Below are positions 1 to 34,315 of a stretch of DNA of 34,315 nt, one piece after another. Below the pieces are notes generated by a model that had not been told where the DNA came from, made no database searches, and saw only the letters and a list, made by a program, of their open reading frames with translations. The stretch lies in IMG/VR virus record IMGVR_UViG_3300021085_000109, positions 1 through 34,315 of that record, one strand, 5' to 3'. The translations under genes were made by a program, and so were the position numbers. Source of the DNA: a virus. Positions within the stretch are counted from its first letter, which is position 1. Each line of letters begins with the position of its first letter.

Positions 1-1
1 C

Positions 2-199
2 AGTGTTTCTAACGCTTATATGTTTTATTATATTAAGGATAATTTGGATTTTGACCAACTTATTTGGGAATTTGGTTCAGACGCTAATCCTGATTGGGTT
101 CACGTTAGTTATGTAGACGAAGATTCTAACAGAAAAAGATGCCTTAAAGCAATTAGAGAAGACGGTAAAACTAAATATATTGATATAACAAATGTCTGA
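2..199 (+). CDS. Endolysin, peptidase M15 family, C-terminal part (partial)
   Basis: The window opens inside this gene; 65 codons remain before the TGA at 197-199. The visible part contains the block QLIWEFG...NPDWVHVSY, typical of the end of phage M15-type D-Ala-D-Ala or L-Ala-D-Glu peptidases. The His of WVHVSY is the expected last zinc ligand of the family. Such enzymes cut the peptide part of peptidoglycan during lysis. The upstream zinc ligands lie outside the window. The stop overlaps the holin start by 8 bases, so lysis genes are coupled. The family call comes from sequence pattern only. Confidence 0.8.
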   Translation, partial: SVSNAYMFYYIKDNLDFDQLIWEFGSDANPDWVHVSYVDEDSNRKRCLKAIREDGKTKYIDITNV

Positions 200-650
200 T
201 AAAAAGAAGTTTAAAGAAACTACGGTTGGTAAATTATTATTTGGTGCTGCATCAATGATTAATCCAACACTAGGTAAGGTATTAAGTGGTGTAAGTTCAC
301 CACAAGAAGCGTTAGCTGAAATAGGTAAATCTAAAATATCTAATGATGATAAGATTAAGCTACAGCAAATGATTTACGATCAACAAAATAAAGAAATAGA
401 ATCTATAACTAGCAGATGGGAAGCTGATTCTATGAGTGATTCGTGGTTAAGTAAAAATGTACGTCCATTAGTTTTAGTGTGGTGTATAGTTGTATTTAGT
501 TTAGCTGGCATTTTAGACAGCATAGAAAGCGTTCCATTTCACATTGGAGCAACTTGGAATGACACATTTGAGAAGGTAATGATGGCTGTTGTCTTAGCAT
601 ATTTTGGTGGTCGTACCGCAGAAAAATCTACTAGCATATTTAAAGGATAA
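192..650 (+). CDS. Holin, 3TM / GTA-type
   Basis: A protein of 152 residues. It has an N-terminal amphipathic stretch (about 12-35), a charged helix (45-75), the block SRWEADSMSDSWLSKNVRP (74-92), then hydrophobic segments at about 92-109 and 127-141. The block before the first membrane segment (SRW..D...SWLS.NVRP) is the signature of the 3TM holin family first described in gene transfer agents. It should sit in the inner membrane and release the endolysin encoded just upstream, whose stop codon overlaps this start. The predicted membrane part and the neighbour agree with the call. Confidence 0.82.
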   Translation: MSDKKKFKETTVGKLLFGAASMINPTLGKVLSGVSSPQEALAEIGKSKISNDDKIKLQQMIYDQQNKEIESITSRWEADSMSDSWLSKNVRPLVLVWCIVVFSLAGILDSIESVPFHIGATWNDTFEKVMMAVVLAYFGGRTAEKSTSIFKG

Positions 651-746
651 TAAATAAATTCAATACCCTATGAATTTAATAGGTATTTTTATATCTTTGT
701 GAATTCAATAGGGTGCGATATTCTGTTGATTTTCTTTGTTTTCAGT

Positions 747-780
747 AAAAAGGGGTAGCATAGTGTTACCTCTTTTTTTT
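747..780 (+). terminator. Intrinsic terminator after the lysis genes
   Basis: An 11-bp stem (747-757 with 767-777, one G-T pair) encloses a 9-base loop and runs into a T tract to 780. The left arm starts with five A, so it could also work on the other strand. It separates the lysis genes from the ERF promoter just downstream. A weaker AATACC/GGTATT hairpin lies at 662-685. Confidence 0.7.
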
Positions 781-783
781 GTC

Positions 784-821
784 TTTTGTCTTGCACATGA
801 CATATTTTATCTATATGTTTG
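784..821 (+). promoter_or_regulatory. Bacteroidota-type promoter for the early operon
   Basis: TTTTG at 784-788 and TTG at 791-793 supply a -33 element. TATGTTTG at 814-821 matches the -7 consensus TAnnTTTG exactly. The TTG is 20 bases from the -7 box. The ERF ATG is at 826, only 4 bases after the -7 box, so the transcript may be leaderless or nearly so. Confidence 0.65.
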
Positions 822-825
822 TTGT

Positions 826-1389
826 ATGAAAAATCTAACAAAGAAGTTGGTGCGAATTCAAGGGAGTTTGAAAGCACCTAAAAATCAAAGGAATAACTTT
901 GGTAATTACAATTACAGAAGTTGTGAAGACATCTTAGAAGCAGTAAAACCATTACTAGCAAAAGAAGAGTTGTTATTAACAATTACTGATTCTATTGCTC
1001 CAGAACCTTTATTTGTTAATGCAGTTGCAGAGATCACTGACGGTGTAGACAAAATACAAGTCAGAGCTCAAGCAGGTATTAACTTAAATCGTAAGGGAAT
1101 GGATGTAGCTCAATGCTATGGTGCATCAAGCAGTTATGCTAGAAAGTACGCTTTAAACGGCTTATTTTTAATTGATGATACAAAAGATGCAGATGCTACT
1201 AATAATCACGCTAACACGTCTAAAAACGCCTCTACGGCTGTCTTAGAGCCAAATAAAGATTGGTTAGAAGACAAAGGAGACAAGTTTGATAAAGCTAAAC
1301 AAGCTATAAAAGAAAAAGGTTTTACTATCACCGATATTAGAAAAAAATATAAAGTAAGTAAGAAAGTAGAGAAATTATTATTAACCTAA
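826..1389 (+). CDS. erf: ERF family single-strand annealing protein
   Basis: A protein of 187 residues. The region 20-120 matches the ERF superfamily: NFGNYNYRSCEDILEAVKPLL near the N terminus, and the conserved GMDVAQCYGASSSYARKYAL at 91-110. ERF proteins form rings that anneal complementary single strands during phage recombination and end circularisation. The C-terminal part (about 125-187) is lysine-rich and more variable, perhaps a protein-binding tail. The ATG at 826 is preferred over upstream in-frame starts because those would lie inside the terminator and promoter. It heads the early operon, followed by an SSB-like gene, which is a usual partner. Confidence 0.85.
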   Translation: MKNLTKKLVRIQGSLKAPKNQRNNFGNYNYRSCEDILEAVKPLLAKEELLLTITDSIAPEPLFVNAVAEITDGVDKIQVRAQAGINLNRKGMDVAQCYGASSSYARKYALNGLFLIDDTKDADATNNHANTSKNASTAVLEPNKDWLEDKGDKFDKAKQAIKEKGFTITDIRKKYKVSKKVEKLLLT

Positions 1390-1403
1390 ATTAAATTAAA
1401 ATT

Positions 1404-1664
1404 ATGAATGAAAAAAAGTATGTAGGTAGTGGAAAAAAAGTTGGAAACTACGATTTAGTGAACTTCACAATTAGTGAAGAAAAAACACAAGATGCTTGGA
1501 TTGAGTACAATGGTAAACGCTTTTTAAAGTTAACTATTGGAAATAAAAAACAAGTAGATCAATACGGTAAAACACATTCTATATGGATTGATGAATATGT
1601 GCCCGAAAATAAAGAGGCACAAGCTCCTTCGGCACCACTTCCAGCACAGGATTTACCATTTTAA
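1404..1664 (+). CDS. Small SSB-like protein with DLPF tail
   Basis: A protein of 86 residues. The core (about 20-65) has alternating polar and hydrophobic stretches compatible with a small beta barrel, and the C terminus ends in a Pro/Ala-rich linker followed by QDLPF. That tip resembles the acidic-hydrophobic C-terminal peptide of SSB proteins (DDDIPF), which recruits replication enzymes. Position after ERF and before the replication genes supports a single-strand DNA-binding role. The length is half that of a normal SSB and I do not see a full OB-fold signature, so the function is inferred from the tail and context. Confidence 0.55.
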   Translation: MNEKKYVGSGKKVGNYDLVNFTISEEKTQDAWIEYNGKRFLKLTIGNKKQVDQYGKTHSIWIDEYVPENKEAQAPSAPLPAQDLPF

Positions 1665-1671
1665 TTAACAT

Positions 1672-1703
1672 TCCCCCATTACTTAATTGTTTTGGGGGAT
1701 TTT
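1672..1703 (+). terminator. Probable terminator or attenuator
   Basis: A 7-bp stem, TCCCCCA (1672-1678) with TGGGGGA (1693-1699), has a 14-base loop and is followed by TTTT. The T tract is short, so it may only reduce transcription into the winged-helix gene. Confidence 0.5.
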
Positions 1704-1714
1704 AATCTTACATT

Positions 1715-2020
1715 ATGACACAAAGAAAAAACACAAAATACGTTAACATTAATTTAGCATTTATGAATACAAACTTATCAATATCAGAAGCTACTGTATT
1801 ATCCTATATAGATTCATTATCCATTAAGAAAGGTTATTGTTATGCCTCAAATGAAAGTATTTGTATGGCATTAAACTTAAACGATAGAACTTTATACAGA
1901 ATATTAAAGAGTTTAGAAAACAAAGAATACATAAAAAGAGTTACAAAGAGTTTAGGCAATGACGGAAAAGAACGTAAGATTTATGTCTCTCCAGATGCCA
2001 AGAATGTCAGTTGTATGTAA
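1715..2020 (+). CDS. Winged helix-turn-helix DNA-binding protein (HTH_36-like)
   Basis: A protein of 101 residues. Residues 21-80 form a winged helix: a first helix (SISEATVLSYIDSLS), then YCYASNESICMALNLNDRTLYRILKSLENKEYIKR, and a basic beta wing (about 75-92). The pattern of a Tyr-Cys turn, NESI, and a recognition helix with RTLYRILKSLE is that of HTH_36-type domains found in plasmid and phage replication initiators and regulators. Its stop codon lies inside the first of three palindromic repeats (2019-2076), which are natural candidates for its binding sites. It could be an initiator or a transcription regulator. Confidence 0.7.
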   Translation: MTQRKNTKYVNINLAFMNTNLSISEATVLSYIDSLSIKKGYCYASNESICMALNLNDRTLYRILKSLENKEYIKRVTKSLGNDGKERKIYVSPDAKNVSCM

Positions 2021-2076
2021 TACATAGTGTATTATATAAATAAATAATACATAGTGTATTATATACATAGTGTATT
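2019..2076 (+). repeat. Three copies of palindrome AATACATAGTGTATT
   Basis: Copies are at 2019-2033, 2046-2060 and 2062-2076 (the third starts with T). Each is an inverted repeat, AATACA-TAG-TGTATT, flanked by TAT. Centres are 27 and 16 bases apart. The first copy overlaps the stop codon of the winged-helix gene and the last ends 26 bases before the ATG of the primase-helicase. The same palindrome occurs six times at 14266-14359. It could be a set of operators or iterons of an origin. Confidence 0.8.
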
Positions 2077-2102
2077 ATAAAATATACACGAAAAAAAATA
2101 CT

Positions 2103-3830
2103 ATGCAAGAAAACTTTGTAAAAATTGGAATCGTACCTAAAGGCAAATACTCTCAACAGAAAGTAAAGTGCCCAAAATGTAGCCACACTAGGAAAAATAA
2201 AAGTGACACCTCGCTTTCTATTAATCTAGAAGATGGCTTATATCATTGCCACCATTGTGGTTGGAACGGTTCTGTAAACCCTAACATCAATATGATTAAA
2301 GAAAAAATATACACAAAACCAACTACAAGTAATTTACAAAAAATAAACTCAAACGCTATTAAGTTTTTAAATGCTAGAGGCATTACAAATCAAGTTATAG
2401 AAAACAATAAGATTACGACTACAAAAGACGGTAAAAGTGTTGTGTTCCCATATCTAAAAAACAATGAACTTGTTAATTATAAAACAAGAGGCATTAATAA
2501 TAAAACATTTACACAAAGCAAAAACGGACAACCTATAATATTTAATTATGATCGTGTTGTAAATCAAGATTTTGTTATACTATGTGAAGGTGAATTAGAT
2601 TCATTAAGTTGGGAGGTTGCAGGTTTTACTTACCATACGTCTGTAAATATGGGAGCACCAAACGTTAGAGACAAAAACTTAGATAAGAAATTAGAATGTA
2701 TTACAAATTGTTATGAAGTGTTTGATAATGCTAAGGCAGTTTATTTATGCACTGATAATGACGAAAACGGAAGGTATTTAGAAGAGGAATTAATAAGACG
2801 TATTGGTGCTGAAAAAATTAGATTAATAGATACTAATCCGTATAAAGATGCAAATGAAGTTTTACTTAATGAAGGCATAGATTCTTTACTGCATAGATTT
2901 AAAAATGCTAGAGTGCCTAAAGTTGAAGGCATATTTGATGTTAGTGATATATACGATAGTATGTTAGACGGATATAAAAACGGTCAGGAACGAGGTTCTA
3001 CAACACATATAGAAGCTATTGATAGGGCATGGACATGGCGTAATGGCGAGGTTAATATATGGACAGGTTATCAGAATGAAGGAAAAAGTATGTTTTTAAA
3101 TCAGCTATCAGTATTAAAGGCATTTCATGATGGATGGAAGTTCGCAGTGTTTTCACCAGAAAATATGCCTATAAATGATTTTTTCCATGATCTTATAGAA
3201 TGTTACATAGGCAAAAGTTCTGATCCTTTTTATCAAAACAATTACATGAGTGAAGCTGAATTTAAGCAAGGCATGGAGTTTATGAAAAAACACTTTTTTA
3301 TTATATATCCAAAAAAAAGTTATAAATTAGAGGACATCTTTGAAAGAGCTAAGTTTTTAGTTAAGACAAAAGGTATACGTTCTTTAATTATTGATCCGTA
3401 CAATACTGTACAACACAGGATGCAAAGAGGTGAAAGAGAAGATTTATACATTAGTAGATTTATGAGTGAGCTAAAAAGGTTTGCCGTAGAAAATAAAATC
3501 TCTGTTCATTTAGTTGCACACCAAGTTACGCCACAAAAAGATGATAATGGAAGGTATAGAAAACCAGATGTTAACACTATTAAAGGTGGTGGGACATTTG
3601 CAGATAAAAGTGACAATGTACTTTTTGTATGGCGACCAAATAGAGCATTAGATTTTAGTAATACTCAAGTTACATTTGGCAGTCAAAAAATAAAGAAACA
3701 GAAATTAGTAGGTTATCCACAAGACATTGAAGGTATAACTTACCATAGAAAATCGAACAGATATTATTTCAATAATCAAACACCCTTTGATGACGTTGAT
3801 AATATCAGATGCGAAAACGAGCTAGAGTAG
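2103..3830 (+). CDS. Primase-helicase, T7 gp4-like
   Basis: A protein of 575 residues from the ATG at 2103; an in-frame GTG at 2070 is less likely because it lies in an operator repeat. Order of domains: zinc finger (C23-P-K-C26 and C49-H-H-C52), Toprim primase core (VILCEGELDS at 158-167 with Glu163; YLCTDNDENGR at 214-224), then a RecA-like helicase (Walker A GYQNEGKS at 322-329, Walker B SLIID at 427-431, VHLVAHQ at 468-474). It should unwind DNA at the fork and lay down RNA primers. The Walker A form GxxNxGKS is common in this family. It overlaps the nuclease gene by 22 bases. Confidence 0.92.
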   Translation: MQENFVKIGIVPKGKYSQQKVKCPKCSHTRKNKSDTSLSINLEDGLYHCHHCGWNGSVNPNINMIKEKIYTKPTTSNLQKINSNAIKFLNARGITNQVIENNKITTTKDGKSVVFPYLKNNELVNYKTRGINNKTFTQSKNGQPIIFNYDRVVNQDFVILCEGELDSLSWEVAGFTYHTSVNMGAPNVRDKNLDKKLECITNCYEVFDNAKAVYLCTDNDENGRYLEEELIRRIGAEKIRLIDTNPYKDANEVLLNEGIDSLLHRFKNARVPKVEGIFDVSDIYDSMLDGYKNGQERGSTTHIEAIDRAWTWRNGEVNIWTGYQNEGKSMFLNQLSVLKAFHDGWKFAVFSPENMPINDFFHDLIECYIGKSSDPFYQNNYMSEAEFKQGMEFMKKHFFIIYPKKSYKLEDIFERAKFLVKTKGIRSLIIDPYNTVQHRMQRGEREDLYISRFMSELKRFAVENKISVHLVAHQVTPQKDDNGRYRKPDVNTIKGGGTFADKSDNVLFVWRPNRALDFSNTQVTFGSQKIKKQKLVGYPQDIEGITYHRKSNRYYFNNQTPFDDVDNIRCENELE

Positions 3831-4099
3831 ATGCTAACCAAAAAAAGATTGTCTCTCAAATCAGAGAGGTAGGATGCTCTGTCCTCCACACTCACCAATT
3901 AGGCAAAGGTGCTCCTGATATTATAGTAGGATATGCAGGTAATAATTATCTTATAGAAATTAAAGACGGAGATAAACCGTTAGCACAACAAAAACTAACA
4001 CCAGACGAAATAAAGTTTCAAGCTGAATGGCAAGGTAATTATTATGTTGTGAATTCATTTGATAAACTTAGAGACATAATATTTAAAGATGAGCTCTAA
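3809..4099 (+). CDS. VRR-NUC-like PD-(D/E)XK nuclease
   Basis: A protein of 96 residues. The motif GKGAPDIIVGYAGNNYLIEIKDG (32-54) supplies the catalytic Asp37, Glu50 and Lys52 of the PD-(D/E)XK fold, in the compact arrangement of VRR-NUC domains. Phage members are thought to act as Holliday-junction or flap nucleases that resolve recombination intermediates. It begins inside the end of the primase-helicase gene and its stop overlaps the sigma-like gene, so the three are translated together. Confidence 0.82.
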   Translation: MRKRARVDANQKKIVSQIREVGCSVLHTHQLGKGAPDIIVGYAGNNYLIEIKDGDKPLAQQKLTPDEIKFQAEWQGNYYVVNSFDKLRDIIFKDEL

Positions 4100-4658
4100 G
4101 ATATTAGACATATTAGCTAAGAGACACGATGAGTGGATTAAAATGGCTAAAAGCTTTAAGCTAAACAATAATGATGCAAAGGAGTTAGTTCAAGAGATGT
4201 ACCTTAGAATGTATAATTACACTAAGGATGTAAATCGTATTATGTATAATGATAATGAAATAAATACATTTTACATTTATATAACATTAAGGAATTTGTA
4301 TTACAGTAATTATACAAACTATAAAAAGAAAAAAAAGATTACTGTATTTACAGATATTGATGATGAAAAATACAATTATATTATTAATAATATAGCGTAT
4401 AATGAAGACGAGATATTACACAATTATAATAAGAAAATTGATCTTGAGGCATTATATAATAAAATAGATAATATAATAGACGATTGGTATTGGTACGATA
4501 AAAAATTAACTAAGTTGTATTTGAATACCGAAATGAGTATGCGAGACATAAGCAAAGAAACTAAAATAAGTTTAAGTTCAATATTTAATACATTAACAAA
4601 TGCAAAAGAAAAAATTAGACAAGAAAGCAAAGAAGAGTACAAAAAGTACAAAAGCTAA
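4089..4658 (+). CDS. RNA polymerase sigma-factor-like protein
   Basis: A protein of 189 residues. The N-terminal part (12-78, with NNNDAKELVQEMYLRMYNY) resembles sigma region 2; the C-terminal part (137-176, YDKKLTKLYLNTEMSMRDISKETKISLSSIFNTLTNAKEKI) is a sigma region 4-like helix-turn-helix. Between them is a long acidic and Asn-rich linker. It could redirect host RNA polymerase to middle or late phage promoters. The region-2 match is weak and very rich in Asn, Tyr and Lys, so a sigma-derived regulator is also possible. The next gene starts 59 bases before its stop. Confidence 0.65.
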   Translation: MSSKILDILAKRHDEWIKMAKSFKLNNNDAKELVQEMYLRMYNYTKDVNRIMYNDNEINTFYIYITLRNLYYSNYTNYKKKKKITVFTDIDDEKYNYIINNIAYNEDEILHNYNKKIDLEALYNKIDNIIDDWYWYDKKLTKLYLNTEMSMRDISKETKISLSSIFNTLTNAKEKIRQESKEEYKKYKS

Positions 4659-5001
4659 AGGTTTAGGCGATACAGTCGAACAAGTGTTAGAAGCTACTGG
4701 AATAGCTAAAGTAGCTAAGTGGGCACTTGGTGAAGATTGTGGCTGTGATGAACGTAAAGCTAAACTAAATTACTTATTCCCTTATTATCAGCCAGAGTGT
4801 TTAACGGAAGACGAATACAATATTTTAGATAAATATTATACTGAGGCAAAACCAACTGTAACGCCAGAAAAACAACAAGAGTTACTTACTATATACAATA
4901 GGGTTTTTCATCAAAAAATGAATTTAACAAGTTGTTCGTCATGCTTTAAAAACAACTTACATAAGAAATTAGAACGAGTGTATAAAGAATATAATATATA
5001 A
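4600..5001 (+). CDS. Conserved phage protein with paired cysteines, function unknown
   Basis: A protein of 133 residues with a very lysine-rich N terminus (1-20), a Gly/Ala helix (21-43), then CGC at 47-49 and CSSC at 112-115. The two Cys pairs could bind zinc or form a disulfide. The start ATG is inside the sigma-like gene; a 59-base overlap is unusual, but no other ATG precedes the conserved-looking block KGLGDTVEQVLEATGI. I recall similar proteins in Bacteroidota phages without known role. Function is not predictable. Confidence 0.6.
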   Translation: MQKKKLDKKAKKSTKSTKAKGLGDTVEQVLEATGIAKVAKWALGEDCGCDERKAKLNYLFPYYQPECLTEDEYNILDKYYTEAKPTVTPEKQQELLTIYNRVFHQKMNLTSCSSCFKNNLHKKLERVYKEYNI

Positions 5002-5003
5002 TT

Positions 5004-5150
5004 ATGCCATTTTTAAAACCAAAGAAATACGAAGAGAAAGCTACGTTTATGGCAAGGTTCATGAACAATGCTAAAATGATCTTAGAATACCCAGATACTA
5101 AACAACGTTATGCAGTAGGCATGGATGTTTGGAAAAAGAATTTTATGTAA
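5004..5150 (+). CDS. Small hypothetical protein
   Basis: A protein of 48 residues, Lys- and Met-rich, with the segment MNNAKMILEYPDTKQRYAVGM. It starts 2 bases after the preceding stop. The YPD.KQR.AV pattern recurs in small phage proteins, in my recollection, and suggests a real gene. Role unknown. Confidence 0.55.
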   Translation: MPFLKPKKYEEKATFMARFMNNAKMILEYPDTKQRYAVGMDVWKKNFM

Positions 5151-5153
5151 TAG

Positions 5154-5183
5154 TTGTATAAGTCATTTCTTTTATTAACTTTG
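5154..5183 (+). promoter_or_regulatory. Bacteroidota-type promoter before the lipoprotein gene
   Basis: TTG at 5154-5156 and TAACTTTG at 5176-5183 (exact TAnnTTTG) are 19 bases apart. Transcription should begin near 5189, shortly before the ATG at 5205. Confidence 0.65.
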
Positions 5184-5204
5184 TAAGTGAATAACAAAGA
5201 GAAT

Positions 5205-5450
5205 ATGAAAGCAATACTTTATACACTAATTTTATTTACATTGTTTAACTGCTCAGATAACTGCGATTTAAGTCACTATCCTTCGGCTCCTTACTTTGAT
5301 GAACCTTATCATGCAGAGTACGGAGACAATACCGTAAAATATATTTATTTATGCAGAGACGGTTCTAATAGTGAGGTTTACACTTACTATATAGAAGGAG
5401 GTTGTTGGGAGTATTACGTTTCATATCAGTATAACTATAATTGTAATTAA
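5205..5450 (+). CDS. Small secreted protein, probable lipoprotein
   Basis: A protein of 81 residues from the ATG at 5205. The N terminus is a short signal peptide: one Lys, a hydrophobic run (3-14), then NCSDNCD with Cys16 as the likely lipidated residue. The lipobox LFNC is loose, as is often so in Bacteroidota. The mature part is acidic and rich in Tyr and Cys (at least four further Cys), fitting a small disulfide-bonded exported domain. It has its own promoter inside the replication operon. A role at the cell surface, such as blocking superinfection, is an inference from location only. Confidence 0.65.
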   Translation: MKAILYTLILFTLFNCSDNCDLSHYPSAPYFDEPYHAEYGDNTVKYIYLCRDGSNSEVYTYYIEGGCWEYYVSYQYNYNCN

Positions 5451-5451
5451 T

Positions 5452-6225
5452 ATGAAAGAACCAATAATCACACTAGACAATGAGATGCATGATAGACATG
5501 AGCTCACACAAAAAGCAATTCAAGATAGCTTTTATTATGGCTACTTAGCAAAAGCTTGTTTATCAAGTAGTGCAATAAGTCAACTACTTAAATCACCATT
5601 AGAATACTTAAATCAAATAAACCTGCCTACTGAATCAGATGCACTAGCTCAAGGATATTTATTTCATGCTAGTATATTAGAAGAGGATAAATTTAACGAG
5701 TGTTTATTCTTAGATGTTAAGACAAAGGCAAATAAAGAATATAAACTTGCCAAAGAAGAAAGGTGGGATGTCTTTACTGTAAAGGATAGAGACAAAGCAT
5801 TAAGATTAAGAGATAGATTTTATAATTGTAAACCTGCAAGTGAACTTATAGAGAATAGTGAGTTTGAAGTGCCTATGGTTAATAATTTAATGGGATACCC
5901 TTTTAGAGCTAAGGCAGATGTTTTAGGTCAGTATTTAATAGATTTAAAGACAACTCAAGTTTTATCGGCATTTAAGTACAGTGCCAATAAATATAATTAT
6001 GATAGTCAATGTTACATATATTGTAACCTGTTTGGTAAAAGTTATAAAGATTTTAAATACATTGTTATAGATAAATCACCAACAAATGAAATTGGTATTT
6101 TTAATGTCAGCGAAAATTTCTATTTTAGTGGTGAGCAAAAAGTTGAGTATGCTATAAAAGTATATGAAAACTATATTAAGAATGAATTTGATTTAGAAAA
6201 CTACCTAGTAGAAGACACTTTATAA
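5452..6225 (+). CDS. RecE-like PD-(D/E)XK exonuclease (PDDEXK, DUF3799-like)
   Basis: A protein of 257 residues with the order of motifs of RecE/exonuclease VIII-like nucleases: LSSSAISQLLKSP (37-49), GYLFHASILEE (68-78, His72), FRAKADVL (151-158, Asp156), YLIDLKTT (161-168, Asp164 and Lys166) and YDSQCYIY (183-190, Gln186 and Tyr188). It should degrade one strand of duplex DNA from ends to give the single strands on which the ERF protein acts. The pair forms a two-component recombination system. The start ATG follows the lipoprotein stop by one base. Confidence 0.82.
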   Translation: MKEPIITLDNEMHDRHELTQKAIQDSFYYGYLAKACLSSSAISQLLKSPLEYLNQINLPTESDALAQGYLFHASILEEDKFNECLFLDVKTKANKEYKLAKEERWDVFTVKDRDKALRLRDRFYNCKPASELIENSEFEVPMVNNLMGYPFRAKADVLGQYLIDLKTTQVLSAFKYSANKYNYDSQCYIYCNLFGKSYKDFKYIVIDKSPTNEIGIFNVSENFYFSGEQKVEYAIKVYENYIKNEFDLENYLVEDTL

Positions 6226-6417
6226 ATGGAAAATGAATATTTAGATTACTTAGATTGTTATGAAGACACTCTATTATGTCTAAAGAAAAGAGTAATAACA
6301 GAAAACGAAATACCTATATTAATCGAGCAATACGAATTAGAAGAGCATTATGAATGTTGCAGTGCAATGTTACACGCTTTAGAGGATTACAAAGCTCATC
6401 AAAATTATTTAACATGA
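6226..6417 (+). CDS. Small acidic hypothetical protein
   Basis: A protein of 63 residues, acidic, Tyr- and Leu-rich, with several Cys (11, 18, 44, 45). It starts directly after the nuclease stop codon and its TGA overlaps the next ATG. No family recognised. Confidence 0.6.
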   Translation: MENEYLDYLDCYEDTLLCLKKRVITENEIPILIEQYELEEHYECCSAMLHALEDYKAHQNYLT

Positions 6418-6827
6418 TTTCACCAAAACACATAATAGAAAAAATAGTTGAACTATCTAGGATCAATGTATTTGAGAATACTAGAAAAAGAGAATATGTA
6501 GAAGTACGATCTTTATTAAATCATATACTTTATAATCACAAACGAATGACTTTGTTTAGAATTGTAAGAATATATAAAAAGTATGGATGGGAAGTTAATC
6601 ACGCTACTATATTACATTCATTAAGAACTTATGAGGTTCATAAGAATTACAATAAAGATTTAATAGTATGGGAACAAAAGATTGTTGACAAAATAAACAA
6701 AATGGATAATTATAGTAAAAGAGAATATATTAAAAGCAAAGTAAATTATCTTAACAATAAAGACGTTGATGAGTTAACTATGGTTATTAGCAATATGGTT
6801 GATAAAGAATTACAGTATGCAGAATAA
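6414..6827 (+). CDS. DnaA domain IV-like DNA-binding protein
   Basis: A protein of 137 residues from the ATG at 6414, which overlaps the preceding TGA. Residues 25-75 resemble the C-terminal DNA-binding domain of DnaA: RKREYVEVRSLLNHILY, then MTLFRIVRIYKKYGWEVNHATILHSLRTY. The NHATILHSLRTY block corresponds to the DHSTVLHA signature that contacts DnaA boxes. The ATPase domain is absent. The protein could bind host or phage origin sequences, to start phage replication or interfere with host replication. The C-terminal 60 residues form a charged helical tail. Confidence 0.65.
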   Translation: MISPKHIIEKIVELSRINVFENTRKREYVEVRSLLNHILYNHKRMTLFRIVRIYKKYGWEVNHATILHSLRTYEVHKNYNKDLIVWEQKIVDKINKMDNYSKREYIKSKVNYLNNKDVDELTMVISNMVDKELQYAE

Positions 6828-7155
6828 ATACAGGAAGCTTTTACAAAAGGAATCGCCTAACTTATACAAGAGTTATGAGAATATTGTTGAAGAGCAGTTT
6901 GAACTCTTTGCTAAAAAACAATTAGATTATGGCATTAGTAATATAAGCACTGGTGCAAACTTAGAAACTAAGGAAGGTAAAGATTTTGCTTTACATGGTT
7001 TGTGGTTTAGAATGAATGACAAAATAAGTAGATGGAAAAATCTAATTATTAAGAATCGTAAAGGGAACAACGAAACTCTCTTAGATACATATCAGGATTT
7101 AGGCAATTACTCTATTATATGCCAACTAATTAAAAAAGGTTTATGGAAGGAGTAG
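6817..7155 (+). CDS. Nmad1 / DUF1599-like protein
   Basis: A protein of 112 residues from the ATG at 6817, overlapping the upstream gene by 11 bases. Family blocks are KKQLDYG (33-39), GLWFRMNDKISR (61-72) and LLDTYQDLGNYSI (88-100). Nmad1 (nucleotide modification associated domain 1) was predicted by comparative genomics to take part in phage base or nucleotide modification. I see no thymidylate synthase, hydroxymethylase or glycosyltransferase in the window to go with it, so its substrate is open. Confidence 0.72.
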   Translation: MQNKYRKLLQKESPNLYKSYENIVEEQFELFAKKQLDYGISNISTGANLETKEGKDFALHGLWFRMNDKISRWKNLIIKNRKGNNETLLDTYQDLGNYSIICQLIKKGLWKE

Positions 7156-7517
7156 ACAACGAAAACAAAAAGAAAAAAGACGGAAGAGCAAACAACGGTG
7201 CTTTAAAAGGTATTTACAGAGGACAAGGACGACCACCAAAGGCAAGAGAAAAAAAGCTAGGTAACTATGCTTTGGGAGCTATGAAAAAGGTGTTTGGTAG
7301 TGAAGAGAAGGCGTGGCTAGAACTAGCTAAACAAGCTCAAGATAGTTTCCCTCACATGAGATTACTTTGGGAATATAAGTACGGTAAACCAAAAGAGTTA
7401 AAAGAGTTAAATGTAAAAACAGAAGTTAACATCCCTATTATAGATTTTGCAGATAAGGAAAAAATAATTGACATTGAATCAGAAGATATAAAAGATGAAG
7501 AAACTAAACCTCAATAA
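7143..7517 (+). CDS. terS: Terminase small subunit
   Basis: A protein of 124 residues. It opens with a charged, Lys/Asn-rich stretch ending GIYRGQGRPPKAREKKL, then a helical core (about 45-85) with KAWLELAKQAQDSFPHMRLLWEYKYGKPKE, a pattern of small packaging subunits, and an acidic C terminus. It should recognise phage DNA and hand it to the large subunit, whose ATG lies 23 bases before this stop. The direct linkage is the best support; an N-terminal HTH is not clear. Confidence 0.75.
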   Translation: MEGVDNENKKKKDGRANNGALKGIYRGQGRPPKAREKKLGNYALGAMKKVFGSEEKAWLELAKQAQDSFPHMRLLWEYKYGKPKELKELNVKTEVNIPIIDFADKEKIIDIESEDIKDEETKPQ

Positions 7518-8709
7518 AAAGTATCAAGCTTTATTTAACTCTCAAAGTCGTTACTTTGTAATTACTGGAGGGAGGGGTTCTGGAAAATCATTTGCTACAA
7601 ACACATTCTTAGTATTACTAACTTACGAAAAAGGACATAGGATATTATTCACTCGTTATACTATGACCTCAGCAGGTATGTCAATTATACCAGAGTTTAT
7701 AGAGAAGCTTGAGTTAATGGGCGTACTCGATCAGTTCACTGTAAACAAAACAGAGATCATAAACAATTTAACAGGCAGTTCAATATACTTTAGTGGTATT
7801 AGAACATCAAGCGGAGATCAAACGGCAAAGCTTAAATCTATACAAGGTGTAAGTACATTTGTGTTAGACGAAGCAGAAGAGCTAACAGATGAGGAAAGTT
7901 TTGATAAGATTGATTTCAGTATTAGGTCGAAGCTCGTTAAGAACAGATGTATATTAATTCTAAACCCTACTACAAAAGAGAACTGGATATACCAAAGGTT
8001 TTTTCAAAATAGAGGAGTGCCAGACGGACATAATGGAACTAAAGAAAACATAACTTATATACATACTACTTACCAAGACAACTTAGATCACTTGTCTAAA
8101 TCGTTTGTTAAGCAAATAGATGTAATGAAAGTTAGACGACCAGAGAAGTTTAAACATCAGATTGAAGGAGGATGGTTAGAATCAGCAGAAGGAGTTATAT
8201 TTAAGCATTGGAACATAGGTAAATTTAATGATGAGATAGATTCAATATTTGGCATGGACATAGGGTTTTCAGTCGATCCAAGTGTTTTAGTTGAGGTAGC
8301 AATAGATAAAGACAGGAAAGTAATTTGGTTAAAAGAACACTACTATAAAAAAGCATTAAGCACAACACAAATATATGAATTGAATAGACGTTATGCAGGT
8401 GGCAATTTAATTGTAATGGATAATAGTGAACCGCGACTTTTGTCTTCCATAAAAAACAAAGGATTAAATGTAATACCTACTATAAAAAAGAAAGGCAGTA
8501 TTCTCGCAGGTGTCTCGTTAATGCAGGATCACCAAATAATTATAGATGATAAATCTGTGAATTTAATTCGTGAATTTAATAACTATACTTGGAAGCTTAC
8601 AGGTGCAATTCCTATTGATAAATTTAATCATGGTATTGATGCCTCAAGATATGCAATTCAATATCTATTAACTAGATCAGTGCCACATGGTAGCTACTTT
8701 ATTAAATAA
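7495..8709 (+). CDS. terL: Terminase large subunit
   Basis: A protein of 404 residues, normal length. ATPase domain: Walker A GGRGSGKS (25-32), Walker B TFVLDEAEE (121-129), and the coupling segment ILILNPT (153-159). Nuclease domain: FGMDIGFSVDP (252-262, Asp255), LIVMDNSEP (305-313, Asp309) and NHGIDASRYAIQY (378-390, Asp382), the three acidic metal ligands of an RNase H-like fold. The family is Terminase_3/3C, PBSX-like. It pumps DNA into the prohead and cuts it. It lies about 17 kb from the portal gene, in the early operon. Confidence 0.95.
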   Translation: MKKLNLNKKYQALFNSQSRYFVITGGRGSGKSFATNTFLVLLTYEKGHRILFTRYTMTSAGMSIIPEFIEKLELMGVLDQFTVNKTEIINNLTGSSIYFSGIRTSSGDQTAKLKSIQGVSTFVLDEAEELTDEESFDKIDFSIRSKLVKNRCILILNPTTKENWIYQRFFQNRGVPDGHNGTKENITYIHTTYQDNLDHLSKSFVKQIDVMKVRRPEKFKHQIEGGWLESAEGVIFKHWNIGKFNDEIDSIFGMDIGFSVDPSVLVEVAIDKDRKVIWLKEHYYKKALSTTQIYELNRRYAGGNLIVMDNSEPRLLSSIKNKGLNVIPTIKKKGSILAGVSLMQDHQIIIDDKSVNLIREFNNYTWKLTGAIPIDKFNHGIDASRYAIQYLLTRSVPHGSYFIK

Positions 8710-8712
8710 AAA

Positions 8713-9210
8713 ATGAAGATAGGAAACGTTTACATATTAGACAAGTACGAACAACAAATTGTTGAACTAAGTGCATATCAAAGAGATAAAAACAAAAGGG
8801 ATACAGGTTGGCATGGACATAAAACAGTAAACGAAACTGGAGAGTTAGATTTAGATATAGTTGGGTTCGGTGCTGAGTTTATATTTTGTAGAGAACTAAA
8901 TCTATACCCTGACTTTAAAATACATAATACGTCTAAAGTAAATGGCACTGACAATTATGATGCAATTTACAAAGGCAAAACTATTGATGTGAAAGTTAAT
9001 AGAAATTATAAAAATCCTTTGATGATACCTGCCTATGCTAAAACAGATTGTAATTTGTTTGCTCTGTTTAGTTGCATATACCCTAGATATAGATTTGAAG
9101 GGTTTGCCACAAACGAGATGGTTTTTGATAAATCTAAACTGAGAATGACTAGAGTCATGGCTTATGTTACTGAAAAAACAGATTTATTAGAGATAACTCA
9201 AGTTTTTTAG
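8713..9210 (+). CDS. Putative PD-(D/E)XK endonuclease
   Basis: A protein of 165 residues. The blocks GFGAEFIFCRELNLYPDF (51-68, Glu55) and DNYDAIYKGKTIDVKVN (80-96, Asp83, Asp92, Lys94) give a plausible E...D...DxK active site of the PD-(D/E)XK fold. It follows the terminase gene by 3 bases and is the last gene before a regulatory gap. It may act in packaging or in attack on host DNA. The specific substrate is not predictable. Confidence 0.6.
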   Translation: MKIGNVYILDKYEQQIVELSAYQRDKNKRDTGWHGHKTVNETGELDLDIVGFGAEFIFCRELNLYPDFKIHNTSKVNGTDNYDAIYKGKTIDVKVNRNYKNPLMIPAYAKTDCNLFALFSCIYPRYRFEGFATNEMVFDKSKLRMTRVMAYVTEKTDLLEITQVF

Positions 9211-9214
9211 TAAA

Positions 9215-9232
9215 TTGTTATATTTATAACAA
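9215..9232 (+). promoter_or_regulatory. Perfect palindrome TTGTTATA-TT-TATAACAA
   Basis: Eight-base arms are separated by two bases. The half-site TTGTTATATTT recurs at 9245-9255, 30 bases downstream and just before the promoter at 9265. It could be an operator. As a hairpin followed by A residues rather than T on this strand, it is not a good terminator. Confidence 0.5.
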
Positions 9233-9264
9233 AAAATATTTAATTTGTTATATTTCTACATTTA

Positions 9265-9296
9265 TTTGTCAGTTGGAGAATTAATTACTATATTGA
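9265..9296 (+). promoter_or_regulatory. Promoter 1 with CAGTTGGA box
   Basis: TTTG at 9265-9268, CAGTTGGA at 9270-9277, then TATATTGA at 9289-9296 as an imperfect -7 box, with a 20-base spacer. It shares its spacer sequence (GTCAGTTGGAGAATTAATTA) with the promoter at 11673. It probably drives the gene at 9338. Confidence 0.55.
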
Positions 9297-9337
9297 ACAC
9301 AGTTCATTGAAATATTGTTTAACTAAAAACTAAAAAC

Positions 9338-9760
9338 ATGCAAACAAACAGATTTAAAAAATCTTTTGGAGGTAGAGAAAAGTTCTTTACTAAAAAAAGT
9401 CAAAAAACAAAAAAGAATCTTTATGTTGGAGATTGTGTAGTGAGAGCAATAGCACACGCTACAAAAAAACCTTATAAGGAGGTTTGGGATCAATTAATGG
9501 ATTTGTCTAAAAAGACATTACAAATGCCAAACGAAGAAATTAATTATAGCTCTTACTTAAAGAGTATAGGTTGGCAAAAACAAAAACCTTTCAGAAATCC
9601 AAACAACAAAACTATAAGGGTTGCTCATTTTCCTGCTGAACCTAGAGGCAAGTATATAATTTCAACAAGAAATCATTTAACTTCTATTGTAAATCGTGTT
9701 CACTTGGATACTTGGGATTGTGGAGGATACAGAGCTAACAGTTTCTGGATTAAGAAATAA
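9338..9760 (+). CDS. Putative papain-like cysteine protease, early region
   Basis: A protein of 140 residues. Its basic N terminus (1-28) is followed by YVGDCVVRAIAHATKKPYKEVW (29-50), where Cys33 at a helix start is placed like a papain-fold nucleophile, then RNHLTSIV (111-118, His113) and VHLDTWDCGGY (121-131, Asp124/Asp127). This Cys-His-Asp order and the motif GDCVVRA recur in phage proteins that look like C39 or NlpC-type peptidases. The catalytic assignment is an inference. It is a single-gene unit with its own promoter and terminator. Confidence 0.5.
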   Translation: MQTNRFKKSFGGREKFFTKKSQKTKKNLYVGDCVVRAIAHATKKPYKEVWDQLMDLSKKTLQMPNEEINYSSYLKSIGWQKQKPFRNPNNKTIRVAHFPAEPRGKYIISTRNHLTSIVNRVHLDTWDCGGYRANSFWIKK

Positions 9761-9765
9761 GAAGT

Positions 9766-9791
9766 AGGGGAGGGTAAAACCTCCCTTTTTT
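9766..9791 (+). terminator. Intrinsic terminator
   Basis: GGGAGG (9768-9773) pairs with CCTCCC (9780-9785) around a 6-base loop, followed by six T. It closes the single-gene unit 9338-9760. Confidence 0.8.
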
Positions 9792-9800
9792 AAAAAAAGA

Positions 9801-9832
9801 TTTGGTCAGTTGGAAATAATTAACTAGATTTG
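9801..9832 (+). promoter_or_regulatory. Promoter 2 with CAGTTGGA box
   Basis: TTTG (9801-9804), CAGTTGGA (9807-9814) and TAGATTTG (9825-9832, exact TAnnTTTG) with a 20-base spacer. It should drive the cluster of small genes from 9855 onward. Confidence 0.7.
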
Positions 9833-9854
9833 TGTATAACTAATAAATAAAACT

Positions 9855-10031
9855 ATGAAAACAATGAAACAAAGAGAAAAAATAATTGAATTAGCTGATG
9901 GTATTGTAGATTACATTACCGAGCAAATGATTATGCCAAGAATATTTGAAGATTTTGGGCATGAGTTAGAAGCTGAGGAATATGAGGATATATCAAATAA
10001 AGTATATAATCAAATTAAATTAAGAATGTAA
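9855..10031 (+). CDS. Small acidic hypothetical protein
   Basis: A protein of 58 residues, M-K-T-M-K-Q-R-E at the start, acidic in the middle (FGHELEAEEYEDI). It is the first gene after promoter 2, and its TAA overlaps the next ATG by one base. An internal ATG at 9864 is an alternative start. No family recognised. Confidence 0.6.
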   Translation: MKTMKQREKIIELADGIVDYITEQMIMPRIFEDFGHELEAEEYEDISNKVYNQIKLRM

Positions 10032-10153
10032 TGAAAGCAAAGAAAGAAATTATTAACAAACACTTTAAACTAAAAAACGATTGGATACAAAACAGTAATC
10101 AAAATCGTATGTTAGAACTATTAAATAAACAATTTAAAACAAAGAAATCATGA
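10031..10153 (+). CDS. Very small basic hypothetical protein
   Basis: A 40-residue, Lys- and Asn-rich protein. It is linked on both sides by start-stop overlaps (TAATG upstream, ATGA downstream), which is the main reason to believe it. No family recognised. Confidence 0.45.
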   Translation: MKAKKEIINKHFKLKNDWIQNSNQNRMLELLNKQFKTKKS

Positions 10154-10347
10154 TAGTAAAATTAGCAGTTCATTATGAACAAGAAAGAACAGATAAAAAA
10201 GACAATAACAATGGTTTGTTACATGGCATATACCATTATGATGTGCCTAAAAAAGATTTAGATACAGACGATATGTTTAACAATGACATTGTTCATGTTG
10301 AATGGTATAAAACAAAATTAGAAAGAAATAAACAATTAAAATTATAA
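10150..10347 (+). CDS. Hypothetical protein
   Basis: A protein of 65 residues with MIVKLAVHYEQER at the start and LLHGIYHYDVPKKDLDTDDMF in the middle, likely a small alpha-beta fold. Its ATG overlaps the previous TGA. No family recognised. Confidence 0.6.
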   Translation: MIVKLAVHYEQERTDKKDNNNGLLHGIYHYDVPKKDLDTDDMFNNDIVHVEWYKTKLERNKQLKL

Positions 10348-10351
10348 CATT

Positions 10352-10498
10352 ATGAGTTGGATAGAAAACGAAACCTTTGACCATTACAGAAAAAGAGTAA
10401 ATCAAATAGAAAAATCAATTAACCTATTAAGAAGTCATGGCTACACTGTTGTAGATTTAGAAGGCAAAATAGTAGAAGAAAAAGTAAAACAACAATGA
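10352..10498 (+). CDS. Small helical hypothetical protein
   Basis: A protein of 48 residues. A charged helix (FDHYRKRVNQIEKSINLLRSHG) precedes YTVVDLEGKIVEEK, a short beta hairpin-like end. Its TGA overlaps the next ATG. No family recognised. Confidence 0.55.
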   Translation: MSWIENETFDHYRKRVNQIEKSINLLRSHGYTVVDLEGKIVEEKVKQQ

Positions 10499-10734
10499 TA
10501 GTTAAAAACACATATACAATAACAGAAAATATGGGTTGTTATGATCTTGAAATAGATTATGAATACTACCATAAAACACCTACACACTTTGATCCACTAG
10601 AAGACAGGTTAGACATCAAAGAGGTACGATTAAACGGAATGGATATAACTAAATTTTATTGGGATTATCTTAATGAAGATATGTTTGATGAAGTTTATGA
10701 GTACGCAACAGAAAACAAATACGAAACAATATGA
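10495..10734 (+). CDS. Acidic hypothetical protein
   Basis: A protein of 79 residues, strongly acidic and Tyr-rich, with IKEVRLNGMDITKFYWDYLNEDMFDEVYEYA. The pattern is common in small phage proteins but I cannot name a family. It overlaps both neighbours by ATGA. Confidence 0.6.
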   Translation: MIVKNTYTITENMGCYDLEIDYEYYHKTPTHFDPLEDRLDIKEVRLNGMDITKFYWDYLNEDMFDEVYEYATENKYETI

Positions 10735-10868
10735 GAAAGTGTAACAAATGTTCGGCAATAATAGAACAGAAAGCAAAACAATTATTCTGTTATAATTGCA
10801 AAGGGTATAAGATGCCTTACGAAACTTATAAATTTTATTCACTAGCAAACCAATTTGAAAACAAATAA
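10731..10868 (+). CDS. Small zinc-ribbon protein
   Basis: A protein of 45 residues with CNKC at 4-7 and CYNC at 20-23, a four-Cys zinc-ribbon spacing, followed by a Tyr/Lys-rich tail. It probably binds one zinc ion and may contact nucleic acid or a host protein. Its ATG overlaps the previous TGA. Confidence 0.6.
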   Translation: MRKCNKCSAIIEQKAKQLFCYNCKGYKMPYETYKFYSLANQFENK

Positions 10869-10869
10869 T

Positions 10870-11067
10870 ATGAAAGTAAACAGAGTATACAAAACAGTAC
10901 GCCCAATGAAAAAGTTTGGCAATTTAATAAAGGATATTTTTATGCCAAAGGAATCTAATCACTTTTGGATTAGAGTAAAAGAAATCGCAGAAACTCAAGA
11001 GGAAAAAGAAGAGCAAATTTATGCCATAATAGAATTATTAAATAATAGAATAGATACAAAAATATGA
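10870..11067 (+). CDS. Hypothetical protein, basic then acidic
   Basis: A protein of 65 residues from the ATG at 10870 (an in-frame TTG at 10855 would lie inside the zinc-ribbon gene). It has a basic N-terminal half and an acidic helix (KEIAETQEEKEEQIYAIIEL). Its TGA overlaps the next ATG. No family recognised. Confidence 0.55.
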   Translation: MKVNRVYKTVRPMKKFGNLIKDIFMPKESNHFWIRVKEIAETQEEKEEQIYAIIELLNNRIDTKI

Positions 11068-11234
11068 CACACTTAGAAGATTTAAACCGAATCGAGATTA
11101 ACCATTTAAGAGATTTACTTAGAAATGTAAAACAAGAGAATGAGAATTTAAAAGATATGAATCGAACACTACAAGCCACTGTTGAATTATATCTACAACA
11201 ACAACAAGAGGAATATACAGAGAGTAAAGCATGA
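11064..11234 (+). CDS. Small coiled-coil protein
   Basis: A protein of 56 residues, nearly all one amphipathic helix with heptads (HLRDLLRNVKQENENLKDMN), ending in a Gln-rich run. It probably forms a short coiled coil, perhaps with a neighbour. ATGA overlaps on both sides. Confidence 0.55.
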   Translation: MTHLEDLNRIEINHLRDLLRNVKQENENLKDMNRTLQATVELYLQQQQEEYTESKA

Positions 11235-11494
11235 GGCATTATTTCATAAGAGAGTTAGCAGTGTTTAAATTTAAACGACTTAAGAAAGCTACAAAGAGAG
11301 CAAAGCTTTTAGTTGATGAAGATGATAATTTAATATGGGTGCCAAATTTTATGGTAAGTAAATACACATGGAATAAAGAAACTCAAGAGGTTAAAATATT
11401 AGTATCGCCAAAGTATCTTGTCTCTGTTCTTAACTTACCAATAGAAAAGAAGTTTGTATATAAAAGGCATGATAAGAATAAATTCAAAACATGA
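11231..11494 (+). CDS. Basic hypothetical protein
   Basis: A protein of 87 residues, rich in Lys and Arg. The N-terminal third (FKFKRLKKATKRAKLL) is highly basic; the rest has beta-like segments (NLIWVPNFMVSKYTW, VKILVSPKYLVSVL). Nucleic acid binding is possible. ATGA overlaps on both sides. Confidence 0.6.
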   Translation: MRHYFIRELAVFKFKRLKKATKRAKLLVDEDDNLIWVPNFMVSKYTWNKETQEVKILVSPKYLVSVLNLPIEKKFVYKRHDKNKFKT

Positions 11495-11634
11495 GAGTTC
11501 TAACGTTTGAAATAAAAGAAGTAGGGCAAGAGCCATACCAAAAGCAATTCAATACGGATAGATCAATTCAATGGACAGTTCAACAGTATTCAAGGCATAG
11601 AGCAATTCAATATATGAATTTAATAACGAAATAA
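11491..11634 (+). CDS. Small hypothetical protein
   Basis: A protein of 47 residues with a degenerate repeat in both DNA and protein: AATTCAAT occurs at 11546, 11575 and 11604, exactly 29 bases apart, giving QFN, SIQW and AIQY contexts. Its ATG overlaps the previous TGA. It closes the small-gene cluster. Confidence 0.5.
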   Translation: MRVLTFEIKEVGQEPYQKQFNTDRSIQWTVQQYSRHRAIQYMNLITK

Positions 11635-11672
11635 GTAAAAAATAATATAATATTAAAATAATTATAATATTG

Positions 11673-11703
11673 TTTGTCAGTTGGAGAATTAATTATATAT
11701 TTG
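11673..11703 (+). promoter_or_regulatory. Promoter 3 with CAGTTGGA box
   Basis: TTTG (11673-11676), CAGTTGGA (11678-11685) and TATATTTG (11696-11703, exact consensus), spacer 19. The best of the three related promoters; the ATG of the next gene is at 11725. Upstream lies a direct repeat ATAATATT at 11647 and 11664. Confidence 0.75.
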
Positions 11704-11724
11704 TGTAAACTTAAAATAAAAACA

Positions 11725-12177
11725 ATGAGAATATTAGAAACAAAAATTTACACTATTGACGAACACCCAAACAAAGAATTATGTTTTAATTACATTCGAG
11801 ATAATTGGCATCATTTAAACGAACATTCTGTAAATGAAGTATCACAAAGTATAAAAGCATTATCAGAGGTTATTGGAGGAAGCTACAATTATTCAATAGG
11901 ACAATTTGAAGATAGGGGGGAGTTTATCTCTTTTCTTGATTATGATAAAGAAGAGTTAATGAAGTTAAATGCCATAGAATGCCCGTTAACGGGAGTAACA
12001 TGGGATATAGATTTAATTGAAGGAATGCAAAAAGATGATAATAATAAAGTTTTAAATGCATTACATAATCATAGTAGATATGTTTATTCAAACGAGGGTT
12101 TATTAGAATTATGTTTTGCAAATGATTATGAATTTAATGAACAAGGCAAAGCAATATCAGAAGTTGAATATCTATGA
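11725..12177 (+). CDS. Conserved phage hypothetical protein
   Basis: A protein of 150 residues from the ATG at 11725; upstream in-frame codons are inside the promoter. Blocks such as KIYTIDEHPNKELCFNYIRDNWHHLNEHSV and IGGSYNYSIGQFEDRGEFISF look conserved and soluble. I recall similar proteins in phages of Bacteroidota, without a known role. It has its own promoter and is followed by a terminator, so it may be strongly made early. Confidence 0.7.
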   Translation: MRILETKIYTIDEHPNKELCFNYIRDNWHHLNEHSVNEVSQSIKALSEVIGGSYNYSIGQFEDRGEFISFLDYDKEELMKLNAIECPLTGVTWDIDLIEGMQKDDNNKVLNALHNHSRYVYSNEGLLELCFANDYEFNEQGKAISEVEYL

Positions 12178-12237
12178 ATTTAATATAAATTTAATACCTA
12201 TGAATTCAATATAAATTCAATATACATAAATTTAATA
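12177..12237 (+). repeat. Five AATTYAATA repeats at regular spacing
   Basis: Nine-base copies start at 12177, 12188, 12203, 12214 and 12229, giving spacings of 11, 15, 11 and 15. The array thus has a 26-base period. It starts on the stop codon of the gene at 11725 and ends 18 bases before a terminator. Confidence 0.6.
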
Positions 12238-12255
12238 GTTTTGTTTGTTTGTTTG

Positions 12256-12284
12256 CCCTCCTGCATTTTGTAGGGGGGTTTTTT
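12256..12284 (+). terminator. Intrinsic terminator
   Basis: CCCTCCTGCA (12256-12265) pairs with TGTAGGGGGG (12269-12278) around a TTT loop, two G-T pairs included, followed by six T. It ends the promoter 3 unit. Confidence 0.8.
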
Positions 12285-12552
12285 GTTGGATAACTTGCAA
12301 AGCTAAAAACAATAAAAGCAAGAAAGCAAATTAATATTCTTATTTAGAATTAATATAAATTAATAGTTATTAACGAACTTTGTGAATTATTTTATATATT
12401 TGTCATGTTATTGTGGTTGACTTAGTCAGTAAAAGGTCAGAACAGCGTCAACAAAATCAAAACAGCAACAATGCTATAAATTGTAAAAAGGTGTAAAAAA
12501 AGAGCACCTACTCTTAGACAAATCAAAATCTTTATAATTTAAATTAATAACT
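12285..12552 (+). other. Intergenic region with probable promoter and structured leader
   Basis: A 268-base gap without a credible gene. TATATTTG at 12395-12402 fits the -7 consensus, but I see no good -33 element at the right distance. Downstream, GTTGAC (12416-12421) can pair with GTCAAC 25 bases later, and AGGTGT (12489-12494) with GCACCT (12504-12509), so the 5' leader of about 145 bases before the ATG at 12553 may be folded. It could be a regulatory leader or simply untranslated sequence. Confidence 0.4.
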
Positions 12553-12669
12553 ATGAAAACAAAAATAAAAAAGCTATTCGCAAAGATCATTTTAAGCGAC
12601 TTATTTATTAAAGTGTTTGTATATTCATGCGCTTTTATTTTAACCTTATTATTAACCCTAGAAATTTAA
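12553..12669 (+). CDS. Small single-pass membrane protein
   Basis: A protein of 38 residues. Basic residues at the N terminus (MKTKIKKLFAK) precede a continuous hydrophobic segment (about 13-36). It should insert in the inner membrane. It is the first gene of a five-gene unit 12553-13582. A role in modifying the host envelope is a guess. Confidence 0.5.
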   Translation: MKTKIKKLFAKIILSDLFIKVFVYSCAFILTLLLTLEI

Positions 12670-12675
12670 AACAAT

Positions 12676-12876
12676 ATGAAACAAAAAATATTTAATCCAA
12701 GAATTTTTGAACAAACAGACGACAAAAACATAACCTGGTTTGAAGTTGTATACTTTGTTAATTATGGCAAAAAGAATCAAGACATAATTTGCGAAAGTTT
12801 CGACACACTAATAGAAGCTAAAAATCATATTAAAAAAAAATCGGTTGGTTATAGAATAACTAGAAATTTAATATAA
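12676..12876 (+). CDS. Small hypothetical protein
   Basis: A protein of 66 residues with TWFEVVYFVNYGKK and SFDTLIEAKNHIKK, a beta hairpin followed by a helix. This layout is common in small phage proteins. Role unknown. Confidence 0.6.
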   Translation: MKQKIFNPRIFEQTDDKNITWFEVVYFVNYGKKNQDIICESFDTLIEAKNHIKKKSVGYRITRNLI

Positions 12877-12883
12877 TAAAACA

Positions 12884-13168
12884 ATGAAAACAATAAAGAA
12901 AATTAAAACTTATTCCATGAGTTCACCTAGAACAGGCAACCCTGTTGCAAATCAATTCGAAATATACACGCCAGAAGGTAAATACTTCCAAAGTTATCGA
13001 AGTATTATTGCCTTTGTAGATAAGTTCGGACAAATTATGTTAGATGAATATTACCATAATTATTCAAGAACAACAAGCAAATATTTAACGCAATTTCTTG
13101 ACATGAACACAAAGGAAAGAACAAACGCAATTAAAAACAAAGAGATAATATTAACTAATTTAAATTAA
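12884..13168 (+). CDS. Hypothetical protein
   Basis: A protein of 94 residues: KIKTYSMSSPRTGNPVANQFEIYTPEGKYFQSYRSIIAFVD suggests an N-terminal beta-rich domain, then a charged helix. The segment QFEI.T..G..FQSY.S.IA resembles short phage proteins of unknown function. No catalytic motif seen. Confidence 0.65.
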   Translation: MKTIKKIKTYSMSSPRTGNPVANQFEIYTPEGKYFQSYRSIIAFVDKFGQIMLDEYYHNYSRTTSKYLTQFLDMNTKERTNAIKNKEIILTNLN

Positions 13169-13172
13169 GATT

Positions 13173-13337
13173 ATGAATTTATACTATAACAATTCAGGAT
13201 ATTTAATTATATCGGATGAATTAAACGGACAATATGAAAGCATGAGTTTTTTATATTATTCGAAACAAGAAGCGAAAAGAATATTTAAACAAAAGTATTC
13301 CAAATATTATCACAAAAACGGACACAAAATAAAATAA
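13173..13337 (+). CDS. Small basic hypothetical protein
   Basis: A protein of 54 residues, Tyr- and Lys-rich, with LYYSKQEAKRIFKQKYSKYY. The YYSK.EA...FK pattern recurs in small Bacteroidota phage proteins in my recollection. It begins 4 bases after the previous stop. Role unknown. Confidence 0.55.
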   Translation: MNLYYNNSGYLIISDELNGQYESMSFLYYSKQEAKRIFKQKYSKYYHKNGHKIK

Positions 13338-13342
13338 AGATT

Positions 13343-13582
13343 ATGCACAGATTAGAAAAAAACATACTGCACCATGCAAACAAAAGAAGAGAACAAAGAA
13401 AGTTCGCAGAGCTTACAAGATATTTATATAAAGAAATAGAAACCGATGATCATGCTATAAATTATTTCAATAATATAAAACAGCATCTCAAAGAACATAA
13501 TGAATATTTTTTGACAAACTATAAAACATTAGAAGAGTTTAACAATAACGAACCTCACAGAATTATTATTAAATTAAATTAA
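13343..13582 (+). CDS. Hypothetical protein
   Basis: A protein of 79 residues, charged and helical, with a basic N-terminal part (HRLEKNILHHANKRREQRKF) and a more acidic second half. It is the last gene of the unit and is followed by a terminator. No family recognised. Confidence 0.6.
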   Translation: MHRLEKNILHHANKRREQRKFAELTRYLYKEIETDDHAINYFNNIKQHLKEHNEYFLTNYKTLEEFNNNEPHRIIIKLN

Positions 13583-13613
13583 ATTAATCTTTTAACGCCT
13601 TTTATTAAAAATT

Positions 13614-13638
13614 AACCTCCTTTTCAGGGGGTTTTTTT
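13614..13638 (+). terminator. Intrinsic terminator
   Basis: AACCTCC (13614-13620) pairs with GGGGGTT (13627-13633) around a TTTTCA loop, with a T run to 13638. It closes the early gene region. Confidence 0.8.
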
Positions 13639-13995
13639 ATTCCTCACATTTTGTTAGATTCCTGACATTTAGTTAATTATGATTAATTAAATATTGAAAA
13701 TATATATTTCTTTTCTTAATCAGCTCTACAAAGCCATATTAAGCTATCTAACGTTAGATTTAACACACTTTAATTGCATAGTGGTATATTCATATAACTT
13801 GATCAATTTAAATGCATTAGAAAGCTTTAAAATGATTATTATTTATTTTATATCTTATTTTTATGTAATATTTAGACACTCTACCTGTTTTGCACCCGTG
13901 TGGTGTAAGGAACTAACTTTCTCTACACTTCATACTTTCCATCTGACACTTGTATATCCTTTATGAATTCAATACCTTTATAAATCTAATACCTT
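13639..13995 (+). other. Long non-coding region between early and late halves
   Basis: A 357-base stretch. The only open frame (from a TTG at 13694) reads as low-complexity Ile/Tyr/Phe and has no start signal, so I do not call it. It holds a hairpin TTGCACC (13890-13896) with GGTGTAA (13902-13908), without a T tract, and AATTCAATA/AATCTAATA copies at 13966 and 13983 before the next gene. No TAnnTTTG box is seen near the ATG at 13996. It may carry control sites. Confidence 0.5.
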
Positions 13996-14241
13996 ATGGC
14001 ACGCAAAAAAAACAAACTTGTAACTTACGATGAGAATTATCTTAGGCACATATCCTTTTGCATAGACAACAACATAAAGATATATGCCGTGCCAAAGAAT
14101 CAACGAGAATATTATGTTGAAGTAAATGATAATGGTAAAATAGTTCGTTCACCAGAACCTTATGGATTAAAACAATGGAGTGATAAGATCATAGAGCTAT
14201 ATACATTCTACTACTACAAACATAACCCAACCGACAAATAG
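13996..14241 (+). CDS. Small hypothetical protein before the late operon
   Basis: A protein of 81 residues, basic N terminus (MARKKNKLV), then CIDNNIKIYAVPKNQREYYVEVNDNGKIVRSPEPYG, which reads as a small beta sheet, and a helix at the end. It sits alone between a long non-coding region and the repeat array at 14266. No family recognised; a regulator or an internal virion protein are both possible. Confidence 0.6.
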   Translation: MARKKNKLVTYDENYLRHISFCIDNNIKIYAVPKNQREYYVEVNDNGKIVRSPEPYGLKQWSDKIIELYTFYYYKHNPTDK

Positions 14242-14265
14242 TCAGATAATTTATATTATATATAT

Positions 14266-14359
14266 ATTACATAGTGTATTATATTACATAATGTATTATA
14301 TTGCATAGTGTATTATATTACATAGTGTATTATATACATAGTGTAATACATAATGTATA
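14266..14359 (+). repeat. Six copies of the ATTACATAGTGTATT palindrome
   Basis: Copies start at 14266, 14283, 14300, 14317, 14333 and 14345; the first four are exactly 17 bases apart. The core TACATA(G/A)TGTATT keeps the inverted repeat. The last two are shifted and overlap slightly. The same element occurs three times at 2019-2076. The array ends 85 bases before the first late gene. Confidence 0.85.
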
Positions 14360-14395
14360 TATACATATATATTACATATATATCTGACATATATT

Positions 14396-14403
14396 CAGTT
14401 GGA
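14396..14403 (+). promoter_or_regulatory. Fourth CAGTTGGA box, before the late operon
   Basis: CAGTTGGA occurs once more 42 bases before the ATG at 14445, but without TTTG at its left or a TAnnTTTG box about 20 bases to its right. It may mark a late promoter read by a modified polymerase, or be a degenerate copy. Confidence 0.35.
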
Positions 14404-14444
14404 ATAAGTAAAGTACAAAAACAATCTAAATTATTATTTATTAT

Positions 14445-15161
14445 ATGGCACTAAAACAAATTGAACTAGAAGTACCAACAACTCTATCTGACATTAAACT
14501 TTGGCAATACCAAAAGTATATGAAAGTAATAGAGCAAAACAAAACAGAAGATGCCGAAGAAAAGGATCAAATAAACGATTTCCTAAACATGAAGCTTGTA
14601 GAAATATTCTGTAACGTTTCATTAAGAGACGTTAGTAGAATACCTTTAAAAGAATACGAAAAGGTGTTATCAATATTAAATAAGGCATTTGAGGAAAAAC
14701 CTAAATTAATACAGAGATTTAATTTATTAGATGTAGATATGGGGTTTATACCTAAACTAGATGACATTACACTCGGTGAATATGTAGATATAGAAAGCAA
14801 TCTTACTAATTGGGAAAAAATGCACAAAGCTATGGCTGTTTTGTATCGTCCTGTTAACTTTAAATCCAAAGATAAATACACTATATCTCCATACAAGGTA
14901 AATGAAGAAATACAAGAGTTGATGAAAGATATGCCATTAGATGTGGTAATTAGTTCAATGGTTTTTTTTTACAGTTTAGGGAAGGAATTACTAGAAGTTA
15001 TACCGAGATATTTGGCACAACAACTGAAGAAAGAGGATATGCAGATGCTAGACAATCATTTGCAAAAAAATGGAACTGGTATCAATCAATTTATGCACTC
15101 GCTAAGGGAGATGTCAGAAACTTCAATGCAGTTACCGAGCTTCCACTCTACCAATGTTTAA
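14445..15161 (+). CDS. Tail assembly chaperone G (zero-frame product)
   Basis: A protein of 238 residues, the first gene of the late operon. It is largely helical, with LDDITLGEYVDIE (about 104-116), then MPLDVVISSMVFFYSLGKELLE and a C-terminal NGTGINQFMHSLREM. The gene continues in the -1 frame as a T-like domain (see the fusion entry), which identifies the pair as functional equivalents of lambda gpG/gpGT, chaperones that coat the tape measure protein before the tail tube forms. Sequence identity to lambda G is not claimed; the assignment comes from the frameshift structure, position before tail genes, and pattern. Confidence 0.75.
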   Translation: MALKQIELEVPTTLSDIKLWQYQKYMKVIEQNKTEDAEEKDQINDFLNMKLVEIFCNVSLRDVSRIPLKEYEKVLSILNKAFEEKPKLIQRFNLLDVDMGFIPKLDDITLGEYVDIESNLTNWEKMHKAMAVLYRPVNFKSKDKYTISPYKVNEEIQELMKDMPLDVVISSMVFFYSLGKELLEVIPRYLAQQLKKEDMQMLDNHLQKNGTGINQFMHSLREMSETSMQLPSFHSTNV

Positions 15162-15232
15162 ATTATTTAGCATTTGAAAAAGAGAAAACAGACATAGAAC
15201 AACAAGAATTAAAAAAAGCATATAAAAGATGA
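14445..15232 (+). CDS. Tail assembly chaperone GT fusion by -1 frameshift
   Basis: With a -1 shift at A-AAA-AAT (15065-15071) the ribosome leaves the G frame after about residue 209 and adds 53 residues, to a total near 262. The added part, WNWYQSIYALAKGDVRNF and then VTELPLYQCLNYLAFEKEK, is a well-formed helical domain of T type. The -1 frame has no ATG for this domain and is open only from 14954 to the TGA at 15230-15232, whose bases overlap the next ATG at 15229. Without the shift there would be a gap of about 70 bases that clearly codes for protein. Confidence 0.75.
15065..15071 (+). other. -1 programmed frameshift site A AAA AAT
   Basis: The zero-frame codons are CAA AAA AAT, so the heptamer is in register for simultaneous tRNA slippage. 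A second candidate, T TTT TTT at 14963-14969 in a run of nine T, is also in register and in the open part of the -1 frame. The A-rich site joins the two conserved blocks more tightly. Confidence 0.65.
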
Positions 15233-15720
15233 CAAGTTTTTACGACATATTAGACAAACTTAAAACATACCTTCAAGGTAATAACAATGTAAACTCAGTT
15301 ACATTTGGAGATATATTTGAAGTTGATTTAGCTAAACAAACTATATTTCCTTTATCTCACATTATTGTAAATGGATGTACGTTTCAAGATCATGTAGTGC
15401 AATTTAACCTACAGATAATTTGTATGGATATTGTTAACGAAACAAAAGAAAATGAAAAAGATTTAAATAACTACTTTCACGATATAAACAACAAACAGGA
15501 TGTATTAAATACTCAATTTGCGGTAATCAACGGGTTGCAATCTGCACTTAGAAGAGGAGAGTTGTTTTCTGACTTATATCAAATAGATACAGATTATACC
15601 GCTAATATGTTTGAAGACAGGTTTGAGAATCTTCTTGCTGGTTGGAGCTTAGACATTACAATTACAGTGGCAAATAATCAAATATCAGATATTAATGCTA
15701 ATGGTCAATCTCCTTGCTAA
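15229..15720 (+). CDS. Tail completion / terminator-like protein
   Basis: A protein of 163 residues: MTSFYDILDKLKTYLQGNNNVNSVTFGDIFEVDLAKQTIFPLSHIIVN and VVQFNLQIICMDIV are typical of small tail-terminator or minor tail proteins, in which a helix is followed by a beta sheet. It begins on the stop codon of the GT frame and ends on the next start. The role is inferred from position and fold pattern. Confidence 0.55.
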   Translation: MTSFYDILDKLKTYLQGNNNVNSVTFGDIFEVDLAKQTIFPLSHIIVNGCTFQDHVVQFNLQIICMDIVNETKENEKDLNNYFHDINNKQDVLNTQFAVINGLQSALRRGELFSDLYQIDTDYTANMFEDRFENLLAGWSLDITITVANNQISDINANGQSPC

Positions 15721-16295
15721 TGAGTTTAAAGTTAAAAAATACCGAGAAATACCTAAAGAAATATACAGAAACACTATTAAATCGTCTTGTTTACGAAACA
15801 TCGAGAATTGATAGAACAAGAACATATAAATCTGGTACAATTACAGGATCAATAACAGCAACAGGTAAATTAGAACAAAGTTTTGAAATTAATCATAATA
15901 AGAAAAAAAACACTTTTGATCTTTTAGGCAACTCTTATGGTGAAGCTGTAGACGAAGGAACTACATCTTCTAATCCTCCTGTTAGAAAATTAATAAACTG
16001 GTTAATATCAAAAAACAAAACACTCAAGGATTCTAAAAACAATACTATAGATATGAGTGATTTTAAAAAAGTAAGAAGAGTTGCTTTTGCAATACAGAAA
16101 TCATTAAAGCTACAAGGAATACAAAAAACTGGTTTTATTTCTAAAACAATAAAAGATGAATTTATAAAATTAAACACAATATATAACCCAATAATTAAAG
16201 ATATAGAGTTAGATTTAGATAATATATTATTAAGAGCTGGTTATAAAAAAACAGGTAAAGAAACTTATTTAATAGAAAAACAAATAAATAAATAA
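15720..16295 (+). CDS. Neck / head-tail joining protein, HK97 gp10-like
   Basis: A protein of 191 residues from the ATG at 15720, which shares its A with the previous TAA; a TTG two codons upstream is less likely. It has an N-terminal helix, the segment ITATGKLEQSFEINH, then LLGNSYGEAVDEGTTSS.PPVRKLINWL, a pattern seen in gp10-like tail completion proteins with a YG..vdeGt motif, and a long basic C-terminal part. It should help join the tail to the head. Confidence 0.55.
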   Translation: MSLKLKNTEKYLKKYTETLLNRLVYETSRIDRTRTYKSGTITGSITATGKLEQSFEINHNKKKNTFDLLGNSYGEAVDEGTTSSNPPVRKLINWLISKNKTLKDSKNNTIDMSDFKKVRRVAFAIQKSLKLQGIQKTGFISKTIKDEFIKLNTIYNPIIKDIELDLDNILLRAGYKKTGKETYLIEKQINK

Positions 16296-17461
16296 TGTCA
16301 ACAATAATAAATACTAGATCACCGTTTTACAAAAAGATAACTAATTCATCTTTACATACAGCAAAACTAGAGCTGTATATTTGGACAGGTGTATACTCAG
16401 ATAGAGCAGCTACAGATAAAAGATATACATTAACAAAAGAAGAAATTGGAGGTAATAACTTTGTTACTTATGAATTAAGTAAGTTAATCAGGGATTACAT
16501 GATTACAGAATATAATAATTATTCTACAGATTCTCTTTGGGTAGATGCTGTTGTAGAGATTAGAGATTCTAGTAATGCTATTGTACAAGTTGGCGGATCA
16601 GATACAACAACAAGTACATATTTGGCAATAGATGGTTACGGTTACTTTGAGGATGGTGCTAATCCTAGAAGCACACAGTATACAACCCCTATGTTATTGC
16701 AAAATAATACTACAATTTATTATAGCGATGGACAAGACATAAGAATACCTGTATATGCCGAAGCTGCAACTGTAACAGCTACACTGTCTCCCAGCGTTAC
16801 TGATCCTGACGTAAAATGGAATTTAGCTGATATATTCTGGCAAGCAGGTAGTGATACTTGGAATGGAGGTAATTCAAACTTATCTGTTACAGATAATGGT
16901 AATAGCGATCAGAAAATACAATATTTAATAATTATTGGCACACAAGATTTAGTTGATAATTCAACACTAACTTTATCTAGTAATAATTCTTCATACTCTA
17001 CAAATACTGTTATCACGCTAACAAAGGTATGTGAACCTAAGTATGTTCCACTTAGTATTATATTTTACAATAAATATGGTGCTCTACAAAATATGTGGTT
17101 CTTTAAGAAATCTACTACAGATATAAATATAACATCTGAAACGTTTAAGAATAACATGATTGACTTTGATAACTCAGGAGGTACTCCTAGTTATGCACTT
17201 ACAAAACACCAAGAGAAAAAATTTATTGCTAACGGTAAAGAATCTATTACAATAAACTCTGGGTTTTACGATGAATCGTTTAACGAGGTAGTTAGACAAA
17301 TGTTATTATCTGAACAAGTATGGATTTATGATGGCAGTAGTACTTTGCCTATAAATTTAAAATCAAATACATTACAGTTTAAGAAATCTGTAAACGACAA
17401 ATTAATTAGCTATACTATATCATTTGAGTATGCCTTTGATAAAATAAATAACATTATATAG
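16295..17461 (+). CDS. Tail structural protein, probable distal tail or tip component
   Basis: A protein of 388 residues, rich in Ser, Thr, Asn and Tyr and in beta segments. N-terminal part: INTRSPFYKKITNSSLHTAKLELYIWTG, a beta sandwich-like pattern; C-terminal part: VWIYDGSSTLPINLKSNTLQFKK..NDKLISYTISFEYAFD. It is encoded next to the larger tip protein, and its stop overlaps that start by one base. I know similar proteins from flavobacterial phages only as virion proteins. Confidence 0.55.
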   Translation: MSTIINTRSPFYKKITNSSLHTAKLELYIWTGVYSDRAATDKRYTLTKEEIGGNNFVTYELSKLIRDYMITEYNNYSTDSLWVDAVVEIRDSSNAIVQVGGSDTTTSTYLAIDGYGYFEDGANPRSTQYTTPMLLQNNTTIYYSDGQDIRIPVYAEAATVTATLSPSVTDPDVKWNLADIFWQAGSDTWNGGNSNLSVTDNGNSDQKIQYLIIIGTQDLVDNSTLTLSSNNSSYSTNTVITLTKVCEPKYVPLSIIFYNKYGALQNMWFFKKSTTDINITSETFKNNMIDFDNSGGTPSYALTKHQEKKFIANGKESITINSGFYDESFNEVVRQMLLSEQVWIYDGSSTLPINLKSNTLQFKKSVNDKLISYTISFEYAFDKINNII

Positions 17462-20154
17462 TGAGACAAGTTGTATTATACATAAAAGACAATAGTGGAA
17501 ACTATCAGTTAACAGAAATGTTTAAAGATGAAACTATAACTATAACATCTAAACTACAAGACGTTAGAGATATATCTAAAGTATTTACTGACTTTAGTCA
17601 ACCCTTTACAATACCTGCATCTAAAGAAAACAATAAAATATTACAACACTGGTATAACTTTAATATAGATGTGACTTATGATACAGACGGTGTTATAACT
17701 ACTGGTTTTGATAATAGAGTTAAAAGAGATGCTTTACTTGAATTAGATTATGCTCCTTATAAAGCAGGTAAGATAGATTTAGAATCTGTTAACATGAGAA
17801 ATGGCAAACCATTTTCTTATACACTTATTTTTTATGGCAATACAGTTTCATTAAAGACATTAATGGGTGACGACAAATTAAACACACTTAATTATTTAGA
17901 TGATAATTACAATCACGATTACAATGCTACTGATATTAGAGCTGCCGTAAGAAATGGTAAATTCTCTGAATCTATTATATATCCATTAATATCACATACT
18001 AAAAGATTTTATTACGATAGTGAAAACAGTTTACCACAATTTAGTGGCAATTTATATCACAACTCATCTAACCCTTCTGACAATCAAGGATTATCTTGGA
18101 CAGATGTAAAACCTGCTGTAAAATGTTTAAATGTAATAGAAGCTATAGAATCTAAATATAATATAACTTTTACTAGAGATTTCTTTGGATCATCAGCATT
18201 TTCTAATTTATATATATGGTTAAGCAGAAACAAAGGACCTATAGGTGGTGATGATGATGATGGTGTATTAAAAACAAGAATACTTGGAGATTGGTCAAGA
18301 ACATCTGGTTATACTGGTTTTACTGTGTCAAGTACAGTGTGGAGTTTTTCTACAGTTAGATTTACTAATACATTTACAGGTCAGCTAGATGTGACTGTAG
18401 ATACTGCTGACGCTTCAAAAGTATATACATTAAAAGCATTAGATTTAGAAAATGGTACAGTAGTTGCAGAATCGACTGGCTTGTCTGGTGACGAAACTCT
18501 ATCTGTTGAGTTTTTGTTTACTGGCACACATCAAATAAGATTTGTAATGGAATCTACAGAATCTATTTCTTTTAGTTCTACACTTGAAATAGAAGAATAT
18601 ATTTATTCTAGTGACACAACTAATACTGCTGTATATTCAACTGGATCAATTAGCTCTACAGAACAAATTATTATTACTGAAAATACTCCTGATATAAAAA
18701 ACATAGATTTCTTAACAGGTATATTTAAAATGTTTAATCTAACAGCTTATTTTATAGACGATATATCTGATTCTGATTATGGTAAAATATATGTAGACAC
18801 ATTGGACAATTACTATTTAACAGGAACATATTATGATGTTAGTGCAGATATAGATGTTAAAACATCTGAAATAAATGCTCCGACAAACTATAGTGGAATT
18901 GATTTTGTATATGAAGAACCTAGCACTTTAGTTTCTATAAATCATGAAGAACAATTTAATGATGTGTTTGGTGATGCTCATGTTAGAAGAACTAATATTG
19001 ATAAAACAGAAATATATAAAGTAGAAGCTCCATTTGAACACATAAAGTATGAAAGAATAATAGATACTAATAAAACATCTACATCACCATACTCTACAAT
19101 AGTTTCTCCTACACCATATATAACAGATATACAGTGGGGATATTCTGCTGATGGTGAATTTAATGGCACTTTTACACCTAAAGTACAAGGTGCTGCAACC
19201 AGTACTTTATCTAATAAACTAAAAGACACTAACCAAGAATTTAACAATAAGGTAGAGGTTGGCGATGTTGTAAGAAACTTAACAGACAATACATCTGCTA
19301 AAGTTACTGTAGTTGATAGTGCAGATACACTTTCTTTATCTAGTGATATTATGGCAAGTGGAGAAAGTTATATGATATTAGGAGATTACACTGAGCTTGG
19401 TAATTATGAGCCAGTATTATGTAAACCTTTAGTTTTCTATGGTATTAGAGAAACAATGGGTTCTACAAAAAAAATAAACTGGATTAGTGGCGGTTCTGCT
19501 GGGTTAAGTTTTTATTATCGACCATCAAACACTAATATAGAAGGCACAACTAGCGTTCCTCCTACATACACTATAAATTTTGACAATGAAGTTGATGAAT
19601 GGAACTTAACAGATTATAGCGATCAAACTCCTCCCAAATCTACCAACTCTTTATTTAAGAAATTTTATGAGGATTATGTAGAAGATTTGTTTGATGTAAA
19701 AAAGAGGATATTTAAAGTAAAGGCACATTTGTCAATGGAGGTTATTATTAACCTAAAATTAAATGACACTTTGATTATAAACAATCAAGCGTTTAAAATT
19801 AATTCTATAACTACTAATTTACAAACAGAAATGAGTGAATTAGAGCTATTAAATGTTGTAGACAATTATTTACCTACAGCTAACTCGTTAACTGACATAG
19901 GACCACTCAATAATTTAAATAATGTATATTACTATAGTAGTTCTATTGGAGAAGCTTCTAATTTAGCTATTGGTGATGTTTTATATACAGACACATCATT
20001 AACAAACACATTAAGTGCAGGAACATATTATCAGGATAACACAAATGATGTACCTACACATTATTGCTATTTAGCAGAACCATGTTCAGACACATATATA
20101 GCGATTAATTCATCAGGACAAATTACAAACATACAATGCGAATTTTGCCCTTAA
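17461..20154 (+). CDS. Large tail tip / baseplate-like protein
   Basis: A protein of 897 residues with a GTG start, chosen because it overlaps the previous TAG by one base and the conserved N terminus starts here. The N-terminal block (TITSKLQDVRDISKVFTDFSQPFTIPASKENNKIL) is characteristic of tip proteins of Bacteroidota phages as I recall them. The middle is Ser/Thr-rich with many beta strands, includes an Asp run near 265, and the C terminus has a Cys-containing module ending CEFCP. It probably forms the tail hub or receptor-binding baseplate. Enzyme motifs are not seen. Confidence 0.6.
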   Translation: MRQVVLYIKDNSGNYQLTEMFKDETITITSKLQDVRDISKVFTDFSQPFTIPASKENNKILQHWYNFNIDVTYDTDGVITTGFDNRVKRDALLELDYAPYKAGKIDLESVNMRNGKPFSYTLIFYGNTVSLKTLMGDDKLNTLNYLDDNYNHDYNATDIRAAVRNGKFSESIIYPLISHTKRFYYDSENSLPQFSGNLYHNSSNPSDNQGLSWTDVKPAVKCLNVIEAIESKYNITFTRDFFGSSAFSNLYIWLSRNKGPIGGDDDDGVLKTRILGDWSRTSGYTGFTVSSTVWSFSTVRFTNTFTGQLDVTVDTADASKVYTLKALDLENGTVVAESTGLSGDETLSVEFLFTGTHQIRFVMESTESISFSSTLEIEEYIYSSDTTNTAVYSTGSISSTEQIIITENTPDIKNIDFLTGIFKMFNLTAYFIDDISDSDYGKIYVDTLDNYYLTGTYYDVSADIDVKTSEINAPTNYSGIDFVYEEPSTLVSINHEEQFNDVFGDAHVRRTNIDKTEIYKVEAPFEHIKYERIIDTNKTSTSPYSTIVSPTPYITDIQWGYSADGEFNGTFTPKVQGAATSTLSNKLKDTNQEFNNKVEVGDVVRNLTDNTSAKVTVVDSADTLSLSSDIMASGESYMILGDYTELGNYEPVLCKPLVFYGIRETMGSTKKINWISGGSAGLSFYYRPSNTNIEGTTSVPPTYTINFDNEVDEWNLTDYSDQTPPKSTNSLFKKFYEDYVEDLFDVKKRIFKVKAHLSMEVIINLKLNDTLIINNQAFKINSITTNLQTEMSELELLNVVDNYLPTANSLTDIGPLNNLNNVYYYSSSIGEASNLAIGDVLYTDTSLTNTLSAGTYYQDNTNDVPTHYCYLAEPCSDTYIAINSSGQITNIQCEFCP

Positions 20155-20163
20155 AATATAATT

Positions 20164-20310
20164 ATGATAAAAAATATACTTGACTTATTAAATGCAGATC
20201 ACTGGTATGGTGTTAGCGAGAATGTAGAAATTGCAAAAGGTAAATATGCAGGAGTAAAAGATTTTAAACAAATGAAAGAACAACTAAAAAGAATAAGACA
20301 TGGCAAGTAA
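20164..20310 (+). CDS. Small hypothetical protein between tip and tape measure
   Basis: A protein of 48 residues, helical, with ADHWYGVSENVEIAKGKYAGVKDFKQMKEQLKRI. Its stop overlaps the tape measure start by 11 bases, which suggests coupled translation. Possibly a small tail or chaperone protein. Confidence 0.5.
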   Translation: MIKNILDLLNADHWYGVSENVEIAKGKYAGVKDFKQMKEQLKRIRHGK

Positions 20311-22018
20311 AAAAATACTTATACAGGTTATACTTGATGATAAAAATGTAGCGTCAAAAACAACTAAAATATCCAAATCTGTTGATGATGTAACAAGAGC
20401 ACAACAAAAATATTTTCAAGCATTACAACCTACAAACGTAGCTATTGCTAAATACAAGATTTTAACAGATGAAGCTAATGCAGCAACACAAGCTAAAGCT
20501 TTAGCGGAATTAAACGCTACTGAAGCAACTAAGGCAGGTAGAGCACAATCAGGATTAAATAATGCTATACTTTTAGAAACAGGTCGTTTAGCTTCAGACG
20601 CTTCGTACGGTTTTAATGGTATGGCTAATAACTTAGGTCAATTAGTTACGTTATTTCAATCTTTTGCAAGAACTAATGGAGGTGTAATCGCATCGCTAAA
20701 AACATTAGGTAAATCATTAATGGGTACTGGTGGTGTATTAATTGCTATACAACTTTTAATATCTTTTTTACCTAACCTTGAAAGATTGTTTAAGAAAAAT
20801 GCAGAAGCAGTTGATGAAGAAACTGAAGCTTTAAAAAGACAAAATGAACAGTTTAGAGACAACATAAAACTTCGTAGAAATAATGCTGAAGCGGCTAAAG
20901 ATTTTATAAATGTATTTACACAAGATTTTCAAAACATATTAGAATCTATTGATTACGATTCTAGTAAAACAGAAGCAAAGCTATATGAAATATCTGAAGC
21001 TTTTATGAAACTAGGTATTGAAAGAGCAAAGATATTAAAAGATGAAGATGTTGCACAGGGTGATAGAGTTCGTGTTGCCGTTAAGTTAATAGAAATATAT
21101 AATAAAGAAACAAAAGCAATACAGATAAGAGCTAAAATACAAAAGCTAGCGGCAAGAGAACAAAATGATAATACTAGGCATAATATAAGAATATTAAAAG
21201 AACAGTTGACAAAAACAAGAAAAGATATATTTTCTTTAAATGATGATATAGATAATTTATTAAGTGAAGGTGTTATTGTTGAACCTTTTAGAGATAAAGT
21301 TAAAAAAATATCTGAATTCACTAAAATGGAGTTTGAAGGTTTATTTGAATACCTCAAAGACAAAGGCAGTGATTTTGATTTTTACTTACAGAAATTATTA
21401 GATGGTTGGTCGATTTACCAGATTGAAGCTTCTCTAGCTGCTGAAAAATCACTAAAAGGTGCAGGAGATGCAGGCGTAAAAGCTTTAGATGATCTAGTAA
21501 AATCTGACGATAAATATACAAAAAAGAAAAAAGACAATTCTAAGATTATACAAAAATTAGAAGATGAAGAACGAAAAATACGCAACCAACAATTAAAACA
21601 AATAGCAAGTAACTTAAATACTGCTGCTGGATTGTTTGGAGAAAATACATCAGCAAATAAATCTATGAAAATAGCTTCTGCAATCATAAACACTTATGCT
21701 GGTGCTAACGAAGCTTTAGCTGGTCCAGTACCACTTAATTTTGTAAATGCCGCAGCAGTTATTGCAGCAGGTATTGCAAACGTTAAGAAAATAAAATCAG
21801 TTAAAGTTCCAAATGAGAGAGGATCATCAAGTGCACCTTCTTCAACTACCATAGAAGCACCAGATTTTAATGTAGTAGGACAGTCAGCTACAAGTCAATT
21901 AGTAGGAGCTGTACAAGGTCAATTTGGCGGTGCACTTAAAGCTTATGTCGTTAGTTCAGAAATATCATCAGCTCAAGAATTAGACAGAAAAATAAACACA
22001 ACATCCGTTATAGGTTAA
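20300..22018 (+). CDS. Tail tape measure protein
   Basis: A protein of 572 residues. Helical N-terminal half rich in Ala, Lys and Gln; a conserved block LASDASYGFNGMANNLGQLVTLFQSF (97-122) leads into a hydrophobic segment (144-159, VLIAIQLLISFLPNL); then long charged helices (165-440), an Ala-rich helix (about 450-495), and a C-terminal domain with FNVVGQSATSQLVGAVQGQFGGALKAYVVSSEISSAQELDR. This layout is that of tape measure proteins of Bacteroidota siphophages. It sets tail length and is ejected into the cell. A helix of about 570 residues would measure roughly 85 nm, the likely upper bound for tail length. Confidence 0.78.
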   Translation: MASKKILIQVILDDKNVASKTTKISKSVDDVTRAQQKYFQALQPTNVAIAKYKILTDEANAATQAKALAELNATEATKAGRAQSGLNNAILLETGRLASDASYGFNGMANNLGQLVTLFQSFARTNGGVIASLKTLGKSLMGTGGVLIAIQLLISFLPNLERLFKKNAEAVDEETEALKRQNEQFRDNIKLRRNNAEAAKDFINVFTQDFQNILESIDYDSSKTEAKLYEISEAFMKLGIERAKILKDEDVAQGDRVRVAVKLIEIYNKETKAIQIRAKIQKLAAREQNDNTRHNIRILKEQLTKTRKDIFSLNDDIDNLLSEGVIVEPFRDKVKKISEFTKMEFEGLFEYLKDKGSDFDFYLQKLLDGWSIYQIEASLAAEKSLKGAGDAGVKALDDLVKSDDKYTKKKKDNSKIIQKLEDEERKIRNQQLKQIASNLNTAAGLFGENTSANKSMKIASAIINTYAGANEALAGPVPLNFVNAAAVIAAGIANVKKIKSVKVPNERGSSSAPSSTTIEAPDFNVVGQSATSQLVGAVQGQFGGALKAYVVSSEISSAQELDRKINTTSVIG

Positions 22019-22037
22019 TTATATAAATCAATTTAAT

Positions 22038-23045
22038 ATGAAAATAGTAGAACTAATTATAGACGAGGAACAAGAATTCTCAGGAATTGAAGCAATATCT
22101 ATTGTAGATGAACCAGCAATAGAAGAAAACTTTATTGCATTATCTAAACAACATGAAATAAAACTTGCTGAAGTAGATAAAGAAAAAAGAATATTAATGG
22201 GTGCTGCTTTAGTGCCTAACAAAAACATCTATAGAAGAAATGGTGAAGATGAGTATTATATATTCTTTAGTGACGAAACAGTAAGAAAAGCATCTGAATT
22301 ATTCTTAATGAGAGGTAATCAAAATAAATCTACATTAGAACATCAAGCTGAATTATATGGTTTATCTGTTGTTGAATCTTGGATTATAGAAGATGATGTG
22401 CATGATAAATCAAGAAAATACAATATGGATTTACCAGTAGGTACTTGGATGGTTTCTATGAAAGTAAATAACGATGAAGTTTGGAATAACTATGTTAAAA
22501 CTGGTTTAGTAAAAGGATTTTCTATAGAAGGTTATTTTACAGATAAGATAGCTATGAGTAAAATAGAAGAAATACATAATGAAGAAGAAGCTACAGAAAT
22601 ACTATTAGAGATCGCTAATTCAATATTAGATAACAAGTATGAATTTGCTACTTATAGTGATTATGGAAGTGGTGTTAGAAATAATGCTAAAAGAGGTATT
22701 GAACTAAATAAAAAAGTAAATAACAAATGTGCAACTAGCGTAGGTAAAGTTAGAGCACAACAATTAGCTAGAGGAGAAAAATTATCTGTATCTACAATTA
22801 AAAGAATGTATTCTTATTTATCAAGAGCAGAAACGTATTATGATGCTGGAGATAGTAAAGCTTGCGGAACTATATCTTATTTATTATGGGGAGGTAAAGC
22901 AGGTTTAGCTTGGTCAAGAGGTAAATTAAGAGAGCTTGGTGAATTAGATTTAAACGATGATGATCCGTGTCAAGCTGGATATGAGCAAATAGGAATGAAA
23001 GATAAAGACGGTAGAAAAGTACCTAATTGTGTACCTAAACAATAA
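22038..23045 (+). CDS. XkdF-like prohead serine protease with added C-terminal domains
   Basis: A protein of 335 residues. Residues 1-170 match the XkdF-like / Peptidase_S78_2 family: IDEEQEFSGIEAISIVDEPAIEENFIA (8-34), KSTLEHQAEL (97-106, His102) and VKGFSIEGYF (158-167, Ser162), the expected His and Ser of the active site. It should mature the prohead. Two extra modules follow: a basic one (about 208-300) with SGVRNNAKRGIELNKKVNNK and ACGTISYLLWGGKAG, and a short Cys module PCQAGYEQIGMKDKDGRKVPNCVP (310-333). Both recur in phage proteins as I recall; their role is unknown. Confidence 0.78.
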   Translation: MKIVELIIDEEQEFSGIEAISIVDEPAIEENFIALSKQHEIKLAEVDKEKRILMGAALVPNKNIYRRNGEDEYYIFFSDETVRKASELFLMRGNQNKSTLEHQAELYGLSVVESWIIEDDVHDKSRKYNMDLPVGTWMVSMKVNNDEVWNNYVKTGLVKGFSIEGYFTDKIAMSKIEEIHNEEEATEILLEIANSILDNKYEFATYSDYGSGVRNNAKRGIELNKKVNNKCATSVGKVRAQQLARGEKLSVSTIKRMYSYLSRAETYYDAGDSKACGTISYLLWGGKAGLAWSRGKLRELGELDLNDDDPCQAGYEQIGMKDKDGRKVPNCVPKQ

Positions 23046-23049
23046 TTAA

Positions 23050-23184
23050 ATGGCAAAAAGTAAAGAAACAGTAAGCAATAGTTCTCCAAAGAACAAAAAA
23101 AGAGGTTGCCTTTGTAAAAACGGAACATACTCTATAAAGTGTTGTGACGGCACCTTAAGAGCACAAGGTGTTGGCAAAGTATAA
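23050..23184 (+). CDS. Small Cys-rich conserved phage protein
   Basis: A protein of 44 residues with CLCKNGTYSIKCCDGTLRAQG, a compact motif with four Cys. Similar short proteins lie near structural genes of flavobacterial phages in my recollection. It starts 4 bases after the protease stop. Role unknown; a small virion cement or zinc-binding protein are options. Confidence 0.6.
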   Translation: MAKSKETVSNSSPKNKKRGCLCKNGTYSIKCCDGTLRAQGVGKV

Positions 23185-23247
23185 AAATGTAACAACCTTT
23201 TTATGTGTAGTTAGTTAAGTAATAAATTAATTTAATACTCGAAATTT

Positions 23248-23781
23248 ATGGAAAACACTAAAGCTACATCAATTTTGAACGACATCATGGAAAAACTATC
23301 ATTAGTTAAGAAAGATGAAGTAAAAGAAGTTGAGGTTAAGGAAGAAGTAAATCTATCAGAGCAAATTAAAGAAGAAGAACTAAAATCACAAGAACTTACT
23401 GAACTTGCCTGTGCTTGCGAAGAAGAGAAAAAAGATTTAGCTTCTGAAGAAGTTGTGTCTGAAGAGTTACAAGAAGAAGCTCCTGTTATAGAGGAAGTTT
23501 CTGAAGAAATTGAGATGGATGAAACAAAATACGTTGGAAGAGACGAATTTGAATCTAAAATCTCTGAATTAAAAGGAATGATTGAGGAAATGAAATTAGG
23601 TTACAGTGAAGAAAAACTATCTATGGAAAAAGAAATAGAGAAGTTATCTGCTGAACCAGCTTCAGAACCAATATCACACAACCCTGAAGGGGAAGTAAAA
23701 CAAAACTTTAAATCTTTTGGTCAAAACAGAGTGATGAACACTAGAGATAGAGTAATGAACAGAATTGCTAATTTAAAATAA
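23248..23781 (+). CDS. Scaffold-like protein
   Basis: A protein of 177 residues, very rich in Glu and Lys and almost wholly helical; long coiled-coil stretches at about 10-85 and 95-135. It ends with a basic tail (NRVMNTRDRVMNRIANLK). Position between the prohead protease and the capsid gene, plus the composition, suggest a scaffolding protein that is removed by the protease after capsid assembly. No sequence family is certain. Confidence 0.65.
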   Translation: MENTKATSILNDIMEKLSLVKKDEVKEVEVKEEVNLSEQIKEEELKSQELTELACACEEEKKDLASEEVVSEELQEEAPVIEEVSEEIEMDETKYVGRDEFESKISELKGMIEEMKLGYSEEKLSMEKEIEKLSAEPASEPISHNPEGEVKQNFKSFGQNRVMNTRDRVMNRIANLK

Positions 23782-23805
23782 ACTAAAAACTAAAATTAAT
23801 TAAAA

Positions 23806-24765
23806 ATGGCTACTACTACATCAATTACAAGTACTTACGCTGGCGAATTTGCAGGCAAGTACATTTCTGCTGCTTTATTATCTGGTGTAACACTTGATAG
23901 AGGCGGTATTGAAATCAAACCAAATGTAAAGTTCAAAGAGGTGATTAAAAAACTTGCTACTGATTCTAACGTAATCAAAGATGCAACTTGTGATTTCACT
24001 GATACTGCAACTATTACATTAACTGAGAGAGTTCTTCAACCAGAAGAATTCCAAGTAAACCTAGAGCTTTGTAAGAAAGATTTCAGATCTGACTGGGAAG
24101 CTGTATCTATGGGATACTCTGCTTTTGACAACCTACCTCCAAAATTCTCTGATTACTTAATCGGACACGTTGCAGGTTTAGTTGCAGAAAAAACAGAAAA
24201 CAACATCTGGAAAGGTGTTAACGCTAATGCTGGTGAATTCGATGGATTTACTACATTATTAGGTGCTGACGGTGACGTTATTGACGTTGCTGCTGCTACA
24301 GTAACTTCTTCTAACGTTATTGCTCAATTAGGAGCTATCGTTGATGCGATTCCTTCTGCTTTATACGGAAAAGAAGATTTACACATTTATGTATCACAAA
24401 ACATTGCTAGAGCTTACATTAGAGCACTAGGAGGATTTGGAATACTACAAAATGCTGCTGGATCAGAAAATGTATCTGACATAGGAGCTAACGGTGTTAA
24501 CGGACAAGGAACTATGTGGTGGCAAAATGGAGCATTATCTTTTGATGGTGTAAAATTATTTGTTGCTAACGGATTGGCTGACAACAGAGCTGTTGCTGCA
24601 CAAAAATCTAACTTATTCTTTGGAACTGGTTTATTATCTGACCACAACGAAGTTAAGTTGATCGACATGGCTGACCTAGATGGTTCTCAAAACGTAAGAG
24701 TTGTTATGAGATTTACTGCTGGTGTTCAGTACGGAATAGGTTCAGAAATTGTACTATATTCTTAA
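23806..24765 (+). CDS. Major capsid protein, HK97 fold
   Basis: A protein of 319 residues. Ala-, Gly- and Asn-rich with an HK97-like layout: N-terminal strand (TSTYAGEFAGKYISAALLSGVTLD), E-loop-like strand (TATITLTERVLQPEEFQVNLELCKKDFRSDW), a spine helix (GHVAGLVAEKTENNIWKGV) and a C-terminal domain (LHIYVSQNIARAYIRAL; GVKLFVANGL; RVVMRFTAGVQYGIGSEIV). Codon choice shows more C-ending codons (GTTAAC, GACGTT, TAC) than in neighbouring genes, fitting high expression. Followed by a strong terminator. Confidence 0.85.
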   Translation: MATTTSITSTYAGEFAGKYISAALLSGVTLDRGGIEIKPNVKFKEVIKKLATDSNVIKDATCDFTDTATITLTERVLQPEEFQVNLELCKKDFRSDWEAVSMGYSAFDNLPPKFSDYLIGHVAGLVAEKTENNIWKGVNANAGEFDGFTTLLGADGDVIDVAAATVTSSNVIAQLGAIVDAIPSALYGKEDLHIYVSQNIARAYIRALGGFGILQNAAGSENVSDIGANGVNGQGTMWWQNGALSFDGVKLFVANGLADNRAVAAQKSNLFFGTGLLSDHNEVKLIDMADLDGSQNVRVVMRFTAGVQYGIGSEIVLYS

Positions 24766-24788
24766 TAAATTAAATTAACCAAAAATTA

Positions 24789-24823
24789 GGGTAGGTGGGT
24801 TAATGCCTACTTACCCTTTTTTT
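24789..24823 (+). terminator. Intrinsic terminator after the capsid gene
   Basis: An 11-bp stem (24789-24799 with 24806-24816, two G-T pairs) around a TTAATG loop is followed by seven T. It would limit transcription into the next genes relative to capsid. Confidence 0.85.
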
Positions 24824-24840
24824 ATAAAAAATAATAAACT

Positions 24841-25389
24841 ATGGCTTGCGATTTATCATTAGGTAGAAAAGAACCTTGTAAAGATGTTGTTGGTGGCATT
24901 AAAGCGGTTTATTTTACTGATTTTGGAGATTTAGGAACGGTTACAGAAACTGATGATGAAATTACTGATCTTTCTGGAACTTTCACTGCCTTCAAATATG
25001 AAGTAAAAGGAAACTCTTCTTTTGAACAAAACATTACGTCTTCGAGAGAAAACGGAACAACGTTCTTTGAACAAACATTAAATTTAACACTACATAAATT
25101 ATCTAAAGAAGATAATAAAGAATTGAAATTATTAGCTTATGGTCGTCCTCACGTTGCTGTTGAAGATTACAACGGAAACGTATTTGTAATGGGATTACAA
25201 CATGGAGCTGATGTTTCTGGTGGTACAATAGTGACTGGAGCTGCTATGGGAGATTTAAGTGGTTATACACTTACGTTAACTGGTATGGAAGTAAAACCAG
25301 CTAACTTTGTATCATCACCTACATCTGCTGATCCATATGCTGGAATGTCTAGTGCAACTGTAACTGTAACAGCAGGTACTAATTCATAA
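24841..25389 (+). CDS. Major tail tube-like protein
   Basis: A protein of 182 residues. It has FEQNITSSRENGTTFFEQTLNLTLHKLSKEDNKELKLLAYGRPHVAV, a typical strand-turn-helix of tube proteins, then EDYNGNVFVMGLQHGADVSGGTIVTGAAMGDLSGYTLTLTGME. It is flanked by terminators, so it is likely to be abundant. I identify it as the tube subunit from this pattern; an alternative is another abundant virion protein. Confidence 0.7.
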   Translation: MACDLSLGRKEPCKDVVGGIKAVYFTDFGDLGTVTETDDEITDLSGTFTAFKYEVKGNSSFEQNITSSRENGTTFFEQTLNLTLHKLSKEDNKELKLLAYGRPHVAVEDYNGNVFVMGLQHGADVSGGTIVTGAAMGDLSGYTLTLTGMEVKPANFVSSPTSADPYAGMSSATVTVTAGTNS

Positions 25390-25413
25390 TAAGTAAATTT
25401 AATTAGGTTAATT

Positions 25414-25441
25414 AAAGGGATGCTTCGGTATCCCTTTTTTT
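25414..25441 (+). terminator. Intrinsic terminator with UUCG loop
   Basis: AAAGGGATGC (25414-25423) pairs with GTATCCCTTT (25428-25437) around a TTCG loop closed by C-G, and runs into T to 25441. This is a very stable hairpin type. Confidence 0.88.
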
Positions 25442-25477
25442 ATGAAAACAAATTAAGCTTTTGTTGTTATTTATAAT

Positions 25478-25813
25478 ATGGTAATATTAACAACATCAAC
25501 AAACGATCAGAGTTTTAAAGTTATTCCCAGAAGTACACCAAGCTCAGTAACGTTTGAACTAACCGATAAATCTAAAAGAACTACAAGTTCTGTTACAGTA
25601 TCCGTAAGTAATTCTAATGGATATATGACTATTACAGGTAGCTTCTCTTTAGTAGAAGACAGATTTTATTCATTTGCAATTAAAGATGGTTCAGCTATAA
25701 TATATAGAGGTTCTATTTTTTGTACAGATCAAACTAATTTTAATACCTTTGATGTACACTCTGGAGAATATACAACAGAAAACACATACGATAACGATTT
25801 TGTAATAATATGA
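25478..25813 (+). CDS. Small structural protein before portal
   Basis: A protein of 111 residues made of beta strands: QSFKVIPRS, SVTFELTDKSKRTT, MTITGSFSLVEDRFYSFAIKDGSAIIYRGSIFCTD. Its last four bases overlap the portal start (ATGA). A small virion protein of beta-sandwich type is likely; function not known. Confidence 0.6.
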   Translation: MVILTTSTNDQSFKVIPRSTPSSVTFELTDKSKRTTSSVTVSVSNSNGYMTITGSFSLVEDRFYSFAIKDGSAIIYRGSIFCTDQTNFNTFDVHSGEYTTENTYDNDFVII

Positions 25814-27060
25814 AAAAAGTAAATAAAATGGCAAGAAAAAGATATAATAGTAAACCTTTGCCAAAAGCTGAAAAAGGAAAGATACATATAGTCAATATGT
25901 CGTCTTATACACGACCAGAAATTGTAGAACAATACAATAGAGATTGGGTAGAGTATGGAGAAGACAATGACTATTTTAATTATCTTATAGACAGATATAA
26001 TGGAAGTGCTACTAATAATGCAGCTATAAATGGTATAGCAGAAATGATATACGGTAAAGGATTAGATGCTGTAGAAGAAGATGCTAAAGGAAAAGATTAT
26101 GATGAAATGAAAGAGCTATTCACAAAATCTTGTATGAAAAAAGTATGTTATGACTATAAGATGATGGGACAAGCTGCAATACAAATAATCTATTCTAAGG
26201 ACCACAAAAAGATTGTACAAGTAGAACACATACCTGTAGAGACGTTAAGGGCAGAGAAAGCAAATAACAAAGGTGAAATACAAGGTTATTACTATGCAAA
26301 AGATTGGTCAGAGATTACTGCAAAAACACAACCTAAAAGAATACCTGCATTTGGAACTAGCAAGTCAGGATTAGAAATATTATATATTAAACCTTATAGA
26401 GCTGGATTTTATTATTACTCACCAGTAGATTATCAAGGGGGGTTACAGTATGCGGAATTAGAAGAAGAGATAGCGAACTATCATATAAACAATATACAGA
26501 ATGGCTTGGCTCCAAGTATGCTTATAAACTTTAATAATGGTGTGCCTACAGAAGAGCAACGATCTATGATTGAGCAAAACATACAAGAAAAGTTTAGTGG
26601 TTCTTCTAATGCTGGTAGATTTATATTGGCATTTAATGATAGCAAGGAGCTTTCTGCAAGTATCGAGCCAGTTATACTAAGTGATGCACACGAGCAGTAT
26701 AAATTTCTTAGTGATGAATCTATGAGAAAAGTAATGGTATCACACAGGATTGTATCGCCTATGCTTGTAGGAATAAAAGATAATACTGGATTAGGTAACA
26801 ATGCTGAAGAATTACAAACAGCATCTTTACTTATGGACAATACAGTTATTCGTCCTATGCAAGTTACCATACTAGATGAACTAGAAAAAGTATTAATGTA
26901 TAACGGAATTCAATTAGATATATACTTTAAAACACTACAACCTTTAGAATTTACTGATCTAACTAATGCTATTACAGATGCAGAAATAGAAAAAGAAACA
27001 GGTATAAAGAAAGAGGATAGTGAGGTTATAGAAGAAGAACAAATTAACACAGAAGAATAA
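25810..27060 (+). CDS. Portal protein
   Basis: A protein of 416 residues from the ATG at 25810; the ATG six codons downstream (25828) is a possible alternative. Portal features: NNAAINGIAEMIYGKGLD (about 67-84), long helices in the stem region, the loop YRAGFYYYSPVDYQGGLQYAELEEEIANYHINNIQNGLAPSMLINF (197-240) and a C-terminal clip-to-crown part with SHRIVSPMLVGIKDNTGLGNNAEEL (315-340). It forms the dodecameric channel for DNA packaging and joins the connector encoded next. Confidence 0.85.
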   Translation: MKKVNKMARKRYNSKPLPKAEKGKIHIVNMSSYTRPEIVEQYNRDWVEYGEDNDYFNYLIDRYNGSATNNAAINGIAEMIYGKGLDAVEEDAKGKDYDEMKELFTKSCMKKVCYDYKMMGQAAIQIIYSKDHKKIVQVEHIPVETLRAEKANNKGEIQGYYYAKDWSEITAKTQPKRIPAFGTSKSGLEILYIKPYRAGFYYYSPVDYQGGLQYAELEEEIANYHINNIQNGLAPSMLINFNNGVPTEEQRSMIEQNIQEKFSGSSNAGRFILAFNDSKELSASIEPVILSDAHEQYKFLSDESMRKVMVSHRIVSPMLVGIKDNTGLGNNAEELQTASLLMDNTVIRPMQVTILDELEKVLMYNGIQLDIYFKTLQPLEFTDLTNAITDAEIEKETGIKKEDSEVIEEEQINTEE

Positions 27061-27563
27061 TGGCAAAAGCACTATTTATAAAACGATCAGATTTAGTCAA
27101 AAACACTGCATTAAATTCAAATGTCGATACAGATAAATTTATACAGTTTATTGATTTAGCACAAGAGATACACATTCAAAACTATTTAGGTACAGATTTG
27201 TATGACAAAATAAGTGCTGATATTTTAGCTGGTACATTATCTGGAGATTATCTATCTTTAGTAAATGACTATATACAACCTATGCTTATACACTTTGCTA
27301 TGGTAGAATATTTGCCATTTGCTGCATATTCTATATCTAATGGAGGTGTATATAAACATAATTCAGAGAATAGCCAAAATGCAAGTAAAGAAGAAATAGA
27401 TTTCTTAATACAAAAAGAAAGGGATTTTGCTGAATACTATGCTCAAAGATTTATAGATTATATGTCGTATAATGCATCTTCTAAATTTGATGAATATTAT
27501 AGTAATTCTAATCAAGATATATATCCAGATAAAGATACAGGATTTCACGGATGGGTAGTATAA
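27060..27563 (+). CDS. Head-tail connector / adaptor protein
   Basis: A protein of 167 residues, helical, with FIKRSDLVKNTALNSNVDTDKFIQFIDLAQEIHIQNYLGTDLYDKI (6-51), like DUF6712-type adaptors that bind under the portal. Its ATG shares its A with the portal TAA. The neighbour and the helix pattern support the call. Confidence 0.68.
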   Translation: MAKALFIKRSDLVKNTALNSNVDTDKFIQFIDLAQEIHIQNYLGTDLYDKISADILAGTLSGDYLSLVNDYIQPMLIHFAMVEYLPFAAYSISNGGVYKHNSENSQNASKEEIDFLIQKERDFAEYYAQRFIDYMSYNASSKFDEYYSNSNQDIYPDKDTGFHGWVV

Positions 27564-27667
27564 AGAAGAATTACAAACCTAAAGAGGTTAACGTAAAAAA
27601 ATTATTAACTTACTTAAAAAAGAAAGAGAATGGCAAACACAATAGATTGGGCAAAGATATACTGTAG
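27551..27667 (+). CDS. Very small basic protein
   Basis: A protein of 38 residues, Lys-rich (YKPKEVNVKKLLTYLKKKENGK), overlapping both the connector gene and the next small gene in different frames. The tight packing makes it plausible but weakly supported. Confidence 0.4.
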   Translation: MGSIKKNYKPKEVNVKKLLTYLKKKENGKHNRLGKDIL

Positions 27668-27737
27668 CACTGAATGGGGTGACACTGCAAACGAAAGTAC
27701 ATTACATATCGATTCACAACCAACTTGTTTTGAATAA
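27630..27737 (+). CDS. Small hypothetical protein
   Basis: A protein of 35 residues: MANTIDWAKIYCSTEWGDTANESTLHIDSQPTCFE. The block DWAKIYC...WGD is conserved among small proteins of flavobacterial phages, as I recall. Its TAA shares one base with the fibre start. Role unknown. Confidence 0.55.
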   Translation: MANTIDWAKIYCSTEWGDTANESTLHIDSQPTCFE

Positions 27738-30700
27738 TGGCTACACTTTCGAATACTAAAATAAAAGATACTTATCAGTCGCTTGTTAAGTTTAATGACA
27801 ATGGTAATATAACAACGTCTCCTAAGCGTCTTACAGACGGTTTTGGGAACGTTTCTCCTTTTTATGTATCTACCACACAGGTTGGTATCGGAACGTCTCC
27901 TAACTCAAGCTATGACCTTCATGTTTACGGTAACACTAAAATAGGTGCAAACCTAGACGTTTCTGGTAATTTAACAGTCAATGGTACTTTAACATATTTA
28001 AACGTAACAGATTTAGCTGTAGAAGATCCGCTAATAAAATTAGCAAAAGACAATGACGCTAATATATTAGACATTGGTTTATTTGGTAAATATGCTGTTT
28101 CTACAAATGTTAAGTATAAGGGTTTTTTTAATGATGCTAGTGACGATAAATTCAAAATATTTACAGGATTAACAACAGAACCAACAACAACAGTTGATGT
28201 TAGTGATAGTGGATATACAGTTGGAACTCTTGTGGCTAATGTTGAAGGAAATTTAACAGGAGATGTTACAGGAGATGTTACAGGTGATGTTACGGGTGAT
28301 GTAACAGGTAATTTAGAGGGAAATGTTACTGGTGGCACTATAAGTGGAACAACTGGTACTTTTAGTAGTAATTTTATTATAAATTCTGATAGTTTTGCCT
28401 TTAATGGTACTGCTCCAGTTATGACAGTAAACAGTAGTAACGCTGCATCTGGTTTTAGAATTAACATAACTGGTTTAGATGAGGTAGGAGATTCGTTAAT
28501 TAGATTTCAAGACAACTCTACTACAAGATTTAATATGACAAAAGATGGTAGGATTACTACAATAGGCAATATAGATACAACTTTAGTTATAGACACTAAC
28601 ACAAATGCACAGCCATTAAATATAACTAGATTAGGTATCACCTCTAGTCAAACACTACAAATTGGAATAACTGATACTGTTGCTATTTTTAACTACATAG
28701 AAGATACAAGTAGTGAAGGTACAGGTGTTTTTGGTACTTATAGTTTTAGATTAAGTGGTAATGATGGTGAAGCTACTGTAATACCTTTGACATTAGGTAA
28801 AACAGAATCTACTTTTAGTGGTCAAGTAACTATTCCAGAAACACCAACAGCAGATGCTCATGCAGCATCTAAAAAATATGTTGATGATAATACTGGAAGT
28901 ACTGATTCAGCTAAAAGATTAGAGGTTGATGTTAAAAATGTTCATGGTGCTACTTTAGCAAAAGGTACTGTTGTTCATGCAGAACCCACTGGAACATTAA
29001 GTGGAAATGTTATTGAGGTTGTTGCAGCAGATGCAAATACTCGAATGCCAGCAATAGGTGTTTTAAATGAGGCATTATTAGATGATGGTGAAGGAAAAGC
29101 AGTAATGTTTGGAACTGTACAAGGCATTGATACATCTGGTTTTAGTGTTGGTGATGAGTTATATGTTTCTGCAACTGCTGGGCAATTTACAGCGACTAAA
29201 CCAACTGCAACAAATGAAGAAGTACAAAAGATTGCTATTGTAGTAAAATCTCATGCAAGTAATGGATTAATAAAAGTATTTGGTGCTGGTAGGTCAAATG
29301 ATATACCTAATAGAGTTAATAGGGATATGAATTTTACAGATGATTCTGAATTAACTTTTGGTGATAGCGATGATGCTAGTATTAAATGGGATTCAACAGC
29401 TAGTCAATTGTTTATAGATGGCGAATCTAAGTTTTTAGATAAATTAATTGCAAACAACAATTTTGTAGCTCAAGGTACTGTTGATTTAAATGTAATGCCA
29501 ACTCATCAATCTGAGGGTTCAATAAAAATAGGTAGATATGATGGCAATACAACAAGGTTTCATTTAATAAAAAACTACGTTTCAACAACTCTAGCTAGTA
29601 ATTACATGAAATTTTCACTACATAATGATGTTGATAACGATACAACAGATGTTTTAAGTTTATTTGGTGATGGTAATATTGTTGTGGCTGGTAATGAAAC
29701 TATTGGTAACACAACTATTGAAGCTGATAGAATATTAAAAATTCAAACAGCAGCAGAGTATAATACTGAATTACAATTAAGAGAATCGACTGATAATTAT
29801 GGATTTACTTTAAGGTATGATGGAACTGCAAATCAATTTAAAGTTATAAGACATGATAATAGTGCTGCTGGAGTAGATGTAATTACTATTGGCAGAGGTG
29901 CAAACACAGTAGCGTTTGCTGGTGGTATTACAATGGGTGGTCAACAAATCGATATGGTTAATGGTAACATTGTTAATGTAAATAATTTAACATTTAATGA
30001 TCCTGGCGGTAATGAAGGTATAAATTGGAATGGTGGTAACTTATGGAGAATATTTGAATCACCTAACGACTTAAGTAATGCTTCTGGTAATTTACAATTT
30101 GTTAAAGATACTACAAGGTCAATGACTTTAGATACATCTGGCAATTTATACACTTTAGGTGGTTTAGATGCTGGTAGTGTAATTAGCAGAAATACATTGT
30201 CAGTTACTGGTGTATCTACATTTACATCAAGAGTTGATATGACTGGTACAAGTGGATGGAACTCACCTAGTTATTTTTATGCTGCATATACTCATACTAC
30301 TGGTATGAGAATGGTAGGTAACGAATCTCAAATTGATCTTGTATCACAAGATTTAGGAGAACACTCAGGTTCTCTTTTATTAAGAGGTGCTAATCAAGGT
30401 TTTGGGTTAACAAATAGTATTACAAATAACAGATTAGAAATTAAATATTTTGTAGCAGATGATGATTCATTTACAATACATGGTAGTGGAACAAATGTAA
30501 GTACATTAACAGATGTTGTTTTTTTCAATTCTGATGGTAGTGTTGATTTCAAAAATAATATAAATGTTACTGGAAATACTACTGCTAATGGTTCTTTAAC
30601 TGTAACCTCAGATACTGGTTTAAAAATAAGAACAACAACAAATGGTGTTGGAGCTAAAATAAATTTTAGTGATCATATAACAACTGGAACTTTACAAGAG

Positions 30701-33700
30701 GGTACATTATATTTTGCTCATGCAGACAACACCTCAATAGGTAGTGGTGCCGCTTTTCATTTTGATACTACTGAAACACAAGTTAGTGTTGTATCTGGTG
30801 ATGCTACTAGCGAGGGGAATTTTTTATCTTATTCAAGAGCATCAACAGCAGAGGTTGATTATGGTTTTGTAGCAGATTTAAATACTGGTATGTATCGACC
30901 AGCTAATCATCAACTAGGTTTTGTTGTTAATGGTTCAAGAAAAATACAATTGACCGCTGATGGTGTGTTTATACAAAATGGTTCATTATATGTACAATCT
31001 GGTACTGCCGCAGTTCCCTCATTGCAAATAGGTGATACAGATACTGGTTTTTATGATGCTGGAGCAAATGTAATAGGTATTTCTACTGGAGGTGTTGCAC
31101 AAGCTACATTTGGTTCATCACCTAATGGAACAATACCTTTGAGAGTTTTTGGAAGTGGAGCTACTATTGGCGGAACTACAATGGCAAACTCAACTCTATT
31201 AGTAGGTACAACAAGCGTTGGAATTGGTATTGATTCAAATGAGATAATGAATGTTGGCGACCATTTCTATTTTGGAACGAGTGGAGCAGATAGAGACATT
31301 GTTTTTAGAACACAAGGGAGTGTAAAGCAAATGAGATTATTGCACTCTGGAGAATTATGCTTAGGTACAGATAATTCAAGTGCTGATGCTTTATTAGATA
31401 TTAAAACTCCAGCAGTAGCAGATGGTGGCACACTAGGTGCTAATATTTTGTCATTAATAGGCACATCAGAAACTACATCTACAAGTGGAACTGTAACACC
31501 AACAAATGCAATAGTGTTTAAACCAGCAATGCCAGCTGGATATGGGACAGATGGTTATAATACAGTTTTAGAACAACAATCTGGTGGTGCTAGGGTATTT
31601 TATTTTAGAACATCTGGAGCAAGTCATTTAAGTATTGATGTAGAACATAATGGTATTTTTGGTGGTAATTTAACAGCATCTGGTGCTAGTTCGGTTTTAA
31701 ATACTGGAAATTCTGGTACTTTTGTAACTAGTGATGCAAATAATTATCCTAGAATAACAATAAATAACGGCTCAGTACAATTAGGGTTATTTCGGTCAGG
31801 TTCTAATGCTGGAGGTATGTATATTGGAGCTGATGCAACTGAGTTTTCTTTAAGAAGCGCATCTTTTGCTACACAAATGTCAATTACTCAATCTGGTAAT
31901 ATGGATTTACGGGGTTATATAATATGTGATAACAATGTAATAATAGATGGTGTTGATGCGGCTGGTAATGTAACTGGAACAGATGATCAATTAAGAGTAA
32001 CTGGCTATGGAATAATGGGTAACAGAGCTGGTAATGTTTATATTACAAATGGTAATACTGCTGCTAGTGCTAGTTTAGTATTTGGTGTTAGAGGGGCGCA
32101 CAATGCGAATAATAGATTAATTATTAATGACAATACATCAACCTTTTATACTGATATAACCGCAAGTAATCATGATATTAAAGCAGTAGGTACTTCAACT
32201 AATACAGTTACATCAGAATACGATTCAACACATTATGCTAGATTTGAAGCTAATTCAAGTGGCGGTGTTGTTAAGGGTATTGGCGGTGGTGGTTTTTTGA
32301 TTAGAAGTTATGGCGATACTTATTTTAATGGTGGCAATTTAGGAGTTGCTATTGCTGTTCCAACTAATAACGACTTTGGTTCTGTTCCGCCAAGATTACA
32401 TGTTTTAGGTGCTGGCGCTAATGGTGAATTTAGATTAACCGCAAGGTTTCAAGCTGGTGCAGATGCTGATAATACTGGTGCTGCAATAATTATAAATCAT
32501 TCTAATGATAGAGGTATGGTGCTTGAGGGTGGTCGAGCAAATAGCGATAGGGGTATTGGTCATATAGGATTATCAACATCTGGGGGTGTTCACACTAGAT
32601 TAATTACAATTAAACAGCATAGCAACGATGATTATAGATTTGGTGTTAATGAACAATCACCAAAAGTAGATTTTGATTTTCAGAATTATAGTTCTTCTAA
32701 TGGTCAATCATCAACAATGCGAATTGGTGGTGCAGGTAGTAATGAAAGTTCTAAATTAGAACTAGGTGAATCAATTAATGCCTCTGGTGTAATGACTTAT
32801 GGTTATGCTTTAGTTAATGATGGCTCAGCAAATAAATTTGCAATAACAACACATAATAATAGTGCTGGAGGTGTTAATTCATTTGAGATAGATAGAGTTA
32901 CTGGTAATGTTGGAATTAAAGGAGTTAGTGGTGCTGAGGAGTTACAGGTTAATGGCAATATGTTTTTAACAAACAACAGCTATATAGGTTTTAACACAAG
33001 CGCATCATCTGGACATCCTAAAATTTCAATGGATTCATTAGGTGCTTTTAGTTTTACAAATACAGCAAATTTAGTAGGTTTAAAAATTAATAATAGTGGA
33101 ACTGTTGATTTAAACAATGGAACTGGTCAAACTGTTTTAGTTAAGGGTGGCACAATGAATTTTGGAATACCTGGCAATGGAGCAAATGTAAATGGAAGAT
33201 TCTGTACTATTGAGGGCAATACTGGTACTGATGGCGAAGGTTCTGGTAGAATATTCTTTGCTGAACACAATTCAACAACTGGAGCAAAAAATGCTTATGG
33301 AATGTCACTTGGTTATAGAGGTGGTGGTACATCTTTACCTAGTGGCGTTAATGGCTTATTAACACAAATAGGAAATGGTGAATGGGGTATGTGGGGACAT
33401 AATGGTGTTGATAATGGTACTCTGATAATGTCTGGTACTCGTTCAGCAAGTACATTAAAATTGTTAACTAATTTAGTTGAGACAAAAGCTGTAAACCAAA
33501 GGGTTAAGATTTCAGTATGGTCAGGTTCTACTTATGGTTTTGGTATGCAAACTACTCATACATTTGGTGGGTTAAATGGTTATGCCATAACTTGTCAAAT
33601 GAGCAATACATCAGCAAGAGGTTTTTGGTGGGGTGATACTGGTCATACAAATTCTCAAGGTGCTTTTGCTTGTACCACTCAAGGTAAATTTACAATAGCA

Positions 33701-34099
33701 CATTCACTTAGATTAGGTTATGGAGAAGGTGATACAACATTGCCAGGATCAACATATACTTGTGATGTTTCTGGTACAATAAGAGCCACAAGTGATGTTA
33801 TAGCTTTTTCTGATCGTAGAATAAAAGAAAACATTGTTACTGTTGACAATGCACTAGATAAGGTTACACAATTAAGAGGTGTTACATATACCAGAAAAGA
33901 TATTGATGATAAATCAACTAAAATTGGTGTTATTGCACAAGAAGTTTTAGAGGTGTTGCCAGAGGTTGTAAGTATTGATGATGAGGATAAGCACTCTGTT
34001 GCTTATGGTAATATGGCTGGTGTATTTATAGAAGCTATAAAAGAATTAAAAGCAGAAGTTGATAGTTTAAAACAAGAAATTAAACAATTAAAAAAATAA
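27737..34099 (+). CDS. Giant tail fibre / spike with C-terminal S74 chaperone-peptidase
   Basis: A protein of 2120 residues. The N-terminal region (1-130) has ITTSPKRLTDGFGNVSPFYVST and VSGNLTVNGTLTY, beta-helix-type adhesin pattern, followed by a Gly-Asp/Asn repeat GNLT-GDVT-GDVT-GDVT-GDVT-GNLE-GNVT (171-198). A long Gly/Asn/Ser/Thr-rich body follows. The last 100 residues match peptidase S74, the intramolecular chaperone: SDRRIKENI (2025-2033, Ser2025 the likely nucleophile), GVIAQEVLEVLPEVV, then a coiled coil (2095-2120). The chaperone helps the fibre form a trimer and then cuts itself off. It is the receptor-binding candidate. Confidence 0.88.
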   Translation: MATLSNTKIKDTYQSLVKFNDNGNITTSPKRLTDGFGNVSPFYVSTTQVGIGTSPNSSYDLHVYGNTKIGANLDVSGNLTVNGTLTYLNVTDLAVEDPLIKLAKDNDANILDIGLFGKYAVSTNVKYKGFFNDASDDKFKIFTGLTTEPTTTVDVSDSGYTVGTLVANVEGNLTGDVTGDVTGDVTGDVTGNLEGNVTGGTISGTTGTFSSNFIINSDSFAFNGTAPVMTVNSSNAASGFRINITGLDEVGDSLIRFQDNSTTRFNMTKDGRITTIGNIDTTLVIDTNTNAQPLNITRLGITSSQTLQIGITDTVAIFNYIEDTSSEGTGVFGTYSFRLSGNDGEATVIPLTLGKTESTFSGQVTIPETPTADAHAASKKYVDDNTGSTDSAKRLEVDVKNVHGATLAKGTVVHAEPTGTLSGNVIEVVAADANTRMPAIGVLNEALLDDGEGKAVMFGTVQGIDTSGFSVGDELYVSATAGQFTATKPTATNEEVQKIAIVVKSHASNGLIKVFGAGRSNDIPNRVNRDMNFTDDSELTFGDSDDASIKWDSTASQLFIDGESKFLDKLIANNNFVAQGTVDLNVMPTHQSEGSIKIGRYDGNTTRFHLIKNYVSTTLASNYMKFSLHNDVDNDTTDVLSLFGDGNIVVAGNETIGNTTIEADRILKIQTAAEYNTELQLRESTDNYGFTLRYDGTANQFKVIRHDNSAAGVDVITIGRGANTVAFAGGITMGGQQIDMVNGNIVNVNNLTFNDPGGNEGINWNGGNLWRIFESPNDLSNASGNLQFVKDTTRSMTLDTSGNLYTLGGLDAGSVISRNTLSVTGVSTFTSRVDMTGTSGWNSPSYFYAAYTHTTGMRMVGNESQIDLVSQDLGEHSGSLLLRGANQGFGLTNSITNNRLEIKYFVADDDSFTIHGSGTNVSTLTDVVFFNSDGSVDFKNNINVTGNTTANGSLTVTSDTGLKIRTTTNGVGAKINFSDHITTGTLQEGTLYFAHADNTSIGSGAAFHFDTTETQVSVVSGDATSEGNFLSYSRASTAEVDYGFVADLNTGMYRPANHQLGFVVNGSRKIQLTADGVFIQNGSLYVQSGTAAVPSLQIGDTDTGFYDAGANVIGISTGGVAQATFGSSPNGTIPLRVFGSGATIGGTTMANSTLLVGTTSVGIGIDSNEIMNVGDHFYFGTSGADRDIVFRTQGSVKQMRLLHSGELCLGTDNSSADALLDIKTPAVADGGTLGANILSLIGTSETTSTSGTVTPTNAIVFKPAMPAGYGTDGYNTVLEQQSGGARVFYFRTSGASHLSIDVEHNGIFGGNLTASGASSVLNTGNSGTFVTSDANNYPRITINNGSVQLGLFRSGSNAGGMYIGADATEFSLRSASFATQMSITQSGNMDLRGYIICDNNVIIDGVDAAGNVTGTDDQLRVTGYGIMGNRAGNVYITNGNTAASASLVFGVRGAHNANNRLIINDNTSTFYTDITASNHDIKAVGTSTNTVTSEYDSTHYARFEANSSGGVVKGIGGGGFLIRSYGDTYFNGGNLGVAIAVPTNNDFGSVPPRLHVLGAGANGEFRLTARFQAGADADNTGAAIIINHSNDRGMVLEGGRANSDRGIGHIGLSTSGGVHTRLITIKQHSNDDYRFGVNEQSPKVDFDFQNYSSSNGQSSTMRIGGAGSNESSKLELGESINASGVMTYGYALVNDGSANKFAITTHNNSAGGVNSFEIDRVTGNVGIKGVSGAEELQVNGNMFLTNNSYIGFNTSASSGHPKISMDSLGAFSFTNTANLVGLKINNSGTVDLNNGTGQTVLVKGGTMNFGIPGNGANVNGRFCTIEGNTGTDGEGSGRIFFAEHNSTTGAKNAYGMSLGYRGGGTSLPSGVNGLLTQIGNGEWGMWGHNGVDNGTLIMSGTRSASTLKLLTNLVETKAVNQRVKISVWSGSTYGFGMQTTHTFGGLNGYAITCQMSNTSARGFWWGDTGHTNSQGAFACTTQGKFTIAHSLRLGYGEGDTTLPGSTYTCDVSGTIRATSDVIAFSDRRIKENIVTVDNALDKVTQLRGVTYTRKDIDDKSTKIGVIAQEVLEVLPEVVSIDDEDKHSVAYGNMAGVFIEAIKELKAEVDSLKQEIKQLKK
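28247..28306 (+). repeat. 12-base tandem repeat coding for GDVT
   Basis: Units GGAGATGTTACA at 28259 and 28271, then GGTGATGTTACG and GGTGATGTAACA, preceded by GGAAATTTAACA at 28247. Repeats of 12 bases keep the reading frame, so copy-number change would alter fibre length without breaking it. Confidence 0.85.
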
Positions 34100-34102
34100 A
34101 AT

Positions 34103-34315
34103 ATGCCTTGTCCAAATATTGCAAATGATGAAATATCAATGCTTAAAACAGCTAGAGAAAGAACTGGAGCTGGTTATACATCAAATTTTACAATAGCACC
34201 ACCAATATATATGTCAGACATACAAAGATTAAGTGGTGGCGATTCAAGTGGATCAGGTCGAAGCTATCCAGCAGTTGCATTAGCAAATCCAATCACTAAC
34301 CGACCAGATGGTGAA
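34103..34315 (+). CDS. Small virion protein, N-terminal part (partial)
   Basis: 71 codons are visible before the window ends. The sequence MPCPNIANDEISMLKTARERTGAGYTS, then PIYMSDIQRLSGGDSSGSG and ending NRPDGE, is like small C-terminal or fibre-accessory proteins with a PDG motif found beside fibres of flavobacterial phages. It begins 3 bases after the fibre stop. Function and length unknown because it is cut. Confidence 0.6.
   Translation, partial: MPCPNIANDEISMLKTARERTGAGYTSNFTIAPPIYMSDIQRLSGGDSSGSGRSYPAVALANPITNRPDGE

Follow-up and report, generated by a model that had tools for sequence, protein, structure and literature searches.

The middle promoters of phage T4, as described in the available part of PMC2988021, carry, just ahead of a host-type -10 element, a phage-specific and non-palindromic MotA box of about 9-10 bp. 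For phage 7-11 (phiEco32-like), the accessible portion of PMC8948821 gives the promoters of the phage sigma factor gp47 as GTAAtg-16-aCTA. On the bacterial side, the F. psychrophilum rule, in the portion of PMC9723704 at hand, places the element TAnnTTTG at -12 to -5. Here we analysed a stretch of DNA, hereafter the window, which comprises the 34,315 bases of an IMG/VR virus record and belongs to a tailed phage; the terminase of this phage shares 52% identity with that of Nonlabens phage P12024L. An 8-mer of this window, CAGTTGGA (the box), is very probably a phage-specific promoter element, and it is likely to be used for activation.

The box occurs five times in the window, on the plus strand only (9270, 9807, 11678, 14396 and 28218), while the expected count has a mean of 0.70 and 0 of 100 dinucleotide shuffles of the window reach five. 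With TTTG one or two bases upstream (TTTG-N1,2-CAGTTGGA), exactly three sites were obtained (9265, 9801 and 11673) against 0 for the control pattern, and Markov sequences of the window contained no such site in 495 of 500 cases and one in the other 5. These three sites are the promoters named by the original prediction, and the window has no others of the kind. P1 (9265..9296, plus strand) is composed of TTTG at 9265-9268, the box at 9270-9277 and the -7 sequence TATATTGA at 9289-9296; it precedes ORF 9338-9760 and is conserved in relatives (e.g. L040, L053, L067 and L071). A DUF5843 family protein (8713-9210) is encoded immediately upstream of P1. P2 (9801..9832, plus strand) has TTTG at 9801-9804, the box at 9807-9814 and TAGATTTG at 9825-9832, with a predicted +1 at 9837 and an ATG at 9855 (+18). 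Similarly, P3 (11673..11703, plus strand) has TTTG at 11673-11676, the box at 11678-11685 and TATATTTG at 11696-11703, with a predicted +1 at 11708 and an ATG at 11725 (+17). The -7 boxes claimed for all three promoters agree with the consensus in P2 and P3, where TAnnTTTG follows a TTG about 19-20 nt upstream, while P1 has only the imperfect TATATTGA. The copy at 28218 was rejected as a promoter, being ordinary coding sequence inside a long tail-fibre-like ORF (27737-34099). For the four promoter copies (9270, 9807, 11678 and 14396), an origin by chance or as coding sequence was rejected.

A further promoter, at 12379..12402 on the plus strand, reads TTTG-N12-TATATTTG. At the corresponding place L015, L023 and L033 carry TTTGTCAGTTGGA, and by this comparison 12379-12402 is a promoter formerly of the TTTG-box type that has lost its box. 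It is followed by a noncoding leader (about 12404-12540) with a close match in L015 and L033. A 17-mer of the leader was found in 4 of 238 loci, one of which (L003) is from the window itself; the leader had no Rfam match and folded no better than its shuffles (z -0.44).

To follow the box beyond the window, relatives were collected with the terminase as a query, which gave 80 loci (788,684 bases; 824,336 when L084 is added). In these loci the box was found 105 times in forward and 0 times in reverse orientation, while ten Markov replicates gave 5-16 forward copies. The copies lie almost entirely downstream of terL (102 of 105; the 3 upstream represent one coding position in three loci), and the searched sequence upstream of terL was the longer one (398,716 vs 293,316 bases downstream). 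Frequent copies inside unrelated coding sequence had been named beforehand as a result that would speak against the box; this was not seen, 92 of the 105 copies being not fully inside an ORF of at least 60 aa. The commonest noncoding 8-mers with at least four G+C are GTCAGTTG, CAGTTGGA and TCAGTTGG, present in 64, 63 and 61 of the 80 loci. The relatives are redundant, 110 sites being reduced to 66 distinct contexts.

Because sites selected by the box make the box look conserved, host-type promoters were also collected blind to it, as noncoding TTTG-N19/20-TAnnTTTG in the window and the 80 loci. Among the 26 distinct promoters obtained, CAGTTGGA is present in 16 and CAGNTG[GC]A in 19, and near variants are found in two more (both in L038). 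The remaining five comprise three (L026, L024 and L045) that are like the window's 5176 promoter, one (L029) like its early promoter at 814, and one (L077, position 94) near the end of its locus. Additionally, exact boxes persist in L209, L211, L212, L213 and L215, whose sigma-like protein (see below) is only 45-49% identical. It might be supposed that the word persists merely by shared descent, the promoters being duplicated and young, and P2-like promoters are indeed near-identical in many relatives. However, the flanks vary while the eight bases persist in those five distant loci, and the control blind to the box also argues against this explanation, which we consider hardly credible. The original view that the box serves the small-gene region and sits in front of the late operon held for the window, but in a sister clade (L209, L212, L213 and L215) it also precedes the early operon, with the sigma gene about 3.6 kb further downstream.

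Viral contigs scanned for TTTGGTCAGTTGGA gave at least 119 stretches. Among the matches listed, contexts that resemble the promoter come from the clade of the present phage (loci with homologs of this phage), and those lacking such homologs look like coding sequence or chance; 71 contexts with a G+C-rich downstream and no homologs were removed from the listed matches by script. For sigma relatives at most 40% identical (L216-L231), no promoter-context box was found in the available DNA, and a tblastn search (E 0.01) of a 50,697-record phage collection detected no relative of the sigma-like protein. CAGTTGGA was not found in the ten best-matching papers of the open literature.

A host sigma factor or a host regulator might instead read the box, and the promoters do otherwise follow the sigma-A pattern TAnnTTTG of F. 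psychrophilum (available part of PMC9723704). Against this, the full arrangement gave one match among 299 Flavobacteriaceae genomes, a set which was centred on a genome reached via a weak partial match and which may not include the host of the phage, and in genome G001 TTTG-N1,2-CAGTTGGA occurs 4 times vs 3 for the control pattern. A host promoter class was thus rejected as far as these genomes reach, and a host reader appears very improbable. A genome scan for prophages and host relatives yielded three loci, with no clear box-clade prophage among them.

The geometry of the element was examined in 122 distinct A+T-rich contexts of [GT]CAGNTG[GC]A, which include some coding matches and in which, as in the 19-sequence and 67-locus counts below, some contigs stand under more than one locus id. 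TTTG lies 1-2 nt upstream of the box in 71 of the 122, and 69 of these 71 have a -10 element at a gap of 9-11 (at least 4 of 6 matches to TAnnTTTG), with the full TAnnTTTG in 40. The box has a core of TCAG-N-TG, and 10-11 bp separate it from the -10 element downstream. By the F. psychrophilum rule, as far as the available part of PMC9723704 states it, the box occupies -30 to -23 or one base further, with its centre at about -27. By a crude tally of 57 contexts, the first ATG coincides with the predicted start or follows it by one base in 9 and lies at +17/+18 in 32, which agrees with the predicted start sites being real. In seven contexts (e.g. L042), a -7-like sequence follows only 5 bp after the box, mostly with TTTG 7 nt before the box, and this spacing is possibly a second arrangement. 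In L213 (17601) and L215 (17305), CAGGTGGA stands right behind a TATATTTG box and is followed by an inverted repeat, GTGGAaaaTCCAC, off the promoter geometry.

The fourth box was originally described as bare and as lying before the late operon. It does lie there, and P4 (14384..14419, plus strand), in which CTGACATATATT at 14384-14395 is followed by the box CAGTTGGA at 14396-14403 and TACAAA at 14414-14419, is not of the Bacteroidetes sigma-A type, having TACAAA in place of TAnnTTTG and no TTTG at the -33 place; it is not bare, since the TACAAA is conserved at the same spacing. The late ORF downstream starts with the ATG at 14445. We aligned 19 late-promoter sequences, the window included, by the first late gene, which revealed CTGACA...CAnnTG-N10/11-TACAA in 18 of 19, L061 having an ATGACA variant. 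TACAA lies 30-31 nt from the start of the late motif, which places it 10-11 nt downstream of the box, and the ATG is 61-62 nt from the motif start. The box itself is looser at the late site (CAGGTGGA, CAGATGAG and CAGTTGAG), and L213 has a diverged form of the site that the motif search did not match. In this way, the position and the spacing of the box both survive where the host -33 and -7 sequences are absent, and the box at 14396 is, on the evidence of this alignment, part of a real and conserved late promoter. TACATAGTGTATTATAT repeats, possibly origin or regulator sites, are found just upstream of the late promoter (14263-14358, with a 17-nt period) and also at 2018-2085, downstream of the replication-initiator-like ORF 1715-2020.

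A site between -33 and -7 is in the classical operator position. As a repressor operator, the box would block the host polymerase until the repressor is removed, or would close the promoters late, and the near-consensus host boxes beside it suit such a role, as does its possible sliding by about 5 bp in L042-type sites, which a repressor tolerates. However, the site is not palindromic, its orientation is constant and its spacing mostly so, and the late promoter keeps the box without host boxes, which is the opposite of what repression needs; an operator function is therefore improbable, and we rank it below activation by a protein of the MotA kind. In the latter case, another phage protein would bind the box and aid the host sigma-A polymerase, which would still read the -7 element. 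The non-palindromic and spacing-locked site and the host -7 retained in P2 and P3 are consistent with this, and proteins that might do so (1715-2020, 1404-1664, 4600-5001 and 6226-6417) occur in many of the genomes with the box. In T4, the MotA box is centred at -30 and is followed after 12 +/- 1 bp by the -10 element (available part of PMC2988021), and the spacing of 10-11 found here, centred at about -27, is nearer to that than to the 16 of phage 7-11 (accessible portion of PMC8948821), which makes a MotA-like activator the main rival of the sigma reading described next. It is nevertheless rather unlikely: none of the 10 proteins each run against PHROGs and Pfam resembled MotA or AsiA, MotA boxes take the place of the -35, but here the host -33 remains next to the box, and P4 has no TAnnTTTG -7 to be read.

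The early genes, the sigma-like gene among them, follow box-less host-type promoters, and the boxed promoters follow the terminase. The early promoter (814..828, plus strand; -7 sequence TATGTTTG at 814-821) stands before the early operon, whose ATG at 826 coincides exactly with the predicted +1, 12 nt past the start of the -7 box, so that the operon appears to be leaderless. The second, '5176' (5154..5183, plus strand), reads TTG-N19-TAACTTTG.

The candidate reader that we tentatively prefer, at somewhat less than an even chance, is the 189-aa sigma-like protein encoded at 4089..4658 on the plus strand, of ECF type and with two domains. It has a weak match to the sigma factor family PHROG 1740 (E 1.7e-4) and no Pfam family match, and the best matches of its PDB profile search are sigma factors (E 0.05). 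An AlphaFold2 model built from a 45-row alignment (pLDDT 81, pTM 0.41) shows two helical domains of uncertain mutual placement, and sigma factors, most of them ECF, lead its structure matches in the PDB (best Foldseek E 4.5e-3). Superposition gave Z 9.3 and 2.8 A over 71 residues for region 4 of sigma-E on -35 DNA (2h27) and Z 8.7 and 2.2 A over 71 residues for SigR region 2 (1h3l), although the structure tool itself cautions that a Z of 9-10 is not a strong score between helical proteins. Both a region 2 and a region 4 fold are thus recognised in the protein, with moderate confidence (pTM 0.41). In the recognition helix (residues 160-177), most positions are invariant and the mean share of the commonest residue is 0.97 vs 0.80 in the sigma2 core across 39 box-clade rows (including L208 and L210, short contigs with no box seen in either), and several of its positions differ in six box-less rows. 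All 67 loci in which primase and terminase are both present also have the gene; in the same loci the partner ORF 4600-5001 was found in 65, the HTH protein 1715-2020 in 57 and the DnaA-like protein in 38. The terminase and replication genes have about the same spread as the sigma-like gene, and common descent accounts for part of the covariation between this gene and the box, which is support rather than proof.

Several observations count against the sigma reading. An alternative sigma factor would not need the host -33 and -7 boxes of P1-P3, and variant boxes (CAGATGGA and CAGTTGCA) occur in some relatives whose recognition helix is unchanged. The L042-type sites, with only 5 bp between the box and a -7-like sequence, also speak against it. 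The canonical ECF spacing does not fit, since the TA shared by the -10 elements lies 18-19 nt past the start of the box, and this misfit weighs against the sigma reading. The gap of 10-11 is shorter than the 16 given in the accessible portion of PMC8948821; region 4 would need to extend several bp beyond its usual reach in the downstream direction.

Neighbouring genes were considered as well. The partner ORF (4600..5001, plus strand) overlaps the sigma-like gene and has a conserved Cys; in distant phages, P12024L among them, it stands next to homologs of the sigma-like gene, and a homolog lies near a weak sigma match in Flagellimonas onchidii (L234). Its model reached a pLDDT of 70, falling below 50 for residues 1-46, and gave no meaningful PDB match. 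The product of 6354-6827 resembles the DnaA C-terminal HTH (PF08299, E 0.061, below the cut-off) and is patchy in relatives. A DnaA-domain-IV-like reader would suit an asymmetric site, but it was rejected, being present in only 38 of 67 loci and not found in L204, L064, L207, L061, L211 and L212; exact promoter boxes are present in L061, L211 and L212 of these, and in L204, L064 and L207 only box variants or a coding copy were seen.

Taken as a conserved promoter element, as the original prediction proposed, the word has a fixed orientation and spacing and serves the region behind the terminase, the late operon included. What the DNA itself offers is this fixed geometry, the post-terminase position, the conservation and the near absence from those genomes of the host family that were searched, and on these grounds a group of uncultured viruses of marine Bacteroidetes-type bacteria is seen to mark its later-acting promoters with a word at a fixed distance from the start of transcription. 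The word probably lets a virus-made regulator, most likely a sigma factor of its own, switch on the later genes. The host RNA polymerase with host sigma-A would read the box-less early operon (recombinase, primase, sigma and terminase). The early product 4089-4658, perhaps with its overlapping partner 4600-5001, would then read the box via its region-4-like helix-turn-helix and direct the polymerase to P1-P3, whose host-type boxes would also permit some basal reading, while P4, without host boxes, should depend fully on the box. We give this joint explanation, an early box-less operon followed by a sigma-like protein that switches the later promoters, an even chance. A stricter form of it, doubtful on present grounds, is a dual reading in which host sigma-A is the first to use the starts of P1-P3 and the phage ECF-type sigma later takes them over, the late promoter being box-only; the hand-over of sigma would be written into overlapping promoters, and region 4 would lie unusually close to the -10 element.

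For a widespread uncultured clade of Bacteroidetes-type phages, these results suggest a transcription programme of host-type early promoters and marked later ones. With the mark, the sequence alone is enough to sort promoters and genes by when they act, and a specific candidate regulator is indicated. The boxed promoters are also a naturally occurring collection that combines a phage element with a complete, overlapping host promoter. The element probably takes part in the switch from early to later genes. It would be a variant of known phage transcription take-over, and a new principle only if phage and host sigma are shown to overlap in their reading.

Compared with the T4 middle promoters, the promoters found here likewise have a phage-specific and non-palindromic box near a host-type -10 element and act after the early genes. 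However, CAGTTGGA takes the place of the MotA core TGCTTtA, the gap is 10-11 instead of 12 +/- 1, and the late promoter shares the box (T4 features from the available part of PMC2988021). Also unlike T4, TTTG at -33 stays beside the box in P1-P3, being absent only at P4. Neither MotA nor AsiA turned up among the 10 proteins each searched against PHROGs and Pfam. With phage 7-11, as described in the accessible portion of PMC8948821, they share a phage sigma(-like) gene and a bipartite, phage-only promoter before later genes, and differ from it in the spacing (10-11 vs 16) and in the overlap of the element with host-type promoters. Structure matches of 4089-4658 include the GAP52 sigma. Like ECF sigma factors, the model of this protein matches region 2 and region 4, and unlike them the protein has no Pfam match and, compared by eye with sigma-E, presumably lacks the usual arginines in its recognition helix. 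Finally, P2 and P3 have both elements of Bacteroidetes sigma-A promoters (-33 TTG and -7 TAnnTTTG) at the N19-20 spacing, whereas a fixed 8-mer fills part of the spacer, and P4 has neither element.
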